From contig VCCI02000001.1 of assembly GCA_005938025.2 (NCBI GenBank), forward strand, positions 1,054,001 to 1,118,000: 64,000 bases of DNA. The letters run 5' to 3'. Positions 1 to 64,000 of this stretch are shown one piece after another. The stretch comes from Inquilinus sp. KBS0705. Lineage in GTDB: Bacteria > Bacteroidota > Bacteroidia > Sphingobacteriales > Sphingobacteriaceae. Made by a program: the position numbers and the translations under genes. The notes beneath the pieces are model-generated. The model saw nothing but the letters and a program-made list of their open reading frames with translations. It had not been told where the DNA came from and did no database searches. Each line of letters begins with the position of its first letter. The stretch's first letter is position 1.

Positions 1-653
1 GGTGGCGCAGGTAAAAACTGCGAGGCCGAGTCAAGCGTCATAGGCCTTATGGTATTAAAATAAGGCTCTACAGGGCTCATATATGCTGGCGGTGTAGCTT
101 TCCAATCGCCGTTGCCTGCCGACTCCTGGTAACGTGTATAATTGCCTATGCGATTGTATTTATCGGCCTTGGCATAGGCCAATACCTTTTTACTTACTTG
201 CTGTGCATAACTTAGCGAGCTATCTATAACGCTTTGCTCAAACCCAATCTTTCTGCACGAATCTAATAAGCTGGTTTCGTACTTAGCCAGCAAAGTACTG
301 CCTGATGGCTGTAACTTTTCGGCAGTTTTTAATACGGCTAAAATAGCACTCAGGCGGTAATCGTAACCGGCTACTGTTTTTGGTTTAACCATAGGCGGGT
401 AACCGTTTAACTTACCATGCATGGTAGATACAGCTTTATCATTTTGCGATACAACTTCGTACCCGGCTAAACAGCTGTAAGCAAAAAAACGTGCTGCCAA
501 CGGCGGGTTAGTAACATCGTGTATCATTACATCTGTCATCTGGCCAATAACCTTGCTGATATCGCTACTTGTTAACTTAGGTGATTGTGTTGTTTTACAG
601 CCATTAATAACTGCAACACTAAAAAATATGCATACTAAAAGCTTCTTCATCAT
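1..653 (-). CDS. Vanadium-dependent haloperoxidase-like lipoprotein (3' end cut by window edge)
   Basis: The frame is open from an ATG at 653 to the left edge, giving about 217 residues of a longer protein. The N-terminus is a lipoprotein signal (MMKKLLVCIFFSVAVINGC) with the lipid Cys in an I-N-G-C box, so it should be anchored facing the periplasm or surface. The visible helical N-terminal region resembles the bacteroidetal vanadium haloperoxidase/PAP2-like family, whose phosphate/vanadate-binding Arg and His residues lie further C-terminal, outside the window. The start codon overlaps the stop of the upstream FG-GAP gene (ATGA), so the two are probably translationally coupled. The family call rests on overall resemblance and on the frequent pairing of these two gene types, so it is moderate. 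The catalytic half cannot be checked here. Confidence 0.6.
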   Translation of the reverse strand, partial: MMKKLLVCIFFSVAVINGCKTTQSPKLTSSDISKVIGQMTDVMIHDVTNPPLAARFFAYSCLAGYEVVSQNDKAVSTMHGKLNGYPPMVKPKTVAGYDYRLSAILAVLKTAEKLQPSGSTLLAKYETSLLDSCRKIGFEQSVIDSSLSYAQQVSKKVLAYAKADKYNRIGNYTRYQESAGNGDWKATPPAYMSPVEPYFNTIRPMTLDSASQFLPAP

Positions 654-3600
654 TTGTAATTTAATTTATAAGCCTTTACCATGCTTTGGTTTATACCAAA
701 TAGCAAAACATCATTAACCTGCACAACGCTGCGTACATCGCCCGTAATTTTAAAGCCCGATTGTAATTGGGGGATGTAAGTATAATGGCCCTTACCGTCG
801 CCTTTTAATAATACTCCGTAGCTGGCATCATACTTTCCAAATTTCAATCGCTCGTGGGTAATGTTACCGCATAACAATAGGTCTTCGTGCCCATCGTGGT
901 CATAATCTAAGGTGGTGATGTTAAACACAGGTGTATATTGCGCTTGTAACGGTAAATTGGTTGGGCTTAGCTTCCCTTTAGCGTTACTTATAAAACACGC
1001 TGTTGATAAATAATTAGCGGTTAACAGTTTAGCGCCCTTCATTTCTTCGGTTGTAAACAGCTTATCTATGGTAATATCGGCATAACTCTTATAATCAGGG
1101 AAACGGCCACGCATTATACTCATTTGGTCCAGCAGCTCGTCCCTGGTAATGTACGGGTAACTTTTATGCTGAATATAAAAGCATAAAATGGGGTCGACCG
1201 AGCCATTATCATCAAAGTCTTTATAATACATTTCAGCCGGTTCGGTATCAGACACTCTGCATTGTGTATTTAGCCCCAAATTACCGGCAATAATATCCGG
1301 ATGGCCGTCTTTATTTACGTCCGCTACCTTTAGTGTATTCCACCAACCCGAATACTTTTTATCAAAATAGTCAGCCGTTTTATCAATAAGCTTTCCGTTA
1401 GTATTAATAAAAACGGTTATTGGCATCCATTCGCCTGCAACTATCAGGTCGGGTTTGTTATCGTTATTCATATCTGCCCAAGCAGCATCGGTAACCATCC
1501 CTATGTTTTTTATTGCGGCATTGTATTTTGCGGTTTCGTCGGCAAAATGGCCTTTTCCATCATTTATTAATATGTAACTATCGGGTGTTTCGGGGTACCG
1601 GCCGGGTATTACCCTACCACCAACAAACAGGTCCTGATGGCCATCGCCATTAATATCGGCCGCTTTAACACAGCTTTTGCTGCTTAGCATTTTTGGCAAT
1701 GCGTTAATAGCTTTGGTAAAGTTACCCTTACCGTCGTTTAAATAAAGCCGGTCTTGCAGCATTGGGTCGTCAGGGTTGATATTTCCGTATCCGCCCGAGC
1801 AAACATACAGATCAGGTTTATTATCGCCATTGGCATCAAAAAAAGCGGCACCGGCATTGTTATACCCTTTATCTACTATAAATGCAGGTGTTATTTTTAC
1901 TGTAAAAGTGCCATTCGTTTGTTGCAGATAAAGTGCTCCCTCCTGCCCACTTGCGCCACCAATATAAATATCTTCCAATCCATCGCCGTTTACATCTGCC
2001 TTAGCCATACATGGGCCCGAGAATGATAGCGGGTTAGTTAGCAGAGGCTGGCGTTTAAAATCGTTAATGGTATTGTTCTTCTCTCTAAAATTAATTGGTG
2101 ATTTTACTTCTGTGAACAGTGGCTTAGGGCGAGCAGCTATTATGGCTTTCTCTTTTGCTTCATTCTCGTTAATGGCTATGGTTTTATCGGCAGGTAAATT
2201 TTTACGTATTTCTGTTTTGCCGCTTTGCCATATTATTAATAAAGAATCAACCGTTTTTTTATCGCCTAAACCAAAATGCAAAACCGGCGATACATTCGAT
2301 TGAAATCCCCTTGTTGGCATCTGCTCTAAATATTGTTTTTTATCGCCGGCATATAAAATTACCTTTGCGCCTACACCTTGTGTATTGCCTTTATTGCCCT
2401 TTAGATCTACCTGTAAATAGTGATTTTTGCTTTGTTTATTTGACTCGTTTTCATAAATAAAAGCCGGTTTATTAATGTTGTTCACCACCAGGTCAACATC
2501 GCCGTCGTTATCCAGATCGGCATATGCCGCGCCATTGCTGTTTGATGGCTGATTAATACCCCATAAGGCACTGGTGTTGGTAAATGTGAGGTCGCCGTTG
2601 TTGTGAAAAAAGTAGCTCTGCACATCAGATGATGGCATTTGGTTTACTATGTTTAACAGGTCTTGTCGCATCACCCTTCTATCCCGCAGGTTGTCGCCCA
2701 TGTATTTTAAAAAATCCATGTTAGTATAATCGCGGGTGTAGCCGTTACTTACAAACAGGTCTTTCCAGCCGTCGTTATCGTAGTCGGCAAATAAAGGGGC
2801 CCAGCTCCAATCGGTATTTGATATGCCCGATAGTTGCCCAATCTCGCTAAATGTACCATCCCCATTATTTATATGGAGCATATTGCGCATGTATTGATAA
2901 TAAAACCCAACCCTAAGGTTTAAGTTAAACGATTCATAATTGTCGGCCCCAAAAAGCAATTTTTGCCGGCGGTTGTCTTCTGGCAACATATCGAGGGTGT
3001 AGATATCCGGCTTCAGGTCGTTATTAATATCTGCAACATCATTTCCCATAGAGTAGAATGAAGTATGCCCGATACTGCTTTGCAGCTCATCAACAAATTT
3101 GCCGTTGCCTTTATTAATGTATAGCCTGTCGGGCACATTGTAATCATTAGATATGTAAATATCCGGCCAGCCGTCGCTATTCACATCAGCAATACCGGCA
3201 CCTAAACCGTAAGATAGTGATGTATTTATTAAGCCTGATGCTGCTGTAACATCTGAGAAATGGTTATTGTCGTTTCGTAATATGCGTATCCCGGCTTCCT
3301 GATCGGTGTGTTTCATCAGGGCACTTACAGATATATCATCCAAACTACTTATGCGTTGCGGATTATGGTTCACCATCAGCATATCTAAATCGCCGTCGCG
3401 GTCGTAATCAAAAAAGTAAGCCTGTGTGGTAAACGATGGAAAATCTAAGCCAAAGTCTGCTGCTTCGTCCTTAAAAACCGGCACGCCATTGGTATCGTTA
3501 CCCTGGTTGATAAATAATTGGTTCTTGCGTTTATCAGGGCCAATTTTGCCCGAGTAGCAAACATAAATATCAACCTTGCCATCGCCGTTTACATCGGCCA

Positions 3601-4003
3601 TGGTCACTCCTGTTTTCCAGGGACCCGGCCGGCCGGCTACCCCTGCAACATTGGTTATGTCTTCAAATTGCATGTTGCCTTTGTTTACATACAATTTGTT
3701 GTCGGTCATATTCCCGGTAAAATACATGTCCTGCTTGCCATCGCCGTTTACATCGCCAATGGCTACACCGCCCCCGTTGTAAAAGTATTCGTACATCAAC
3801 ACATTGGTATTTAAACCTTCGGTTAAAGTGTTTGCAAAATCTACATGGGTTTGTTCTGCGGGTAAAAGCTTAAATAATGTATTTGCAGGCTCAGCCTCGG
3901 TTGATGGCTTTTTATTAGTACACGCAAATAGCTGTGCAATTAACACACCGGCTATAGCAAACTTGCTCCAACTACAATAACGGGAAGTATAAAAGATGCT
4001 CAT
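650..4003 (-). CDS. FG-GAP/VCBS repeat lipoprotein with ASPIC/UnbV domain (CRTAC1-like)
   Basis: The protein has 1117 residues. The signal peptide ends in a lipobox (L-F-A-C, Cys about residue 28). Many FG-GAP/VCBS repeats of the type DVNGDGKxDxY run through residues 60-500 and again 660-1110; their Asp/Asn-rich loops suggest Ca2+-binding beta-propeller blades. Between them, residues about 530-605 match the ASPIC/UnbV domain (GVGAKV...LHFGLG). Two propellers joined by ASPIC/UnbV is a common layout in Bacteroidetes. These proteins are surface or periplasmic lipoproteins whose exact ligand is usually unknown. The gene lies downstream of the SusCD terminator, so it may have its own promoter in the 80 bases before it. 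Its TGA overlaps the ATG of the haloperoxidase-like gene. A role in binding or processing the substrate imported by SusCD is inferred from position only. Confidence 0.85.
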   Translation of the reverse strand: MSIFYTSRYCSWSKFAIAGVLIAQLFACTNKKPSTEAEPANTLFKLLPAEQTHVDFANTLTEGLNTNVLMYEYFYNGGGVAIGDVNGDGKQDMYFTGNMTDNKLYVNKGNMQFEDITNVAGVAGRPGPWKTGVTMADVNGDGKVDIYVCYSGKIGPDKRKNQLFINQGNDTNGVPVFKDEAADFGLDFPSFTTQAYFFDYDRDGDLDMLMVNHNPQRISSLDDISVSALMKHTDQEAGIRILRNDNNHFSDVTAASGLINTSLSYGLGAGIADVNSDGWPDIYISNDYNVPDRLYINKGNGKFVDELQSSIGHTSFYSMGNDVADINNDLKPDIYTLDMLPEDNRRQKLLFGADNYESFNLNLRVGFYYQYMRNMLHINNGDGTFSEIGQLSGISNTDWSWAPLFADYDNDGWKDLFVSNGYTRDYTNMDFLKYMGDNLRDRRVMRQDLLNIVNQMPSSDVQSYFFHNNGDLTFTNTSALWGINQPSNSNGAAYADLDNDGDVDLVVNNINKPAFIYENESNKQSKNHYLQVDLKGNKGNTQGVGAKVILYAGDKKQYLEQMPTRGFQSNVSPVLHFGLGDKKTVDSLLIIWQSGKTEIRKNLPADKTIAINENEAKEKAIIAARPKPLFTEVKSPINFREKNNTINDFKRQPLLTNPLSFSGPCMAKADVNGDGLEDIYIGGASGQEGALYLQQTNGTFTVKITPAFIVDKGYNNAGAAFFDANGDNKPDLYVCSGGYGNINPDDPMLQDRLYLNDGKGNFTKAINALPKMLSSKSCVKAADINGDGHQDLFVGGRVIPGRYPETPDSYILINDGKGHFADETAKYNAAIKNIGMVTDAAWADMNNDNKPDLIVAGEWMPITVFINTNGKLIDKTADYFDKKYSGWWNTLKVADVNKDGHPDIIAGNLGLNTQCRVSDTEPAEMYYKDFDDNGSVDPILCFYIQHKSYPYITRDELLDQMSIMRGRFPDYKSYADITIDKLFTTEEMKGAKLLTANYLSTACFISNAKGKLSPTNLPLQAQYTPVFNITTLDYDHDGHEDLLLCGNITHERLKFGKYDASYGVLLKGDGKGHYTYIPQLQSGFKITGDVRSVVQVNDVLLFGINQSMVKAYKLNYK

Positions 4004-4083
4004 TTAAAATTGATAGGTAGTTAGTAAAAATATAATTTAACTTCCATAAAAAGTATCGGCTTTCAGGCTGCAGCAAAATAAAA

Positions 4084-4120
4084 AAATTCACACCCGGGCC
4101 TAATCCCGGAGTGTGAATTT
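4084..4120 (-). terminator. Rho-independent terminator after susD
   Basis: An inverted repeat pairs AAATTCACAC-(C)CGGG with CCCGG-(A)GTGTGAATTT around a short loop, with one bulge. On the minus strand it is followed by a run of six T (4086-4081). It lies 20 bases past the susD stop, so the susC-susD transcript probably ends here and the FG-GAP gene is transcribed separately. Confidence 0.8.
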
Positions 4121-4139
4121 ACTAAATCAAATAAATGGG

Positions 4140-5852
4140 TTAATAACCCGGGTTTTGTTTCAACTTTGGATTTTTATCAATCTCACCTTGTGGTATAGGC
4201 ATCCAGTTCTGTCGCTCAAAAAAGGTATTTGTAAATATCTTAACAGGCGTGTAGGTTAATGCCCCACCGGCTCCGGCTTCTATCTTCATACCATATTCCG
4301 GTGACGTTAACACGCCGTTTGCTCCGGTTGTTATTTTCCAGCGTCGGATATCAAACCATCGCTTATCTTCAAATGCCAGTTCAATACGGCGTTCGCGGTG
4401 TATGTAATCGCGCATTTGGTCTTTTGATAGTCCCGGTTTAACTGCCGGTAACGATGAACGGGCACGTACTTTATTTACAGCATCATATACTGTATTATCC
4501 GGCCCTACAGCTTCATTCTGCGCTTCTGCATAACTTAACAGTATCTCGGCATAACGGAATATGATATAGTTTGCAAAGCTTGGCGCAAGGTTTATACTGG
4601 TTTGCCCTGTTATCGACTCATCCAGTGTTTTACGGGCGTTGTAACCAGTATTACTAATATCGCTTGATGAACCTAAATCGATCTGGTTGCTTCCACCAAT
4701 TCTCGATTTAAAGATATCACCTTGCCATGATGCACCATCATATAAGATAGACTGATAAAAGCGTTGCTCGCGTTTTTCATATGGCTTTTGAGGATTATAG
4801 CCTGATGCAGGGTCAGTAATAGGTAAACCGTTATCCATCGAGTAATCATCAACCAAGCCTTGTGTAGGTGATAAGTTACCCCATGATTGCTGAACACCAT
4901 TTACATATACCGGGCCTAAATATCCCTCGCGGTGACTACCCTTTGCAGGGCCTGTAGCATAACCGCGGGCAAATATGGTTTCAACATTCCAGTTGTTGGC
5001 ACTTAAAAACTGATCGGCATAAGCAGTAGGTGACGCATTGAAAAGGCTGTAAGTGCCCAGGTCCATTACCTGTTTGTTGGTAGCAGCAGCTTTAGACCAT
5101 TTTGATGCATCGCCGCCGGTATTAACCAGCGGACTTGCAGCAAACAGCTCAACCCAGCCTTTTAGCGCCAAAGCAGATCCTTTTGAAGCACGGCCACTTT
5201 CTGTTGCTTTTGCCGGTAATACCGCAGCTGCAGCGTCACAATCAGCCTCAATAAATGCAACAGTTTCATCAATTGTAGCGCGGGCAACAAAAATATCGGC
5301 ACCCGATGCGTTGTCTAATGGTTCCTTGATGATAGGTACACCACCATAAGCGGTAAATAATAACGAATAGAAATAAGCGCGCATGAATGTAACCTCGGCT
5401 ACACGCTGCTTATACCAATCGTCGGTAAAATTAGCTTTGTTTGCAGCGGCTTCTTTAAGGAAAAGGTTACACTTTCTTATTTTCCCAAAGTTACCTTCCC
5501 AATCCCACATGCCACCAGGGCCGGTAGGTACATTGCTTGGCCCTATTGAACCAGCCCTTACTGTGGCTTGCCCATTTTCCCAGGCGGCACCGCAAAAGCT
5601 GTTATCGGCATACTGTTCGGTTAGCTGATAGTCGTTATTAACATCCGGTAACTGATTGTAAATATCATTTACAAAAAGGTCGGCGTTACTTTGCGAACTG
5701 AATGTACTTTCGTTAGTTAAAAAACCCTTAGGTGGTACATCCAACGCCGAATCTTTTTTACATGAACTTATACCTGCCACAAGTAAAGCCAGCAAAAAGA
5801 ACGATCTGTACTTATTATATATATGTTTCATTGCTTTCATATCTATTATCAT
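4140..5852 (-). CDS. SusD/RagB family nutrient-binding outer-membrane lipoprotein
   Basis: This is a surface lipoprotein that partners a SusC-type TonB-dependent transporter and captures oligosaccharides. The lipobox is I-S-S-C (Cys about residue 31). The hallmark C-terminal RagB/SusD segment is present (FRYAEILLSYAEAQNE, about residues 430-445), then RRIELAFEDKRWFDIRRW and the terminal WMPIPQGEIDKNP. The length of 570 residues is typical. The first ATG shares its A with the susC stop (TAATG), but the in-frame ATG at codon 8 (MKHIYNKYRS) gives a more normal signal peptide. It is co-transcribed with susC and followed by a terminator. Confidence 0.95.
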   Translation of the reverse strand: MIIDMKAMKHIYNKYRSFFLLALLVAGISSCKKDSALDVPPKGFLTNESTFSSQSNADLFVNDIYNQLPDVNNDYQLTEQYADNSFCGAAWENGQATVRAGSIGPSNVPTGPGGMWDWEGNFGKIRKCNLFLKEAAANKANFTDDWYKQRVAEVTFMRAYFYSLLFTAYGGVPIIKEPLDNASGADIFVARATIDETVAFIEADCDAAAAVLPAKATESGRASKGSALALKGWVELFAASPLVNTGGDASKWSKAAATNKQVMDLGTYSLFNASPTAYADQFLSANNWNVETIFARGYATGPAKGSHREGYLGPVYVNGVQQSWGNLSPTQGLVDDYSMDNGLPITDPASGYNPQKPYEKREQRFYQSILYDGASWQGDIFKSRIGGSNQIDLGSSSDISNTGYNARKTLDESITGQTSINLAPSFANYIIFRYAEILLSYAEAQNEAVGPDNTVYDAVNKVRARSSLPAVKPGLSKDQMRDYIHRERRIELAFEDKRWFDIRRWKITTGANGVLTSPEYGMKIEAGAGGALTYTPVKIFTNTFFERQNWMPIPQGEIDKNPKLKQNPGY

Positions 5853-8800
5853 TAAAATGTAGCATTAAGACCCACTGAAAATACACGCTGCTGGTAATAG
5901 TTAGTATTACTGCCACTGTTTTCAGGATCAATTATTTCTCTCACATTAGGCAAAAGGTTTATTACGTTTTGCCCGGCAACATATAGCCTAACTGATTGTA
6001 TTTTATTATGTAAAACCTTGTTTGAGAAAGTATACCCTAATTCAAAGCTTTTTAGGCGGATATAGGCATCATTTCGCATAAACCACGAAGAAAACTGTGT
6101 GTTATTTGAAGTTGGCGTACCTGTTACCCTTGGGTATAAAGCATTTGGTGTTGCAGGTGTCCAGTGATCATCATATACTAGTTGCGATACCGAACCTGAT
6201 GCATTAAAAGGGAATGCAAAATAGTTATTGATACCTATACTGCTATTACCCGACCCTTGTATCAAAATGTCCAGGTCGAAGTTTTTGTAAGATAGGCGTG
6301 GCTCTAAACCGTAAATTATTTCAGGCGTGTTAGGGTGCCCGATAACGGTTTGGTCATTAGCATCTATTTTACCATCAGGTTTACCATCAGGGCCGCTTAA
6401 GTCGGCATATTGTATATCACCTGCCGATACCGGACCAAATGAAGGAACTGGTATACCCGCTTTAAGCGAACCATCGGCGTTAAAATCGGCAGCTTTAAAA
6501 TAGCCCAGGGCCTGGTAGCCAAATGGCGTATTTATAGGCCTTCCGGTTTGGCGCCTGTTAGGGTTGTTTGCAGTTGCACTGGTTTCGTAAACCTGTAATA
6601 GTTTGTTACGGGCAAAAGTAAATGTACCTGTTACATCTAACCTAAGGTCTTTATTAAAGCTATGGCCGCTTTGCAGGGTTAGCTCTATACCATGGTTACT
6701 CATAATACCACCGTTTACCAAACCGGTACCAATACCGTATTCGCCAGGCAGGGTGTTACCAATGCCAACCAACATATTCGACCTTTTTTCATAAAAATAA
6801 TCGGCTTCAATGCTTAAAGCACCTTTCCATAAGGTAGCTTCAAAACCTACGTCGGTTTTATTGGCTCTTTCCCAGGTAATATTAGGGTTACCTTGCAATG
6901 CTTCGTTAATACCTTGTGTTGCACTACCCCCTAATACAGCTGAGTTTGCATAAGGATTATATGGGCTTAAGTATTGGTAAGTAAGGATTGAACCACCTGA
7001 CCTTGGATAAGCACCTGATTGGCCCCATGAAGCTCTGATTTTTAAGTTGTCGATCCAGGTAAGGTTATCCTTGATAAACTTCTCTTCTGATAAACGCCAG
7101 CCGGCAGAAAATGCAGGGAAGAAACCAAATCTTTGACCAGGAGCAAACAAATAGCTTCCGTCATATCTACCTGCAGCTTCAAGCAAATATTTATTATCGT
7201 AAGCATAGCCTACCCTGTATACATAGCCTATTTGCTTTTGGCCGTTTGAATAGCCGTAGTTTGTTGCATCAGCTGCTGCCGGGCCACCATAGTTTAACTC
7301 ATCAATATCTAAGTTATAGTTAAACTTGGTTGCCCCAAACGTTTGGTATTTAACATCGCGGCTTTCTACTACAGCCAGTGCATTAATATCACTTTTACCA
7401 AAACTGCGTTGGTAAGTTAATAAACCCTGCAATGTTAATGAATGGTTTTGGCTATAGCTTTGGCTAAAGGTAGCCTTTGAGTTACCCTGTACGCCCGCTT
7501 TATAAGTATATGGGTTTGTGGTAACATCAACATTATAAAAAGGTATAGGGGTTGTATAGGTGCGTTGTACAGAGGTAATGTTGCCTGTAAATAACGGATC
7601 TGGGCCGTTATCATAACTAATAACACCTTTTAAACTTAAACCTTGAATAGGCAATCTTTGGTCGATAGAAAACTGCGATAATACAGCGGTATTTTCGTTT
7701 AATTGATAACCGCTATGGTATATTTCGCCTATTAACGACTGCCCAATGTAGCCAGACCATAGACCATTGCTGTAATAAACAGGTGTTGTTGGCGCCTGGC
7801 GTTGTGCCTGGCCAATAATTGTTCCGGCACTTTGTGACGGGAAGTGCTGATCTTCTACATAACTGTTAACAGACAAAGCCACTGTTGTGGTTTTTGTTGC
7901 TTTAGCAGTTAAGCTTAACGACCCGTTATATTTATCTAAAAATGTGGTGCTCCACATACCATCCTGGTGGGTATATCCTAATGATGCAAAATATTTAATA
8001 TCATCAGTACCGCCCGATAGTGTTACGTTATGGTAGGTTATAGGCCTGTTTTTCATGATGATATCCTGCAACGGATGCCCATCAGCATGGCCATCAGGAT
8101 CGGAATGATCTTTAAATTTCTGTATGTCATCTGCAGTGTATGCAGCTGGCTGCCCGTCGTTTGCATTGGCTTCGTTGCGCAGCAAAGCATATTCGTACGA
8201 CCCTATAAATGTGGGTACTTTTGTAGGGTTTTGTATACCAAAATAACCGTTATAAGTAAGTACCGGTTTGCCGGTTTTACCTCTTTTTGTGGTAACCAAA
8301 ATAACACCGTTTGCACCGGCAACACCATATGGTGCAACAGCCGCTGCATCTTTTAGTATCGAGATGTTTTCTACAGTATTCGGGTCAAGCCTGCTAAAGT
8401 CGCGTGGCACACCATCTACAATAAGCAACGGAGAACTACCACCTGTAGAACCGATACCCCTTATTTGGATGTTAGAACCATCATAACCAGGCTCGCCGCT
8501 AGCTTGTGTAATTATTAAACCCGATGCACGGCCAACCAAACTGTTGGTTAAGTTAACAACCGGTTTTTTAGCAATTTCGTTGGTTTTAATAGTTGATACT
8601 GCGGCAGTGGTTGAGGTTTTCTTTTGGGTACCATAACCTACTACGATAACCTCGTTTAGGTTTTTGCCACTTGTTTGCAGCCTTACCAAAATATTGCTTT
8701 GTCCATTTACCGGCACTTCAATGGTTTCGTAACCAATATAAGTAATTACTAATACCGCGTTCTCTTCTACCGAAAGTGTAAAAGCACCGTTTACATCAGT

Positions 8801-9064
8801 AACTGTACCCTGGCTTGTGCCCTTAATTAAAACTGAAGCACCAATAATTGTTTCGCCGGTTACTTTATCGATGATCTTACCTTTGACGTTAATTGGAGGT
8901 GTGTTTTTTAAATCTTTTTTAGATTTATTTACATCGAGCAAGAATAAATTCGTTTTATTACCAGCATAGGTTATGTTGGATAATAAAAACATAACCGCCA
9001 TAAACATGAGGGCTGCTTTAAAGTTTTTCTGCAAGAATGATTTTTTAAGTAAAATGTATTGCAT
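5852..9064 (-). CDS. SusC/RagA family TonB-linked outer-membrane transporter
   Basis: The protein has 1070 residues and imports oligosaccharides across the outer membrane using TonB energy. After a signal peptide (cleavage near ITYAG) it has a carboxypeptidase-D-like domain at about 58-135 (VKGKIIDKVTGETIIGASV). A TonB plug follows, with the NEVIVVGYGTQKK box and the SusC signature IQIRGIGS...PLLIVDGVP at about 200-220. The remainder is a large beta-barrel ending in an aromatic residue (VGLNATF). It is translationally coupled to susD. There is no sigma-factor/FecR pair nearby; the hybrid two-component system upstream is the likely regulator. No clear -7 box was found close to the start, so the promoter may lie further up in the 508-base leader. 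Confidence 0.95.
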   Translation of the reverse strand: MQYILLKKSFLQKNFKAALMFMAVMFLLSNITYAGNKTNLFLLDVNKSKKDLKNTPPINVKGKIIDKVTGETIIGASVLIKGTSQGTVTDVNGAFTLSVEENAVLVITYIGYETIEVPVNGQSNILVRLQTSGKNLNEVIVVGYGTQKKTSTTAAVSTIKTNEIAKKPVVNLTNSLVGRASGLIITQASGEPGYDGSNIQIRGIGSTGGSSPLLIVDGVPRDFSRLDPNTVENISILKDAAAVAPYGVAGANGVILVTTKRGKTGKPVLTYNGYFGIQNPTKVPTFIGSYEYALLRNEANANDGQPAAYTADDIQKFKDHSDPDGHADGHPLQDIIMKNRPITYHNVTLSGGTDDIKYFASLGYTHQDGMWSTTFLDKYNGSLSLTAKATKTTTVALSVNSYVEDQHFPSQSAGTIIGQAQRQAPTTPVYYSNGLWSGYIGQSLIGEIYHSGYQLNENTAVLSQFSIDQRLPIQGLSLKGVISYDNGPDPLFTGNITSVQRTYTTPIPFYNVDVTTNPYTYKAGVQGNSKATFSQSYSQNHSLTLQGLLTYQRSFGKSDINALAVVESRDVKYQTFGATKFNYNLDIDELNYGGPAAADATNYGYSNGQKQIGYVYRVGYAYDNKYLLEAAGRYDGSYLFAPGQRFGFFPAFSAGWRLSEEKFIKDNLTWIDNLKIRASWGQSGAYPRSGGSILTYQYLSPYNPYANSAVLGGSATQGINEALQGNPNITWERANKTDVGFEATLWKGALSIEADYFYEKRSNMLVGIGNTLPGEYGIGTGLVNGGIMSNHGIELTLQSGHSFNKDLRLDVTGTFTFARNKLLQVYETSATANNPNRRQTGRPINTPFGYQALGYFKAADFNADGSLKAGIPVPSFGPVSAGDIQYADLSGPDGKPDGKIDANDQTVIGHPNTPEIIYGLEPRLSYKNFDLDILIQGSGNSSIGINNYFAFPFNASGSVSQLVYDDHWTPATPNALYPRVTGTPTSNNTQFSSWFMRNDAYIRLKSFELGYTFSNKVLHNKIQSVRLYVAGQNVINLLPNVREIIDPENSGSNTNYYQQRVFSVGLNATF

Positions 9065-9572
9065 AATTGAATCTTGTTAATAATTAATGTTACAGCTCCT
9101 TGATACAAGCTTTTTGATTTCTCCTGGTGTTACATTTTCTTCTTTTGTTTTCTTCATTCAGTTTTTTTGGGTTAGGTAAAAATTATATAATAATTGGTTT
9201 AAAGACACTTTAAAACTGCCCTTGTAATAAGCACAATAAAGGCGTAATTACACAGAACAGATTACTGTACTAACTATTCAAATACAGGGCTTAAACACCC
9301 TTAAAAAAAATATACTACTTATTTGGTTATAACTTGGACAACAAAATTTTTCGATTAGTTGCCATTGGTAGAAACGAATTAAAGGTAATTTTTAATTAAA
9401 AAAGGGGGGCAAAACAGTAATTTTGAGGGGATAAAACCGCATTTTATAGCTAAAAAAGGCTTTTGGGTTAATAATAACCGTTAATCATACGGTTATTATT
9501 AAAAAAGATGGTCGAATGTGCGTTCCGTAAAATTTTTCGTGAAACGATAACTAATCGTAAGAGGTAATGTGT
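9065..9572. other. 508-base gene-free leader between GH16 and susC
   Basis: This AT-rich stretch has no open frame of coding character. It should hold the susC promoter and operator. The only strong structure is the inverted repeat at 9468-9502, listed separately. A 7-of-8 match to the -7 consensus (TGTATTTG on the minus strand) lies at about 9279-9286, within the tcaaatacagg context, but is not convincing on its own. Confidence 0.6.
9468..9502. promoter_or_regulatory. 13-bp perfect inverted repeat upstream of susCD (candidate operator)
   Basis: TTAATAATAACCG at 9468-9480 and its exact reverse complement at 9490-9502 flank a 9-base spacer. It lies about 400 bases upstream of susC and 70 bases past the GH16 stop. 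No T-run follows on either strand, so it does not look like an intrinsic terminator. A regulator site (the hybrid regulator has an AraC-type DNA-binding domain) or an mRNA 3'-end stabiliser are both possible. Confidence 0.5.
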
Positions 9573-10412
9573 TTATTTTTGATAAACGCGAACGTAATCT
9601 ATTTCAAACTTTTTGGGGAATATTGTAGTTGCCGGGTCTCCCCCATTGTCGCCGCCTAAGGCAAGGTCTAACAAAATGTAGTGGGGTTGTTTAAATGGGT
9701 TAATGTTACTCCCATCCTTATTAAAAAGGTCATTTAAAGCTACCTTGTTTAGCAACAGGTCATCTACATACAAACTGATACTTTGTTCATCCCAGTCCAT
9801 TCGCCAGGTATGGAACTTTTTGCTCCAGTTTGCATCGTTAAATTCTGTAATGGGTTTGCGTGTGCTAAACCACTGCGCTTTAAACGCTGTATTTGTGCCG
9901 CAGGCTATGTTTGCCAAAAGTCTCCCCTGGTAATATTCCATTATGTCAATTTCGCCGTTTGATGGCCATTCTCCCTTGTCACCAAGTGTCCAGAAAGCGG
10001 GCCATAAGCCGGCATCTGTATCTATACGTGCGCGCATTACAAACCTGCCGTATTGCCAGCTATGAAGGCCCGAGGTATTTAAGCTGGACGATGTATATTC
10101 AATAAATTGCCGGTTATTCTTCCAATCTTCGCTCCCTGCTTTATAATTTGGATTTGGCAAATGCACTTTTTGGGCTTGTATTACCAGTATACCGTTATGG
10201 CAAAGTGCATTATGTTGCTGGTACCACTGTATTTCGTGGTTTCGCTGAAAACCTTGTTCAAAGGTCCAGTCTTTTGGGTTAACCGGGCCTTCGCTGTTAA
10301 ATTCATCAGCCCAAACCAATTTGTAATTACCTGTAGTATCGTTTATTTGTGCTTTAACAGGTTGTATAAATTCTAAAATTAAAACTGCCGCTAATAAATA
10401 TTTAATGTGCAT
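9573..10412 (-). CDS. Secreted GH16 family endo-beta-glycanase
   Basis: The protein has 279 residues: a signal peptide (cleavage after VKA) followed by a single GH16 jelly-roll domain. The catalytic signature is E-I-D-I-M-E at about residues 147-152, with the nucleophile and acid/base Glu two turns apart and the beta-bulge residue present. WADEFNS near the start and FEIDYVRVYQK at the end are typical of laminarinase-type GH16 enzymes. GH16 members cleave beta-1,3-glucan, galactans, agar or carrageenan, and the substrate cannot be fixed from these motifs. It probably makes oligosaccharides for the SusCD pair. The GH43-like gene ends 70 bases upstream in the same direction, so they may be co-transcribed. 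Confidence 0.9.
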   Translation of the reverse strand: MHIKYLLAAVLILEFIQPVKAQINDTTGNYKLVWADEFNSEGPVNPKDWTFEQGFQRNHEIQWYQQHNALCHNGILVIQAQKVHLPNPNYKAGSEDWKNNRQFIEYTSSSLNTSGLHSWQYGRFVMRARIDTDAGLWPAFWTLGDKGEWPSNGEIDIMEYYQGRLLANIACGTNTAFKAQWFSTRKPITEFNDANWSKKFHTWRMDWDEQSISLYVDDLLLNKVALNDLFNKDGSNINPFKQPHYILLDLALGGDNGGDPATTIFPKKFEIDYVRVYQK

Positions 10413-10482
10413 AGGTAGTAATTGAATATAGATTATGGGGAATAGCTTTTTAAGCCAAGCTTACTAATCGTCAGTAAAAATA

Positions 10483-11619
10483 TCAATTAAACACATCTAA
10501 GCTCCAATTAGTTTGCCAGCCAATTTCAATATCATTACCTTTAAAGTTGATAGGTAACCATAAATACTGGCCATCGATAGCATTTTTTGGTGACCATTTA
10601 TCGGCCATAAAAATAAACGCATCCTTTTTACCTGCAATCGGTAGTACATATGTGCTTTGCCCGCCAAACGTTATATCAGCATTTGTGCCCACACATGGGT
10701 TGCCATTATATGTCCACGGGCCCCAGATCGACTTAGCAGAGAACCAACGCGCCGGGTTGGGGTCCCATCCTGTAGTACCCGAACCTATTAAGTAATATAC
10801 ACCATTACGCTTAAATATTGCAGGGGCCTCGGTTTGATGACCTGCATATACGCGGGTGAACTTGCCTGTATGCGCTGTATAATCCTCATTAAGTTCGGCT
10901 ATATCTAATGTATAATTCTCTTCGGCCGAAAATATATGGTAAGCCTTGCCATCATCGTCCACAAATACATTCATGTCACGGGCCATTTGCCCGCCGGGTA
11001 AATCGCGACAAAAGAAACCTTCGCTTTTGTTTTTGGGTTTGTCGCAATCTATGGTATCCTCTTTGCCCGAACCAGCCGGATAATAAGGCATAAAGCCCTT
11101 ATTGGGCCTGTAGCTCTTCACAAACATATATGGCCCTGTCACTTTATCGCTTACAGCCAAACCCGTACGAGCAGCGTTATAACCCTGCCCGCGCAGTTCT
11201 AAATGGAACCACATTACAAACTTTTTAGTTTTAGCATTATACACTACCTTGGGGCGTTCCAATATACAACCCTTAGCAATATCGCTGGTACTATCTGCTG
11301 ATACGGGTAAGGCTATACCGGCATCCTTCCAGTTATAAAGATCTTTAGACGAATAGCAATGTACACCAACCATTGCACGATTACCGGCCTCTCCCTCAAT
11401 TTTATGTTCGCCAAACCAATAGTAAATGCCCTTGTAAAAAAGCATTCCCCCGCCATGGGCATTAATGTGTACGCCATTATTGTCGAGCCATAACTTACCA
11501 GGTGTAAACTTTGTGGCTTTAACTGCATCTTGGGCATAGCTACCTACACAAAAGAATAAAATGATACCAATAATTGAAATTGAAAGACGGGTGTTTTTAA
11601 GATACATGCTACTTGCCAT
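10483..11619 (-). CDS. Secreted GH43-like glycoside hydrolase (exo-beta-1,3-galactanase-type sequence)
   Basis: The protein has 378 residues. The signal peptide ends near VGSYAQ; the start could be the first ATG or MYLKN four codons in. The sequence follows a five-bladed GH43 pattern: INAHGGGMLFYKGIYYWFGEH at about 50-70, RDMNVFVDDDGKAYHIFSAEEN at about 215-235, and TEAPAIFKRNGVYYLIGS at about 262-280. The N-terminal blade has HGGG where most GH43 enzymes have the general-base Asp. As I recall it, that is a feature of the subfamily that includes exo-beta-1,3-galactanases (GH43_24). The paired GH16 could then be an endo-galactanase, but beta-glucan or arabinogalactan substrates remain open. 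It sits between the hybrid regulator and GH16. Confidence 0.75.
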   Translation of the reverse strand: MASSMYLKNTRLSISIIGIILFFCVGSYAQDAVKATKFTPGKLWLDNNGVHINAHGGGMLFYKGIYYWFGEHKIEGEAGNRAMVGVHCYSSKDLYNWKDAGIALPVSADSTSDIAKGCILERPKVVYNAKTKKFVMWFHLELRGQGYNAARTGLAVSDKVTGPYMFVKSYRPNKGFMPYYPAGSGKEDTIDCDKPKNKSEGFFCRDLPGGQMARDMNVFVDDDGKAYHIFSAEENYTLDIAELNEDYTAHTGKFTRVYAGHQTEAPAIFKRNGVYYLIGSGTTGWDPNPARWFSAKSIWGPWTYNGNPCVGTNADITFGGQSTYVLPIAGKKDAFIFMADKWSPKNAIDGQYLWLPINFKGNDIEIGWQTNWSLDVFN

Positions 11620-11760
11620 TATTAATTAAAAAGGCAGTAACTCGTATCCGCCTCAATAGTTATAGGCGAAATAAGGGCATTTTTAAAAAATGCAAGCGGG
11701 GTAAAATCGTAAATTTAAGGGGTTAAATTAAACTAAGCCTATCTTTTGTGTGTCTTTACA

Positions 11761-14700
11761 CTACTTAATAAAGTCTTGCTCTACCAAATAAGTTTTATTA
11801 AACGCCGACCTGTGTTGCTTAATAAACTCAGAGGGTTTTATACCAAACAGTTTTATAAAGTGCTCTCTAAAATATTTTATATCGTTAAACCCGGCGTTTA
11901 ATGCGGCCTCGTTAACGTTGCAATTGGTATTTATCATCATCTCAGCTGCCTTTCGCAAACGAACAAACCTAACAAAACTGTTTACGGATTGACCACTGAT
12001 GGACTTTATTTTTTTAAATAAACTGGAGTAGCTTATACCCATGTCATCGGCAATAGTTTTTACATCAAAATTTGGATCGATAATGTAGTTCTCAATAATC
12101 GCGATGCATTTGTATAGAAACTCTTTATGATGTTCAGAAATATTCCGCGTGTTCGATTTTAAGGTAACCTCGTTGTAAAAGTAGTTTTGCAATTCGCGCC
12201 TATCGCGTAAAATACCTTGTACTCTTGCTATAAGCATGTCTTTTTCAAAAGGCTTGCTAACAAAATCAACAGCGCCTACTTCAATTCCTTTTAATTTGGT
12301 TTCGGGGTTAGGGTCGCCGGTTAATAATATTACCGGTATGTGGCTTAAGGATGAGTCCTGCTTTATCATCCTACAAAGATCTATCCCGGAAACTTCCTCC
12401 ATCGTAATATCACTTATGACTACGTCTGGTAAGTGTCTTTTTATTAATTCAAGGCCTTTCTCGCCTGTTTGGGCCTCATATATTTTATAATTGTCCTTAA
12501 AAATCTTTTTAATGTATGTCCTTATTTCTGCGTTATCATCAATTATTAAAACGGATTGCCGTTCAGAAATAAGCAATTCCAGGTTACCGGCATCCTCATC
12601 TATACTGGCTGATTGAATTTGATCTTCGTTAATTAATTCGTTAATTAAGTGCTGGTTGTCAGGCTGATCTGAAAAGTAGCTTTCCAATGATACTTTGTAG
12701 GGTAGCAATATTGTAAATGTTGTACCTGCTACATCGTTATTGCGATAATTTACAATGCCACCATGGCTTTCTATAAAGTTTTTAACCAGGTATAAGCCAA
12801 TACCAAAGCCCGTTTTTAACGATTTAGTATCTTTTATCTGGTAAAATTTATCGAATAATTTATCACCGGTATCTGCAGCTATTCCGCAACCATCATCAAC
12901 TACCGTTAATGATATCTGATCACCTATTTCATTTAAATTAATACTGATCTCTCCACCCTCTGAGGTGAATTTTAAGGCATTTGAAATAAGATTGAAAATA
13001 GCAATTTCCATCTTCTCCCTATCAAGCAACATCACGATCTGTTGATTATTGGATTCAAAACGGTAGGTTATATTGCGGTTTTTTGCCTGCTGCAAAAAAC
13101 ACAGGTAAACATCGTGACATAGCACAGAGAGATTGACATTACTTAAATTAAGCGAATCATTCTCGCTTTCGGCTTTTCTAAATAATAGCAAATGATCTAC
13201 AAGGCCCAATAAACGGCGCGCATTACGGTATATTGTATTTAATTCATCCTTGTTTTTTGTGTTGTTATCTCTTATTAAATCTTTTATGGGGTTAATAATA
13301 AGTGTTAACGGTGTGCGAAATTCATGCGATACATTGGTAAAAAATGCTAATTTCTTTTCATTCACCTCCTTTTCGCGTTCTACCTGCAAGTTAGCTATCT
13401 GTAGCTCATATTTAAATTTGGTTTGCCTAATGCGGTATAGCCAAACCCAATATAATATCGCCGCAATTAAACAGGCATAAACAAAGTAAGCCAGCCAGGT
13501 GCGGTACCATGGTGGTAATACAACAATTTGTAGTGCAAGCTGATGCTCGCCCCAACTGCCTGCTGTATTGGTCGCTTTTACTCTTAGTGTGTAACTACCC
13601 TCATTTAAGCGGGTGTAGTAAGCTGTTTTTAGCGCGCCAACCTCATTCCAGCCATGATCCCATCCATCAAGGTAGTATGCATATTTAAGCTTATCAGGGA
13701 AAGAGTATTCGGGGGCTGTGTAATCAATAGCCAGCGTTGCTTCGTCATACGGCACCGTTATCTTTTTTAAATCGACAATAGCCTGGTTACCCGTATAACT
13801 TGTGTCTGCTTCTATCGAGCGGTTATTAACATGTAAGCCTGTAAACTTCAACTCAGGCTGATGTACGCGTAAAGCAATGCTGTCTGGGTAGAATATATTG
13901 AAACCGTTAATTCCACCAAAGGCAAGCTCGCCCGACTGTAGTTTTAAAGCGGCATTAAAGTTAAATTGATTGCTTTGAAGGCCATCTGATGCGTAAAAAT
14001 TGCTGAAAGTTTTTGTCTGCTTGTTAAATTCAGTCAGGCCGTTATAGGTACTGGCCCATATATTGTCTTTATTATCAACCAGTACGTTAAGTAACGAATT
14101 GCTTGGCAAACCGTTTAACTGTGTATAGCGATGCAGTAACCTCCTCGATGGGTCGTACTTGAGCAATCCCCCTCCTTCGGTGCCTATCCATAAATTATGT
14201 TGAGTATCTTCTGTAATTGAGCGTACCGCGTTTTTAACATTATAATACAAATGTTTTTTCCCGGCAACGTCTATTTTAATTAATCTTAAATAGTCTCCCG
14301 CCCACAAAACGCCGTTATGGTCTTCAAATAGTGCATGTATATTTATTAACTGATCGTCAAATACTTCAAATTTATCCTTTGCCCTATTGTATAAATACAA
14401 GGCGCCGCCGCGGGTTGCACCAGCCCATAAATTGTTATGGCTATCCAGGTAAAGTTTCCATAGATTTTTGTCTGCAGATTTTGTAAAAGTGTTAAAGCAA
14501 TCGTAATGAATGAATTTTTGACTCTGCTTGTCAAAACGGTCTATACCACCGTTAAACAACGCAACCCAAACCTGATTTTGACGATCATTAATAACACTTA
14601 CCACAAAGTTACTTCTCAACGATGCCTTATCATTGCTATGTATATAACTATGGTATTGGTTATTTTTCCTGTCCCAATAGCTTAGTCCGCCACCATCTGT

Positions 14701-15825
14701 ACCTATCCAAATATTATGCTTTTCATCTTCGCAAAAGGATAAGATAAAGTTGTTAACTATACTGTTGCTATTAAACGGGTTGTTTGTAACCAACTTAAAC
14801 TGGTTACGATTATTATCTAAAAAGTTTACACCGCCTCTGAGGGTAGCTATCCAAATTCGCGCCTCATCGTCCTCATATAACATACTGATGGCATCGCTGC
14901 GGAGGCTGTTGCCATTTTCTTTGCCACTTACAATGTATTTGGTAGTATGGTGTACGCTATCTAATACATTTACCCCACCACCATTTGTACCTATCCATAT
15001 CTCGCCGGATCTTGATAGCTTAACATCTATAATATTATCGCTGTTTAGCTTGCCGGTACTATTGCCAATTCGTGCAAGGGTGTTAGTTGATAAGTTGTAA
15101 TTAAACAACCCATTATCAGTACCTATCCATATCTTTTTTTGAGGATCAAATAATATACAATTGGCATACTTCAATTCAGAATTGATAACCCTGATCGTAT
15201 TTTCCTGCTTATTTAGAAGGCACAGGCCGACGTTACGAATAAATAGCCAAATTTTACCGTCAGTATCTATAGCTATGGATTGTACGGTATATTTGGTGTT
15301 TGCTCCATTTAATGCAACCCGCCTGCATAATTTATTTGCCTGCGAGTAAATAAATAGCCCCTCATAATCGGTGCCGATATATATGTTGCCGTTTTTACCT
15401 GCCTGTAGGGCATCAATATTATACGTAAGTCTTTGAGGCTTTTTGTTTGCTTTGCTGTAGTAAAAAACAGGGCTGAACTTTGATTGATTATAGCAATATT
15501 GAACTAAGCCCTTTTGGGTGCCTATAAAAATATCGTTGCCAAAACCTGTTATTTTATTAATGTGATTATCATTTAACGACCGGTTATCGCCCCAAATATT
15601 CCGGTATATCCTCACCGTACTGCCATCATATTTGTTTAAGCCGTCGTAGGTACCTATCCATACAAAACCATGCTTGTCTTTATAAATACTGGTAACGGCA
15701 TTATTAGATAATCCCTGCTCTATACCCAGATACCTTATGGATTGTATAGCATATAAATTATGACAAGACAACAGGTATACCCCTATCAATATAAAGGAAT
15801 ACCTGAACAGTAAAGCTCTCTTCAT
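11761..15825 (-). CDS. Hybrid two-component system sensor kinase/response regulator (HTCS)
   Basis: This 1354-residue one-protein signalling system controls polysaccharide utilisation loci. After a signal sequence there are about a dozen two-component propeller repeats (WIGT.GGG, residues 30-670) and a Y_Y_Y domain (about 690-780). One membrane helix follows (WLAYFVYACLIAAILYWVW, about 785-805). Then come HisKA with the phospho-acceptor His in SHEFRTPLT (about 833), HATPase (DDGCGIA), a receiver domain with the acceptor Asp in VVISDITMEE (about 1139), and a C-terminal AraC-type helix-turn-helix. The periplasmic propellers probably bind an oligosaccharide from the substrate of the adjacent enzymes, and the AraC domain should activate susCD/GH16/GH43. 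All catalytic motifs look intact. Confidence 0.95.
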   Translation of the reverse strand: MKRALLFRYSFILIGVYLLSCHNLYAIQSIRYLGIEQGLSNNAVTSIYKDKHGFVWIGTYDGLNKYDGSTVRIYRNIWGDNRSLNDNHINKITGFGNDIFIGTQKGLVQYCYNQSKFSPVFYYSKANKKPQRLTYNIDALQAGKNGNIYIGTDYEGLFIYSQANKLCRRVALNGANTKYTVQSIAIDTDGKIWLFIRNVGLCLLNKQENTIRVINSELKYANCILFDPQKKIWIGTDNGLFNYNLSTNTLARIGNSTGKLNSDNIIDVKLSRSGEIWIGTNGGGVNVLDSVHHTTKYIVSGKENGNSLRSDAISMLYEDDEARIWIATLRGGVNFLDNNRNQFKLVTNNPFNSNSIVNNFILSFCEDEKHNIWIGTDGGGLSYWDRKNNQYHSYIHSNDKASLRSNFVVSVINDRQNQVWVALFNGGIDRFDKQSQKFIHYDCFNTFTKSADKNLWKLYLDSHNNLWAGATRGGALYLYNRAKDKFEVFDDQLINIHALFEDHNGVLWAGDYLRLIKIDVAGKKHLYYNVKNAVRSITEDTQHNLWIGTEGGGLLKYDPSRRLLHRYTQLNGLPSNSLLNVLVDNKDNIWASTYNGLTEFNKQTKTFSNFYASDGLQSNQFNFNAALKLQSGELAFGGINGFNIFYPDSIALRVHQPELKFTGLHVNNRSIEADTSYTGNQAIVDLKKITVPYDEATLAIDYTAPEYSFPDKLKYAYYLDGWDHGWNEVGALKTAYYTRLNEGSYTLRVKATNTAGSWGEHQLALQIVVLPPWYRTWLAYFVYACLIAAILYWVWLYRIRQTKFKYELQIANLQVEREKEVNEKKLAFFTNVSHEFRTPLTLIINPIKDLIRDNNTKNKDELNTIYRNARRLLGLVDHLLLFRKAESENDSLNLSNVNLSVLCHDVYLCFLQQAKNRNITYRFESNNQQIVMLLDREKMEIAIFNLISNALKFTSEGGEISINLNEIGDQISLTVVDDGCGIAADTGDKLFDKFYQIKDTKSLKTGFGIGLYLVKNFIESHGGIVNYRNNDVAGTTFTILLPYKVSLESYFSDQPDNQHLINELINEDQIQSASIDEDAGNLELLISERQSVLIIDDNAEIRTYIKKIFKDNYKIYEAQTGEKGLELIKRHLPDVVISDITMEEVSGIDLCRMIKQDSSLSHIPVILLTGDPNPETKLKGIEVGAVDFVSKPFEKDMLIARVQGILRDRRELQNYFYNEVTLKSNTRNISEHHKEFLYKCIAIIENYIIDPNFDVKTIADDMGISYSSLFKKIKSISGQSVNSFVRFVRLRKAAEMMINTNCNVNEAALNAGFNDIKYFREHFIKLFGIKPSEFIKQHRSAFNKTYLVEQDFIK

Positions 15826-15861
15826 TAAATTATAGACAGGTAGAAATTAGTTAACAAATAA

Positions 15862-15869
15862 CAAAGCTA
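15862..15869 (-). promoter_or_regulatory. -7 box for the HTCS gene
   Basis: TAGCTTTG on the minus strand matches the Bacteroidetes -7 consensus TAnnTTTG. It lies 36 bases before the HTCS ATG, giving a leader of about 30 bases. No good -33 TTG is visible. Confidence 0.45.
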
Positions 15870-15984
15870 ACATTTTGAAGGAAACCTAAAGATTGATTAT
15901 TGAAGTATTTTAACAAGAATTTGCTTTGAAAAGCCACAAAACAAACTTGCAGCTACGATAATACCAGGAGACACTCTTAAATAA

Positions 15985-16010
15985 AAAAGCAGTCAATATT
16001 GACTGCTTTT
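15985..16010 (-). terminator. Rho-independent terminator after tRNA-His
   Basis: A perfect 26-base palindrome (AAAAGCAGTCAAT and its complement) is followed on the minus strand by further T residues. It begins 9 bases past the tRNA 3' end. Being palindromic it could also act on the plus strand. Confidence 0.85.
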
Positions 16011-16018
16011 AAGTATTG

Positions 16019-16093
16019 GGTAAATGATGGGGCTCGAACCCACGACCCTCGGTACCACAAACCGATGCTCTAACCAACTGAGCTACATCTACC
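16019..16093 (-). tRNA. tRNA-His (GTG)
   Basis: The minus strand folds as a full cloverleaf with D-arm AGCTC...GAGC, anticodon stem TCGGT/ACCGA, loop TTGTGGT (anticodon GTG) and T-arm GTGGG-TTCGAGC-CCCAT. The extra 5' G (position -1, base 16093) facing C73 is encoded; this pair identifies histidine tRNAs. The CCA end is not fully encoded. It has a near-ideal promoter upstream and a terminator downstream. Confidence 0.97.
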
Positions 16094-16105
16094 GTGTTGG
16101 GATTG

Positions 16106-16136
16106 CAAAAATAGAAATCTCCGGCCTATTTGCAAA
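16106..16136 (-). promoter_or_regulatory. Promoter of tRNA-His
   Basis: On the minus strand TTTG (16136-16133) is followed after 19 bases by TATTTTTG (16113-16106). Both elements and the spacing match the Bacteroidetes -33/-7 promoter. The tRNA 5' end lies 13 bases past the -7 box. Confidence 0.85.
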
Positions 16137-16185
16137 GGTTTTTTTAATATTACACTAAGCTTACCTGTTTGGGCCGCTTACCCTG

Positions 16186-16193
16186 TAAATTTG
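16186..16193 (+). promoter_or_regulatory. -7 box immediately before the copper ATPase start
   Basis: TAAATTTG matches TAnnTTTG and ends 5 bases before the ATG at 16199. Transcription should begin a base or two before the start codon, giving a nearly leaderless mRNA. A possible -33 TTG at 16169 is only 14 bases upstream. The box argues against the TTG at 16169 being used as a start codon. Confidence 0.6.
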
Positions 16194-16198
16194 TATCT

Positions 16199-18292
16199 AT
16201 GGCAGAGCAGTTGGTTGAGTTAAACGTTACCGGAATGCATTGCAATAATTGCGCAATGAGCATTCATAAGTTATTGGAGAAGAAGGGCCTGCATAATGTG
16301 TTGGTAAATTTCGCATCCGAAGAGGTGAAATTTAGTACCGATGACCAGGAAACGGTAGTACCCGAAATTATAAAAGATATAGAGAGCCTTGGCTTTAAAG
16401 TTGTAGACGATGCAAGTACACAATTCACCCCTTTTTATGAAAAAGTAGAGAACAAATTCATTTTTTGTGCGGCATTTACAGCACCTTTATTACTACATAT
16501 GGTGTTTAACTGGCATTTTTTGCACAATCAGTTTGTGCAGCTTGCCCTTTGTTTGCCTGTGTTTATTGTAGGCTGCCTGCATTTTGGTAAAAGTGCCTAT
16601 AGTTCAATAAAAAATGGCATGCCTAATATGGATGTGCTGATATTTGTCGGGTCGTCATCAGCATTTATATATAGTTTAATAGGTACTATCCAAAATTTAG
16701 GCGAGCATTACTTGTTTTACGAAACCTGTGCCACTATTATTACTCTGGTGTTGCTGGGTAATGTGTTTGAAAAACGTTCGGTAAATCAAACCACATCGGC
16801 TGTAAAAGATCTGATGAAGTATCAGCAAGTAAATGCAAACAGGCTTGTTAAAGATACTATTGAAGTAGTACGCGCTAAAGACGTGGTTGCAGGCGACGTT
16901 TTATTAGTTAACGAGGGCGATCAGGTACCAGTTGATGGCGAGATTTTATCAGGCGACGCGCTGGTAAATGAGGCTATTATTACAGGCGAGAGCATGCCGC
17001 TATCAAAAACAAAGTACGATACTGTAATAGGTGGTACTATTGTACAGCAGGGTAATATTAAAATAATGGCTACCAAAGTAGGTAACAATAGTGTACTCTC
17101 GCAGATCATAGATCTGATGAAAAAGGCACAAGCAGCCAAGCCGCCTGTACAAAAATTGGGCGATAAAGTAGCTGCTATATTTGTTCCTGTGGTTATCATA
17201 ATCGCATTATTAACGTTCGTGGTCACCTATTTTGCAACAAATGCGGGGTTACAGGCCTCGTTAATGCATGCTATTGCAGTGTTGGTTATATCGTGCCCTT
17301 GTGCAATGGGCTTGGCTACACCTACTGCCGTAATGGTAGGGCTTGGCAGGGCAGCCAAAAACGGCGTTTTAATAAAGGGGGGCGATACCATTGAGGCAGT
17401 TGCCAATACTAAATATGTATTATTTGATAAAACCGGCACCCTTACTACTGGCAAATTTAGTGTGAATGAGATAAAAGCCGAGACTGGATTTGATGTTGAA
17501 TACATACGCGGTGTAATTACGGCCATTGAGGAGCGGTCTAATCATCCTATAGCTAAATCGTTGGTTAATGGCTTGCAAAAGCTACCTCAACAAAAGCTGA
17601 TACTACGCACCGCAGTTGAAGAAAAGGGTTTAGGCATGCGTGCCGAAGATGTAGACGGTAACACCTATTTTTTAGGCACCGCAAAGAAAAACGACAATGC
17701 CAATTTTAACCTCTCGTTGTATAAAAATCAAGCTTTAATAGCACAAATAGCCATAGATGATACCATAAAGCCAGATGCTGCAGCGCTTATAGCCGACCTA
17801 AAAAAGGCCGGAATAGTACCCGTGCTGTTAAGCGGTGACAAGGCTAATCGCTGCGCTGCTGTGGCCAAAATAATAGGAATTACCGAGGTGCACGCCGAAA
17901 TGCTGCCGGAAGAAAAGCTATCGGTAGTTGATATGTACCGCAAAAAAGGCAAAACTATTATGATAGGCGATGGCATAAATGATGCCCCTGCCCTAACCCA
18001 GGCTGATGTTGGCGTATCTATGAACGATGCCAGTCATATAGCTATGCAATCGGCTAAGGTAATATTGTTGAATACTGATTTACAGTCTGTTGTGAAGTTT
18101 TTGCAGATTAGCAGGCATACCCTGCTTACCATTAAACAGAACCTGTTTTGGGCATTTGCCTATAATATTATTGCTATACCTGTGGCTGCTTTGGGCTTTT
18201 TAAACCCTATGGTAGGCGCTTTTGCAATGGCCTTTTCGGATGTTATTGTGATAGGTAATTCGTTGCGGCTTAAAGTTAAGAAAGTAAGCTAA
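16199..18292 (+). CDS. copA: Copper-translocating P1B-type ATPase (CopA-like)
   Basis: This inner-membrane ATPase exports Cu(I). There is one N-terminal heavy-metal-associated domain with GMHCNNC (residues about 11-17). The metal-site helix has SCPCAMGLATP (CPC, about 365). The phosphorylation motif DKTGTLT is at about 412, the nucleotide-domain HP motif is in SNHP, and the hinge is GDGINDAP (about 598). About eight membrane helices are recognisable. The length of 697 residues with a single HMA domain is at the short end of the family. I chose the ATG at 16199 over an in-frame TTG at 16169 because the HMA domain begins right after it and a -7 box lies between the two. No copper regulator or chaperone gene is adjacent. 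Confidence 0.93.
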   Translation: MAEQLVELNVTGMHCNNCAMSIHKLLEKKGLHNVLVNFASEEVKFSTDDQETVVPEIIKDIESLGFKVVDDASTQFTPFYEKVENKFIFCAAFTAPLLLHMVFNWHFLHNQFVQLALCLPVFIVGCLHFGKSAYSSIKNGMPNMDVLIFVGSSSAFIYSLIGTIQNLGEHYLFYETCATIITLVLLGNVFEKRSVNQTTSAVKDLMKYQQVNANRLVKDTIEVVRAKDVVAGDVLLVNEGDQVPVDGEILSGDALVNEAIITGESMPLSKTKYDTVIGGTIVQQGNIKIMATKVGNNSVLSQIIDLMKKAQAAKPPVQKLGDKVAAIFVPVVIIIALLTFVVTYFATNAGLQASLMHAIAVLVISCPCAMGLATPTAVMVGLGRAAKNGVLIKGGDTIEAVANTKYVLFDKTGTLTTGKFSVNEIKAETGFDVEYIRGVITAIEERSNHPIAKSLVNGLQKLPQQKLILRTAVEEKGLGMRAEDVDGNTYFLGTAKKNDNANFNLSLYKNQALIAQIAIDDTIKPDAAALIADLKKAGIVPVLLSGDKANRCAAVAKIIGITEVHAEMLPEEKLSVVDMYRKKGKTIMIGDGINDAPALTQADVGVSMNDASHIAMQSAKVILLNTDLQSVVKFLQISRHTLLTIKQNLFWAFAYNIIAIPVAALGFLNPMVGAFAMAFSDVIVIGNSLRLKVKKVS

Positions 18293-18366
18293 TCTGTTGG
18301 TGTTAAGCGTATTATAAGGCTTTAGCACAATATTAAACTCTTGCTTTTAGCGGCCATAGTGTTTGT

Positions 18367-18374
18367 TATATTTG
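18367..18374 (+). promoter_or_regulatory. -7 box immediately before rnhA
   Basis: TATATTTG fits TAnnTTTG and ends 4 bases before the rnhA ATG, so the transcript is predicted to start at or next to the A of the ATG. A TTG at 18341 could be the -33 element with a somewhat long 23-base spacer. Confidence 0.6.
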
Positions 18375-18378
18375 CACA

Positions 18379-18849
18379 ATGATAGAAATTTACACAGACG
18401 GCGCATCAAGCGGCAATCCGGGGCCGGGTGGTTATGGGGTTATATTACGGTCGGGGCAGCATTATAAGGAGCTGTCTGCAGGGTACCGTAAAACCACCAA
18501 CAACCGTATGGAGCTACTGGCTGTCATCACAGGTTTAGAGGCTATAAAATCTGCTAATCAGCAGGTTACTATCTATTCCGACTCCAAATACGTGATAGAT
18601 TCTATCGAAAAAAGATGGGTGCATGGCTGGGTTGCCAAAGGTTTTAAGGATAAGAAGAACAAAGACCTTTGGCTTAGGTACTTAGCCATCAGTAAGTTAC
18701 ATCAAATTAAATTTGTATGGGTACGCGGGCACAACGGGCATCCTGAGAACGAGCGTTGCGACGAGCTTGCCGTGGCGGCTGGAAAGCAAAAAGACCTTCT
18801 GATAGATACTGTTTTTGAAGTAGAGTCGGCCAAAGTGAATTTATTATAA
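18379..18849 (+). CDS. rnhA: Ribonuclease HI
   Basis: This cytoplasmic enzyme cleaves the RNA strand of RNA-DNA hybrids. The 156-residue length is typical. The active-site carboxylates are present: Asp7 in IYTDGASSGNPGPGG, Glu in NNRMELLAV (about 45), Asp in YSDSKYVID (about 68) and a C-terminal Asp in NERCDELA (about 131). The basic protrusion region (WVHGWVAKGFKDKKNKDLW) is also conserved. It ends exactly where the convergent phosphoesterase gene ends, with no spacer. Confidence 0.97.
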   Translation: MIEIYTDGASSGNPGPGGYGVILRSGQHYKELSAGYRKTTNNRMELLAVITGLEAIKSANQQVTIYSDSKYVIDSIEKRWVHGWVAKGFKDKKNKDLWLRYLAISKLHQIKFVWVRGHNGHPENERCDELAVAAGKQKDLLIDTVFEVESAKVNLL

Positions 18850-19344
18850 CTACTTACTGCCCAACTCGATAACCTCCAAATCGTGTATCTTTTCGTCAGT
18901 TATGGTAAAGCGCATTAGGGTGCGTACCTTTTGCCAGCCCTGCTTACCGGCAGCACCGGGGTTTAGGTGTAAACAGCTTATCTTTTTATCATAAATTACC
19001 TTTAGGATGTGCGAATGCCCGCTGATGAACAGTTGGGGCGGGTTACTGTATATTTCGGCTTTTACTGCGGGGCTGTACTTGTCGGGGTAGCCACCAATGT
19101 GGGTCATCCAAACATCTACCTCTTCGCACTTAAAACGCAGATTTTCAGGGTGTAACTGCCTTATCTCTTTGCCATCAATATTGCCGTAAACACCCTTTAA
19201 AGGCTTAAAGGCGGCCAGTTTATCGGCCAGTTCTATGTTGCCAAAATCGCCGGCATGCCATATCTCGTCGCATTGGTCGAAGTGTTTGAAAACGGCCTCA
19301 TCCAAAAAACTATGGGTGTCTGATATCAGTCCTATGCGGGTCAT
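18850..19344 (-). CDS. YfcE/MJ0936-type metallophosphoesterase
   Basis: The 164-residue protein is a small calcineurin-like phosphoesterase. Its dimetal-site motifs are in order: ISDTHS (residues 7-12), HAGDFGN (about 31), YGNIDG (about 53), MTHIGGYP (about 80) and SGHSHI (about 109). Members hydrolyse phosphodiesters in vitro, and the physiological substrate is usually unknown. It stands directly downstream of trmN6 and the glycosyltransferase on the same strand (8-base gap), so it is probably part of one operon. Confidence 0.9.
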   Translation of the reverse strand: MTRIGLISDTHSFLDEAVFKHFDQCDEIWHAGDFGNIELADKLAAFKPLKGVYGNIDGKEIRQLHPENLRFKCEEVDVWMTHIGGYPDKYSPAVKAEIYSNPPQLFISGHSHILKVIYDKKISCLHLNPGAAGKQGWQKVRTLMRFTITDEKIHDLEVIELGSK

Positions 19345-19351
19345 TTATGTT

Positions 19352-20092
19352 TTAGAATATGGTAAAGAAATCCTTTAAAGCTTTTTGGTACTCCGTTGAA
19401 TACATTTTAGTTTTTTCGTAGATCACGAATAACTTTTTCCATTTTTTTGTTCCCCCCTGCCTCACTAATATAACAATTTCGCGGTGAGAAACAACATTTT
19501 GATAAGATTTAATTTCAATTACCCCCTGCAAATGCAATTGGTTGGCGGGCAAAAATTGCTTTACCAGGGCGGCAGTTTCTAATGGCAATATCATGGCGCA
19601 GCTTCCATTTTCGGTAAGGTGAGTGGCAACATATTTTATCAACCTTTCAAAAAAGCTATCATTGGTGTGGCGGGCCAAATTCTTGCCGGCACCGGGCGAT
19701 TCGAGCGAGTTTAGAAAGAAGGGCGGGTTTGATACGATTAGGTCATACCGCTTATCGGGGTACTTGTAAAAAAAGGTTTCGAACGCCATTGGGTAAACCT
19801 CCATTCTATCAGCAAAGGCCGAACTGCCAAAATTCCGACAGGCTGTAGCGGCGGCGGTTTCGTCTATCTCTACAGCATTAATTTTGGCATGGGGGAAACG
19901 CTGTGCCAGCATCAGGGCAATTACGCCAGTGCCGGTGCCTATGTCTAATATGGTTTTGGGCTCGTATGCATCGGTTAGTGCGCCAAGCAGCACACCATCG
20001 GTATTTATCTTCATGGCGCAGCCGCTTTGGTCAACGCTGAATTGCTTAAAGTTAAATATGCCTGCTGCTTTACCGGCCATTGAACAAACCAT
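19352..20092 (-). CDS. tRNA1(Val) A37 N6-methyltransferase (YfiC/TrmN6-like)
   Basis: This SAM-dependent DNA/RNA adenine-type methyltransferase likely makes m6A37 in tRNA-Val. The SAM site is DIGTGTGVIALMLA (about 45-58) and the catalytic motif IV is SNPPFF (about 120), which is diagnostic for N6-adenine transfer. The start is uncertain: MVCSMAGKAAGIF or MAGKAAGIF (20080). Both overlap the end of the upstream glycosyltransferase gene (by 23 or 11 bases), which suggests translational coupling. Confidence 0.88.
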   Translation of the reverse strand: MVCSMAGKAAGIFNFKQFSVDQSGCAMKINTDGVLLGALTDAYEPKTILDIGTGTGVIALMLAQRFPHAKINAVEIDETAAATACRNFGSSAFADRMEVYPMAFETFFYKYPDKRYDLIVSNPPFFLNSLESPGAGKNLARHTNDSFFERLIKYVATHLTENGSCAMILPLETAALVKQFLPANQLHLQGVIEIKSYQNVVSHREIVILVRQGGTKKWKKLFVIYEKTKMYSTEYQKALKDFFTIF

Positions 20093-20798
20093 ATTTTAGT
20101 ATGCAGTAAATAGCCCTAACGCCATCCTTCCACCCTATTTTTTTGCCGTCCTCGTAGGTGCGGCCATAATAGGATATTCCTACCTCGTATATACGTATTT
20201 TGGGCACCCGGGCTATTTTGATGGTTACTTCGGGTTCAAAGCCAAAGCGCTGTTCTTTAAGCTTTACAGATTGTATCAGTTTGGTATCAAACAGCTTATA
20301 ACAGGTTTCCATATCTGTTAGGTTTAAGTTTGATACCATGTTGCACAAAAAGGTTAACCAGCGGTTGCCTATAGTGTGCCAAAAAAACAATATGCGGTGC
20401 GGGTTACTACCCATAAACCTCGATCCGTATACCACATCGGCAAAGCCGATACAAACGGGTTTTAGCAGGTCGTTATATTCGGCAGGGTCGTACTCCAGGT
20501 CAGCATCCTGAATAATGAGGTACTCGCCCGTAGCTTGTGCAATGCCGGTATGCAGGGCGGCACCTTTGCCTTTGTTCACCTCGTGTTTAAAGTACCTGAT
20601 GTCTAAATCGGGGTTAGCGGCGCGGTAGCGGCTAATGCTTTGTTGTGTATCGTCTGCCGAGCAATCATCAACAATTATAATTTCTTTTACAATGCCATGT
20701 ATCAGCTCAACAGCTTTTATCTTGTTCAAAACCAGGTGAATGGTGCTGCCCTCGTTATAAGCCGGGATAATTATTGATAATTTACCTATTTTCATCAT
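20070..20798 (-). CDS. Family 2 glycosyltransferase (dolichol-phosphate mannosyltransferase-like)
   Basis: The 242-residue GT-A enzyme has the family 2 pattern: SIIIPAYNEG (residues 9-18), IIIVDDCSADDT (about 41-52), NKGKGAALHTGI (about 76) and the metal motif IQDADLEYDP (about 95-104). It lacks C-terminal membrane helices, as in soluble DPM1/Ppm1-type enzymes that load a sugar onto a polyprenyl phosphate. It is probably the first gene of a three-gene operon with trmN6 and the phosphoesterase. Its start lies only 24 bases from the divergent pbpC start, so their promoters must overlap or sit within each other's coding region. Confidence 0.88.
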   Translation of the reverse strand: MMKIGKLSIIIPAYNEGSTIHLVLNKIKAVELIHGIVKEIIIVDDCSADDTQQSISRYRAANPDLDIRYFKHEVNKGKGAALHTGIAQATGEYLIIQDADLEYDPAEYNDLLKPVCIGFADVVYGSRFMGSNPHRILFFWHTIGNRWLTFLCNMVSNLNLTDMETCYKLFDTKLIQSVKLKEQRFGFEPEVTIKIARVPKIRIYEVGISYYGRTYEDGKKIGWKDGVRAIYCILKYGLFNGR

Positions 20799-20822
20799 GT
20801 ATTTAAAAATGCCAGCCCATTA

Positions 20823-23204
20823 ATGCAATTCGGTATAAAACAGCACTTAAAAAGGCCAAAAGTAATCATTATAACGGCTATTTTACTTGCCTTAGTGCTA
20901 TGGTTTGCCCTTTGCCTGCCCAAACCGCTGTTTAGCAGCCCCACTTCCTTTGTTATCGACGATGATGCCGGGCAATTGTTAGGCGCATCCATCGCTACCG
21001 ACGGGCAGTGGCGCTTCCCTTATAATGCTAATGTGCCCCAAAAGTTTAAACAATGTATAATTGCCTTTGAAGATAAGCGCTTTGAGCACCACCCCGGTTT
21101 CGACCCGCTGGCGTTTGGCAGGGCCATCAGGCAAAATATCCGCTCAAAAAAAGTAACCAGCGGCGGTAGTACACTCACCATGCAGGTAATACGTTTGGCT
21201 ACACATCATAATCGTACTATCCGCAATAAAATCGGCGAAATATTTATGGCCATGCGTTTAGAGTTGGGTTACAGCAAGGCCGAAATATTGGCCCTTTATG
21301 CCAGCAACGCCCCTTTTGGCAGTAATGTGATAGGCTTAGATGCCGCATCGTGGCGATATTTTGGCCGCAGCCCCGATAAACTATCCTGGGGCGAAATGGC
21401 CGCGCTGGCCGTATTGCCTAATTCGCCATCGCTGGTGCACCCTGGTAAAAACAGGCTTATCCTGTTAAAAAAACGCAACCTGCTGCTTAGGCGTTTATAC
21501 AAACAGGGAATTATAGATAGCACCACGGCAAAACTGGCCGAATTTGAGCCTGTGCCCGAAAAGCCCATGCCCTTGCCCCAAATGGCCCCTCACCTCCTGC
21601 AACGCTTTAAAGCTGATTATCAAAACAAAAAACAGGACATCACCCGCATAAGAACCACTATAAAAAGCAACCTGCAGCAACAGGTGGCCGATATAATAGA
21701 AAAGCACCACCAGGTTTTAAAGGCTAACGATATTAACAACATTGCAGCCGTAGTGCTTGATGTAGAAACAGGCGCCACGCTGGCCTATAGCGGCAATATA
21801 GCCCATCGTGAAGACCCCGAAATGGAAAGTGATGTAGATGTGGTGAACGCGCCGCGCAGCCCCGGCAGCACGCTTAAACCGCTACTATATGCCAGCATGC
21901 TGCACGATGGTTTAATATTACCAAACAGCCTTATACCTGATGTGCCTACTCAAATAGCCGGCTACCATCCCGAAAACTTTGATTTGGGGTACGATGGTGC
22001 TGTACCGGCATCAAACGCCTTATCGCGATCGTTAAATGTACCGGCGGTTAAAATGCTGCAGCAATATAAATACGAACGCTTTTACGATATGCTGAGAAAG
22101 ATAGGCATTACCACCCTGAAACAGCCTGCCGACCATTACGGCCTATCGCTGATATTGGGTGGCGGCGAAAATACCTTGTGGGAACTTACAGGGGCTTATG
22201 CCGATTTGGCAAGGGTGCTAAATCATTATAATAAAACCACTAAGTATAGTACTAATGATTACCACCAGCCGGTTTATACGCTATCGCTGCCAAAGGAAAA
22301 AGCCAGTGATAAAAATGGCCTGCTGGATGCCGGATCGATATTTTATACGTTGCAGGCCATGGAAGAGGTAATGCGCCCTGGCGAGGAAATGCTTTGGCAG
22401 CAATTTAGCTCGACCCAGCGTATTGCCTGGAAAACCGGCACCAGCTTTGGTTTTAGGGATGGATGGGCCATTGGTATTACGCCTAAATATGTGGTTGGTG
22501 TTTGGGTGGGTAATACCGATGGCGAGGGCCGGCCGGGGTTAACCGGCATAAATACCGCTGCGCCGGTATTATTCGAGATATTCAGGCTATTGCCTGCGGC
22601 CCGCGAGTGGTTTGATATGCCTACTGGCGAAATGGTTAAGATAAATATATGTAAAGAGAGCGGCTACCGCGCCGGGCAGTATTGTGATAATATTGTTGAG
22701 CAATGGGTACCTAAAACGGGCCTAAAGGCTATCGCCTGCCCATGGCACAAGCTGGTACACCTATCGGCCGATGGTAAATACCAGGTAACGGGTAATTGTG
22801 TACCGCCCGATAAGATACTGAACAAAAATTGGTTTGTGCTACAACCATCGGTAGAGTATTATTACAAAACGAAAAATTACCAATACCACACCCTGCCGCC
22901 TTTTGCGCCCGGTTGCGACCAAGCCGAAGCTAACCCTATGGAATTGATTTACCCAAAAGATGGTGCCAAGGTATATGTACCGCTTGAAGCCGACGGCAAA
23001 CGCGGGCGTGTTATTTGTAATGCTGCACACCGGTTGCCCGGTGCCAAAATATTCTGGCACCTTGATGATAAGTACATTGGCGAGAGCGATGCCTTTCATC
23101 AGATGGCATTGAATCCCGTACCGGGCATGCATCAACTTACCCTGGTAGACGGGCAGGGCAACACGCTGCAAATAAATTTTGAAGTATTAGATAAGGATAA
23201 ATAG
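20823..23204 (+). CDS. pbpC: Penicillin-binding protein 1C (transglycosylase/transpeptidase)
   Basis: The 793-residue protein is a bifunctional peptidoglycan synthase. An N-terminal membrane anchor (about 12-28) is followed by a GT51 transglycosylase domain (EDKRFEHHPGFD with catalytic Glu, about 80; GGSTLTMQ). The transpeptidase domain has S-T-L-K (SPGSTLKPL, about 345), S-L-N (SRSLNVP) and KTG (WKTGTSFGFRDGW, about 540). The last 90 residues form the PBP1C C-terminal domain. In many bacteria pbpC is paired with an alpha-2-macroglobulin gene; none is adjacent here. Divergent from the glycosyltransferase operon. Confidence 0.95.
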   Translation: MQFGIKQHLKRPKVIIITAILLALVLWFALCLPKPLFSSPTSFVIDDDAGQLLGASIATDGQWRFPYNANVPQKFKQCIIAFEDKRFEHHPGFDPLAFGRAIRQNIRSKKVTSGGSTLTMQVIRLATHHNRTIRNKIGEIFMAMRLELGYSKAEILALYASNAPFGSNVIGLDAASWRYFGRSPDKLSWGEMAALAVLPNSPSLVHPGKNRLILLKKRNLLLRRLYKQGIIDSTTAKLAEFEPVPEKPMPLPQMAPHLLQRFKADYQNKKQDITRIRTTIKSNLQQQVADIIEKHHQVLKANDINNIAAVVLDVETGATLAYSGNIAHREDPEMESDVDVVNAPRSPGSTLKPLLYASMLHDGLILPNSLIPDVPTQIAGYHPENFDLGYDGAVPASNALSRSLNVPAVKMLQQYKYERFYDMLRKIGITTLKQPADHYGLSLILGGGENTLWELTGAYADLARVLNHYNKTTKYSTNDYHQPVYTLSLPKEKASDKNGLLDAGSIFYTLQAMEEVMRPGEEMLWQQFSSTQRIAWKTGTSFGFRDGWAIGITPKYVVGVWVGNTDGEGRPGLTGINTAAPVLFEIFRLLPAAREWFDMPTGEMVKINICKESGYRAGQYCDNIVEQWVPKTGLKAIACPWHKLVHLSADGKYQVTGNCVPPDKILNKNWFVLQPSVEYYYKTKNYQYHTLPPFAPGCDQAEANPMELIYPKDGAKVYVPLEADGKRGRVICNAAHRLPGAKIFWHLDDKYIGESDAFHQMALNPVPGMHQLTLVDGQGNTLQINFEVLDKDK

Positions 23205-23219
23205 TTTGGGTTGAACGAA

Positions 23220-23780
23220 TTACTTTTTTATTTCATAGTGCAATTCTACCACACCATTTTTGTAAGCTGTAACGTCTTTTAAGTGCAACAGTTGCTCAAT
23301 TCCGGTCTTTTCGAAAAAAAGGGTGCCGCTACCCAATATAATTGGCATTACTGATAATCTTATTTCGTCTGCGAGTTTTAAGCTGACCAGTTCATTAGCC
23401 AACATTGGGCCGCCTACCATCCAAACATTTTTATAGACAGGCTTTAACCGCTCATTCACCAGACTATTTAAGTCGCCCGAGTAAAACGTAATATTTTCTC
23501 TTTCAACCGGTAATTCCCTATTCGTTAAAACAATGGTAGGGATGTCTCCATAAGCCCAGCCATACGATTTTGAAAGTTCAAGCGCATGTTCATATGTGCG
23601 CGACCCCATGATGTAACAATCAATAGTTTTCAGGAAAACAGCTATCTCTTCATTGGTTAGCGTAACGCCTTTCTCATACTCGTCACGAGTATTGAACCAT
23701 GAAACGCTATTATCTTCTTTAGCAATAATTCCATCGAGGCTCGACACCATATGGATAGTTAGTTTAAACGTACTTTCCAT
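23220..23780 (-). CDS. Dihydrofolate reductase-like (RibD C-terminal) family protein
   Basis: The 186-residue cytoplasmic protein has the DHFR/RibD reductase fold: HMVSSLDGIIA near the start, YIMGSRTYEHAL (about 55-66), and VWMVGGPMLANELV (about 117-130) for NADPH binding. This family (YyaP/YwjB-like) is distinct from true folate-cycle DHFR and its substrates are mostly unknown. It converges on pbpC with a 15-base gap and appears to be a single-gene unit. Confidence 0.85.
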   Translation of the reverse strand: MESTFKLTIHMVSSLDGIIAKEDNSVSWFNTRDEYEKGVTLTNEEIAVFLKTIDCYIMGSRTYEHALELSKSYGWAYGDIPTIVLTNRELPVERENITFYSGDLNSLVNERLKPVYKNVWMVGGPMLANELVSLKLADEIRLSVMPIILGSGTLFFEKTGIEQLLHLKDVTAYKNGVVELHYEIKK

Positions 23781-23882
23781 TATTTTGTAATTTATTGCAT
23801 TAATTCATCAGCTTTAAATTTACTAAGAATAGATATATACAAAAAATGAAATTTATCCTAAATTCCTTTTTAACTTAGTGCT

Positions 23883-24587
23883 ATGCTTGAACAATACGAC
23901 CTAAGCAACCTGATGGTTTTAGATATTGAAACTGTGCCGCAATACAGCAGCCACGACCAGGTACCCGAACACCTGCAACAACTTTGGGCTCAAAAAACGC
24001 AATACCAGCGCAAAGACGAAACACCCGAAGAGTTTTACGAACGCGCGGGCATTTGGGCCGAGTTTGGTAAGATAGTATGTATATCGGTAGGTATATTTAC
24101 TAACGGCAAGCGCCCTGGCTTAAGGGTAAAATCGTTTGCTGGGCATGATGAAAAGCAACTGCTGGAAGATTTTGCACGGATGCTGAGCGGCCAGCCTTTA
24201 AGCATGATACTGTGCGCCCATAATGGTAAGGAATTTGATCTGCCGTATATATGCCGACGTATGCTCATCAATCGGGTGCAGTTTCCGCCGCATTTACAAA
24301 TAACCGGTAAAAAACCCTGGGAAATACCCCATTTAGATACTATGGAATTATGGCGATTTGGCGATTTTAAAAATTACACTTCGCTAAGCCTGCTTACTGC
24401 CATATTTGATATACCAACATCAAAAGATGATATAGACGGCAGCCAGGTTGGCCATGTATACTGGGTTGAAAACGCCCTTGAACGTATTTGCACCTATTGC
24501 CAAAAAGATGTAATAGCTACCGCCCAACTCATACGCCGCTACCGCGGTGAAGATTTGATTGCGGATGATTGCGTAACTATAGTGTAA
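23883..24587 (+). CDS. Predicted 3'-5' exonuclease of the PolB-like DEDD family
   Basis: The 234-residue soluble protein shows DEDD exonuclease motifs: Exo I with D and E in LDIETVPQ (about 14-21), Exo II near CAHNGKEFDLPYICRR (about 117), and Exo III in YCQKDVIATAQL (about 205-216). It matches the stand-alone exonuclease group related to the PolB proofreading domain (PF10108). The nucleic-acid substrate is not known from sequence. Followed by a 250-base hairpin-rich spacer. Confidence 0.85.
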   Translation: MLEQYDLSNLMVLDIETVPQYSSHDQVPEHLQQLWAQKTQYQRKDETPEEFYERAGIWAEFGKIVCISVGIFTNGKRPGLRVKSFAGHDEKQLLEDFARMLSGQPLSMILCAHNGKEFDLPYICRRMLINRVQFPPHLQITGKKPWEIPHLDTMELWRFGDFKNYTSLSLLTAIFDIPTSKDDIDGSQVGHVYWVENALERICTYCQKDVIATAQLIRRYRGEDLIADDCVTIV

Positions 24588-24837
24588 TAAGGCACTCGTC
24601 CCGATTTATTAATATTGTTGCTAAAGACCACGGATCTAAAAAAACAGTCTTGCCGTTCGCCGGCTGGCGGATCGGCATCCCATATGCAAAGTTCACCATC
24701 AGAACGGTCTAAAGCATGCTAATTACCGTCCTGTGAGATCCTGAAACAAGTTCAGGATGACGATGTTACTGAAGAAGCAATTTATCTGTTCCCTCAGGGT
24801 CTCCTGAAAGGGACCCTGAGGGAAACAACGCCCTTCT
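24588..24837. repeat. Hairpin-rich intergenic stretch with three inverted repeats
   Basis: This 250-base gene-free stretch holds three imperfect or perfect inverted repeats: 24651-24676 (TGCCG..CGCC/GGCGG..CGGCA, imperfect), 24738-24758 (ATCCTGAA/TTCAGGAT, 5-base loop) and 24791-24822 (CCCTCAGGGTC/GACCCTGAGGG, 10-base loop). None is followed by a T-run. The second and third share CCTGAA cores. The pattern looks like clustered repetitive extragenic palindromes. They lie between the convergent exonuclease and CocE-type genes, and they may protect mRNA 3' ends. Confidence 0.6.
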
Positions 24838-26688
24838 CTACTTCAATACAGGCAGTATTATTTTGGATTGATTGTGATAAATGTTGATAGTTTCTTTTAC
24901 AAAGTCGCTGTCTTTAGCGTGGTAAATATCAATAAACTGCTGCGGGTTACGGTCGGCCAGGGGGAACCAGCTGCTTTGTATCTGTACCATCAAGCGGTGG
25001 CCTTTTTTAAAGGTGTGCGCCACATCGGGCATGGTAAATTTTACCTGCGCGGTTTGGTTGGGTACAAATGCCTCTGGTTTTTCAAAACTGTTGCGGTACC
25101 TGCCGCGCATAATATCGCCGCGTACCAGCATTTGGTAACCACCCATTGGGTATTTGGTAACGGGGTTGCGGCCCAAAGTATCGGGCAATACATCTATCAG
25201 CTTCACCACAAAATCGGCATCTGTGTTTGATATGCTCACCAGCAGGTCGGCAACTACCGGGCCTGCCAAAGTGAGGTCGTTGGCAAGCGTGTCGGTTTCG
25301 TAAACTAAAACATCGGGCCTGCGGGCAGCAAAGCGCTGGTCGTCGGTCATATATTCGCGCGTACGGTTAAAGTGTACATTTTCGGCATAAGGCACCGGCT
25401 TGGCCGGGTCGCTTATGTAGGTATCAAAACTCGCTCTTATATTCTGTATCTGATTGAATGATAGTTTATTACCATCTTGTATATAAACAGGCGTTTCAGT
25501 AACATCAGCAGGCGGCCATTGCTTAAACTCGCGCCACAGGTTCTCGCCCGAAAAAAACATCGTTGCTTTGCTTATCGAGTCGATGTTGCCTTTACCTTTT
25601 AAATAATAATTGAAAAATGGTATCTCGATATTTTCGGTATACCAATTGGCGGTGTTACTGCCAAAATTGATATTGCCTAAATGCGTGCCGTCTTTACTGG
25701 CCCATTGCCCATGGTACCAGGGCCCCATTACAAAAGTGCTTTTAGTTGCAGGGCTTTGTTTAACCAATGCCTGGTAAGTATTCCATGCACCGTAACCGTC
25801 TTCGGCATCAAACAAGCCGCCAACAATCAGCATGGCAGGTTTTACATTTTTAATACCGCTGCGTGCATCGCGGGCTTTCCACCAGGCATCCAGGTTGGGG
25901 TGGTTCATCATATCGCTCCAAAACTTAAGGCTGTCGCCGCTTACTTTGGTAAAGTTTGGCAAAGCGCCCATTTTTAAATAGGCCGCGTAGTTATCGGGCC
26001 CTTGCATTTCATAAGTTTTGGCAGGCTGCATGGTTGGCGCAGGCCGCGGCTGACTAAAGCCATAGCCCACATGAAAATCAAAGGCATCCATCAGGAACAA
26101 TACACCGTTGTGGTGGTCGTCATCGCCCATAAACCTATCGGTTACCGGTGCTTGCGGACTAACCGCCTTTAATGCCGGATGGCCGCTTAGGGCAGCTTCC
26201 GTAGCATAAAAACCCGGGAAAGAAATGCCCGTTACCCCTACCTTGCCATTATTGTTATCCAGGTTTTTTACCATCCAATCAATACTATCGTATGTGTCGC
26301 TGGCCTCGTCTACATCTTTTTTGGTTTTTTTGTTGGGGTTAAACGGATGCACTACTTCAAACAGGCCTTCGCTCATCCATCGGCCACGTATATCTTGTGT
26401 AACCAATATATAGCCTTCTTTTAAGTAGGCAAACATAAAGCTGCGCCAGTAAGCACGGTATTTTTCGCCATATGGGGCGCAGGAATATGGTGTGCGCGTA
26501 ATCAGTATCGGGTGCTTCTCCGACCTATCTTTAGGCATGTAAATGGATGTAAACAGCTTTGCACCATCGCGCATGGGTATGCTTACTTCCTTTTTAACGT
26601 AGTTATTTACAAACCAGGTGGAGTCGGCATTTTGAGCGAAAGTTATAGCGGGAAAAAATATAGCAATGAATAGTAAAGCTTTTTTCAT
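24838..26688 (-). CDS. Secreted CocE/NonD family (X-Pro dipeptidyl-peptidase-like) serine hydrolase
   Basis: The 616-residue protein has a signal peptide (cleavage after ITFAQ) and an alpha/beta-hydrolase domain of the S15/CocE class. The nucleophile Ser is in VTGISFPGFYA (about 152) and the oxyanion region in TRTPYSCAPYG (about 65). A C-terminal jelly-roll (about 400-600, ending LMVQIQSSWFPLADRNPQ) is present. Relatives include alpha-amino-acid ester hydrolases and glutaryl-7-ACA acylase-type enzymes. The true substrate (peptide, ester or beta-lactam side chain) cannot be read from the motifs. Periplasmic location is inferred. Confidence 0.88.
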   Translation of the reverse strand: MKKALLFIAIFFPAITFAQNADSTWFVNNYVKKEVSIPMRDGAKLFTSIYMPKDRSEKHPILITRTPYSCAPYGEKYRAYWRSFMFAYLKEGYILVTQDIRGRWMSEGLFEVVHPFNPNKKTKKDVDEASDTYDSIDWMVKNLDNNNGKVGVTGISFPGFYATEAALSGHPALKAVSPQAPVTDRFMGDDDHHNGVLFLMDAFDFHVGYGFSQPRPAPTMQPAKTYEMQGPDNYAAYLKMGALPNFTKVSGDSLKFWSDMMNHPNLDAWWKARDARSGIKNVKPAMLIVGGLFDAEDGYGAWNTYQALVKQSPATKSTFVMGPWYHGQWASKDGTHLGNINFGSNTANWYTENIEIPFFNYYLKGKGNIDSISKATMFFSGENLWREFKQWPPADVTETPVYIQDGNKLSFNQIQNIRASFDTYISDPAKPVPYAENVHFNRTREYMTDDQRFAARRPDVLVYETDTLANDLTLAGPVVADLLVSISNTDADFVVKLIDVLPDTLGRNPVTKYPMGGYQMLVRGDIMRGRYRNSFEKPEAFVPNQTAQVKFTMPDVAHTFKKGHRLMVQIQSSWFPLADRNPQQFIDIYHAKDSDFVKETINIYHNQSKIILPVLK

Positions 26689-26800
26689 TCGGTTAGTTTA
26701 AGTAAGGGTAAATATATCTAATCCAAATTATTGTTTGCTTTTATGGCTTAACTATTTGTTGTAATTTACGTAATCTTATTATTACAACTACTACTCATTG

Positions 26801-28657
26801 ATGGAGAACGTTTACAGGGTTATTCTTGAAGAAACACTTGCCGGTTATTGGGATTGGCATATACAAGAAGACAGGATTTTTTTAAGTCTAAAAATTAAAG
26901 CCTTGTTTGGCTACAGCGACTCCGAGCTACCAAACGCCACCGATACCTGGACCAAACTTATTGTGCCGGAAGACAAGGAGCGTATTGATGCGTATATAAA
27001 AACGTATTTGAGCCAGCCTACAAGTGGGTTATTTAACATTGATATAAGGTGTAAGCATAAAGATGGTACCATAATATGGATAAATGCTAAGGGAAAAATA
27101 ATTGAGTGGGTTAATGATAAGCCAAGCCGTATGGTTGGTTGCCATATTGATGTTACCGATAAAAAGAGTATAGAACAAAGTCTGCAAATAAGCGAAGAAA
27201 CATTTAGATACGCGTTTGAGTATTCGCCTATTGGCATAGTGCTGGTATCAACTACCGGCAGGTTTTTAAAGGTTAACAAAAGTATTTGCGAAATGCTGGG
27301 GTATACACAGGAAGACCTTTTGAGCACATCGTTCCAGGAGTTAACCCACCCTGATGACCTTGAAGCTGACCTTACCCTGTTGCATAAAACACTAACGGGC
27401 GAAATAAGTACCTACCAAATGGAAAAGCGGTACTACAAAAAAGATGGAAAGATCATCTGGATTGTATTGAATGTATCGCTGGTGCTTGATGGCCAGGGTA
27501 AGCCTTTATACTTTGTATCGCAGATAAAAGATATTACCGAACAGAAATCTGCCGTAAGAGCACTTATTGAAAGTGAGCGCAGGTGGAGTTTTGCATCAGA
27601 AGGTACCGGCGGCGGTTTGTGGGACCTCGACCTGAAAAACCGCACTATATTTCATTCGAAGCAATGTTTGCGAATGATCGGTATGGAGAACGAGAACTTT
27701 GGCAGTGTAATGGGCGACTGGACAAGCCGTGTACACCCTGCCGACAAGCAAAAATATATTGACGATGTAAATGCTCTAATACGGGGCGAAACGGATATAT
27801 ACAGTAACCAGCACCGGGTGTTATGTAAAGATAATACCTATAAGTGGATATTGGACCGGGGCAAGGTAATGGAGTATGATGATGATAACAAGCCTGCGCG
27901 TATCATTGGCACGCATACCGATATTACCGATCAAAAGCTGAAAGAAGAGCAACTAAAAGAAACGCTGGACATGGTAAGCGGGCAAAATAACCGCCTGCTT
28001 AACTTTGCGTACATCGTATCGCACAACCTGCGTACCCATGCCAGTAATTTTAAAATGATAATGGACGTAATAAACGACCCGCTTACCAATCAGCAGGAAA
28101 AGGATGAGCTGTCGGCCCATCTATATAAGGTATCGGAGCAGTTGAATGATACTATCGCTAATTTAAATGAAGTAGTATCTATTCAAAACAATATGGATAT
28201 TCAAACTTCCCAAATTAATCTGTACACCTATTTTAAAAAGGGAATTGAATTATTAGATAAGGATATAAAAGCGTATAAAGTTAAAATTGACATCCTTATT
28301 CCTCCTGATGTGGTGTTGACTTATAATCCCGCTTATTTAGAGAGCATCGTACTGAATTTATTAACTAATGCTATTAAATACCGTTCGCCGGGTAGTGTGC
28401 CAACAATCATTGTAAAATACTTTAACGAGCCGGGCGGCAGGTTTGGCTTTGCCGTAACAGATAATGGTATAGGCATAGATTTGAAAAAGAACGGTGAAGA
28501 CCTGTTTGGCATGTATAAAACCTTTAATGGCAATCCCGATGCTAAAGGAATGGGCCTGTTTATAACCAAAAACCAGGTAGAAGCATTTGGCGGAAAAATT
28601 GAAGTAGAAAGCCAATCAGGCCAGGGGACTACCTTTAAGGTTTATTTAAAGGTTTAA
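26801..28657 (+). CDS. PAS-domain sensor histidine kinase (soluble)
   Basis: The 618-residue protein has three PAS/PAC modules (about 1-130, 135-260, 265-390; PAC ends such as GCHIDVTDKKS, QIKDITEQKS, GTHTDITDQKL). These are followed by a dimerisation/phosphorylation helix with H in YIVSHNLRTHASNF (about 408) and a HATPase domain (NLLTNAIKYR, DNGIGID, GMGLFITK). No membrane helix is present, so it should sense cytoplasmic signals. The H-box lacks the usual ELRTPL and has NLRTHAS instead, a form I recall as common in this group of bacteria. No response regulator is adjacent. An in-frame TTG precedes the ATG at 26801; I prefer the ATG. Its 3' end overlaps the convergent gene by 12 bases. Confidence 0.92.
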   Translation: MENVYRVILEETLAGYWDWHIQEDRIFLSLKIKALFGYSDSELPNATDTWTKLIVPEDKERIDAYIKTYLSQPTSGLFNIDIRCKHKDGTIIWINAKGKIIEWVNDKPSRMVGCHIDVTDKKSIEQSLQISEETFRYAFEYSPIGIVLVSTTGRFLKVNKSICEMLGYTQEDLLSTSFQELTHPDDLEADLTLLHKTLTGEISTYQMEKRYYKKDGKIIWIVLNVSLVLDGQGKPLYFVSQIKDITEQKSAVRALIESERRWSFASEGTGGGLWDLDLKNRTIFHSKQCLRMIGMENENFGSVMGDWTSRVHPADKQKYIDDVNALIRGETDIYSNQHRVLCKDNTYKWILDRGKVMEYDDDNKPARIIGTHTDITDQKLKEEQLKETLDMVSGQNNRLLNFAYIVSHNLRTHASNFKMIMDVINDPLTNQQEKDELSAHLYKVSEQLNDTIANLNEVVSIQNNMDIQTSQINLYTYFKKGIELLDKDIKAYKVKIDILIPPDVVLTYNPAYLESIVLNLLTNAIKYRSPGSVPTIIVKYFNEPGGRFGFAVTDNGIGIDLKKNGEDLFGMYKTFNGNPDAKGMGLFITKNQVEAFGGKIEVESQSGQGTTFKVYLKV

Positions 28658-30577
28658 CTTTTTGTTCACTATCCTGTCGTTATAATCTTGTATAAACGCC
28701 TTGCAATCCATCATACCTTTTTGCATTTCTGGGTTGTGTTTGCCGCTTATCAGGTTTTTTTGCAAACCCTTATCATCGGCCATATAAATGCCGTTTATGT
28801 CTTTACCATCAAATACATAAATATAGTTGCCCTGCATAAACTGATAAGTAGTACCGGGTGAATTGATAACCCTTGGGGTTTCGGTAGGTAAGTTACTTAC
28901 CAGGCTTCGCCCCCACGATCTGATGGGTTTGTTATAACCTATTAAGCTAACTACCGAAGGGTATATATCCATTTGCGATGCCAGATCGGTACGCACACCC
29001 TTCAGTGCATAAGCCTTATTGGCGCTGTAAAACAATATGGGTACCGCAAAGCGGTTAATGGGTTTGCTGTATTCGGGGTAATAGGTTTGGCTGGTATGGT
29101 CGGCAGTTATCACAAAAATGGTGTTGTTATACCATGGTTGTGTTTTAGCATAGTTAAAAAACTGCCGCAAGGCATTATCTGAGTATTGCACGCATTTATT
29201 AATAGGCAGCGGCCCGCCCTTAAACCGCGATGCATATTTAGCAGGTATCTGAAAAGGATCGTGAGAGGACAGGCTGAACAAAGTAGCCATAAAGGGTTGC
29301 TTTTGCTTGCCAAGGGTTTTACCCATAAATTGGAAGAATGGCTCGTCCCAAATACCCCAAACGCCGTCAAAATCCTTATCGTTATTATATTCGTTTTTAC
29401 CGTAGTAGTTTTTAAAGCCTAATACATTGGCAAACCCTTCAAAACCCATCGAGCCATTTTCGGCACCGTGGAAAAAGGATGTTTGGTAACCCATGCTATC
29501 GCATACCGAAACGATGGACTGTATCCTCTGTTTAGCATAGGGGGATGATGTAAAAGCCGTTTGAAACGATGGTATACCCGCCAAAACCGACGACATGGCA
29601 TGAATGGATTGCCTGCCGTTGGCATAAGCATTGGTAAAAATAAGGCTGCTATCAGACAGCGAATCTAAAAACGGCGTGTACGATTTAAAACCGGGTATGT
29701 TAACGCCGCGGTTCATGCTGCCCCAATACTCGCGGGCCATGCTCTCCAGTATAATAATAACCACATTGGGTTTAGCGGCGGGGCTGCTTTTGTATTGCTT
29801 TACGGGCTTTATGTTGGCATTAATATAGGCATCGTTGGTAAATGTTTCCAGCTTAAAGTTATTAGCCTTAAGGGTGCGGAATATGGCAAACGGCGTGTTT
29901 AGCACAATATCGCCCTGGTTGGGTATAGTTACATGTTTATAGGCATCAACCATGTTTATAGGGCGGGTGCTGTGCCTGAAATCACCACGTATACCGCCTA
30001 TCATCAAAGTTACCGTTACCAACAATGCTACCAGCGAAAATGAAAAATAGGCTACGGTTGGTTTTGCAGGTATGGGTTTAACCTTCACCTTTAAATACAG
30101 CCATACCCAGGCGGCACAACAGATGATAAAAATGACCAGCACATACCAATACGTGGCCGCAAAGTGTATAAAAAGTACTTTTTTGTTATTCTCGTTATCC
30201 AGCAGGTCTAAAGCGGCTTTGGTGGTGCGTACCTGCGTAAAACGGTAGTAAATAATATCTATAAAGTTGGTAAAGTAGGCTAACAGATTGGTAACAAAGT
30301 ATAAAATGGTTATGCCTTTTTGATAACCGCGCCGGGTGTTAATGGTAAAGGGCAGTATGCTTAATAATATAAACAGGCTATTTATGTACAGCAATGCTGT
30401 GGTATCAAACGCCAACCCGTAGTAGCAAAGTTCTAAAAGCGCCCAAATGCCGTCTACGGCTAAAAGATGGGTGTTAAAGGCAAAAAATAAAACACGACTG
30501 ATAAAATAAAACAGGTAAGCCAGCAGCAACCTGTACAAAAGTACTTTATACTCGTTTAGTCTGAATTTGGTGTCCAT
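28646..30577 (-). CDS. LtaS-like sulfatase-fold phosphotransferase, membrane-bound
   Basis: The protein has 643 residues. Five membrane helices occupy about 10-200, then a periplasmic alkaline-phosphatase-fold domain of the LTA-synthase/OpgB class runs from about 265 to 560. Motifs: VVIILESMAREYWG (metal site, about 273), ANGRQSIHAMSSVLAGIP (nucleophile region, Ser rather than the Thr of classical LtaS), FFHGAENGSMGFEG and ITADHTSQTYYP (metal His). Gram-negative members are thought to transfer phosphoglycerol or phosphoethanolamine to glycans or lipids; the exact product is unknown. The start is taken at ATG 30577, one codon inside a TTG. Confidence 0.88.
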   Translation of the reverse strand: MDTKFRLNEYKVLLYRLLLAYLFYFISRVLFFAFNTHLLAVDGIWALLELCYYGLAFDTTALLYINSLFILLSILPFTINTRRGYQKGITILYFVTNLLAYFTNFIDIIYYRFTQVRTTKAALDLLDNENNKKVLFIHFAATYWYVLVIFIICCAAWVWLYLKVKVKPIPAKPTVAYFSFSLVALLVTVTLMIGGIRGDFRHSTRPINMVDAYKHVTIPNQGDIVLNTPFAIFRTLKANNFKLETFTNDAYINANIKPVKQYKSSPAAKPNVVIIILESMAREYWGSMNRGVNIPGFKSYTPFLDSLSDSSLIFTNAYANGRQSIHAMSSVLAGIPSFQTAFTSSPYAKQRIQSIVSVCDSMGYQTSFFHGAENGSMGFEGFANVLGFKNYYGKNEYNNDKDFDGVWGIWDEPFFQFMGKTLGKQKQPFMATLFSLSSHDPFQIPAKYASRFKGGPLPINKCVQYSDNALRQFFNYAKTQPWYNNTIFVITADHTSQTYYPEYSKPINRFAVPILFYSANKAYALKGVRTDLASQMDIYPSVVSLIGYNKPIRSWGRSLVSNLPTETPRVINSPGTTYQFMQGNYIYVFDGKDINGIYMADDKGLQKNLISGKHNPEMQKGMMDCKAFIQDYNDRIVNKKLNL

Positions 30578-30675
30578 CAATTTAGTTTAAATGCCTTAGC
30601 ACATAAAAAAATCAATGTTACTAAAAAGAATTAATTGTTAAGTCAGTGTTAGGTAAATGCTTTATTTAGGTTAAC

Positions 30676-30711
30676 AAAAAAAGCCGCTAACTTATGCAGT
30701 TAACGGCTTTA
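30676..30711 (-). terminator. Rho-independent terminator after tRNA-Leu(TAG)
   Basis: The stem AAAGCCG-c-TAACT/AGTTA-a-CGGCTTT has a 5-base loop and one internal mismatch. On the minus strand it runs into a T-tract. It starts about 9 bases past the tRNA 3' end. Confidence 0.85.
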
Positions 30712-30719
30712 AACTAATG

Positions 30720-30801
30720 TGCGGAAGAAGGGACTCGAACCCCCACGCCTCGCGGCGCCAGATCCTAAGTCTGGTGCGGCTACCAATTACGCCACTTCCG
30801 C
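30720..30801 (-). tRNA. tRNA-Leu (TAG)
   Basis: The minus strand gives acceptor GCGGAAG/CTTCCGC with discriminator A73, anticodon stem CCAGA/TCTGG, and loop CTTAGGA (anticodon TAG). The long class II variable arm (CGCCGCGAGGCGT) is typical of leucine tRNAs. CCA is not encoded. Promoter-like box upstream, terminator downstream. Confidence 0.97.
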
Positions 30802-30822
30802 GTTTTGGTTTTTTAGAGTTGG

Positions 30823-30830
30823 CAAAGATA
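30823..30830 (-). promoter_or_regulatory. -7 box for tRNA-Leu(TAG)
   Basis: TATCTTTG on the minus strand matches TAnnTTTG and lies 22 bases before the tRNA 5' end. No TTG occurs at the ideal -33 spacing; the nearest candidates are 11 and 25 bases upstream. Confidence 0.55.
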
Positions 30831-30884
30831 GCTTAAAATGCCAAACTTTAAAACTCAATTTTTACTTTTTACTTATCTGCCTCA

Positions 30885-31700
30885 TTACATTGCTTTTAAT
30901 TTACTTATTAGGGCATTAAAATAAGCCGGAGCTTGCAATAACCGGCTCCCATACCACGAAAACAGCTCGCCATCAACCAATATAATTTTAGTTTGTGGCA
31001 ATAGGCTTTGCAATTCATCTACATGCTTTTGGGCAAATGGATATGGTTCTGACGATAGCAGCAACACATCTAAATGGGCATCAGCAAGCTGCTGTAAGGT
31101 AACCTGCGGGTAGCGGTTTGCAGTAACAGCGTTTTTAAGCCCGCATAATTGCAGCATGCTATTAATAAAAGTATCGCTGCCTGCAGCCATATAAGGTTTG
31201 CGCCAAATAAGGTAAGCTACGTTTAATTTTGGTTCTGCTGGTTTTAATAACTCAAACTCCGCGGATATTTGGGTAACAAGTTTATCAGCCTTTTCTTTTG
31301 TACTGGTGATATCCCCTACTTTAGTTATCATATCCAGCGCCGTGGGCAGGTCGTTTATATCACTTATCCAAACGGGGTAATGCTGCATAAGTTCTTCCAC
31401 CTGCCTTTGCTCGTTTTCTTCTTTATTAGCAATTATCAGGTCGGGGTTCAGTTGATGTATAGCATTCATATTTAATTGCTTGGTACCCCCTATTTTGGCT
31501 TTATTAGCCACACCTGTTGTCGGGTGTATGCAAAAATTAGTAACACCCGTCACTTGCTCATCCAACTCCAGGTAAAACAATAGCTCGGTTTGCGACGGTA
31601 CTATTGATATAATCCGTTTGGGTTGATGCGGTATATTCACCACCCGGTTTAACTGATCGTAAAATTGTGGCATAATAGCAGCAGGCCTGTAACCTGTCAT
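30885..31700 (-). CDS. BtuF-like helical-backbone metal/cobalamin-binding protein without signal peptide
   Basis: The 271-residue protein matches class III substrate-binding proteins (PF01497). VVNIPHQPKRIISIVPSQTELLFYL opens the first lobe (about 18-42), with GGTKQLNMNAIHQLNPDLII (about 81-100) after it. AAGSDTFINSMLQLCGLKNA is typical of vitamin B12/iron-chelate binding relatives. No export signal is seen, unlike BtuF proper, so it may be cytoplasmic or the family assignment may be functionally misleading. A -7 box lies 2 bases upstream of the first ATG; the second in-frame ATG (31673, MPQFYDQLN) would then have a leader of about 25 bases and may be the true start. No transporter genes are adjacent. 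Confidence 0.75.
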   Translation of the reverse strand: MTGYRPAAIMPQFYDQLNRVVNIPHQPKRIISIVPSQTELLFYLELDEQVTGVTNFCIHPTTGVANKAKIGGTKQLNMNAIHQLNPDLIIANKEENEQRQVEELMQHYPVWISDINDLPTALDMITKVGDITSTKEKADKLVTQISAEFELLKPAEPKLNVAYLIWRKPYMAAGSDTFINSMLQLCGLKNAVTANRYPQVTLQQLADAHLDVLLLSSEPYPFAQKHVDELQSLLPQTKIILVDGELFSWYGSRLLQAPAYFNALISKLKAM

Positions 31701-31702
31701 AA

Positions 31703-31710
31703 CAAAGTTA
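31703..31710 (-). promoter_or_regulatory. -7 box overlapping the start of the BtuF-like gene
   Basis: TAACTTTG fits TAnnTTTG and ends 2 bases before the ATG at 31700. Transcription would begin within that codon, so either the gene starts at the ATG at 31673 or the box is fortuitous. Confidence 0.45.
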
Positions 31711-31750
31711 ATTAAGTATGGCCTATAAACAGGCAGCCATCAAATTTTAG

Positions 31751-31758
31751 TATTTTTG
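31751..31758 (+). promoter_or_regulatory. -7 box immediately before hscB
   Basis: TATTTTTG fits TAnnTTTG and ends 5 bases before the hscB ATG, predicting a leader of zero to two bases. Only about 40 bases separate it from the divergent box of the BtuF-like gene. Confidence 0.6.
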
Positions 31759-31763
31759 CACTG

Positions 31764-32288
31764 ATGAATTATTTTGAATTTTACGGCATTCCCGAAACGT
31801 TTAACCCGGATGTGGCGGCGCTTAAAAAGCAGTTTTATGTTTTAAGCAAGCAGTACCACCCCGATTTTTTTGCCAACGAGGATGATGAAAAACAGCAGGA
31901 GATATTAGAACTATCTACCCTGAATAATAAGGCTTATCAAACCCTAAGCGAGCCAAATAAGCGCCTGGCCTATATATTACAAAGCCATAATTTGCTAAAT
32001 GATGGTGCAAAACCACAATTACCGGCAGATTTTTTAATGGAAATGATGGATATTAATGAGCGCCTGATGGAAATTGAAAGCGCCCAGCAACTGGCCGATA
32101 TTACGGCGGAAGTGCTTGCCATTGAGAGCGATATAGACGAAGAACTGGCCGCATTAACGCAGGATTATGAGCAATTAGACGATACCGCAAAGGAAAGCCG
32201 CTTAAATGATATTGCAAATATTTACTTCAGGCAAAAATATCTGTTGCGGATTAAAGAGAGTTTAAATACATTTGCAGCCCGCTTATAA
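31764..32288 (+). CDS. hscB: Fe-S cluster assembly co-chaperone HscB
   Basis: The 174-residue protein has an N-terminal J-domain with the HPD motif in SKQYHPDFF (about 35), which stimulates the ATPase of an Hsp70 partner. A C-terminal three-helix HscB domain (about 90-170) contains LMEMMDINERLMEIE, which in HscB docks the scaffold IscU. The length matches the family. It is not next to other isc/suf genes here. A promoter for the following tRNA lies inside its 3' end. Confidence 0.92.
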   Translation: MNYFEFYGIPETFNPDVAALKKQFYVLSKQYHPDFFANEDDEKQQEILELSTLNNKAYQTLSEPNKRLAYILQSHNLLNDGAKPQLPADFLMEMMDINERLMEIESAQQLADITAEVLAIESDIDEELAALTQDYEQLDDTAKESRLNDIANIYFRQKYLLRIKESLNTFAARL

Positions 32289-32300
32289 GCAAACTATTTG
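32271..32300 (+). promoter_or_regulatory. Possible promoter of tRNA-Leu(CAA) inside the hscB 3' end
   Basis: TTTG at 32271-32274 and ACTATTTG at 32293-32300 are 18 bases apart, close to the -33/-7 pattern (the second matches the TTTG half but not the TA). The tRNA begins 8 bases later. Confidence 0.4.
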
Positions 32301-32308
32301 CTTAGCAT

Positions 32309-32388
32309 GCCCAGCTGGCGGAATTGGTAGACGCGCTGGTCTCAAACACCTGTGGGAAACCGTGCCGGTTCGACTCCGGCGCTGGGTA
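32309..32388 (+). tRNA. tRNA-Leu (CAA)
   Basis: Acceptor GCCCAGC pairs with GCTGGGT (one G-T pair at position 1-72), A73 follows, and the anticodon loop CTCAAAC reads CAA. A long variable arm (TGTGGGAAACCGTG region) and T-arm GCCGG-TTCGACT-CCGGC are present. One T-T mismatch is seen in the anticodon stem (CTGGT/ACCTG). CCA is not encoded. It marks the left border of the AT-rich RES/Arr stretch. Confidence 0.93.
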
Positions 32389-32403
32389 CACATGAAAATG
32401 TGT

Positions 32404-32438
32404 AAAGGCTGTAAGTCAAGTACTTACGGCCTTTTTTA
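32404..32438 (+). terminator. Rho-independent terminator after tRNA-Leu(CAA)
   Basis: The stem AAAGGC-T-GTAAGT/ACTTAC-G-GCCTTT has a short loop and runs directly into TTTTTT. It sits 16 bases past the tRNA 3' end. Confidence 0.9.
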
Positions 32439-32514
32439 TTTATATACATACAGTTTTACATACACTATTTGTTATTTATTTTTTTCATGCTATCAGTATT
32501 TGATATATTTAAAT

Positions 32515-33330
32515 ATGGAAGAAATTATAATCCCTGATTATTTACAAAATCCTGCTCAAATACTGATTGCCTTAGACTTGCTTGAGAAAAAAAGCAGTGA
32601 ATTGCCATTTTTAGAACTTTATACTTTATTTGAGGATGCTCTTCGTATAAAAAGCGGTGATGGTTTACCAATTACAGCGGTGCATCTTGCTGGGCCAACA
32701 TGCCGCGCACGCTTACATGATAATAAATTTAATCAGGCTGATAACGTGAGATTAATTGGAGTAAAATTGACGGAAATTACACAAGGCAGAGCAAATCCGT
32801 TAAGCATCCCTATATTTTACGGATCAAATAGTAAAAAAACAGCGGCTTTTGAGGTACTTCAAGATTATGGACCTGGTTACTATCAAATTACAATTGGTTG
32901 TTGGGAATGCCAATCAGAATTACGATTAGTTAATTTCGTAGACGGCACTGATCCTGATTTTAAAGATATATCTTTTGTACATAGTCGCCCAAAAGAATAC
33001 TTACAGAGTTGGGATGCGATTCCTCGTGAATCAGCAACACATTTATTGGATTTCTTTAATTCAAGATTTAAAATGCCAAAGAAGCCTGGCTTTTATAACG
33101 TTACTAATGTAATAGCAGCCTTTTGTTTTTCCTTACTGGATGTAGATGGCATAGGCTATGGGGCTATTTCAAGTGGGTTTGCTGGCTATAATATCGCGCT
33201 AAAAAATCCATCCATTATAAAGTGCGTAACTGTCGAGGAATGGTCAATTACAAAATTTTACAATAACCAAATTAACGGGGTATGTACTAAAGTTGGAGCG
33301 ATTGATGATGCAGGAAACATTACTTGGTAA
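32515..33330 (+). CDS. RES-domain protein (putative NAD+-acting enzyme) at a tRNA-Leu gene
   Basis: The 271-residue protein has no signal peptide. It carries RES-family motifs: conserved Arg in TCRARLHDN (Arg64/66), GRANPLSIPIFYGSNSKKTAAFEV (Arg92, Tyr102, Glu113), and the C-terminal DVDGIGYGAISSGFAGYNIAL with candidate catalytic Ser. RES proteins have an ADP-ribosyltransferase-like fold, and the studied toxins destroy cellular NAD+. Those toxins are about 150-190 residues and follow an Xre/DUF2384 antitoxin gene. This one is longer, with about 55 extra N-terminal residues, and no antitoxin gene precedes it; tRNA-Leu and its terminator do. It may therefore be a stand-alone or orphaned RES protein. 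The reading frame is open further upstream, but that would run through the tRNA. Codon use is more AT-rich than in its neighbours, suggesting transfer. Confidence 0.72.
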   Translation: MEEIIIPDYLQNPAQILIALDLLEKKSSELPFLELYTLFEDALRIKSGDGLPITAVHLAGPTCRARLHDNKFNQADNVRLIGVKLTEITQGRANPLSIPIFYGSNSKKTAAFEVLQDYGPGYYQITIGCWECQSELRLVNFVDGTDPDFKDISFVHSRPKEYLQSWDAIPRESATHLLDFFNSRFKMPKKPGFYNVTNVIAAFCFSLLDVDGIGYGAISSGFAGYNIALKNPSIIKCVTVEEWSITKFYNNQINGVCTKVGAIDDAGNITW

Positions 33331-33498
33331 CTCAATTCATAACTTAAATTGGTCATAAAATCCCATTACTTTTCAAGAAGCGTAGAATTGGATACAACAA
33401 AATTTTGTATTCGATAGGTAACGCAATTTTTCATTTTGAGATTTATGATAATGTATTGATAGTTCAATCAAAAACGGGTTAGATAATTCAAATCGGCC

Positions 33499-33609
33499 TC
33501 AATCGTCAAATAGAGTGGCTAAACATTTCAGTGCATCTAAGGATAGTTCTTGATAGTAAATTCCCGGTTCGTTGTAAACATAACGCTGATCCAAATCTCT
33601 TATTGCGTT
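33499..33609 (-). pseudogene. Possible C-terminal gene remnant
   Basis: There are 36 open codons ending in TGA, reading NAIRDLDQRYVYNEPGIYY then QELSLDALKCLATLFDD. The amino-acid mix looks like a real folded C-terminus, but an in-frame TAA lies directly upstream and no start codon exists. I do not recognise a family. An opening this long could occur by chance in AT-rich DNA, so confidence is low. Confidence 0.25.
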
Positions 33610-33655
33610 TTAAAAAATATAGTTAATAAACACGTTTTAAGTGTTTTACATCATC

Positions 33656-33663
33656 TATTTTTG
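33656..33663 (+). promoter_or_regulatory. -7 box for arr
   Basis: TATTTTTG fits TAnnTTTG and lies 25 bases before the arr ATG, giving a leader of about 20 bases. No convincing -33 TTG; a TTTTA-rich tract takes its place. Confidence 0.5.
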
Positions 33664-33688
33664 ATGGTATACCAATAGAAAAACAGCT

Positions 33689-34117
33689 ATGAGTAGACCA
33701 ATAGAAACAGAAAAAGAAGTAAATACACAGCAATTCTTTCACGGTACAAAGGCCCGGCTAAAGCCCGGCGACTTACTTTCGCCGGGCTTTACTTCTAACT
33801 ACGGGAAGCAGAAAAAGGCCTTGTTTGTATACCTGACCGCAACAATGGATGCTGCCATTTGGGGAGCTGAACTTGCTTTAGGTGACGGGCCGGAAAGAAT
33901 TTATATAGTGCAGCCCACAGGCCCCATCGAGGATGACCCAAACTTAACAGATAAAAAGTTCCCGGGCAACCCAACCAAATCCTATCGCACCCGCGATCCT
34001 CTTTTGATCATCGGCGAAATTACCCATTGGCAGGGGCATTCACCTGAACAGCTAAAGGAAATGAAAGATAATGTTGCACGCATTAAAGCACTTGGAATAG
34101 AAGCTATTGAAGACTAA
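33689..34117 (+). CDS. arr: Rifamycin ADP-ribosyltransferase (Arr)
   Basis: The 142-residue cytoplasmic enzyme transfers ADP-ribose from NAD+ to the C23 hydroxyl of rifamycins, inactivating them. The length is the family norm. Motifs: FFHGTKARLKPGDLLSPG (His and NAD+-binding loop, about 17-34), FVYLTATMDAAIWGAELA (about 48-65) and YIVQPTGPIEDDPNLTDKKF (about 73-92, with the catalytic-region Asp residues), then GNPTKSYRTRDPL. It follows the RES gene and spacer on the same strand and converges on the GH95 gene with a 12-base gap. Its base composition is closer to the genome average than that of the RES gene. Confidence 0.93.
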   Translation: MSRPIETEKEVNTQQFFHGTKARLKPGDLLSPGFTSNYGKQKKALFVYLTATMDAAIWGAELALGDGPERIYIVQPTGPIEDDPNLTDKKFPGNPTKSYRTRDPLLIIGEITHWQGHSPEQLKEMKDNVARIKALGIEAIED

Positions 34118-34129
34118 TTATTTTATCGT

Positions 34130-36592
34130 TTACATAGTAAGCACATAAACGCCTCCCTTTTGTGTTTCAAATTGCAGGCTTCCGTCTTGCTGTGTACTGT
34201 ATTTTATTTTTTTACCGTTGTAGGTTATTACAGGCTTGCCGCCTGTATTGATATGGCATAGCTGCCCTTGCTTTGATAATACCTTAACCGCAGTAATTTT
34301 ACTTTGCTGCCATTTTATATCCAGCTCAAAGGCTCCGGCTGTGCAAACGCCGTTAAATTCACCTTCGGTCCATTCACCCGGCAAAGCCGGCAGTAAGTCT
34401 ATAACGCCGTTGTTTGATTGTACCAGCAATTCGTTTATAGCGGCAGTAACGCCAAGTGTGCCATCAACCTGCATTACAGTGCCGCCCCCGCCGGTAAACA
34501 GCTGCGGCCATGCCTCTGTAAAATAACCTTTCAATATTGCATTTGCCCTGTCGCCATCGCGTAACCTTGCCCATAGCGCTATTTTCCATGCCCTGGTCCA
34601 CCCTTTGGCAGAGTTATCTCCCCGCTGGTTTAAAACCGCCTTTATAGGTTCTATAAATTGGGGGGTGTTTTTAACAGAAAATACATTACCCGGGTATAAG
34701 CCATAAAGTGGCGAAACATGCCTGTGTTGTTTTTCAAGCTGTGGCCAGTCTTCCGTCCACTCCTGCAGTTCGCCGTTTGCCCCAATCAGTTGCGGCCTTA
34801 ACTTGCTTTTTGCTGCTGAAACTTTTTTTGCATAATCGGCATCCTTATTTAAAACCTTTGCTGCATTCAAATAATTGGTGAACAGGTTAGTGATGATCTG
34901 CATATCTATAGACGAACCCGCGCAAATAGTGGTACCCGGAATCATGCTTCCGGTTGTTTCGTCAAAGTAAGGCCCATTGCCGGGGTTACCTGTAAAATTC
35001 TCCGGCGACATGGATGGATTGGTCACCAACCATTTGCCCTTGGGGTCCATTACCAAAAAGTCCATAAAAAAATCTACTGAACCTTTTATAACCGGATATA
35101 TATCTTTTAGGTATTGTTTATCACCGGTGTATAAATAGTGTTCCCAAAGCTCGTCGCAAAGCCATGCGCCGCCCGTGGTAAAGGTGCCCCAGGTTGGCCC
35201 ATCCATCGGTGCCGCCACCCGCCACAGGTCGGTATTTTGGTGTAAAACCCAGCCGCGGCTATTATAGTTTTCTTTAGCTAACTGCGTGCCCTGGTCAGTT
35301 ACATCCCTTATTAATTGTATTAGTGGCTCCGCACACTCGGATAGATTTGCCGATTCTACCGGCCAGTAGTTCATTTGTGTATTAATATTGGTGGTATATT
35401 TCGAGTCCCACCATGGGTTCATATCATTGTTCCATATCCCCTGTAAATTGGCAGGCTGCGTGCCCGGCCGCGAGGAAGAAATTAATACATAGCGGCCAAA
35501 CTGGTAAGCCAATGCGGCCAATTGCGGGTCGGGTACGGTAAGTGCATTTGCCAGGCGTTTATCCGTAGGCAGCCAGGCGTTTGCGGTAGCAGGCAAATGC
35601 AGGCTAACCCGCTTGTATAGCTTCTGGTAATCTGCTACGGCATCACTTTTTATGGTTTGATAGGTTTTGCCATTTATACCGTTTAAATAACTTTCTACCC
35701 GCTGATGCTGATCTGCGCTTACATCCTTGTAATTTACAAAATTGGTGGCAGCGGTAAAATACAAGGTAACCGCATCGGCATTATCTATAACCAACTCCGC
35801 ATTGTTCCTTTTCATGGTGCCGCCTTCGGGTATCGCTTTTAATTGGGCCTCGTATCTTAGCTTGCCCTCTACGCCCAAATAATCAGCAGATTTACCTGTT
35901 AATATTAGGCCGTTATCATCAATGCCATCCATCCGGAAATAATCGGTAGCATAATCAGAATGTTGCTGGTTGCGTACCCCTCTTAAACTTGCTTTGAACG
36001 TTATACTACCCGGTTTGCTGGCGGTTAGCCTTAAGGCGATAACCTGGTTAGGTACCGACGAAAATATTTCTCTTTTATAAGTAACACCATTACTTGTAAA
36101 TTGTACACCTGCAACGCCGGCCTCAAGGTCCAGCCAGCGTTTATAGCCGCTTACGTTGTCCATCGGCTTAAAAAACAACATCAAATCAGCAAGCGACTGG
36201 TATTTTTGCTGCTCGACAGGGTAACCCATTAATTTGCGGCCAAACAGGGCTTGCGCTTCCTGCATTTTGCCCTTAAATACAAGGTCTTGTACCTCGGGCA
36301 GATATTTAAAGCCACCCTTTACAACAGAGGAGTATGGCCCGCCTGTCCAATAAGTATCTTCGTTTAGTTGTATGTGCTCTTGTGTAACGCCGCCGAATAT
36401 CATGCCGCCTAATCGGCCATTGCCGACCGGTATAGCGTCGTTCCATTTTGTAGCCGGGGTACCCAACCATATCATTGCCGAAGGGTCAAAGGAATGCTGA
36501 TCTATGTTTGTTGGAATGCTTGTTTCCTGCGCAAAGGCAATAGCGTTGGCGAATGTTGCTACCAAAAAGCAGCAAACGTATCTAATTTTCAT
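34130..36592 (-). CDS. Secreted GH95 alpha-L-fucosidase (or related alpha-L-galactosidase)
   Basis: The 820-residue enzyme has a signal peptide ending near AFAQ, an N-terminal beta-sandwich (WLGTPATKWNDAIPVGNGRLGGM, about 40-65) and an (alpha/alpha)6 barrel. TTNINTQMNYWPVES (about 400-414) holds the two Asn that activate water in the studied GH95 fucosidase. SPEN (about 524-527) probably includes the general acid. GH95 enzymes invert at alpha-1,2-linked L-fucose, and some act on L-galactose. It appears monocistronic and is 15 kb from the GH29 fucosidase, so a joint role in fucosylated-glycan breakdown is only inferred. Confidence 0.92.
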   Translation of the reverse strand: MKIRYVCCFLVATFANAIAFAQETSIPTNIDQHSFDPSAMIWLGTPATKWNDAIPVGNGRLGGMIFGGVTQEHIQLNEDTYWTGGPYSSVVKGGFKYLPEVQDLVFKGKMQEAQALFGRKLMGYPVEQQKYQSLADLMLFFKPMDNVSGYKRWLDLEAGVAGVQFTSNGVTYKREIFSSVPNQVIALRLTASKPGSITFKASLRGVRNQQHSDYATDYFRMDGIDDNGLILTGKSADYLGVEGKLRYEAQLKAIPEGGTMKRNNAELVIDNADAVTLYFTAATNFVNYKDVSADQHQRVESYLNGINGKTYQTIKSDAVADYQKLYKRVSLHLPATANAWLPTDKRLANALTVPDPQLAALAYQFGRYVLISSSRPGTQPANLQGIWNNDMNPWWDSKYTTNINTQMNYWPVESANLSECAEPLIQLIRDVTDQGTQLAKENYNSRGWVLHQNTDLWRVAAPMDGPTWGTFTTGGAWLCDELWEHYLYTGDKQYLKDIYPVIKGSVDFFMDFLVMDPKGKWLVTNPSMSPENFTGNPGNGPYFDETTGSMIPGTTICAGSSIDMQIITNLFTNYLNAAKVLNKDADYAKKVSAAKSKLRPQLIGANGELQEWTEDWPQLEKQHRHVSPLYGLYPGNVFSVKNTPQFIEPIKAVLNQRGDNSAKGWTRAWKIALWARLRDGDRANAILKGYFTEAWPQLFTGGGGTVMQVDGTLGVTAAINELLVQSNNGVIDLLPALPGEWTEGEFNGVCTAGAFELDIKWQQSKITAVKVLSKQGQLCHINTGGKPVITYNGKKIKYSTQQDGSLQFETQKGGVYVLTM

Positions 36593-36683
36593 GGCTTAAG
36601 TTTTAAACACAATAACTACTGTTTAAAGCTAATGAAAAATAGCGTATATGAGAATTGGCTTGTTATGCTAAGTGCCTGTTTTA

Positions 36684-37049
36684 CTATTTATTGAATTCTC
36701 CAAAATGCCAAAGTATACCCGATGGGTCGTGCAGGAAACACTCGCGTCCCCATTCCTCTTGCCGGATTGGGGTAAGTTTAGCTCCCGGATATTTAGCCGG
36801 CAGGTTTAGCGCCAGTAGTTCGGTATAATACCGGTTTACGTCATCAACTTCTAAAAACAGCATGGTGTTATCAATCCAATCTTTTACATATGCATTTTGT
36901 AAATAAAATGCCATTGCCCCTGTTTTAAAAACAGACATATTGTGACTGATCACTACTTCTTCAAAACCTAGGTCGCGGTAAAAACTGCGCGACAGGTTAA
37001 AATCTTTAGCACCGATAAACGGCCTTAATGATATGGCTTGATGTTGCAT
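36684..37049 (-). CDS. VOC-fold (glyoxalase/bleomycin resistance-like) protein
   Basis: The 121-residue protein has the paired beta-alpha-beta-beta-beta modules of VOC proteins (LSRSFYRDLGFEE at about 18-30; FLHDPSGILWHFGEF near the C-terminus). The usual metal ligands are not clearly conserved, and no substrate can be assigned. I chose the ATG at 37049 (MQHQAISLRPFIG) because the fold begins right there and a -7 box lies upstream at 37086-37093, over the alternative start at 37088. Confidence 0.8.
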   Translation of the reverse strand: MQHQAISLRPFIGAKDFNLSRSFYRDLGFEEVVISHNMSVFKTGAMAFYLQNAYVKDWIDNTMLFLEVDDVNRYYTELLALNLPAKYPGAKLTPIRQEEWGRECFLHDPSGILWHFGEFNK

Positions 37050-37085
37050 TTGTTTGATGGAATTAATTAATGCAAGGTAGCTTTG

Positions 37086-37093
37086 CAAACTTA
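37086..37093 (-). promoter_or_regulatory. -7 box for the VOC protein gene
   Basis: TAAGTTTG on the minus strand matches TAnnTTTG and lies 36 bases before the ATG at 37049, giving a leader of about 30 bases. Confidence 0.5.
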
Positions 37094-37204
37094 ATATTGA
37101 AAATATTTTTGATAACAGCCAATAATATTACTGTTTATGTAAAATATAAGCACTTTTTGTGTAAAGTACTTCGTTAGGTAAATAAAAAGCGTAATTTTAG
37201 TTGC

Positions 37205-38656
37205 ATGAATACCGTTCATAATAAAGATATTGCTACCAAGCAAAAGGCACTCGCCATAAATCTCGACCCCGAGATCTACGGTTCGTTTGCCGAAATTGGT
37301 GCAGGCCAGGATGTAGCCGCCAACTTTTTTAAGGCAGGCGCTGCGGCAGGTACCATTGCCAAAACCATGTCGGCTTATGACATGACCTTTTCTGATGCTA
37401 TTTACGGCGTTCAACAAGTGCGCAGATATGTAAGTGAGCAACGCCTTGTATCTATGCTTAACCACGAATACGGCCTGCTATTGGAACGCCTTGCAGAGCA
37501 GCGCGGCGGTAATACTACATTTTTTGCTTTTTCGGGCACATTCTCGGCCCTAAACTACCATAAAACCAACGAAGGCCATGGCTGGATGGGTGTACGTTTT
37601 CAATTGGAGCCCAATGGTGTAGCGCACGATGTTATATTGCATGTTAAATTATTGGATAACGATAACGTTTTGCAGCAGCAAGCGGTAGGTATATTAGGCG
37701 TCAACCTAATTTACGCGTGTTTTTATTACCACGAAACATCCAAAGTGTTTTTGCTGTCGTTGATGGATAACCTCACTAAGGACCGTATACAAATAGATAT
37801 GATACGGTTTGAAGGCCCGGGTTTTAGTGCTGTAGACAACCGCTTAATGAGTTTGCACCTGGTAAAGTATGGCTTTAGCGATGCAGCCGTTTTTGGCCCC
37901 GACGGTAAAAACCTGCAACCATCCGAAGTATTGTATAAAAAACATATTGTGGTAATAAGAGGGCGGTTTAGGCCGCTGATAAATGTGCATTTAGATATGC
38001 TGAACACCGGTGTTGAGCAATTTATGGACGAACCCGATGTAGATAAAAACAATGTGGTTGTTATAACCGAGCTTACCCTGCAATCGTTAAAAGAAAGAGA
38101 TGCCGACCTTACCGCCGAAATAGATGAGAAGGATTTTTTAGACCGTGTTGATATTTTATGCTCATTAGGGCAAACCGTGCTAATATCCAATTTTCACGAG
38201 TATTATAAATTGGTATCATATCTCTCCAAAATAACCAAGCTAAAAATGGGCGTTGTTTTGGGTTATCCCAACCTGGAATACATTTTTACCGAAGAGCACT
38301 ACCAGGATCTTCCGGGCGGTATCCTGGAGTCGTTTGCTACGCTGTTTAGCCGTAAGGTAAAATTATTTATATACCCTACCCTTCGCGGCGGCGAAATTTG
38401 GAACTCAGCAAAATTCTCGCTCCCGCCCCATTTGATAGATCTGTATCAATACCTTTTGGCCAACAATAAGATAGAGGACATTGAGCATTATAATAAAAAG
38501 AACCTGCAGGTAGAAACAGACAGGGTACTACAGCTAATAAAACAAGGCACCGATGGTTGGGAAGAATATGTACCACCCGAAGTAGCTAATATAATCAAAG
38601 AACGCTCACTGTTTGGCTACGCTTCTCAAGTTAAACCTCCTCAAACAATTTTTTAA
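37205..38656 (+). CDS. Conserved protein of unknown function, 483 residues
   Basis: I recognise the type of sequence but no biochemical family. The N-terminus (LDPEIYGSFAEIGAGQDVAANFFKAGAAAGTIAKTMSAYDMTFSD, in two halves at about 19-62) is rich in small residues and looks conserved. A mixed alpha/beta body follows, with TTFFAFSGTFSALNYHKTNEGHGWMGVRF at about 100-128. No signal peptide, membrane helix or beta-barrel pattern is present, so it should be cytoplasmic. From memory, some database relatives are labelled TonB-dependent receptor; nothing in this sequence supports that. Monocistronic; upstream TAATTTTA is a 7-of-8 -7 box. Confidence 0.8.
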   Translation: MNTVHNKDIATKQKALAINLDPEIYGSFAEIGAGQDVAANFFKAGAAAGTIAKTMSAYDMTFSDAIYGVQQVRRYVSEQRLVSMLNHEYGLLLERLAEQRGGNTTFFAFSGTFSALNYHKTNEGHGWMGVRFQLEPNGVAHDVILHVKLLDNDNVLQQQAVGILGVNLIYACFYYHETSKVFLLSLMDNLTKDRIQIDMIRFEGPGFSAVDNRLMSLHLVKYGFSDAAVFGPDGKNLQPSEVLYKKHIVVIRGRFRPLINVHLDMLNTGVEQFMDEPDVDKNNVVVITELTLQSLKERDADLTAEIDEKDFLDRVDILCSLGQTVLISNFHEYYKLVSYLSKITKLKMGVVLGYPNLEYIFTEEHYQDLPGGILESFATLFSRKVKLFIYPTLRGGEIWNSAKFSLPPHLIDLYQYLLANNKIEDIEHYNKKNLQVETDRVLQLIKQGTDGWEEYVPPEVANIIKERSLFGYASQVKPPQTIF

Positions 38657-38666
38657 TTAACTACCA

Positions 38667-40787
38667 TTATCTTATAATAGTTACATAACCGCTTTTTACC
38701 TCTTTACTATCTAAAGTAATGCGGTAATAGTATACCCCGGCCGGTAGTTTTTTACCGGTATAGGTACCCGCCCAGCTATTATCATAATTTCTGGCAGAAT
38801 AAACCAACGCCCCCAGCCTATTATACACTTGTACCACATTTGGTGTGTAGTTAATGTTTTTAATCACCCAGCGGTCGTTAATACCATCGTCGTTAGGGGT
38901 AAATGTATTGGGTATGCTGATGGTAGATTTTACAATAATATTCACCTCGGATTCTGCTGTACAACCGCTTTCATTGGTCACGATAAGTTTATAGGTGATG
39001 TTTTCCAATGGAGTACTGGTGGTAACTTTACCATCCCTATTACTTAAGTAAGTAGCAGGCGACCAGTTGTAAGCTGCCCCATCATTTGCGGTAAGTGTAA
39101 CAGTTTCGCCTATGTTAATAATAGTATTGGTGGCAGCGATCGTTGCTAATGGCTTATTTATCACAACGTCTAATTTTTGCATTTCACCCTCGCAAACGCC
39201 GTTGGTTATTGTAACGTAATACGAAGTTTTAACGCCTATCTCTTTTGTTAGGTAACTGCCGGTATTTTGTTCTATCAGATTTTTATTGGCATCATACCAG
39301 TTATATTTTTCGTTGCCGGTAGCTCCTGTAGCCGTCAAGTTTACAGAGCCGGGTGCACACAAAACAGGATTTGCAGGGTTTATAATCGGCTTATTAACAA
39401 TTTTAGGAGATATATTTACAGTTTTGGTATAACTTGTTGTGATTCCATATAGGGTAAGTGTAATTTTTATTTTAAAATCTCCGCCCTGTGCAAACTGATG
39501 CGTTGGGTTTCTATCCGTAGTAATATTGTTGTTACCCGATGCCGGATCACCAAAATCCCAAACAATACTTTCATATTCAGTTGACGACAATAATTGAAAA
39601 ACTGTAGGAGATGAAGCACAAAGGCCGGTTGATGAAAATGGCTGTGCATCAAAAGATATAATATTGGGCTGTGGCAAACCTAATCTTGCAGTCGCACCGG
39701 TAATCGCACCTGCATTTAAGTTAACCACCTTTAATTTAAAGTTGCAATTTAAGCCTTCGGTATTGGGTGAGTTGATAACGTGTAAAAATGCTGCATTATA
39801 TTGGCTTAAATATATCTTACCATCAGGTCCTAACTGTAGCGACCCCGCGGCAATAATTTTACTTAATATAATACCATTATCAGTCACTAAGCCAGGGGTA
39901 ACAGGCAGTTTAACCTGGTAGATATTAGCATCGGCTTCGCTGTTATATTCACTGATATAAAGCAGTTTTCCGTTTGGCGAAAATTCTATGCCATAAGGTA
40001 TATCGCTGGTAAAACCGGTTAGTTTTTGCGGGTTGGATATTGTGCCATTACTAATGTCGAAATCAAATAGTTCAACAAACGGCACAGTTTCATCGTTTGC
40101 CCCTAAAGCTAATTTTGAACCATTAGGAGAAGCTTTTAGCGTTCCTATATTGCTAAGTACCCCGCCCGCATTAGGTGTGCCTGTAGTTGATAAAACCGGT
40201 GTTGTGCTGATGCCATTCACAGTTAGCAGCCAGGCACAAAATACATTTGACTCGGCTTTATGGCCTATTACCCAAACATCTTTGCCATTTGAGTTTAATA
40301 CCGCAGTAAGTTTTTCGGTAGTTGCTGGCATCAGCAAGGTGTTTTTTGTTGTTACATCGCCCAGGCCACCATCACCGGTAATGTTTACTACAGAATAATT
40401 TAAACCATTGCCACCACCATATGCGCTAACGGTAAAAACATAGTACAGCTTATCATTATCAGGGCAGGGAACTATAATGGCGCTTTGTGTGGATGACAAG
40501 TCGCCAAATAACCCGTCGCCATTTTTCATTATGTCGTGATTTTTATTCCAGATGGTAATACCATTGGTATAAAATAAAAGGCCGCCACTTGAATTGGCAA
40601 TACTGGCACAACCTTCTTGAGTAGTCATTTTACTATCACCCAGCGCAACGGGCGACCCACTATCAAAGCTGACAGCCGCAGTAGAACCAAAATACCACAA
40701 GTTATTTTGTACCTGGGCAATTAAACCCAAATTATGGAAAAGAAACAGGGAGAATAAAAATAAAGATTTTACTATAAAACGCGGCAC
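38667..40787 (-). CDS. T9SS-secreted protein with PKD domain and type-B (gliding motility-associated) C-terminal sorting domain
   Basis: The 706-residue protein has a signal peptide ending near GLIAQ, a beta-propeller-like region of WD40/lactonase type at about 25-370 (ISEYNSEADANIYQVKLP, LGPDGKIYLSQYN), a PKD domain (VWDFGDPASG, about 405-460) and Ig-like segments. The C-terminal CHU_C domain has NTFTPNDDGINDRWVI, VQVYNRLGALVYS and LPAGVYYYRI (about 620-706). That last domain directs secretion through the type IX system and attachment to the cell surface. The start codon is GTG; no ATG is available upstream or in the signal region. The function of the secreted domain is unknown. Confidence 0.9.
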   Translation of the reverse strand: MPRFIVKSLFLFSLFLFHNLGLIAQVQNNLWYFGSTAAVSFDSGSPVALGDSKMTTQEGCASIANSSGGLLFYTNGITIWNKNHDIMKNGDGLFGDLSSTQSAIIVPCPDNDKLYYVFTVSAYGGGNGLNYSVVNITGDGGLGDVTTKNTLLMPATTEKLTAVLNSNGKDVWVIGHKAESNVFCAWLLTVNGISTTPVLSTTGTPNAGGVLSNIGTLKASPNGSKLALGANDETVPFVELFDFDISNGTISNPQKLTGFTSDIPYGIEFSPNGKLLYISEYNSEADANIYQVKLPVTPGLVTDNGIILSKIIAAGSLQLGPDGKIYLSQYNAAFLHVINSPNTEGLNCNFKLKVVNLNAGAITGATARLGLPQPNIISFDAQPFSSTGLCASSPTVFQLLSSTEYESIVWDFGDPASGNNNITTDRNPTHQFAQGGDFKIKITLTLYGITTSYTKTVNISPKIVNKPIINPANPVLCAPGSVNLTATGATGNEKYNWYDANKNLIEQNTGSYLTKEIGVKTSYYVTITNGVCEGEMQKLDVVINKPLATIAATNTIINIGETVTLTANDGAAYNWSPATYLSNRDGKVTTSTPLENITYKLIVTNESGCTAESEVNIIVKSTISIPNTFTPNDDGINDRWVIKNINYTPNVVQVYNRLGALVYSARNYDNSWAGTYTGKKLPAGVYYYRITLDSKEVKSGYVTIIR

Positions 40788-40877
40788 TAATGGTACAATT
40801 TAGCTAATAATGATAAACTGACTCAAATTAAATATAATTTCACGTTACTATAAAGGTATTATAAAAGTTACCTGAAT

Positions 40878-42074
40878 TTATTTTACACCGGGCTGGTAGG
40901 CATATACAATTTGGTAGGGTGTGTTTTTAAGTTTAGCCGATATTTGGCCTATTGGCATATCCTCTAATTGCGGTGTAGGTTCGCATACTGAATAAGTTTT
41001 TCCGTTATAAATTATAGGGTCGCCTATGGGTTTGCTAAATTCAACAGCCATGGTTATGTGGGTTGGGTATAGCAGGGCTATCATAGGCAGGTTATATATT
41101 TCTTTTACCAGATAAAAGAATAAAGCCGCGCGATCATCACAATCGCTATAGCTGGCATAAAGGGTTTGTTGTGGCGATAAGCGTTTTTCTTTTCCAAAAT
41201 TTTCATCGTCATTCTCATACAAAAAAGCATAGCGGGTAAAGCGCATCAGGTAGTCAACGCCTTTCTTTTCATCCATCCCCTTTAAGTTTTTTCTGAGCAT
41301 AGGTATAAGCGATCCATAAGTTTGTTTACTTAAGGGGATATTGAAATAGGTTTCGAAACTAACCCCGGGATAGTTATTGAATGCCTTTTCCAGGTCGGAG
41401 TTTAGTTTTATGCTAAAATGATATGTTTTGTGCCCGTATACAAACGACATCTGTTTCTCTATATCGTGCTCGGGTTTAAAATCAGGGATCAGCGTAACTT
41501 TATAGGAAAACGCCTGTTTGGCGGCGGGTACATTTATATTGACAGGTATAGGCGGGTCTTCATTCAGGTCCGCCTTAGCATAATCATGGTAGTTTAAGCA
41601 TACGTATTGTCTGTCATCTACTATAAAGAACGGGATATCCCTTATATCCTCGTTATTATAAACGTAAAATATGATCTTTTGATGCGATAGCGCCAGCCTG
41701 GCATCATAACCAGAAGCAGATAGCATAAACCATTTGTAAAAAGTATATCTGCTATAATTAGTTTCTTTCGGACTTATCTGCTGCGCAACACGTCTGATGA
41801 GTTGATAGTACATCCAGTCGTTTAACTGGTATTGTTTCTTGTAGCTTAATAGCGAATCAATTATAGGTTGATAGCGGGCTTTGGTAACTTGGTCATACCC
41901 CAGCTTAATATCTTTATCTGTAGGCGTTTGTGGTATGTCAATTAATGCGCTTTTATCTACATTAACAATAAATATGTTACGGTAAAAATCGACATGCACA
42001 GGTAACCCCTGCCCTTTTGCAGCGATATATATAAAGCTAAATACAGGTAATAATAAAAAGCAAAGCCTTTTCAT
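40878..42074 (-). CDS. Exported transglutaminase-like protein
   Basis: The 398-residue protein has a signal peptide (cleavage near AAKGQ). The C-terminal half carries a transglutaminase/protease-like core: the Cys in YSDCDDRAALFFYLV (about 312) as nucleophile, the His in LLYPTHITMAVEF (about 338), and an acidic residue further on near VCEPTPQLED. The N-terminal 250 residues are unassigned. Whether it crosslinks, cleaves peptides or is inactive is not known. It sits 90 bases upstream of the T9SS-secreted protein on the same strand and may be co-transcribed, possibly acting on a cell-surface protein. Confidence 0.75.
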   Translation of the reverse strand: MKRLCFLLLPVFSFIYIAAKGQGLPVHVDFYRNIFIVNVDKSALIDIPQTPTDKDIKLGYDQVTKARYQPIIDSLLSYKKQYQLNDWMYYQLIRRVAQQISPKETNYSRYTFYKWFMLSASGYDARLALSHQKIIFYVYNNEDIRDIPFFIVDDRQYVCLNYHDYAKADLNEDPPIPVNINVPAAKQAFSYKVTLIPDFKPEHDIEKQMSFVYGHKTYHFSIKLNSDLEKAFNNYPGVSFETYFNIPLSKQTYGSLIPMLRKNLKGMDEKKGVDYLMRFTRYAFLYENDDENFGKEKRLSPQQTLYASYSDCDDRAALFFYLVKEIYNLPMIALLYPTHITMAVEFSKPIGDPIIYNGKTYSVCEPTPQLEDMPIGQISAKLKNTPYQIVYAYQPGVK

Positions 42075-42141
42075 GGCTTTATAATTTGGTTATATTAAAT
42101 GTACGTTTTTTTAACGATTACTTAATACAAAAAATTGCAAT

Positions 42142-42948
42142 TTATAATCTCGACGGCGGCACTCCATACGCCTTCTTAAAAACAAAAGAAAAATGCGATA
42201 GGTCTTCGAACCCGAGGTCAAGGTAAACGTCAGAAGGCGCTTTGCCTTTTTCTTTTATAAGATAATAAGCCTCTTGCAATCTGCGGTGCAGCAGCCACCT
42301 GCTCGGAGTAGTATTAAACAACTTTTCAAAATCGCGCTTAAAAGTAGCCAGGCTGCGGCCCGTTAAATAAGCAAATCGTTTAAGTTGTACATTAAAATGA
42401 AAATTCCGTTCCATAAAACCTTCCAGATCAATTTTGCCGGGTTCGCTAAAATCGAAAAGAATATGCTTTAATTCGGGATTGGACTGTATTAACAGTAAAA
42501 TAGCTTCACGTTGTTTTAAAGCCTGTAATTCGGAACTCATAGACTGCCCCGACTGGTAATAAGGAATAAGCGACTCCATAAAGCTTTTATATAGTGGCCT
42601 TGGGGCAATATCTATTATTGCCCTGTTATCGTACTGTTTTTCGGCCTTGTACCCATATTCGATACTTAAATTGCGCAGCATTTGCTGATCAAGGTATATA
42701 GATACCGATTGAAAAGCACCGTCTGCCGGTGGTTGCTTATTAAATTTCATTAAGTGATTTCTCCGGCTTAATCTAAAATCTCCTTCCTTAGAGTAATAAG
42801 TATGCTCACCATCGTTAACGGTGAGTGTACCGGATATTTGGTAGCTAAAGACGTGTTCGGGTATAAATTGCTCGCCACCACGGCTACTGGTATAGTAACA
42901 GGAGTAGGCAATCTGCGATTCCGGTTTAGGTGTTTCCCCTTTTTGCAT
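42142..42948 (-). CDS. AraC family transcriptional regulator
   Basis: The 268-residue protein has an N-terminal cupin-like sensor domain (about 25-150) and a C-terminal double helix-turn-helix (about 170-268: FAYLTGRSLATFKRDFEKLF; LGFEDLSHFSFVFKKAYGVPPSRL). The effector is unknown. It lies downstream of the SDR gene on the same strand, with a 12-bp inverted repeat in the 70-base gap. This layout (regulator next to an SDR) suggests it controls the SDR and itself. Confidence 0.9.
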   Translation of the reverse strand: MQKGETPKPESQIAYSCYYTSSRGGEQFIPEHVFSYQISGTLTVNDGEHTYYSKEGDFRLSRRNHLMKFNKQPPADGAFQSVSIYLDQQMLRNLSIEYGYKAEKQYDNRAIIDIAPRPLYKSFMESLIPYYQSGQSMSSELQALKQREAILLLIQSNPELKHILFDFSEPGKIDLEGFMERNFHFNVQLKRFAYLTGRSLATFKRDFEKLFNTTPSRWLLHRRLQEAYYLIKEKGKAPSDVYLDLGFEDLSHFSFVFKKAYGVPPSRL

Positions 42949-42962
42949 TTGTTGATTGAATT

Positions 42963-43008
42963 AACAGGTTGATCAAGTGGATATAACTATCTACTGGATC
43001 AACCTGTT
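42963..43008. promoter_or_regulatory. 12-bp perfect inverted repeat between SDR and AraC genes
   Basis: AACAGGTTGATC (42963-42974) and GATCAACCTGTT (42997-43008) flank a 22-base spacer. It lies 15 bases upstream of the AraC ATG and 11 bases past the SDR stop. No T-run follows, so an operator for the AraC regulator or a weak 3'-end hairpin are both possible. Confidence 0.5.
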
Positions 43009-43018
43009 GAACTTATAA

Positions 43019-43903
43019 TTACTTTTTCAAAGTTAAGTATCTTTTGCCATGCTCGGTTTCCAGAAAGTTAACCGCGTCGTCATGGTCTGTTGATATGCTT
43101 ACGCTTTCCCATTTTTCAAGTTCGGCCATTTTAACTAATTCAGAGTGTTTTACTATAGCCACTGCTTCGCTGCCTAAAAGTAAATGTAGAGGTGGCTGCG
43201 GTACATCAATCATATCTATCATCACTTTAGCTGATTTGTTTGGGTCGCCCATAGGCACAAAGGCTTTTGTTTTAAACATTTGTACACGTGTATCTACGGT
43301 ATGTTCATAACCATCTACATGTGGTGCATAGGTCATCGAGTCGCCTGCCCAGTCGGTACGGAAGCCTCCGGGTTCAACACAAATTACCTTTATGCCTAAG
43401 GGTGCTACCTCAATGGCCAATCCTTCGCTAAAGCCGCTTAAGCCAAACTTTGCCGCCTGGTATATACTTACACCGCCACTGCCTACACGGCCACCCATCG
43501 AGCTCACTTGCAAAATATGGCCCGAGCGTTGCTTGCGCATATGAGGTAAAACTGCGCGGGTTATTTCAATTGGGGCATATAAGTTAGTTTCCAGTTGGCT
43601 GCGTACCTGCTCGTCTGTAAAAGCTTCTGCCGCGCCGGTAATACCAAAGCCTGCATTGTTAACCAAAACATCTATACGGCCAAAATGCTTAATTGTACTT
43701 TCAACCGCCTGGTATACCTCATCTTTATTAGTTACATCAAGCTTTATCTGGAACAGGTTGTTAGGGTACTGGTCTGCCAGGTCATTTAAACTTTCTATGT
43801 TTCGGGCTGTTGCGGCCACCTTATCGCCTTTAGCTAATACTGCCTCTGTTAGGTTTCTTCCCAATCCGCGGGAACTTCCTGTTATAAACCAAATTTTTGT
43901 CAT
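43019..43903 (-). CDS. Short-chain dehydrogenase/reductase (SDR)
   Basis: The 294-residue protein is a classical SDR oxidoreductase: cofactor motif TGSSRGLG (residues 8-15), NNAGFG (about 82), catalytic Ser in QVSSMGGRVG (about 133), and YQAAKFG with the catalytic Tyr and Lys (about 146-150). The substrate is not known; NADP(H) use is suggested by the basic residue after the Gly-rich loop. I chose the ATG at 43903 because the domain begins right there and a -7 box lies 21 bases upstream. The longer open frame back to 43996 would run through that promoter. Confidence 0.93.
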   Translation of the reverse strand: MTKIWFITGSSRGLGRNLTEAVLAKGDKVAATARNIESLNDLADQYPNNLFQIKLDVTNKDEVYQAVESTIKHFGRIDVLVNNAGFGITGAAEAFTDEQVRSQLETNLYAPIEITRAVLPHMRKQRSGHILQVSSMGGRVGSGGVSIYQAAKFGLSGFSEGLAIEVAPLGIKVICVEPGGFRTDWAGDSMTYAPHVDGYEHTVDTRVQMFKTKAFVPMGDPNKSAKVMIDMIDVPQPPLHLLLGSEAVAIVKHSELVKMAELEKWESVSISTDHDDAVNFLETEHGKRYLTLKK

Positions 43904-43923
43904 GTCTTTAATTTTTGTCAAGT

Positions 43924-43931
43924 CAAAGGTA
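43924..43931 (-). promoter_or_regulatory. -7 box for the SDR gene
   Basis: TACCTTTG on the minus strand matches TAnnTTTG and lies 21 bases before the SDR ATG, a leader of about 16 bases. The identical octamer is used before the dioxygenase gene at 46029. No clear -33 TTG. Confidence 0.5.
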
Positions 43932-44105
43932 CGGTGATTGGTAAGGCTTAGCTTTGTTGTAAAGCTCAAAGTGGCTTTGTTAAAAAGCTCATACATTGTC
44001 GCAATTCACCCTTATACTCGTCTCTTTTACACCCTTTAACTATGCTTTTATTGCAATAGCTTTGTTTTAATCAACAAACAATATTATTTACCTAAAACAC
44101 CTAAA

Positions 44106-44576
44106 ATGAAAAAGATAAGACCCTGTTTATGGCTGGACCACAATGTGAAAGAGGCAATTGATTTTTATACCAAAGTATTTAAAAACTCAAAAGTACTTAG
44201 CACCACCTACTACCCAAAGGATGCCCCTGGTTTTGGCGGAGAGATACTGGTAGCCGAAATTGAAATAGAAGACCAGCAATTTATGTTGCTGAATGCCGGG
44301 CCAATGTTCAAATTTAATGAATCGATATCGTTTAGTATTGATGCCAACACACAGGAAGAAATTGATTATTACTGGGATAATCTTACAGCCGATGGCGGGC
44401 AGGAATCGCAGTGTGGCTGGTTAAAAGATAAGTTTGGCTTATCGTGGCAGGTATCACCAGGTATGTTGGGCAAATTGTTGCAGCATAAGGATGCTGATAA
44501 AGCCCAACGCGTAATGCAAACGATGATGCAAATGGGCAAAATAATTATAAAAGATTTAGAAGACGCAGCAGCTTAG
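44106..44576 (+). CDS. PhnB-like VOC-superfamily protein
   Basis: The 156-residue protein begins RPCLWLDHNVKEAIDFYTKVF (about 5-25) and has CGWLKDKFGLSWQVSP (about 105-120). Both are typical of the PhnB/3-demethylubiquinone-methyltransferase-like group (PF06983). Despite the historical name this is a VOC fold, not a methyltransferase. No substrate can be assigned. Isolated gene, converging on another VOC gene. Confidence 0.85.
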   Translation: MKKIRPCLWLDHNVKEAIDFYTKVFKNSKVLSTTYYPKDAPGFGGEILVAEIEIEDQQFMLLNAGPMFKFNESISFSIDANTQEEIDYYWDNLTADGGQESQCGWLKDKFGLSWQVSPGMLGKLLQHKDADKAQRVMQTMMQMGKIIIKDLEDAAA

Positions 44577-44592
44577 TACTGTAAGTAAAGTA

Positions 44593-45000
44593 TTAAGCCG
44601 GTATTTGGCTCATATCCATATATAACACGTTCCAACGGTGCCCGTCAAGGTCGGCGAAGCCAAACCCGTACATCCATCCCTGGCTGCTTGCCGGTTGGCT
44701 AAATATTTTGCCGCCGGCTTGGGCAACTTTCACCGCCATGGCGTCAACATCATCCCTGCTTTCAGCATCAATAGAAAACAATACTTCGGTGCCGTAAGCA
44801 GGGATATCGGTATTAGTAAAGTTTTTAAAGGTGTTCTCTTCAAACAACATTATCACTACGCCTTTTTCGCCTACTATCATGCAGGCAGAGTTTTCGGTAT
44901 TCCCGCGTTCGGTATTGAACGAAAATCCTAACTCGCTAAAAAACTCTTTTGATCGGCTTACATTTTTTACCGGCAGGTTTAACCAAATTTGCTTAGTCAT
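44593..45000 (-). CDS. VOC-family protein (glyoxalase-like)
   Basis: The 135-residue protein has VOC modules: WLNLPVKNVSRSKEFFSELGF at the start (residues 6-26), SAESRDDVDAMAVKVAQAGGKIF in the middle, and GFADLDGHRWNVLYMDMS at the end (about 113-130). Such proteins are often annotated as lactoylglutathione lyase-like; no substrate evidence here. Likely transcribed alone; it converges with the PhnB-like gene with a 16-base gap. Confidence 0.85.
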   Translation of the reverse strand: MTKQIWLNLPVKNVSRSKEFFSELGFSFNTERGNTENSACMIVGEKGVVIMLFEENTFKNFTNTDIPAYGTEVLFSIDAESRDDVDAMAVKVAQAGGKIFSQPASSQGWMYGFGFADLDGHRWNVLYMDMSQIPA

Positions 45001-45076
45001 AATTATAGTTGTTTTGTATCGAAACTAACACTGGCAATTTAGCTTTCTTTTACAAACCAAACAAGCTGCTATTTGC

Positions 45077-45943
45077 TTAACGGGCATTATTGATCCAATT
45101 CTTTTTAAAATTCGAAGGGTTCTCTCCTACTATCTTATTAAACAATTTGTTAAAATACGATAGGCTATCAAAACCGATGGCATAACAGGTTTCGGTGATG
45201 TTTTTACCCTGTATAAGCATGTTCTTAGCACGCTCTATGCGGTATTGATTCACAAAATCGGTAAACGTTATATTGGTTTGGCGCTTAAAGTACCTGCAAA
45301 AAGCGGCAGTTGTTAAATTAACCTTGGCGGCCACAACATTTACATCGGGTTTACGGTGATAATTGGCATCAATGTACTCGTATATAGCACCCATGCGTAT
45401 TTTGTCTTTAAGGATGAAGTCTTTACTCGTCTCGTCCTTATTTAGCACTTCTGTTTCGTTTGTGTGCGCCAGTAGGTTAAATATATTTATCAATTCAATT
45501 AATTGCTCATAAGCGCTTAAATCACCTAATGTTTTAAGTTTTTGCGCCACATTAGCTTTGGTTTGCCCTGTAAAGGCAATACCAAGGTCGGCCTTTTTAA
45601 ATAATTGTTTTATTGCTGCAAACTCGGGCGATGTGCCTATCGCTGCGCCTAAAAAGTCGGTACGCAGTTGTATCACTATTTGATGATAATCACTTCGCAG
45701 GCGGTAATCAAAGTTTAGGTGAGGCACGTTCCCGCCAATAAATACCAGGTCGCTTTGGGTATAACCCGATATATGTGCTCCAACATGCCGTATGCCTGCA
45801 TCAGCTTCCACATACACTAATTCAAATTCCGGATGGTAATGCCATAAAAATGTATTGCGCAGGCGAGGAGAAAACAGCTTGAACGATTTACCCGGTTCAA
45901 ATTCAACACGCTCTAATTGTATCTCATTCATTCTCAGTTGCAC
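45077..45943 (-). CDS. AraC family regulator with cupin sensor domain
   Basis: The 288-residue protein starts at MQLRMNEIQL or four codons later. The N-terminal cupin domain includes LWHYHPEFELVYVEADAGIRHVG (about 33-55) and LVFIGGNVPH (about 67). The C-terminal AraC domain includes VNLTTAAFCRYFKRQTNITFTDFVNQYRIERAK (about 210-242, given in parts) and CYAIGFDSLSYFNKLFNKIVG. It is divergent from the phytanoyl-CoA dioxygenase-like gene and probably controls it across the 115-base gap; the ligand is unknown. Confidence 0.9.
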   Translation of the reverse strand: MQLRMNEIQLERVEFEPGKSFKLFSPRLRNTFLWHYHPEFELVYVEADAGIRHVGAHISGYTQSDLVFIGGNVPHLNFDYRLRSDYHQIVIQLRTDFLGAAIGTSPEFAAIKQLFKKADLGIAFTGQTKANVAQKLKTLGDLSAYEQLIELINIFNLLAHTNETEVLNKDETSKDFILKDKIRMGAIYEYIDANYHRKPDVNVVAAKVNLTTAAFCRYFKRQTNITFTDFVNQYRIERAKNMLIQGKNITETCYAIGFDSLSYFNKLFNKIVGENPSNFKKNWINNAR

Positions 45944-46028
45944 TTATAGGTTTAATAAATGTAGATAATAAATCAATGCAGAGCAAATATTGGTCATTAC
46001 GAAGGATATGCTGCTTTCAAACCTACCC

Positions 46029-46036
46029 TACCTTTG
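46029..46036 (+). promoter_or_regulatory. -7 box for the dioxygenase gene
   Basis: TACCTTTG matches TAnnTTTG and overlaps the first possible start codons (TTG 46034, ATG 46037). Transcription would start near 46040, which favours the ATG at 46058 (MSMQPMTP). Confidence 0.5.
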
Positions 46037-46057
46037 ATGTATCAAACCAATAAAATT

Positions 46058-47038
46058 ATGAGCATGCAACCCATGACACCAACAATGGCCCCGGCTATGA
46101 AAGCCAACGAGGCACATAAAGTAATTCCGGGTAATCCCTCAACTGCCACCTCCAGCCAAATAAAACTTAACGACCGCAGTAACGGTAAGCCGCTAAAGGT
46201 ATTAAGCGAAGATGATTGGAAATTTTGGATAGAGAACGGTTATGTGATCGTTAAAAACGCGGTGCCAAAAGAGCAAGTAAAAAAGTTGGCCGATTACCTT
46301 TGGGAATACGAAGGTAAAGACCCTAACGATATTGAAAGCTGGTATAAAAAGCCCAATGCCCAAATGCAAATGGCCGAGCTGAACAATACCGGCATGGTGG
46401 AAATATATAACCACCAGTATATGTGGGATAACAGGCAACACCCCAGGGTGCACCAGGCCTTTGCAGATATATGGGGTACAGAAAAGCTATGGGCTAATAT
46501 TGACAGGGCTAACCTAAACTTTCCGTTGAGGCCGGGTTTTGAGTATAAGGGCTTTATACACTGGGATTATGACCCCGAAACCAAACCGCAAAATGTGCAG
46601 GGCGTACTGGCATTGGCCGACCAAACTGACGAAACAATGGGCGGGTTTCAATGCATACCTGAGCTATACCGCACTTATGATACCTGGAAGTTGACCCAAC
46701 CTAAAGACCGCGACCATTATAAACCCGATACCACAGGTTTTAAAATTGAAAAGGTAAAGTTAGAAGCCGGCGACTTATTGATATTTAACAGCCTTGAACC
46801 GCATGGTATACGCCCCAACACAAGTGGTAATAAGGTGCGTATAGCGCAGTACATATCTATGATGCCCGCACAACAAGACAATGAAGAGTTGGTAAACTGG
46901 CGAATAAATAGCTGGCAAAGCCGCGAAGCCATGCAGGGCTACGCCTTCCCCGGCGACCCGCAGGAACGTGAAAAGAAAAACCCCGTTGCCGAGCTATCGC
47001 CATTAGGCAGGAAGCTGTTAGGGTTAGATAGGTGGTAA
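46058..47038 (+). CDS. Phytanoyl-CoA dioxygenase (PhyH) family Fe(II)/2-oxoglutarate oxygenase
   Basis: The 326-residue non-haem iron enzyme has the iron facial triad: HxD in FIHWDYDPE (about 168-170) and the distal His in LEPHGIRPN (about 249). An Arg in NKVRIAQYISMMP (about 260) probably binds 2-oxoglutarate. The N-terminal DDWKFWIENGYVIVKNAVP is typical of the family. Bacterial members hydroxylate many small molecules; the substrate is unknown. The start at 46058 is chosen from the -7 box upstream. Divergent AraC regulator; terminator follows the gene. Confidence 0.88.
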   Translation: MSMQPMTPTMAPAMKANEAHKVIPGNPSTATSSQIKLNDRSNGKPLKVLSEDDWKFWIENGYVIVKNAVPKEQVKKLADYLWEYEGKDPNDIESWYKKPNAQMQMAELNNTGMVEIYNHQYMWDNRQHPRVHQAFADIWGTEKLWANIDRANLNFPLRPGFEYKGFIHWDYDPETKPQNVQGVLALADQTDETMGGFQCIPELYRTYDTWKLTQPKDRDHYKPDTTGFKIEKVKLEAGDLLIFNSLEPHGIRPNTSGNKVRIAQYISMMPAQQDNEELVNWRINSWQSREAMQGYAFPGDPQEREKKNPVAELSPLGRKLLGLDRW

Positions 47039-47050
47039 AATAAAAAAACT

Positions 47051-47082
47051 AAAAGGCCCGTCAATATTGATGGGCCTTTTTT
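47051..47082. terminator. Bidirectional rho-independent terminator
   Basis: AAAAGGCCC-g-TCAATATTGA-t-GGGCCTTTT is an almost perfect palindrome followed by TTT on the plus strand and an A-rich tract on its 5' side. It separates the convergent dioxygenase and DUF4199 genes and may serve both. Confidence 0.9.
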
Positions 47083-47101
47083 AGCTAATGCTATTACTTA
47101 A

Positions 47102-47644
47102 TTAATCAACAGCTAAAACATTGCCGTTAGTAGCTTTACGTTTTAGTATTAAAGCTGTAATAATGGTAACTACAAGCCCTACCGGGAATATTTCGAGATA
47201 GGTCATTAAAACCACCCATGCGGGCGATCTATACATCTCTTTCATCTTATTTATTCCGCTTATTTTATCTGCTTTTTCTGCGATGCTGGCACTGCTACTT
47301 TGAATTTTTGTGATCATATGCGCCGAGTATTTATCCATAAAATCGGGAATGAATACATAGTAATCTATTAGCCATACCACTACATACATAGATGACGCGA
47401 TCAGTGTAATGTAAAGCCCTATTTGAAAAGCCTTACCAAAACTTACTACACCATTATTGTACTTATCCCTGTAATTTTTAACGCCTATAAATACAAAGGC
47501 AAACGCTATTATCATTGAGGCATAGCCCAACAGCATATTGCCTTCAAAACTTCCGCTGTTATAGCACAAGGCTAAACCCCCAACCAACCACGCCGATACG
47601 ATAAGCCCGGCTATAAGGCCAAATACCAATACAATTCTTTTCAT
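47102..47644 (-). CDS. DUF4199 family membrane protein
   Basis: The 180-residue protein has four membrane helices (about 5-25, 37-55, 74-95 and 145-167) and the conserved GVKNYRDKYNNGVVSFGKAFQIG loop (about 54-76). That loop identifies DUF4199, a family common in Bacteroidetes with unknown function. It lies downstream of a membrane-anchored LuxR-type regulator gene, with palindromic sites in the gap, so it may be that regulator's target or partner. Confidence 0.85.
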   Translation of the reverse strand: MKRIVLVFGLIAGLIVSAWLVGGLALCYNSGSFEGNMLLGYASMIIAFAFVFIGVKNYRDKYNNGVVSFGKAFQIGLYITLIASSMYVVVWLIDYYVFIPDFMDKYSAHMITKIQSSSASIAEKADKISGINKMKEMYRSPAWVVLMTYLEIFPVGLVVTIITALILKRKATNGNVLAVD

Positions 47645-47699
47645 TATTTTATGTGTTTAAGTGATGGCTCAAAACTCAATAACAGTGTTTATTTAACGG

Positions 47700-47752
47700 T
47701 CATACTTTAGGGTGATTTTTAAATTAGCGCAGGCTTTCATACTAAAGTATGA
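47700..47752. promoter_or_regulatory. Palindromic sites upstream of the DUF4199 gene (candidate LuxR-type operator)
   Basis: TCATACT-aa-AGTATGA at 47737-47752 is a near-perfect palindrome, and TCATACTTTA at 47700-47709 repeats one half-site. Both lie between the LuxR-type gene stop and the DUF4199 start. Size and symmetry fit a dimeric LuxR-type helix-turn-helix; the link is inferred. Confidence 0.45.
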
Positions 47753-47756
47753 TGCT

Positions 47757-48221
47757 TTATGGTATCAAATTTAAGCGTTTAGCCTTTTCTATGGCCTGGG
47801 TACGCCGCTGCACCTGCAGTTTTTCAAAAACTTTTGATGAGTGGGTTTTTATGGTGTTTAACGATACAAACAACCTTTCGCCTATTTGGTGGTTACTTAG
47901 CCCCTGCGCCATTAATTGTAATACTTCCAATTCGCGTTTACTAAGGCCAAGTTTATTCAACTCACTTTGGTTTAATACAAACCCGGTGTTGTTTTCAATT
48001 ACTTCCTTTTCAACCAAAATAGTTTTAGGTTTAGTTAGTTTTATAGCCAGCCAAATACCCAACAAGGTAAAAAGTACTGCTATGGCGCCTGCATATATTT
48101 CAAATGCATTATCTAATATGATGTAGCGCCATTCCAGCCATTTCATTAAAAAAAACAAAGCAGCAAGCAATGCGCCATATAGCAATGCCGACCGGTTACG
48201 CGAAATAATATTTAATGTCAT
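47757..48221 (-). CDS. Membrane-anchored LuxR-type transcriptional regulator
   Basis: The 154-residue protein has two N-terminal membrane helices (about 11-25 and 42-62), a short linker, and a C-terminal LuxR/GerE helix-turn-helix (about 88-150: LSKRELEVLQLMAQGLSNHQIGERLFVSLNTIKTH in parts, then LQVQRRTQAIEKAK). There is no receiver or autoinducer domain, so the signal may come through the membrane segment. It precedes the DUF4199 gene on the same strand. Confidence 0.88.
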   Translation of the reverse strand: MTLNIISRNRSALLYGALLAALFFLMKWLEWRYIILDNAFEIYAGAIAVLFTLLGIWLAIKLTKPKTILVEKEVIENNTGFVLNQSELNKLGLSKRELEVLQLMAQGLSNHQIGERLFVSLNTIKTHSSKVFEKLQVQRRTQAIEKAKRLNLIP

Positions 48222-48438
48222 TTACTACTTATGTAAGCCCTAAAATAAAAAAAATTAGCCTGTAGTATCATTTTTCTTAAGATGTGGTAATTGTAAATAT
48301 GTTCGTCGTTAAATCTAATTATCAGCAACAAAACTACGGTGGCACTCGTATCAGCATCATTAGTAAACGCCGGGGTTTTAAATCCTTGTTAAATGCTTTA
48401 CTTTTATTAATATTATAGCTTTAAATAATCGCCAGTAA

Positions 48439-49362
48439 ATGAAAAGGGTTTCAGTTGTTACCATTAATTTTAATCAGGATAAAATAACCGAAGAACTATT
48501 AGTATCGATAGAGAAAACTAACACTTACGATAACATCGAAATAATTGTTGTTGATAACGGTAGCACGGTAAACCCAATTCCGGATTGGATAGCCAAATAT
48601 CCCAAAGTAAAGTTTATACGGTCTGATGTTAACCTCGGATTTTCGGGCGGTAACAATATTGGCATTAAACAAGCTACGGGTGACTATTATTTTTTGGTGA
48701 ATAACGATACAGAGTTTTCGCCAGGGTTAGTTAAAAAGCTCACAGACATACTGGATACCCATCCTGAAGTCGGCATTATATCGCCAAAACTTGTTTATGA
48801 TTATAATCGCGAAGTTATACAGTACGTTGGCTTTACCTTAGTAAATTACTATACATGCCGCAATCGGGCCGTAGGTAAAAACGAAAAAGATACAGGGCAG
48901 TATGATAACTTGTTAGGCCAAACCGGTTATTGCCATGGGGGCGCCATGATGGTTAAACGCGAAACCTGCGAAAAAGCCGGCTTAATGGCCGATAACTTTT
49001 TTATCTACTTTGAAGAGGTTGATTGGGGCGAACGAATCAACAAATCGGGCTACCAGGCGTGGGTGCGCGGCGATGCGGTTATTTACCACAAAGAATCGAT
49101 GACGGTGGGTAAAAACAGTCCGTTTAAGGAGTACTTTATGAACCGCAACCGTATACTTTTTATCAGGCACAATGCACCGGCTTTAAAGGCTTTGGTGTTT
49201 TACATTTACTTTATACTTGTTGTAGTACCACGTAATGTGATCAGCTATATAAAAGAGAAGAAATACAATTTTATACCTGTCCTTTTTAGGGCGGTTTGGT
49301 GGAATGTTACCCATAATAAACACAGTACCGAGTTAGGTTACACAATTAATAAGGTTAAATGA
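48439..49362 (+). CDS. Family 2 glycosyltransferase (rhamnosyltransferase-like)
   Basis: The 307-residue enzyme has VVTINFNQDKITEELLVSI (residues 4-22), IIVVDNGSTVNPIP (about 35), GFSGGNNIGIKQATGDYYFLVNNDTEFSP (about 66-94) with the metal-binding N-D, and YFEEVDWGERINKSGYQAW (about 188). These match the GT2 group that adds rhamnose or other sugars to cell-surface polysaccharide. A hydrophobic C-terminal stretch (about 248-267) may be membrane-associated. Its stop overlaps the next gene's ATG (ATGA), so the two are coupled. Confidence 0.9.
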   Translation: MKRVSVVTINFNQDKITEELLVSIEKTNTYDNIEIIVVDNGSTVNPIPDWIAKYPKVKFIRSDVNLGFSGGNNIGIKQATGDYYFLVNNDTEFSPGLVKKLTDILDTHPEVGIISPKLVYDYNREVIQYVGFTLVNYYTCRNRAVGKNEKDTGQYDNLLGQTGYCHGGAMMVKRETCEKAGLMADNFFIYFEEVDWGERINKSGYQAWVRGDAVIYHKESMTVGKNSPFKEYFMNRNRILFIRHNAPALKALVFYIYFILVVVPRNVISYIKEKKYNFIPVLFRAVWWNVTHNKHSTELGYTINKVK

Positions 49363-50534
49363 TAATTACACTCTGGATAAGCTTATTTATTGTTTTTTAC
49401 ACTTTTGTAGGCTACGGCATTTTGCTGTACATCATCATAAAAATAAAGCGGGTTATTAAGGGTAAGCCTTTATTACAAATAGTTGCCGATACCGAACTAC
49501 CAACCTGTACGCTGGTAGTAGCCGCTTATAACGAGGAGCATTTTATTGCCCAAAAGGTTGCCAATACCCTGCAGCTAAATTACCCTGCCGGCAAACTAAA
49601 ATTTGTTTTTGTAACTGACGGATCATCAGATAAAACAGCCGAAATAATAAGCCAATACCCACAAATACAATTATTGCACAAACCCGAACGCGCCGGTAAA
49701 ATAGCGGCAGTACACCGTGCTATGGCTTTTGTTGATACAGAAGTAGTTGTTTTTACAGATGCCAATACCTTTTTAAATGCAGAGGCTATCAGCCGTATTT
49801 GCCGCCATTATGCAGATAAAACGGTTGGTGCCATAGCAGGCGAAAAGAGAGTGCAAATTGACGAAAATGCCGATGCCAGCGCTGCCGGCGAGGGTTTTTA
49901 CTGGAAGTACGAATCGGCATTGAAAAAATGGGACTCGGAGCTTTACTCGGTAGTAGGTGCCGCGGGTGAATTGTTTAGTGTAAGGCGCGAGCATTATAAG
50001 GATGTGCCTGCCGATACCGTTTTAGACGATTTTATGATATCGATGCTGATTGCCGCCCAGGGCTACCGTATTGTATACGAACCCGAAGCATACGCCTTAG
50101 AAACAGCATCAGAAAATGTAACTGAAGAGTTAAAACGCAAAATAAGAATAGCCGCGGGTGGTATACAATCTATCCTGCGTTTACAAAGCCTTTTATTACC
50201 TTTTAAATTCCCGGTGTTATCCTTTCAATACATTAGCCACCGTGTGCTTAGATGGACGGTTACCCCGTTTTTTTTAATACTGGCTTTTATAACAAATTTT
50301 GCAGTTGCCTTTGCCGAAAAAGGATTGCTTTATGAGCTTTTGTTTGCCGCCCAGGTGTTTTTTTACCTGTTGGCTTTATTAGGATTGGTGATGGAGAAGC
50401 GCCAGATACGCATTAAGGTGCTTTTTATACCCTACTATTTTTGTGTAATGAATTATGCCGTTTTAGCAGGTATAATCAGGTACTTCACTAAAAAGCAAAG
50501 CTCGGTTTGGGAAAAGGTACAACGGAAAATGTAA
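49359..50534 (+). CDS. Membrane-bound family 2 glycosyltransferase
   Basis: The 391-residue enzyme has one N-terminal helix (about 5-27) and a cytoplasmic GT2 domain: TLVVAAYNEEHFIAQKV (about 50), FVTDGSSDKTAE (about 82), VVFTDANTFL with the D-x-D-like metal site (about 130), and a QxxRW-like KRKIRIAAGGIQS region (about 260). C-terminal helices lie at about 305-325, 330-352 and 360-380. The layout is that of processive or semi-processive polysaccharide synthases, but the classical QxxRW is not intact. Its stop codon directly abuts the stop of the convergent SMP-30 gene. Confidence 0.88.
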   Translation: MIITLWISLFIVFYTFVGYGILLYIIIKIKRVIKGKPLLQIVADTELPTCTLVVAAYNEEHFIAQKVANTLQLNYPAGKLKFVFVTDGSSDKTAEIISQYPQIQLLHKPERAGKIAAVHRAMAFVDTEVVVFTDANTFLNAEAISRICRHYADKTVGAIAGEKRVQIDENADASAAGEGFYWKYESALKKWDSELYSVVGAAGELFSVRREHYKDVPADTVLDDFMISMLIAAQGYRIVYEPEAYALETASENVTEELKRKIRIAAGGIQSILRLQSLLLPFKFPVLSFQYISHRVLRWTVTPFFLILAFITNFAVAFAEKGLLYELLFAAQVFFYLLALLGLVMEKRQIRIKVLFIPYYFCVMNYAVLAGIIRYFTKKQSSVWEKVQRKM

Positions 50535-51437
50535 CTACTCCACTCCTTTTACGTTCATTTTCATGGTATATATGGCTGTTGATGCGGTCACAAACAATAG
50601 GTCACGGTTTTTACCACCAAAACACAAATTAGCCGACCATGGTTCGGGGATATCTATATGCCCTATCTTCTCGCCTTTTGGGTTATATATAGTAATACCG
50701 TTTCCTGCAAGGTAAAGGTTACCCTTCTCATCCAGCGTAATGCCGTCAGCACCTTGTGGGGCAAACTCTTGTTTATCGTCCAGCGTGCCGTCGCTATCTA
50801 TATTAAATTTATATATTTTGTTGCCTCGTATATCTGCCACGTATAGATAATTACCATCGGGTGTACCCACAATGCCGTTGGGTTGTTTTAAGGTTTCATC
50901 AACTATAACAGGTTGTGCAGCGCCATTAGCAAGGTAATATACCTTTTGGCCGTCTAATTCAGATTTTGTGCGTGTCCAGTATGGGCGCTGGTAGTATGGG
51001 TCGGTAAAATAAATGCCACCCTTTTTATCAACCCAAAGGTCATTCGGGCCATTTAAAAGCTTTCCGCCAAAATCTTTCATCAATACCTTTATTTTGTTTT
51101 TACGCTTTACCTGCCATAATTGGTTATGCTCATCCGCGCAAACTATTAGGTTGCCCTTATTGTCAAAATACATCCCGTTTGGCCGGCCTGCGCTGTCCAG
51201 GTATACATATAACTGGCCATCGGTAGTATACTTCCATATTTTATTATTCGGCTGATCGGTAAAGTATATATTCCCCTTTTTATCAACCGCAGGGCCTTCT
51301 GTAAAGGCAAAGTGCTTAGCAATCAATTGCGGTTTTACCTGCGGATCAAAAAGGGCTGCCGTTTGTGCTTTTACTGCGCTTGGTGATAACAGTAAAAATA
51401 GACAAGTAGTTATCAATAAGTATTTTATGTTTTTCAT
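50535..51437 (-). CDS. Exported SMP-30/gluconolactonase/LRE-like protein
   Basis: The 300-residue protein has a signal peptide ending at VKAQ and a six-bladed beta-propeller of the SMP-30 class. Motifs: FTEGPAVDKKGNIYFTD (about 46-62) with a metal-ligand Glu, PNGMYFDNKGNLIVCAD (about 84), LNGPNDLWVDKKGGIYFTDP (about 121-140, Asn and Asp metal ligands) and KQPNGIVGTPDGNYLYVAD (about 180). Enzymes of the family hydrolyse sugar lactones. It is directly downstream of the GH29 fucosidase gene with no gap, so a role on a lactone derived from the released sugar is possible but not proven. Confidence 0.9.
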   Translation of the reverse strand: MKNIKYLLITTCLFLLLSPSAVKAQTAALFDPQVKPQLIAKHFAFTEGPAVDKKGNIYFTDQPNNKIWKYTTDGQLYVYLDSAGRPNGMYFDNKGNLIVCADEHNQLWQVKRKNKIKVLMKDFGGKLLNGPNDLWVDKKGGIYFTDPYYQRPYWTRTKSELDGQKVYYLANGAAQPVIVDETLKQPNGIVGTPDGNYLYVADIRGNKIYKFNIDSDGTLDDKQEFAPQGADGITLDEKGNLYLAGNGITIYNPKGEKIGHIDIPEPWSANLCFGGKNRDLLFVTASTAIYTMKMNVKGVE

Positions 51438-52913
51438 TTAATTGATTTGATAAGGTTGAAGGTATAATCCAAAATCGCTTAAAGCAATACTTACTGGCGC
51501 TTTGGTTATACGCAAGCGTACTTTGTTAGTGGTAATTTTATCATCTAATTTTATCAGGCGGTTGCCACCAATACTGGTTGCCTTTGCTACCTCTTGCCAT
51601 TGGCCTTTAATAAACGCATCTACACTAACTGCATCAATACGCTGGCCCAGTTTAATGTTTTCGCGCAGGCGTATCACATTAAATGTTTTTGGTTGGTGCA
51701 GGTTAATTATCAATTCAGGGGTTGTTATTTTATCGTCTGTAGCCCAATAACTATAGCGGTTATTATCTAAAAGGTTGGCGGCACCGTATTTAGCTTTGTT
51801 TTTGCCGCGGGTGTTGCTGGCAGCTAAGGTTGCGCCTTTAGCCAGGTTAACCGCAAATGTTTGTTTTAGTATGTTGCCAAATTCCTTTAACGATTGTACA
51901 TCATTATCATTCAGCACCCCTCTCCTGTCGGGAGATAAGCCAAGGTCGAGGCAGGCTCCATGGCCAACACTTTGATAAAATAACTTAAGCAGCGCTTGCG
52001 GTGTTTTAACCGAATCATCCTGCCTTGCATGGTAAAACCATCCCGGCCTTAGTGCTACATCGCATTCAGCAGGCATCCAGTATTTACCATCGCGGTGGCC
52101 ATCGGTACCTTCATAATCCTTTACATAGCCGTTCCCTGGCTTCTTACCCTCATCGGGTGCATGTGGGGTATAGGTGGCCCAGCTGGTTTCTCCCGCACGG
52201 CCATTCTCGTTACCTACCCAGCGAACATCCGGGCCAACATCGCCAAAAATTACGGCATTGAGCTGCATTTTGCGGGTTATACCCCATGTTTCGTCCCAGC
52301 CGTAATAGGTAGATCGGTCTATTTTTCGCACCTCTTTTGCTCCGCCATAATAGCCATCACCGCCGTTGGCACCATCGTGCCACGATATAAACAACGGGCC
52401 GTAATTGCTGTATAATTCTTTCAGTTGCTCGCGGTAAACCTTAGTAACATACTCGGGCTTCCCATATAAAGGACTATTCCTGTCCCATGGCGAGCAGTAT
52501 ACGCCCATTTTCATGCCCAGTTTATCGCAGGCCTGGCGGTATTCTTTTAATATATCGCCTTTGCCGTTTTTGTAGGGGCTTTTTGATATGTTATGTTCGG
52601 TTGTTTTAGTGGGCCACAAGCAAAAGCCATCGTGATGTTTGGCTACTACTACAATACCTTTAAAACCGCCTGCTTTAGCTGCCCCAACAATTTGCATGGC
52701 ATCAAACTGCTGTAGGTTTATAAGCTTTGGATCCTCATCTCCATAACCCCACTCCTTATTGGTATAGGTATCCGGCCCCCAGTGTATTATACAATACATT
52801 TCTGTTTCCTGCCAGTTAAGCTGGCCCTTTGTAGGTAGCGGGCCGTAAGGTTTTGGTGCAGGTTGGCTTATAGCAAACAATGGTAGCAGTAAAAAAATCA
52901 AGAGGTATTTCAT
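51438..52913 (-). CDS. Exported GH29 alpha-L-fucosidase (subfamily B-like) with C-terminal discoidin-like domain
   Basis: The 491-residue enzyme has a signal peptide ending near AISQP. Its catalytic barrel contains YCIIHWGPDTYTNKEWGYG (about 41-59) and KHHDGFCLWPTK (about 92-103). The nucleophile Asp is in ISWHDGANGGDGYYGG (about 176-191), and GRAGETSWATY (about 235) may hold the acid/base Glu. The WHDGANGGDG form is characteristic of GH29-B, which prefers branched alpha-1,3/1,4-fucose. Residues about 360-490 resemble a galactose-binding (F5/8) beta-sandwich. First gene of a two-gene operon with the SMP-30 protein. Confidence 0.92.
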   Translation of the reverse strand: MKYLLIFLLLPLFAISQPAPKPYGPLPTKGQLNWQETEMYCIIHWGPDTYTNKEWGYGDEDPKLINLQQFDAMQIVGAAKAGGFKGIVVVAKHHDGFCLWPTKTTEHNISKSPYKNGKGDILKEYRQACDKLGMKMGVYCSPWDRNSPLYGKPEYVTKVYREQLKELYSNYGPLFISWHDGANGGDGYYGGAKEVRKIDRSTYYGWDETWGITRKMQLNAVIFGDVGPDVRWVGNENGRAGETSWATYTPHAPDEGKKPGNGYVKDYEGTDGHRDGKYWMPAECDVALRPGWFYHARQDDSVKTPQALLKLFYQSVGHGACLDLGLSPDRRGVLNDNDVQSLKEFGNILKQTFAVNLAKGATLAASNTRGKNKAKYGAANLLDNNRYSYWATDDKITTPELIINLHQPKTFNVIRLRENIKLGQRIDAVSVDAFIKGQWQEVAKATSIGGNRLIKLDDKITTNKVRLRITKAPVSIALSDFGLYLQPYQIN

Positions 52914-52993
52914 GCGGGTAAACGGGTTTTAATTGCTAATGTAAATAAACAGCCTGATTTTATCTACCGAAATATTTTAAGCTATTTTGCACC

Positions 52994-53449
52994 ATGTATA
53001 GCAAAGAGCAGGCATCGCAGCTTAAACAGGCATTCTGGACAGCGTTTGGGCAGTACATGGGGCCGGTACTATCTGCCGATGGCCTTAAAACCAATTGGGT
53101 TAACTATAAAACCGGCGCTAAGCATATCTATTTCAGATTGCAGGCCGATGGTAAGCTGGCCAGCGTTTCTATTGATATCACTCACCCTGATAAGGAACTG
53201 CAGCAATTATATTTTGAGCAGTTTGCTACCTATAAGGTGCTATTAAACAGTTTATTAGGTGAAGAATGGCAATGGCAGCTACACACCACCGACGAGTATG
53301 GTAAAACCATTAGCCGCATATATACACAACTGGCTCCTATCAGCATTTATCAGCAACAACAGTGGCCGGCGCTTATATCCTTTTTTAAACCACGCATTAT
53401 AGCATTAGACGAATTTTGGAGCGACGCTAAATACGCTTTTGGCGTTTAA
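52994..53449 (+). CDS. DUF4268 domain protein
   Basis: The 151-residue soluble protein matches DUF4268: FWTAFGQYMGPVLSADGLKTNWVNYKTG (about 14-41, in parts), HIYFRLQADGKLASVSIDITHPD (about 44-66) and PRIIALDEFW near the end. In other contexts the domain is found at the C-terminus of putative nucleases; alone its function is unknown. CTATTTTG, a near match to the -7 box, ends 4 bases before the ATG. Confidence 0.85.
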   Translation: MYSKEQASQLKQAFWTAFGQYMGPVLSADGLKTNWVNYKTGAKHIYFRLQADGKLASVSIDITHPDKELQQLYFEQFATYKVLLNSLLGEEWQWQLHTTDEYGKTISRIYTQLAPISIYQQQQWPALISFFKPRIIALDEFWSDAKYAFGV

Positions 53450-53478
53450 ACCATCTTCAAAACACATTAACCCGATTG

Positions 53479-54663
53479 TTAAACTTTTGCAACTTTGGCG
53501 GCATTGGTAAAGGCGATTATTATAGCGGCGTTGTCTTGCCGTAACAGTGTTTCGTTCACGCGTATTTTACTAATGCCTTTATCGGCCCTCAGTTTAATAT
53601 CTTTTTCGCCTAAAGCCTTATTAAATAGTTTGGCATCAATACCTGTGAGTTCCATATCAAAAATATTGGAGCCGTTGGGTATGGCACTAATTTTAATGCC
53701 CGGAATTTTGTTGAGCGCGGCAAACAACTCCTTAGCCTTATCGGCCGACCTCTTTAACCTGTCCTCTAAACCGTTTAGTGTGTGCATGGCCATGGCGGCA
53801 TTGCTCCAATTGCTAAAAGTAGTGCCACCATGTATTTTTATTAGGTGCTCCATCTGCCCTATCACTTCTTTGTCGCCGCATAAAATGGCACCGCCGGCAG
53901 CGCCCAGGTACTTGTATAGCGATATATAAATGGTATCAAAGTATTGCGCGTAATCTTTTAGGCTAACGCCATTAAAGGCCATTGCCAAAAACACCCGTGC
54001 CCCATCCATGTGCAGCTTGTAGCCTTTTTCGCGGCACCAGGCCGATATCTTCTTGATCTCGTCTAACGGTACAAACTTGCCATCGCAGCGGCGAACAGGG
54101 TTTTCTATAGATACCGCGCCAATGCCGCTTTTAAATACTTCGCTTTCGTTGGCATAATCAACACCGGCTTTTAGCTGCTCTAATGTAAAATGAGCTTCGC
54201 CGGGTGCCAATGGCATTAGGCGTTTGTTAAATATAGATTGTGCCGAATCGCCCTCATCGCGGTAAACGTGACTGGTTTCCTGCACAAATACTTTGGTATT
54301 ATCGCCGCTGAGTACCGATATAGCCAATTGGTTAGCCATGGTACCCGATGGCATGTAGGCTACGGCGTGTTTCCCGGTCAAATCGGCAAATTTGATGCAC
54401 AGGTCAAGCACTGCGCCACCACCGCCGTAATAATCCATTTTTATAGGGTCTGCGGCGTTTATTTCTTGCAGCTTGGCAATATACTCGGCGGGTTGATAAA
54501 ATACACCATCATCGTTAAATGATACCGTGGCGGTAGCCACAGCGGGCGCTGCCGCCGCCTTTGGTGCGGCCGCCGAAGCGCTGTTACCTAAACCCGGCAG
54601 CAGTGCCGGTAAAACTGATAGTCCGGATACTTTTAAAAAGTTTCTCCTTTTTAGCTCATTCAT
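53479..54663 (-). CDS. Tat-exported threonine aldolase/beta-eliminating lyase-family PLP protein
   Basis: The 394-residue protein has a twin-arginine signal: LKRRNFLKVSGLSVLPALL (residues 4-22) followed by an Ala-rich cleavage region. The mature part is a fold-type I PLP enzyme of the threonine aldolase/tyrosine phenol-lyase class: KHAVAYMPSGTMANQLAI (about 92-109), HMDGARVFLAM (about 218-228, the Asp that binds the pyridine nitrogen) and the Schiff-base Lys in YISLYKYLGAAGGAILCG (about 250). Cytoplasmic threonine aldolases have no signal, so periplasmic PLP chemistry is unusual. Tat export would allow cofactor loading before transport. Confidence 0.87.
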   Translation of the reverse strand: MNELKRRNFLKVSGLSVLPALLPGLGNSASAAAPKAAAAPAVATATVSFNDDGVFYQPAEYIAKLQEINAADPIKMDYYGGGGAVLDLCIKFADLTGKHAVAYMPSGTMANQLAISVLSGDNTKVFVQETSHVYRDEGDSAQSIFNKRLMPLAPGEAHFTLEQLKAGVDYANESEVFKSGIGAVSIENPVRRCDGKFVPLDEIKKISAWCREKGYKLHMDGARVFLAMAFNGVSLKDYAQYFDTIYISLYKYLGAAGGAILCGDKEVIGQMEHLIKIHGGTTFSNWSNAAMAMHTLNGLEDRLKRSADKAKELFAALNKIPGIKISAIPNGSNIFDMELTGIDAKLFNKALGEKDIKLRADKGISKIRVNETLLRQDNAAIIIAFTNAAKVAKV

Positions 54664-55255
54664 GTTAAAAGCATTGTGTAATGGCTAATATAAGGGTTTT
54701 GGAAAGCTAATCGGGCCTTTTTTAATAAAGAATTGGCTGAAAAGGACGTTTATCACCCTATAATATCTTGCAGAAACAATTAAATGGATAATAGTATAAA
54801 AAACGCATCTTTTTGTTAAAATAATATTATACAAGGGTTATTAAGCGCATTTTTTATGAATACTTTAAATAAATGACAATAATTTATGCATGCATAGCAT
54901 GTATTTTATTTTTAAATATGTTTAAAATTTGAATTTATTATCATTTGAATAAAAAATTAGTATTAAAGTATTGTTAAATTATAATATTTATAATTCTGAT
55001 GTTCTATTTTGATTTATTTGAAATGTAAATGTTAATAAATAATACAAATAATTAAAAACAATCTACTTTTTATTGTAATTATCTCATAGATAATTTGTTT
55101 TTATTAAAATTCATTCATAATTTCATAAAAAATTAATAATTCATAGCTATTCTATAGATTTTATTATTAATTATTATGTCAGAAGCGTAATTCAATCTGA
55201 TTTTTTAACAGAAAAAGACTTTTTTATCATATCAATCCACTTAATTAAACAAAGA
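54664..55255. other. 592-base very AT-rich intergenic stretch before amt
   Basis: It lies between divergently transcribed genes. The central part is extremely A/T-rich, with many stops on all frames. I see no gene, tRNA or strong hairpin. It should hold promoters for both flanking genes and a long leader for the ammonium transporter, but no exact TAnnTTTG box was found near the amt start. Confidence 0.6.
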
Positions 55256-56869
55256 ATGAAGAGTAATTCTACAAAAATCAGCATGCTGGACTCGTTCCGG
55301 CAGCTATCAAAGGAAAAATGGCAGCTTGGTGCTACCATTTTCGCGGGAAAAATGATCGGCCTGTTTGCGGTCGTGTTTGTAATGATGGTGATGCCGAACT
55401 TATTTGGCAGCCCGGCTCATGCTGCCGAAACCTACACGGCGCACGAAACGTCATTAATTAATTCGGTAAACACCGTTTGGACCTTAGTTGCCGCCTTCCT
55501 TGTATTTGGTATGCAGGCGGGTTTTGTTATGCTCGAAGCTGGTTTTGCACGCAAGCGCGAAACAGTTAACGTTTTAATGGAATGTATTTTTGATACCTGC
55601 CTTTGCGGTATTTTATTTTACGCCATAGGTTACGCGTTTATGTTTGGTAACGGTAACGGTTTTATTGGCTGGGGTGGTTTAGGTGCCGATGGCAAAATCA
55701 CTAACTGGTTCTTCTTACAAAATACACCTGAGACTTATTTAGCTACCGGTATTCCATTGCTTGCACACTGGATATTCCAGTTCGCATTTGCCGATACCTG
55801 CTCAACCATCGTATCTGGTGCCATGATAGGCCGTACAAGTTTCCGCGGCGATATTTTATACAGTATTGGTATAACAGGGTTTATTTACCCAATTATTGGC
55901 CACTGGGCCTGGGGACCTGATGGTTTCTTAGCTACTATGGGCACATCTGGTGTGTTCGCTAAATTATTGGGCCAGCCATTCCGCGACTTTGCAGGATCAA
56001 CCGTAGTACATACTATAGGTGGTGTTGCATCATTGGCTGGTGCAATAGTTTTAGGCCCGCGCCTGGGGCGCATATTTGCCCGCGACAATAAAGAAAAAGG
56101 TGGTTTGCCTGCAGGCCATAACCTATTAATAGCCGCTGTGGGCGGTTTTATCCTGTGGTTTGGCTGGTACGGCTTTAACCCGGGCAGTACGCTATCTGCA
56201 ATGGATATGCAAGGTATTGGCCGTGTTGCCGCTAACACTACTTTAGCAGCCTGCGCCGGTGGTTTTACCGCTATGCTTGCCGCACTTTGGTGGGGCCCAA
56301 CAAAAGGCAAATTCGACCTGGCTTTTACCGTTAATGGTTTCCTTGCCGGTTTAGTTGCTATTACCTGCCCTTGTTACTGGGTTAGCCCGCTTGGCTCAAT
56401 TGCCTTAGGTGGTGTAGCCGGCTTTATAGTAGTAGGTGGTATTTACCTTATAGAGTGGTTCCGTATTGATGATCCGGTTGGTGCATTCTCTGTACACGGT
56501 TTAAACGGTATATGGGGTACTTTATCTTTAGGTTTATTTGCATCGGGCCAATTTGGTGCTACCGGCCCTACCGGCCCTGATAATAGCGCGCCTGTTACCG
56601 GCTTATTCTACGGTGGCGGTTTTAGCGTATTAGAAGCTCAGTTTGTAGGTAGCTTAACTATTACGGTGGCTGTATTTGCCATATCATTTGTAATGATGTA
56701 CGTTATTAACAAATTGCCAAACCCATGGAGACTGCGTGTTGAAGAGCATGGCGAACTTGGTGCTGGTGGTTTAGATGTATTTGACCACGGTATAGAAGTT
56801 TACCCTCCGCAAGACGAAGAGGTTAGCCTGAGCGACCTGTTTGACAAAGGCGTTAAACAAACAGTATAA
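55256..56869 (+). CDS. amt: Ammonium transporter (Amt family)
   Basis: The 537-residue inner-membrane channel has an N-terminal hydrophobic segment (about 30-52) ending in SPAHAAE, which looks like a cleavable signal peptide, as in AmtB. The core has about 11 helices with the family motifs GMQAGFVMLEAGFARKRE (about 83-100), FQFAFADTCSTIVSGA (about 172-187), the first pore His in VVHTIGGVASLAGA (about 250), WFGWYGFNPGS and FSVHGLNGIWGTLSLGLFA with the second His (about 414). A hydrophilic C-terminal tail (about 495-537) follows. No glnK/glnB gene is next to it in this window. Clear terminator downstream. Confidence 0.96.
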   Translation: MKSNSTKISMLDSFRQLSKEKWQLGATIFAGKMIGLFAVVFVMMVMPNLFGSPAHAAETYTAHETSLINSVNTVWTLVAAFLVFGMQAGFVMLEAGFARKRETVNVLMECIFDTCLCGILFYAIGYAFMFGNGNGFIGWGGLGADGKITNWFFLQNTPETYLATGIPLLAHWIFQFAFADTCSTIVSGAMIGRTSFRGDILYSIGITGFIYPIIGHWAWGPDGFLATMGTSGVFAKLLGQPFRDFAGSTVVHTIGGVASLAGAIVLGPRLGRIFARDNKEKGGLPAGHNLLIAAVGGFILWFGWYGFNPGSTLSAMDMQGIGRVAANTTLAACAGGFTAMLAALWWGPTKGKFDLAFTVNGFLAGLVAITCPCYWVSPLGSIALGGVAGFIVVGGIYLIEWFRIDDPVGAFSVHGLNGIWGTLSLGLFASGQFGATGPTGPDNSAPVTGLFYGGGFSVLEAQFVGSLTITVAVFAISFVMMYVINKLPNPWRLRVEEHGELGAGGLDVFDHGIEVYPPQDEEVSLSDLFDKGVKQTV

Positions 56870-56886
56870 CACTTAAATAAAACGAT

Positions 56887-56921
56887 AAAAGCCCCTGAGG
56901 AATTTCCCCGGGGGCTTTTTT
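56887..56921 (+). terminator. Rho-independent terminator after amt
   Basis: The stem AAAAGCCCC/GGGGCTTTT has a G/C-rich inner part and runs into TTTTTTT. It lies 18 bases past the amt stop and also faces the convergent msrA gene. Confidence 0.9.
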
Positions 56922-56944
56922 ATGCTCTTACCATATTGCTAATA

Positions 56945-57604
56945 TTACTTCTGAAATTCCGGTTTTAAGTCGTCCTTCATCGCTTTACGAAACTTCATCA
57001 CCTTTGGCACGCTTACGCTGGTAATATATGGGTTATCCATATTTAAACGGTAATAGCCCTGGTGGTACTTTTCGGCCGGATAAAACGCTCTAAAAGGCAC
57101 TACCTGTGTAACTATCGGGTTTGGATAATGCTTAGACGCGTTTACTTTTTTAACCGTATTAACAAGGATTTCTTTTTCTTCATCATTGCGGTAAAAGGCA
57201 ATAGAGCGGTAATCGGTGCCTACATCGGGGCCCTGGCGGTTTAGCGTAGTTGGGTCGTGCGCAAAAAAGAAAGCTTCGGCAATGGTAGTAAAACTGATCA
57301 CTTTTGGGTTGTAATAAATTTGTGTAACCTCGGCATGGCCGGTGGTTAAACTGCCTACCTGCTCGTAACTTGGGTTAGCGGTTGTACCGCCTGCATAGCC
57401 CGATACTACCTTGCTTACGCCCTTCAATTCAGACATGGCTTCGCTCATGCTCCAAAAGCAACCGCCGCCAAAAGTTGCCACTGCTTCGCCGGGTGCAGGT
57501 TTGGGTACGGCAGCAAAGCTGTTGCCTTGCGCGTTTGCAGGTTGTTGGTTGGTGCAACCGCAAAATATAAACAAGGCTGCTATGTATAATATCGATCTTT
57601 TCAT
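56945..57604 (-). CDS. msrA: Peptide methionine-S-sulfoxide reductase A, lipoprotein
   Basis: The 219-residue protein repairs oxidised methionine in proteins. The start at 57604 (MKRSILYIAALFIFCGC) gives a lipoprotein signal with the lipid Cys in F-C-G-C, so it acts outside the inner membrane. The catalytic Cys is in FGGGCFWSMSEAM (about 47), with GTDYRSIAFY (about 132) and EKYHQGYYRLN near the C-terminus. An in-frame start 19 codons earlier would spoil the signal and is not favoured. No msrB domain is fused or adjacent. Confidence 0.93.
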   Translation of the reverse strand: MKRSILYIAALFIFCGCTNQQPANAQGNSFAAVPKPAPGEAVATFGGGCFWSMSEAMSELKGVSKVVSGYAGGTTANPSYEQVGSLTTGHAEVTQIYYNPKVISFTTIAEAFFFAHDPTTLNRQGPDVGTDYRSIAFYRNDEEKEILVNTVKKVNASKHYPNPIVTQVVPFRAFYPAEKYHQGYYRLNMDNPYITSVSVPKVMKFRKAMKDDLKPEFQK

Positions 57605-57697
57605 TTTTTTATATGATTTTATACAATTACGGTTAAAACACTGGGATGGTTGGTCATGCAAGGGTAATATATGGTAGATGCTTTAATGCAGCAACCA

Positions 57698-57994
57698 TTA
57701 ATACCGTCCGTATTTCTCCTTTACCATTCGCAATATCTTGTCTACCCCGTTGGTTTTTATTTCGAACACGGTGCTTAGCATCATGCCCAGTTTACCCGGC
57801 GCAAACCCCTTGCGCGACATCCACTCCAGGTAGCTTACCGGCATATCGCATATTAAGGTGCCTTTATACTTACCAAAAGGCATACGCGTATTTACAATAT
57901 CAATTAAAACCTGCGGGTCGGGGTTAATATTTTCCACAGGGTAAATGTAGGTTTTTAAACCATCACGACCAGCTTTTGCCAGCTTGCCTTGCAA
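57698..57994 (-). CDS. DUF3820 family small protein
   Basis: The 98-residue protein has the conserved DUF3820 block DPQVLIDIVNTRMPFGKYKG then LICDMPVSYLEWMSRKGFAPG (about 26-68) and a basic tail. Homologues have been linked to quorum-sensing-regulated virulence factors and helicase-associated domains, but the function is not established. It overlaps the end of the MBL-fold gene by 32 bases in another frame, so it is probably coupled to it; the true start may be slightly further in. Confidence 0.8.
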   Translation of the reverse strand: MQGKLAKAGRDGLKTYIYPVENINPDPQVLIDIVNTRMPFGKYKGTLICDMPVSYLEWMSRKGFAPGKLGMMLSTVFEIKTNGVDKILRMVKEKYGRY

Positions 57995-58889
57995 TAAAAA
58001 AACCGGCTACTGCCGCTGTAAGTGCTATAGCGGCCTTTAATTTTAAGCTGCTTTGGTATGACGGGATGTATCGCACGCCATTTTCGTCGCTTACGGCGGC
58101 GTGGTGTACATACCTCCCTTTTGTAGGTACGGCTATATCTTCAAAGCGGTTAGCCAACAGGCTAAGTTCAGTTTGTAACTCCCGACCGCGCATTACCGGC
58201 CCATGGCCTGTAGCGGCTATGCGTGGCTGCAGGGCCGCCAGCTTACGTACCGATTTTGCCGCGGCTATCCAGTCGCTGGTGATATATTTGGGCGGGCCGC
58301 TTATTTTTTTTGTGTAAGTAAGCAAACTTAAAGCCGATTCGGCTGGTGTGGTGGTAAAGGCATCGCCGGCTATTAAAGTAGTGTTTAATGGCAAAAATAA
58401 TGATATATGCCCCGGCGTATGGCCGGGTGTATGTATCACCTTCCATTCAGGTAATTCGGGTATGCCATCATACATATCTATTTCAGTTAAGTTTCGGCTT
58501 ACATTAATAGGTTTGGTAGGCAGCATCCACGATGTTAAGCTCATCAACCCCCCGCCCACTTCAGGGTCGACTGGCGGGTAAGCCGATTTCCCGGTTAAAT
58601 ACGGTAGTTCCATTGTATGCGCATATACAGGTACATCCCAAATTTTTAACAGCTCGGGCAAACCGCCGGCGTGGTCGGTATGCCCATGGGTAAGCACAAT
58701 GGCCGAGGGGCGGCTGCCCGGGCCAAAGATAGATTCGGCCATGGCAATTATTTTTTTAGATGAACCCTTTAAACCGGTATCTACCAATACCCATCCTTTG
58801 CCAACGCCACGTCGGTTGGTAATCATATACACGTTTACAAACAGTAATTTCATCCCCCATACGCCCTGCGATACCTGGAAATATTTCAT
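57963..58889 (-). CDS. Metallo-beta-lactamase-fold hydrolase with C-terminal membrane anchor
   Basis: The 308-residue protein has the dizinc signature LTHGHTDHAGGLPEL (about 64-78), further metal ligands in HTPGHTPGHISLFLP (about 162) and GDAFTTT (about 183), and TGHGPVMRG (about 236). A C-terminal hydrophobic segment at about 283-302 (AAIALTAAVAGFFIARQ) is a likely membrane anchor. The family includes glyoxalase II, lactonases and other hydrolases; the substrate is unknown. It precedes and overlaps the DUF3820 gene. Confidence 0.88.
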   Translation of the reverse strand: MKYFQVSQGVWGMKLLFVNVYMITNRRGVGKGWVLVDTGLKGSSKKIIAMAESIFGPGSRPSAIVLTHGHTDHAGGLPELLKIWDVPVYAHTMELPYLTGKSAYPPVDPEVGGGLMSLTSWMLPTKPINVSRNLTEIDMYDGIPELPEWKVIHTPGHTPGHISLFLPLNTTLIAGDAFTTTPAESALSLLTYTKKISGPPKYITSDWIAAAKSVRKLAALQPRIAATGHGPVMRGRELQTELSLLANRFEDIAVPTKGRYVHHAAVSDENGVRYIPSYQSSLKLKAAIALTAAVAGFFIARQAGKSWS

Positions 58890-59032
58890 ATCAATTATAT
58901 TATTTAGTCAATTGGTTATTATTTTAACACTTACGACACTATAAGGTTTGCCGTTATAGCTATAAGTGATGAATATCCAATTACGCCAAACACAAAGCCA
59001 AGCCCGTTGTTGAAAAAGAAACAATATTTATT

Positions 59033-59257
59033 ATGGAACTACAATTTGAAGCGGTACTTACCGGAACCGATACACAGGTTAATGGTATAGTAACCGAATT
59101 TAACGGACAATACGAATTCAGATCATTTGACGATAGCCTGCAAATTGTAATTGCTAAGGATGAGCATGGCCATTGGGAAAGAATAGCCGGATCAGAACCT
59201 TATCTTTCGAGCTGGATAGATGAATTGGCAGAGCAATTACCCGCTATAAAATATTAA
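59033..59257 (+). CDS. Small hypothetical protein, 74 residues
   Basis: No family is recognised. The acidic, soluble protein (MELQFEAVLTGTDTQVNG then IVTEFNGQYEFRSFDDSLQI) is predicted to be mostly beta-strand. It lies 8 bases upstream of the aldo/keto reductase gene on the same strand, so they probably form an operon. The reading frame and codon use look genuine; the ATG follows an A/T-rich leader. Confidence 0.65.
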   Translation: MELQFEAVLTGTDTQVNGIVTEFNGQYEFRSFDDSLQIVIAKDEHGHWERIAGSEPYLSSWIDELAEQLPAIKY

Positions 59258-59265
59258 TAAGTAAT

Positions 59266-60216
59266 ATGGAAAAACGTGAATTAGGGAAATCGGGCATACA
59301 GGTTGTACCATTTTGTTTTGGTGGTAACGTTTTTGGGTGGACAGCCGACGAGAAAACATCATTTACCTTACTGGATGCCTTTGTTGATGCCGGCTTAAAT
59401 TTTATTGATACCGCGGACGTATACTCGAGGTGGGTGCCGGGTAATACAGGCGGCGAATCGGAAGCTATAATTGGCAACTGGCTTAAACAAAGCGGCAAAC
59501 GTGATAAAGTAATTATAGCCACCAAAGTAGGCAAACCCATGAGTGATGATAAAAAGGGCTTATCAAAAGCCTATATCACAAAAGCGGTGGAAGAATCATT
59601 AAAACGCCTTAAAACCGACTATATAGATCTTTATCAATCGCACGATGACGATAAGAACACGCCACTGGCCGAAACGCTTGAAACTTATACCGAATTAATT
59701 AAACAGGGTAAGGTGCGTGCCATAGGCGCATCAAACTATAGTGCCGCCAGGCTGCGCGAGGCCTTGCAGGTGAGTAAGGATAATAACCTGGCCCGTTACG
59801 AAACACTGCAACCCGAGTATAATTTATACGACCGCCAGGATTATGAGAAGCAATATGAGTCGCTTTGCCGCGAAAACGGTTTAGGGGTAATTACCTATTA
59901 CTCGTTGGCCAGTGGCTTTTTAACGGGTAAATACCGGTCGGAAGACGACCTGAATAAAAGCAAACGCGGCGGCGGTATAAAAAAATACCTAAATGGCCGC
60001 GGCTACAAAATACTGGCGGCGCTTGATAAAGCAGCAGCCGAATATAATACCACACCTGCAAGTATTGCTTTGGCCTGGGTAATGGCAAGGCCGGGTATAA
60101 CGGCCCCAATTGCCAGTGCTACCAGTACCGGGCAACTTAAAGACCTTGAACAGGCCGCCCAGCTAAGCCTAAGCGGCGAAACTATTGAGCTTTTAACCAC
60201 AGCCAGCAACTATTAA
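59266..60216 (+). CDS. Aldo/keto reductase
   Basis: The 316-residue NADPH-dependent oxidoreductase is a (beta/alpha)8 barrel with the catalytic tetrad Asp in NFIDTADVYSRW (about 47), Tyr four residues on, Lys in IIATKVGKPM (about 87) and His in DLYQSHDDD (about 127). C-terminal AAEYNTTPASIALAWVMARPGITAPIASAT (about 262-291, in parts) is typical of the YajO/Tas/IolS-like group. The substrate is unknown. Weak hairpin terminator follows. Confidence 0.92.
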   Translation: MEKRELGKSGIQVVPFCFGGNVFGWTADEKTSFTLLDAFVDAGLNFIDTADVYSRWVPGNTGGESEAIIGNWLKQSGKRDKVIIATKVGKPMSDDKKGLSKAYITKAVEESLKRLKTDYIDLYQSHDDDKNTPLAETLETYTELIKQGKVRAIGASNYSAARLREALQVSKDNNLARYETLQPEYNLYDRQDYEKQYESLCRENGLGVITYYSLASGFLTGKYRSEDDLNKSKRGGGIKKYLNGRGYKILAALDKAAAEYNTTPASIALAWVMARPGITAPIASATSTGQLKDLEQAAQLSLSGETIELLTTASNY

Positions 60217-60223
60217 AAAGCAA

Positions 60224-60248
60224 AGCCCCGCGCTAAAGGCGCAGGGCT
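60224..60248 (+). terminator. Hairpin after the aldo/keto reductase gene
   Basis: AGCCC-c-GCGC/GCGC-a-GGGCT with a 5-base loop and one mismatch lies 8 bases past the stop. It lacks a clear T-run (TTATCATTATAT follows), so termination strength is uncertain; it may also serve the convergent gene. Confidence 0.6.
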
Positions 60249-60276
60249 TATCATTATATATGTTGAGGAAAGAATA

Positions 60277-61140
60277 TTAAAACCGTGGGCGGGCAACACC
60301 TACCTGCCTCGGGTAGTTGTTTTGGGCCAATTGGCCGCCACCGTTACCCCTATCGCGCCCGCCGCCATTATTTGACGGGCGTCCGCCGCCGTTACCTCTA
60401 TCTCTATCGCGGCCACCACCGTTTTGGTTAGGCTGCTGGCCACCCCAGCTACCACGGTCTCTGCCGCCGTTTTGGTTAGGTTGTTGGCCACCCCAGCTAC
60501 CATGGTCTCTGCCGCCGTTTTGATTAGGTTGTTGGCTGCCCCAGCTACCGTGGTCTCTTCCACCGTTGTTATTATTATTTGGCCTATTCCATCCGCCACG
60601 GTTATCGCGGTCGTCTCTGCCATTGTTGCGGTTATCCGGTCTGTTCCAACCGTTGTTACGGTTATCCGGTCTGTTCCAGTTATTATCTCTGCCACCATTG
60701 TTGCGGCCCGCGTAATTGTTATTGTCGTATCGTCTGCTCCAATCGCCCCTGTACGGGTTACCACCCCACCTGCCACGATACACATCATGATTCATGAATG
60801 GGCGACGACCTCTTATTTCAAACCTGCGGGCAGTATGCCAGTCGTAGTTGCGGTAAGCGCCGGGTAGGTAAGCTGCTGCCAACCAGCGGCCACCATCCTG
60901 GTAGTAGTAGCAACCACGCGATACGCTATAGTAAGCCTCTACATCGGGCATATAATAGTAGTCGTCGCTATCATCAAAATCGTCGTTGTCATAAACCTGT
61001 ACAGGTTCTGGCGGTGGTGCGGGCACATATACATGGCGTACCGGTATATTAAAGCCTACATGAATTGATATCTGCGCGTCGGCCTTTTTGTAAGCCAGTG
61101 CGCTTAGTAGTATTGCTGATAATATAATTGACTTTTTCAT
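60277..61140 (-). CDS. Exported Gly/Asn/Arg-rich tandem-repeat protein
   Basis: The 287-residue protein has a signal peptide (cleavage near ADAQ). A Tyr-rich ordered segment at about 40-115 (YYYMPDVEAYYSVSRGCYYYQDGGRW) resembles a short conserved beta-domain of unknown function in other bacteroidetal exported proteins. A long low-complexity region (about 125-287) follows: two 10-residue NRPDNRNNGW units and three 16-residue NGGRDxGSWGGQQPNQ units. It is probably disordered, positively charged and glycine-rich, which could suit RNA, polysaccharide or surface adhesion. Other open frames in this stretch arise from the repeats. No functional assignment. Confidence 0.75.
   Translation of the reverse strand: MKKSIILSAILLSALAYKKADAQISIHVGFNIPVRHVYVPAPPPEPVQVYDNDDFDDSDDYYYMPDVEAYYSVSRGCYYYQDGGRWLAAAYLPGAYRNYDWHTARRFEIRGRRPFMNHDVYRGRWGGNPYRGDWSRRYDNNNYAGRNNGGRDNNWNRPDNRNNGWNRPDNRNNGRDDRDNRGGWNRPNNNNNGGRDHGSWGSQQPNQNGGRDHGSWGGQQPNQNGGRDRGSWGGQQPNQNGGGRDRDRGNGGGRPSNNGGGRDRGNGGGQLAQNNYPRQVGVARPRF
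60421..60564 (-). repeat. Three tandem 48-bp repeats inside the Gly/Asn/Arg-rich gene
   Basis: Units start at 60421, 60469 and 60517, each 48 bases and nearly identical, encoding NGGRDxGSWGGQQPNQ. A second pair of 30-base units lies at 60631-60690. In-frame repeats suggest expansion or contraction by slippage. Confidence 0.85.
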
Positions 61141-61306
61141 TTGCTTGATTTATGTATCTATGACAGCGGCCGGTCGGCATGGTTTAATTTGCATCATCAT
61201 AATGTTTAACATCATGCACAAAAGGGCGTGTCACCATATTTCTACAAAACAGATTTCCTTATTTACTGTATATTAAGTTAATTTGAATAGTCAAAAAATC
61301 TCACCT

Positions 61307-62614
61307 ATGAAAAACAGATCGTACGTATTTATTTTACCGGCACTTGCATTTGCAGGGCTTGTAGTGTTTAACGCCTGCACAAACGATAAAGTAAAAAGCA
61401 CCCCGGCACCAACAGAGGTTACACCAACAACAGGTACCATAGTATCGGCTGGTTTAACTATTCCTGATGGCTTTAGCGCAGCTATTATTGCTGACGACCT
61501 TGGAAATGCCCGCCACATTGCGGTAACCCCACAAGGCGATATTTTTGTTAAGCTGGAGCGCCCAAAAAACGGTAAAAGTGTTTTAATGCTGCACGAAACC
61601 AATGGTAAAGCCGAGGTAAAAGCTGGTTTTGGTACTTATCGCGGTACAGGTATCCGTGTTAAAAATGGCTATTTATACACCTCATCAAATGAGGAAGTGT
61701 ATCGTTATAAGCTGGATGCCAACAACCAGGTAATTAACCCGGCACAGCCCGAAACCATTGTTACAGGCTTGCTAAACCGCCGCCAGCACGAAGCTAAAGC
61801 AATAGCTTTAGATGATGCCGGTAATATATATGTAAACATTGGTGCCTACTCAAATTCGTGCCAGATAAAAGACCGTCAAAAGGGATCATTAGGCCAGCAA
61901 GGCTGCCCTATATTAGACTCGGCGGGTGGTATTTGGCAGTTTAAGGCTGATAAGCTTAACCAAACTTATAAAGATGGGGTACGTTATGCTACCGGCTTAA
62001 GAAACGTGGTAGGCCTTGATTGGAACACCCAAAACAACCAGCTTTTTGTGATGCAGCATGGCCGCGATGGCTTGCATGACCTGTTCCCCGAAATGTATAC
62101 TGTACAACAACAGGCTGTTTTACCTGCCGAGTGTATGTACGCCTTAAACAAGGGTGATAACGCTGGCTGGCCATATATTTATTACGACCAGCAGCAAAAA
62201 AAGAAAATGTTAGCCCCTGAATATGGCGGCGACGGCAAAAAAGAAGGCGACAGCAAATTTATTGAACCTGCCGCAGCCTACCCCGGCCACCTTGCCCCTA
62301 ACGGCTTGCTATTTTATACCGGCAGCCAATTCCCCGAGAAATATAAGAATGGCGCGTTTATAGCCTTTCATGGTTCGTGGAACCGCGCGCCTGAGCCACA
62401 GGCAGGTTACTTTGTGGTTTTTCAGCCATTTAAAAATGGCAAACCTGATGGTGCTTACGAAGTATTTGCCGATGGATTCTCAGGCTCGCCTGAAAATACC
62501 GCCAGCGGCCGTGCAGAGCGCCGCCCATGCGGATTGGCACAAGGTGCAGATGGCTCGTTATATGTAAGCGACGATTCAAAAGGAACTATTTACAAGATCA
62601 GCTATAAAAAATAA
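61307..62614 (+). CDS. Sorbosone/PQQ-type soluble sugar dehydrogenase, lipoprotein
   Basis: The 435-residue protein has a lipoprotein-like signal (MKNRSYVFILPALAFAG then LVVFNAC, Cys about 23). A six-bladed propeller of the GSDH/L-sorbosone dehydrogenase class includes IPDGFSAAIIADDLGNARHIAV (about 47-68), VRYATGLRNVVGLDWN (about 226-241), LFVMQHGRDGLHDLFPE and FIAFHGSWNRAPEPQAGYFVVFQPF (about 357-381). It probably oxidises a sugar or alcohol with PQQ in the periplasm. The start at ATG 61307 is preferred over a TTG at 61283. It shares an operon with the cytochrome c gene directly downstream, which would accept its electrons. Confidence 0.88.
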   Translation: MKNRSYVFILPALAFAGLVVFNACTNDKVKSTPAPTEVTPTTGTIVSAGLTIPDGFSAAIIADDLGNARHIAVTPQGDIFVKLERPKNGKSVLMLHETNGKAEVKAGFGTYRGTGIRVKNGYLYTSSNEEVYRYKLDANNQVINPAQPETIVTGLLNRRQHEAKAIALDDAGNIYVNIGAYSNSCQIKDRQKGSLGQQGCPILDSAGGIWQFKADKLNQTYKDGVRYATGLRNVVGLDWNTQNNQLFVMQHGRDGLHDLFPEMYTVQQQAVLPAECMYALNKGDNAGWPYIYYDQQQKKKMLAPEYGGDGKKEGDSKFIEPAAAYPGHLAPNGLLFYTGSQFPEKYKNGAFIAFHGSWNRAPEPQAGYFVVFQPFKNGKPDGAYEVFADGFSGSPENTASGRAERRPCGLAQGADGSLYVSDDSKGTIYKISYKK

Positions 62615-63064
62615 ATGAAGTTTAAATTAATTGGCGTTGTTTTAGGGCTGGTATGTATATCTGCCTGTACCGAAGCGCAAACCAGGCATAAGGCAAAGGT
62701 CAGCGTTAAACCTAATGCTGCAGGTGGCCTTGCCACATCAATAGCTAATGGTAAAAAGGTGTACATGCAGTATTGCTTAACCTGCCACCAGGCCGATGGT
62801 GGCGGCGTACAACGCATGAACCCACCGCTGATAAAAACAGAGTATGTTTTAGGCGATAAAAAGCGATTGATAGGTATTGTATTAAAAGGCTTTAGCGAAG
62901 ACGTAGAGATAAACGGCGAGTACTACTCTAACACCATGCCCGCCCACGACTTTTTAAAAGACCAGGAGATAGCAGATGTGTTAACCTATGTACGCAACAG
63001 CTTTGGTAATAAAGCCGCAGCAGTAAAAGTAACCGAGGTAACTAAAACAAGGGCCGCTAAATAG
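62615..63064 (+). CDS. Cytochrome c (class I) lipoprotein
   Basis: The 149-residue protein has a lipobox I-S-A-C (Cys about 18), a single heme-binding CLTCH (about 53-57) and the axial Met in YSNTMPAHDFL (about 110). The rest is a small class I cytochrome domain ending in a basic Ala-rich tail. Its ATG follows the TAA of the sugar dehydrogenase with no gap, so the pair is coupled and the cytochrome is the likely electron acceptor. A bidirectional terminator follows. Confidence 0.92.
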   Translation: MKFKLIGVVLGLVCISACTEAQTRHKAKVSVKPNAAGGLATSIANGKKVYMQYCLTCHQADGGGVQRMNPPLIKTEYVLGDKKRLIGIVLKGFSEDVEINGEYYSNTMPAHDFLKDQEIADVLTYVRNSFGNKAAAVKVTEVTKTRAAK

Positions 63065-63077
63065 ACTATTGTGAAAT

Positions 63078-63120
63078 AAAATATAAGGGATGCCACGGCA
63101 ATGTGCATCCTTTATATTTT
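63078..63120. terminator. Bidirectional terminator between cytochrome c and the following gene
   Basis: Sixteen-base arms (AAAATATAAGGGATGC/GCATCCTTTATATTTT, one G-T pair) with an 11-base loop. T-rich or A-rich ends on both sides allow function on both strands. Confidence 0.85.
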
Positions 63121-63139
63121 AACAGCTTAGCGTGTATTA

Positions 63140-63385
63140 TTACGCCGCTATAGCTTGCTGCTTTACCTTTTCAATAAGGTAATTGTTCATTAATTCGTTT
63201 TCGGATATGATGACACTAAAATCTTCGAACCTGATACCATCTTCGTAGGCATATAAGGTGTAGCCGCGTTTGTTGCCATCGTAGCTGCCCAGTTCGTAAA
63301 CTTCATCGTGGTTTTTGGCCTTTATTTTTGCGCCGCTTACTAACTGGTAAGCATCAAATATATTTTCAAATGTATTGTTCTTCAT
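63140..63385 (-). CDS. Small hypothetical protein, 81 residues
   Basis: No family is recognised. MKNNTFENIFDAYQLVSG, then YELGSYDGNKRGYTLYAYEDGIRFEDFSV in the middle, suggests a small alpha+beta cytoplasmic protein. It lies 34 bases past the ABC-ATPase stop on the same strand and may be co-transcribed. Codon use looks genuine. Confidence 0.65.
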   Translation of the reverse strand: MKNNTFENIFDAYQLVSGAKIKAKNHDEVYELGSYDGNKRGYTLYAYEDGIRFEDFSVIISENELMNNYLIEKVKQQAIAA

Positions 63386-63419
63386 AGTGCTGCATACAAT
63401 ACAATTTCTTTGCCAATAT

Positions 63420-64000
63420 TTAGCCGAACCAGTCGTACAGTTCGTTTTGCTTTAGAGCTGTTTTTTTGTCGCCTGCTATATCTTTGAGTATTTGCCCCTC
63501 GCCCATTTGTATAATGTGCGAGCCATAATTGCCTGCATCTTTTAAGTTATGGGTGACCAAAATTGCAGTCAGTTGGTATTCTTTTATCAGCGCATCTGCT
63601 ATCTTTAAAACATTCTCTGCCGATCGCGGGTCAAGGGCGGCGGTTGGTTCGTCAAGCAGTAAAATTTTACAGGTATCCATCACACTCATCAATAAGGTAA
63701 GTGCCTGCCGCTGCCCGCCGGATAGCGTACCTATGGATTGCTCTATCTTATCTTCCAATCCCATATTAAGGGTTGCTATCCTATCTTTTACTAATTTTTT
63801 AAAAGCGTCGTTTTTACCAATGGTTAGGCCTTTTGGTTTTGTGCGTAAGGCGGCCAACCTAAAATTATCTACAATGCTTAGATCGCCGGCAGTACCGGTT
63901 AACGGGTTTTGAAAAATACGGGCTATCCACTCGCTGCGTTTGTATTCGGGCAGGCGGGTAACATCGTTGCCATCAATGGTCAAGCTGCCTGTATCGGGCA
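63420..64000 (-). CDS. ABC transporter ATP-binding protein, 5' end outside window
   Basis: The frame is open to the right edge; the first visible residues PDTGSLTIDGNDVT follow the missing Walker A. The rest has the Q-loop (ARIFQNPLTGTAG), signature LSGGQRQALTLLMSV, Walker B ILLLDEPTAALDP, and switch His in ILVTHNLKDAGNYG. The D-V-T-x-L-P-E-Y-K-R block and overall pattern resemble the COG1101 group of uncharacterised transport ATPases, usually next to a permease and a substrate-binding lipoprotein gene, presumably beyond the edge. An internal TTG at 63983 is not the true start. Confidence 0.9.
   Translation of the reverse strand, partial: PDTGSLTIDGNDVTRLPEYKRSEWIARIFQNPLTGTAGDLSIVDNFRLAALRTKPKGLTIGKNDAFKKLVKDRIATLNMGLEDKIEQSIGTLSGGQRQALTLLMSVMDTCKILLLDEPTAALDPRSAENVLKIADALIKEYQLTAILVTHNLKDAGNYGSHIIQMGEGQILKDIAGDKKTALKQNELYDWFG

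What the first reader, a model, noticed from the sequence alone, without database searches (positions are those of the whole stretch)
32515..33330. Long, antitoxin-less RES-domain protein
Characterised RES toxins are short and follow an Xre/DUF2384 antitoxin gene. This one has a full RES core (Arg64/66, Arg92, Tyr102, Glu113, Ser in GAISSG) plus about 55 extra N-terminal residues, and the gene before it is a tRNA. Either the antitoxin was lost and the protein has weakened or changed activity, or the N-terminal segment regulates it in cis.
Basis: partly seen in the sequence, partly recalled or inferred. Interest (0 to 1): 0.6.

Follow-up and report, generated by a model that had tools for sequence, protein, structure and literature searches.

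The report
Lone long RES enzyme, mobile cargo
This is a single, antitoxin-free gene for a probable NAD-consuming enzyme that was dropped beside a tRNA gene; its relatives travel in prophages, plasmids, integrons and restriction operons, which suggests (but does not prove) a role in phage defence, and this copy has an unusual change at a key active-site position.

Summary
The ORF at 32515-33330 (271 aa) is real and is a divergent RES-family protein without an antitoxin gene. It is not a toxin that lost its partner. It belongs to a broad family of "long RES" proteins (275-390 aa), all with a 46-76-residue N-terminal extension, none beside an Xre/DUF2384 antitoxin in the loci read. In 29 of 29 short RES genes of this genus an Xre gene lies directly upstream. 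Long-RES genes sit in prophages (Mu-like beside AbiH; P2-like in 68 of 5426 E. coli genomes; one beside a type V retron), at the end of type I and type III restriction operons, in integron cassettes and on plasmids. In the window the gene is a low-GC single-gene insertion of about 1.15 kb between tRNA-Leu(CAA) and a native arr gene; a relative carries the empty site. One reader detail is wrong: the conserved Ser is missing. All 28 other RES proteins aligned have Ser where this protein and its only close relative (Pedobacter, 48% identity) have Ala217; Ser219 is not equivalent. Best reading: stand-alone phage-defence-type NAD-directed effector, possibly with altered chemistry. Activity, trigger and N-terminal regulation are inferred; both structure predictions failed.

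The parts
31764..32288 (+). hscB (Fe-S co-chaperone), conserved chromosomal anchor left of the insertion
   Evidence: PF07743/TIGR00714; hscB found in 55 of 61 genomes of the genus, hscB-tRNA-Leu in 28 of 29 loci scanned
32309..32389 (+). tRNA-Leu(CAA); downstream side is a variable site carrying integrases/recombinases in relatives
   Evidence: ARAGORN; downstream ORFs differ from genome to genome
32390..33565 (.). inferred insertion (about 1.13-1.18 kb, ends approximate): RES gene plus one dispersed repeat, GC 33-36%
   Evidence: GC profile; empty site hscB-tRNA-Leu-arr in L119/G1397
32404..32434 (+). intrinsic-terminator-like hairpin after the tRNA, so the RES gene is probably its own transcription unit
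   Evidence: 13-pair stem and T run
32515..33330 (+). long RES-family protein, 271 aa
32515..32703 (+). N-terminal extension (residues 1-63), two predicted helices, typical of the long-RES family
   Evidence: 46-76 residues before the first Arg column in long RES, 4 in short RES; helices only from a low-confidence model
32704..33210 (+). RES core (residues 64-232) with Arg64, Arg92, Tyr102, Glu113, Asn226
   Evidence: alignments
33163..33165 (+). codon of Ala217, the column that is Ser in all 28 other RES proteins aligned apart from the Pedobacter homologue
33211..33327 (+). C-terminal tail ending G-x-I-x-W, shared by most long RES (window, Pedobacter, E. coli, flavobacteria)
33460..33555 (+). 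dispersed intergenic repeat of the genus (about 80 nt), single copy in this genome, at the right end of the insertion
33565..33688 (+). conserved 5' region of arr, marks the right edge of the insertion
   Evidence: 75-78% identity upstream of arr in L119, L123, L009
33689..34117 (+). arr, NAD(+)--rifampin ADP-ribosyltransferase; native neighbour of hscB in relatives, not part of the RES unit
   Evidence: NF033144 220 bits; beside hscB without RES in G1397, G1406, G186

Best explanation
The gene encodes a stand-alone long RES protein, a divergent ADP-ribosyltransferase-fold enzyme that acts on NAD+, carried as single-gene cargo into a tRNA-Leu(CAA) hot spot. Shown: homology to RES; N-terminal extension and C-terminal tail shared with a family of antitoxin-less proteins; insertion between tRNA and arr; relatives on prophages, plasmids, integron cassettes and at the end of restriction operons. 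Inferred: the family works as an abortive-infection-type effector, held inactive by its own extension, by oligomerisation or by an unknown host state, and, when a phage trigger releases it, cleaves or phosphorolyses NAD+ and stops the infected cell. For this particular protein the conserved active-site Ser is Ala, so its chemistry may be slower or different from that of NatT or MbcT.
For: RES homology; NAD-directed chemistry of RES enzymes from literature (PMC11535050, PMC12457610). Antitoxin-free in all long-RES loci read, against 29/29 short RES genes of the genus with an Xre gene directly upstream. Contexts: Mu-like prophage with AbiH; P2-like prophages of E. coli, single gene between ogr and the prophage end; prophage with retron V RT, cold-shock protein and DUF5677; type III mod-res-RES order inside a conjugative element; type I operon hsdM-hsdS-HATPase-hsdR-RES; beside a type III-A retron PRTase; beside KAP NTPase PDC-S20; integron cassettes with attC-like spacers. 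Insertion and empty site.
Against: No PADLOC model matches any long RES tested. Several long-RES loci have no recognisable defence gene nearby (L071, L072, L074, L080), and the association was not tested against a null. No phage or NAD assay. The catalytic Ser is replaced here, and Ala at the R, E or S position of GndR behaved like gene deletion (PMC12457610). NatT, the best-studied relative, showed no phage phenotype (PMC11535050).
Confidence: 0.5

Rival explanations
1. Catalytically altered or dead branch: this protein and its Pedobacter relative have lost the RES serine and now bind NAD+ or ADP-ribose derivatives as a sensor, decoy or dominant-negative regulator rather than destroying NAD+.
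For: Ser column is Ala only in these two; they form an isolated pair on a long stem, branch length 2.16, support 100/100; Ser219 is invariant in both but does not align with the catalytic Ser.
Against: All other core residues are kept and the gene is under purifying selection; Ser219, two residues on, could substitute; catalysis without the Ser has not been tested.
Confidence: 0.25
2. Stress or dormancy enzyme of the NatT/GndR type with an unknown protein partner encoded elsewhere, unrelated to phage.
For: NatT and GndR also have N-terminal additions, low toxicity alone and non-phage phenotypes (PMC11535050, PMC12457610).
Against: Those have an adjacent Xre partner and are core genes; this gene is a rare insertion (2 of 301 family genomes) and its kin ride on mobile elements.
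Confidence: 0.15
3. Orphan toxin neutralised in trans by the Xre antitoxin of the short RES-Xre pair in the same genome.
For: The genome holds a canonical pair at L001:1004-1498 / 1498-1980.
Against: Sequence similarity between long and short RES is confined to the core; the Pedobacter and E. coli relatives are likewise alone; no such cross-talk is known to me.
Confidence: 0.07
4. Decaying remnant of a mobile element with no present function.
For: Single gene without an integrase, beside a dispersed repeat.
Against: Intact ORF, pN 0.37 against saturated pS relative to Pedobacter, both ends of the protein conserved.
Confidence: 0.03

Closest known systems
RES-Xre (MbcTA / ParST / RES-Xre-Pp) type II toxin-antitoxin systems, COG5654/PF08808
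   Same: RES core with Arg, Arg, Tyr, Glu and Asn in register; probable NAD-directed ADP-ribosyltransferase fold
   Different: 271 aa instead of about 150; no Xre antitoxin; 63-residue N-terminal and about 39-residue C-terminal additions; Ala in place of the conserved Ser
NatT (Pseudomonas) and GndR (Legionella), RES proteins with an N-terminal flap/motif
   Same: Longer than minimal RES toxins; extra N-terminal material
   Different: In NatT the flap (residues 26-66) lies between the first two active-site arginines (R23-R82, 59 apart); here the extra residues lie before the first Arg and the two are 28 apart; no NatR/GndX partner gene
HEPN/RES proteins (PF18870 HEPN_RES_NTD1), often paired with a second conserved gene
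   Same: Antitoxin-less, long, proposed conflict effectors (PMC3710099); RES core aligns
   Different: N-terminal part 167-206 residues against 63 here; no PF18870 match to the window protein
E. coli P2-like prophage 'RES family NAD+ phosphorylase' WP_001060550.1
   Same: Long RES of 275 aa, stand-alone mobile cargo, same motif order and C-terminal G-x-I-x-W
   Different: About 21-25% identity; has the Ser; sits in a prophage rather than beside a tRNA as a lone insertion

Membership tests
RES domain family (PF08808) | Profile match over the curated cut-off | tested here: met
   23.2 bits against cut-off 23.2, borderline; relatives of the same family reach 55 bits
RES domain family (PF08808) | Conserved Arg and Glu of the R-E-S set, plus Tyr and Asn | tested here: met
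   Arg64, Arg92, Tyr102, Glu113, Asn226 invariant in 30 proteins
RES domain family (PF08808) | Conserved Ser of the R-E-S set | tested here: not met
   Ala217 in that column; Ser in 28 of 30 proteins
RES domain family (PF08808) | RES fold by structure | tested here: inconclusive
   AlphaFold pLDDT 34.7 and 37.3 with shallow alignments; no fold search was justified
RES-Xre type II toxin-antitoxin system | Adjacent Xre/DUF2384 antitoxin gene | tested here: not met
   None in the window or in the long-RES loci read; present in 29/29 short RES loci
RES-Xre type II toxin-antitoxin system | Toxic NAD+ depletion neutralised by the antitoxin | not testable with these tools
   needs a bench assay
HEPN/RES-NTD1 proteins | PF18870 N-terminal domain | tested here: not met
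   no match for the window protein; found in L152
NatT-type flap RES | Flap inserted between the first two active-site arginines, and a NatR partner | tested here: not met
   28 residues between Arg64 and Arg92; no partner gene (PMC11535050)
Known anti-phage defence systems | Match to a catalogued defence model | tested here: not met
   no PADLOC model for the window, E. coli, L039, L075 or L150 long RES
Known anti-phage defence systems | Location in mobile elements and defence operons | tested here: met
   met for several relatives; the window copy is a lone insertion at a tRNA
Known anti-phage defence systems | Protection against phage | not testable with these tools
   needs a plaque assay

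The most novel reading that the evidence does not exclude
Long RES proteins are a widespread, uncatalogued family of single-gene, antitoxin-free abortive-infection effectors that attack NAD(P)+ and are controlled by their own N-terminal extension; the branch in this window has replaced the RES serine and so does different chemistry on NAD+ or its derivatives.
Probability: 0.25. Interest if true: 0.7.

Novelty: new variant of a known kind. Interest (0 to 1): 0.5.

Why it matters
The physiological role of RES enzymes is an open question: a 2024 study states that no RES toxin-antitoxin system had been implicated in immunity (PMC11535050), while genomic surveys predict RES domains as immune effectors (PMC9503650). 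A family without antitoxin, repeatedly carried by prophages and restriction operons and already present in 68 of 5426 complete E. coli genomes, makes that question directly testable in laboratory E. coli. The Ser-to-Ala branch also asks which residues of the RES pocket are really needed.

Tried and rejected
(1) arr (33689-34117) as a functional partner of RES, two NAD-dependent enzymes side by side: rejected, since arr sits beside hscB without RES in G1397, G1406 and G186. (2) The dispersed repeat at 33460-33555 as a remnant of an antitoxin or partner gene: rejected, it is an intergenic repeat found at many unrelated places in the genus. (3) Attachment-site duplication of the tRNA 3' end: none in the window; the 23-nt imperfect direct repeat at 32453/33643 was not pursued, because its right copy lies in the native arr upstream region. 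(4) Hidden small ORF antitoxin: only spurious-looking ORFs of 20-48 aa in 32390-33690. (6) Close homologues in phage, plasmid, IMG/VR and GTDB collections with the window protein as query: none except Pedobacter. (7) PDB sequence search: only ParT (6d0h, 6d0i) at E about 1 among chance hits.

Full report
What is there. The window contains an intact ORF at 32515-33330 (+) coding for 271 aa. It follows hscB (31764-32288) and tRNA-Leu(CAA) (32309-32389), with a terminator-like hairpin at 32404-32434 between tRNA and gene. The next gene is arr, a rifampin ADP-ribosyltransferase (NF033144, 220 bits). Pfam RES (PF08808) is hit at exactly its cut-off, 23.2 bits, over residues 88-152. The family tally in 121 genomes of the genus shows short RES genes almost everywhere (113 genomes). 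Full-length relatives of the window protein are rare: one Pedobacter homologue (Leaf170, 48% identity, same 271 aa) among 301 family genomes, and nothing closer in the GTDB, IMG/VR, phage and plasmid scans made with the window protein.

It is an insertion. GC falls to 33-36% between about 32400 and 33650, against 40-50% around. In relatives hscB and the tRNA are kept (28 of 29 loci), while what follows the tRNA differs from genome to genome and includes integrases and recombinases (read from the translations, not by profile). One relative, G1397 (L119), has hscB, tRNA-Leu and arr with its conserved 5' region directly in a row: this is the empty site. The inserted piece runs from the tRNA end to about 33565 and holds only the RES gene and an 80-nt repeat that is dispersed in the genus. 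The ends are approximate. arr therefore belongs to the chromosome, not to the RES unit.

It has no antitoxin, and neither do its relatives. In 29 of 29 short RES genes of the genus an Xre-like gene lies directly upstream, usually overlapping by one base. The own genome also has one such pair. In contrast, distant full-length relatives of the window protein, found with a two-sequence profile and then a four-sequence profile, are 275-390 aa long and none has a DUF2384-type antitoxin beside it. The only HTH gene upstream is a plain HTH_3 regulator at 153 nt in L077. So the family as a whole is antitoxin-free; a recent loss in this genome is not needed.

The N-terminal extension is normal for this family. 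Before the first conserved Arg there are 63 residues here, 46-76 in the other long RES, 167-206 in the HEPN/RES group and 4 in short RES. Most members also share a C-terminal tail ending in G-x-I-x-W. Whether the extension covers the NAD+ pocket could not be tested: AlphaFold gave mean pLDDT 34.7 for the window protein and 37.3 for an IMG/VR prophage relative close to the E. coli protein.

The active site is almost, but not quite, complete. In an alignment of 30 RES proteins (20 long including the window, 5 HEPN/RES-type, 5 short) Arg64, Arg92, Tyr102, Glu113 and Asn226 are invariant. The serine that gives RES its S is present in 28 of 30, mostly within Y-P-S or V-P-S. Only the window protein and the Pedobacter homologue have Ala (Ala217) in that column. 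The spacing agrees with the literature: NatT Ser184 and Asn193 are nine apart (PMC11535050), as are Ala217 and Asn226. In GndR, changing the R, E or S residue to Ala behaved like deletion (PMC12457610). The pair forms a well-supported lineage on a long stem, and between its two members non-synonymous change is well below synonymous change (pN 0.37, pS 0.77 saturated), so the gene is maintained. How the change affects catalysis is unknown.

Where the relatives live. Pedobacter: a prophage with tape-measure and tail genes, beside AbiH and an IS110 element. Flavobacteria: directly after mod and res of a type III restriction system inside a conjugative element (four genomes, one element); directly after hsdR in a type I operon that also holds a 684-aa HATPase, and after a similar-looking protein in another genome; next to a PRTase of the type III-A retron kind; in three integron-cassette arrays whose spacers share attC-like ends. 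E. coli: 68 of 5426 complete genomes, 66 of them with nearly identical copies, single gene between ogr and the end of a P2-like prophage, annotated 'RES family NAD+ phosphorylase'; also phage P88_4B11, where the gene is split into two ORFs, and further prophages. One IMG/VR contig has the tail-completion gene S, retron V reverse transcriptase, cold-shock protein, DUF5677 and then RES. Plasmids: Polaromonas, Pantoea beside a KAP NTPase of PADLOC class PDC-S20, and HEPN/RES beside pifC on an F-like plasmid. Other long-RES loci show nothing suggestive (L071, L072, L074, L080). I did not run a statistical null, so the defence association is a strong impression, not a measured enrichment.

Mechanism. 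RES enzymes cleave or phosphorolyse NAD+ or NADP+ (literature cited above). The best-supported account is a stand-alone NAD-directed effector, moved between genomes singly, that is kept silent without an antitoxin and acts on infection. Shown: homology, family architecture, insertion, mobile and defence contexts of relatives. Inferred: NAD+ consumption by this protein, the phage trigger, and self-inhibition. The Ser-to-Ala change makes NAD+ consumption by this particular branch less certain than for the family.

Comparison with the known. It resembles RES-Xre toxins in its core but fails their defining gene arrangement and lacks the Ser, so it should be filed as a divergent variant within the RES superfamily, not as a RES-Xre toxin. 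It is not a HEPN/RES protein and not a NatT-type flap protein. Genomic surveys already describe HEPN/RES fusions and predict RES domains in immunity (PMC3710099, PMC9503650), so the general idea is not new; the stand-alone long family with these contexts I did not find described in the papers searched, which cover only open-licence literature.

Noticed in passing
window 33460-33555: About 80-nt intergenic repeat found at many unrelated places in other genomes of the genus (up to four per genome), but only once in this genome.
   Followed up: partly
window 33689-34117: Chromosomal arr (rifampin ADP-ribosyltransferase) that sits beside hscB in several relatives, on either side of it.
   Followed up: partly
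L001:1004-1980 (G000:C1 about 1940045-1941021): Canonical Xre-RES toxin-antitoxin pair in the same genome; one or more RES genes in 113 of 121 genomes of the genus.
   Followed up: yes
L150:2161-5828: P2-like prophage cargo: retron type V RT and cold-shock protein, then a DUF5677 protein and a long RES; a weak DUF5677 match also lies in the Pedobacter prophage (L006:8711-9604).
   Followed up: partly
L073:8533-10587 and L079:12628-14682: 684-aa HATPase-like protein beside or near long RES in two flavobacteria, once inside a type I restriction operon; no PADLOC model matches it.
   Followed up: partly
L075, L076, L081: Integron gene-cassette arrays in flavobacteria with attC-like spacers; long-RES genes are among the cassettes.
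   Followed up: partly
L077:6343-9039: HTH regulator, long RES, PRTase_III-A and a 104-aa protein in a row, resembling a type III-A retron locus with RES in place of the reverse transcriptase.
   Followed up: no
L152:2389-3894: HEPN/RES protein next to pifC on an F-like E. coli plasmid, where phage-exclusion genes are known to sit.
   Followed up: no
L082:5753-6585: In phage P88_4B11 the long-RES gene is split into two ORFs; intact copies exist in E. coli prophages.
   Followed up: no
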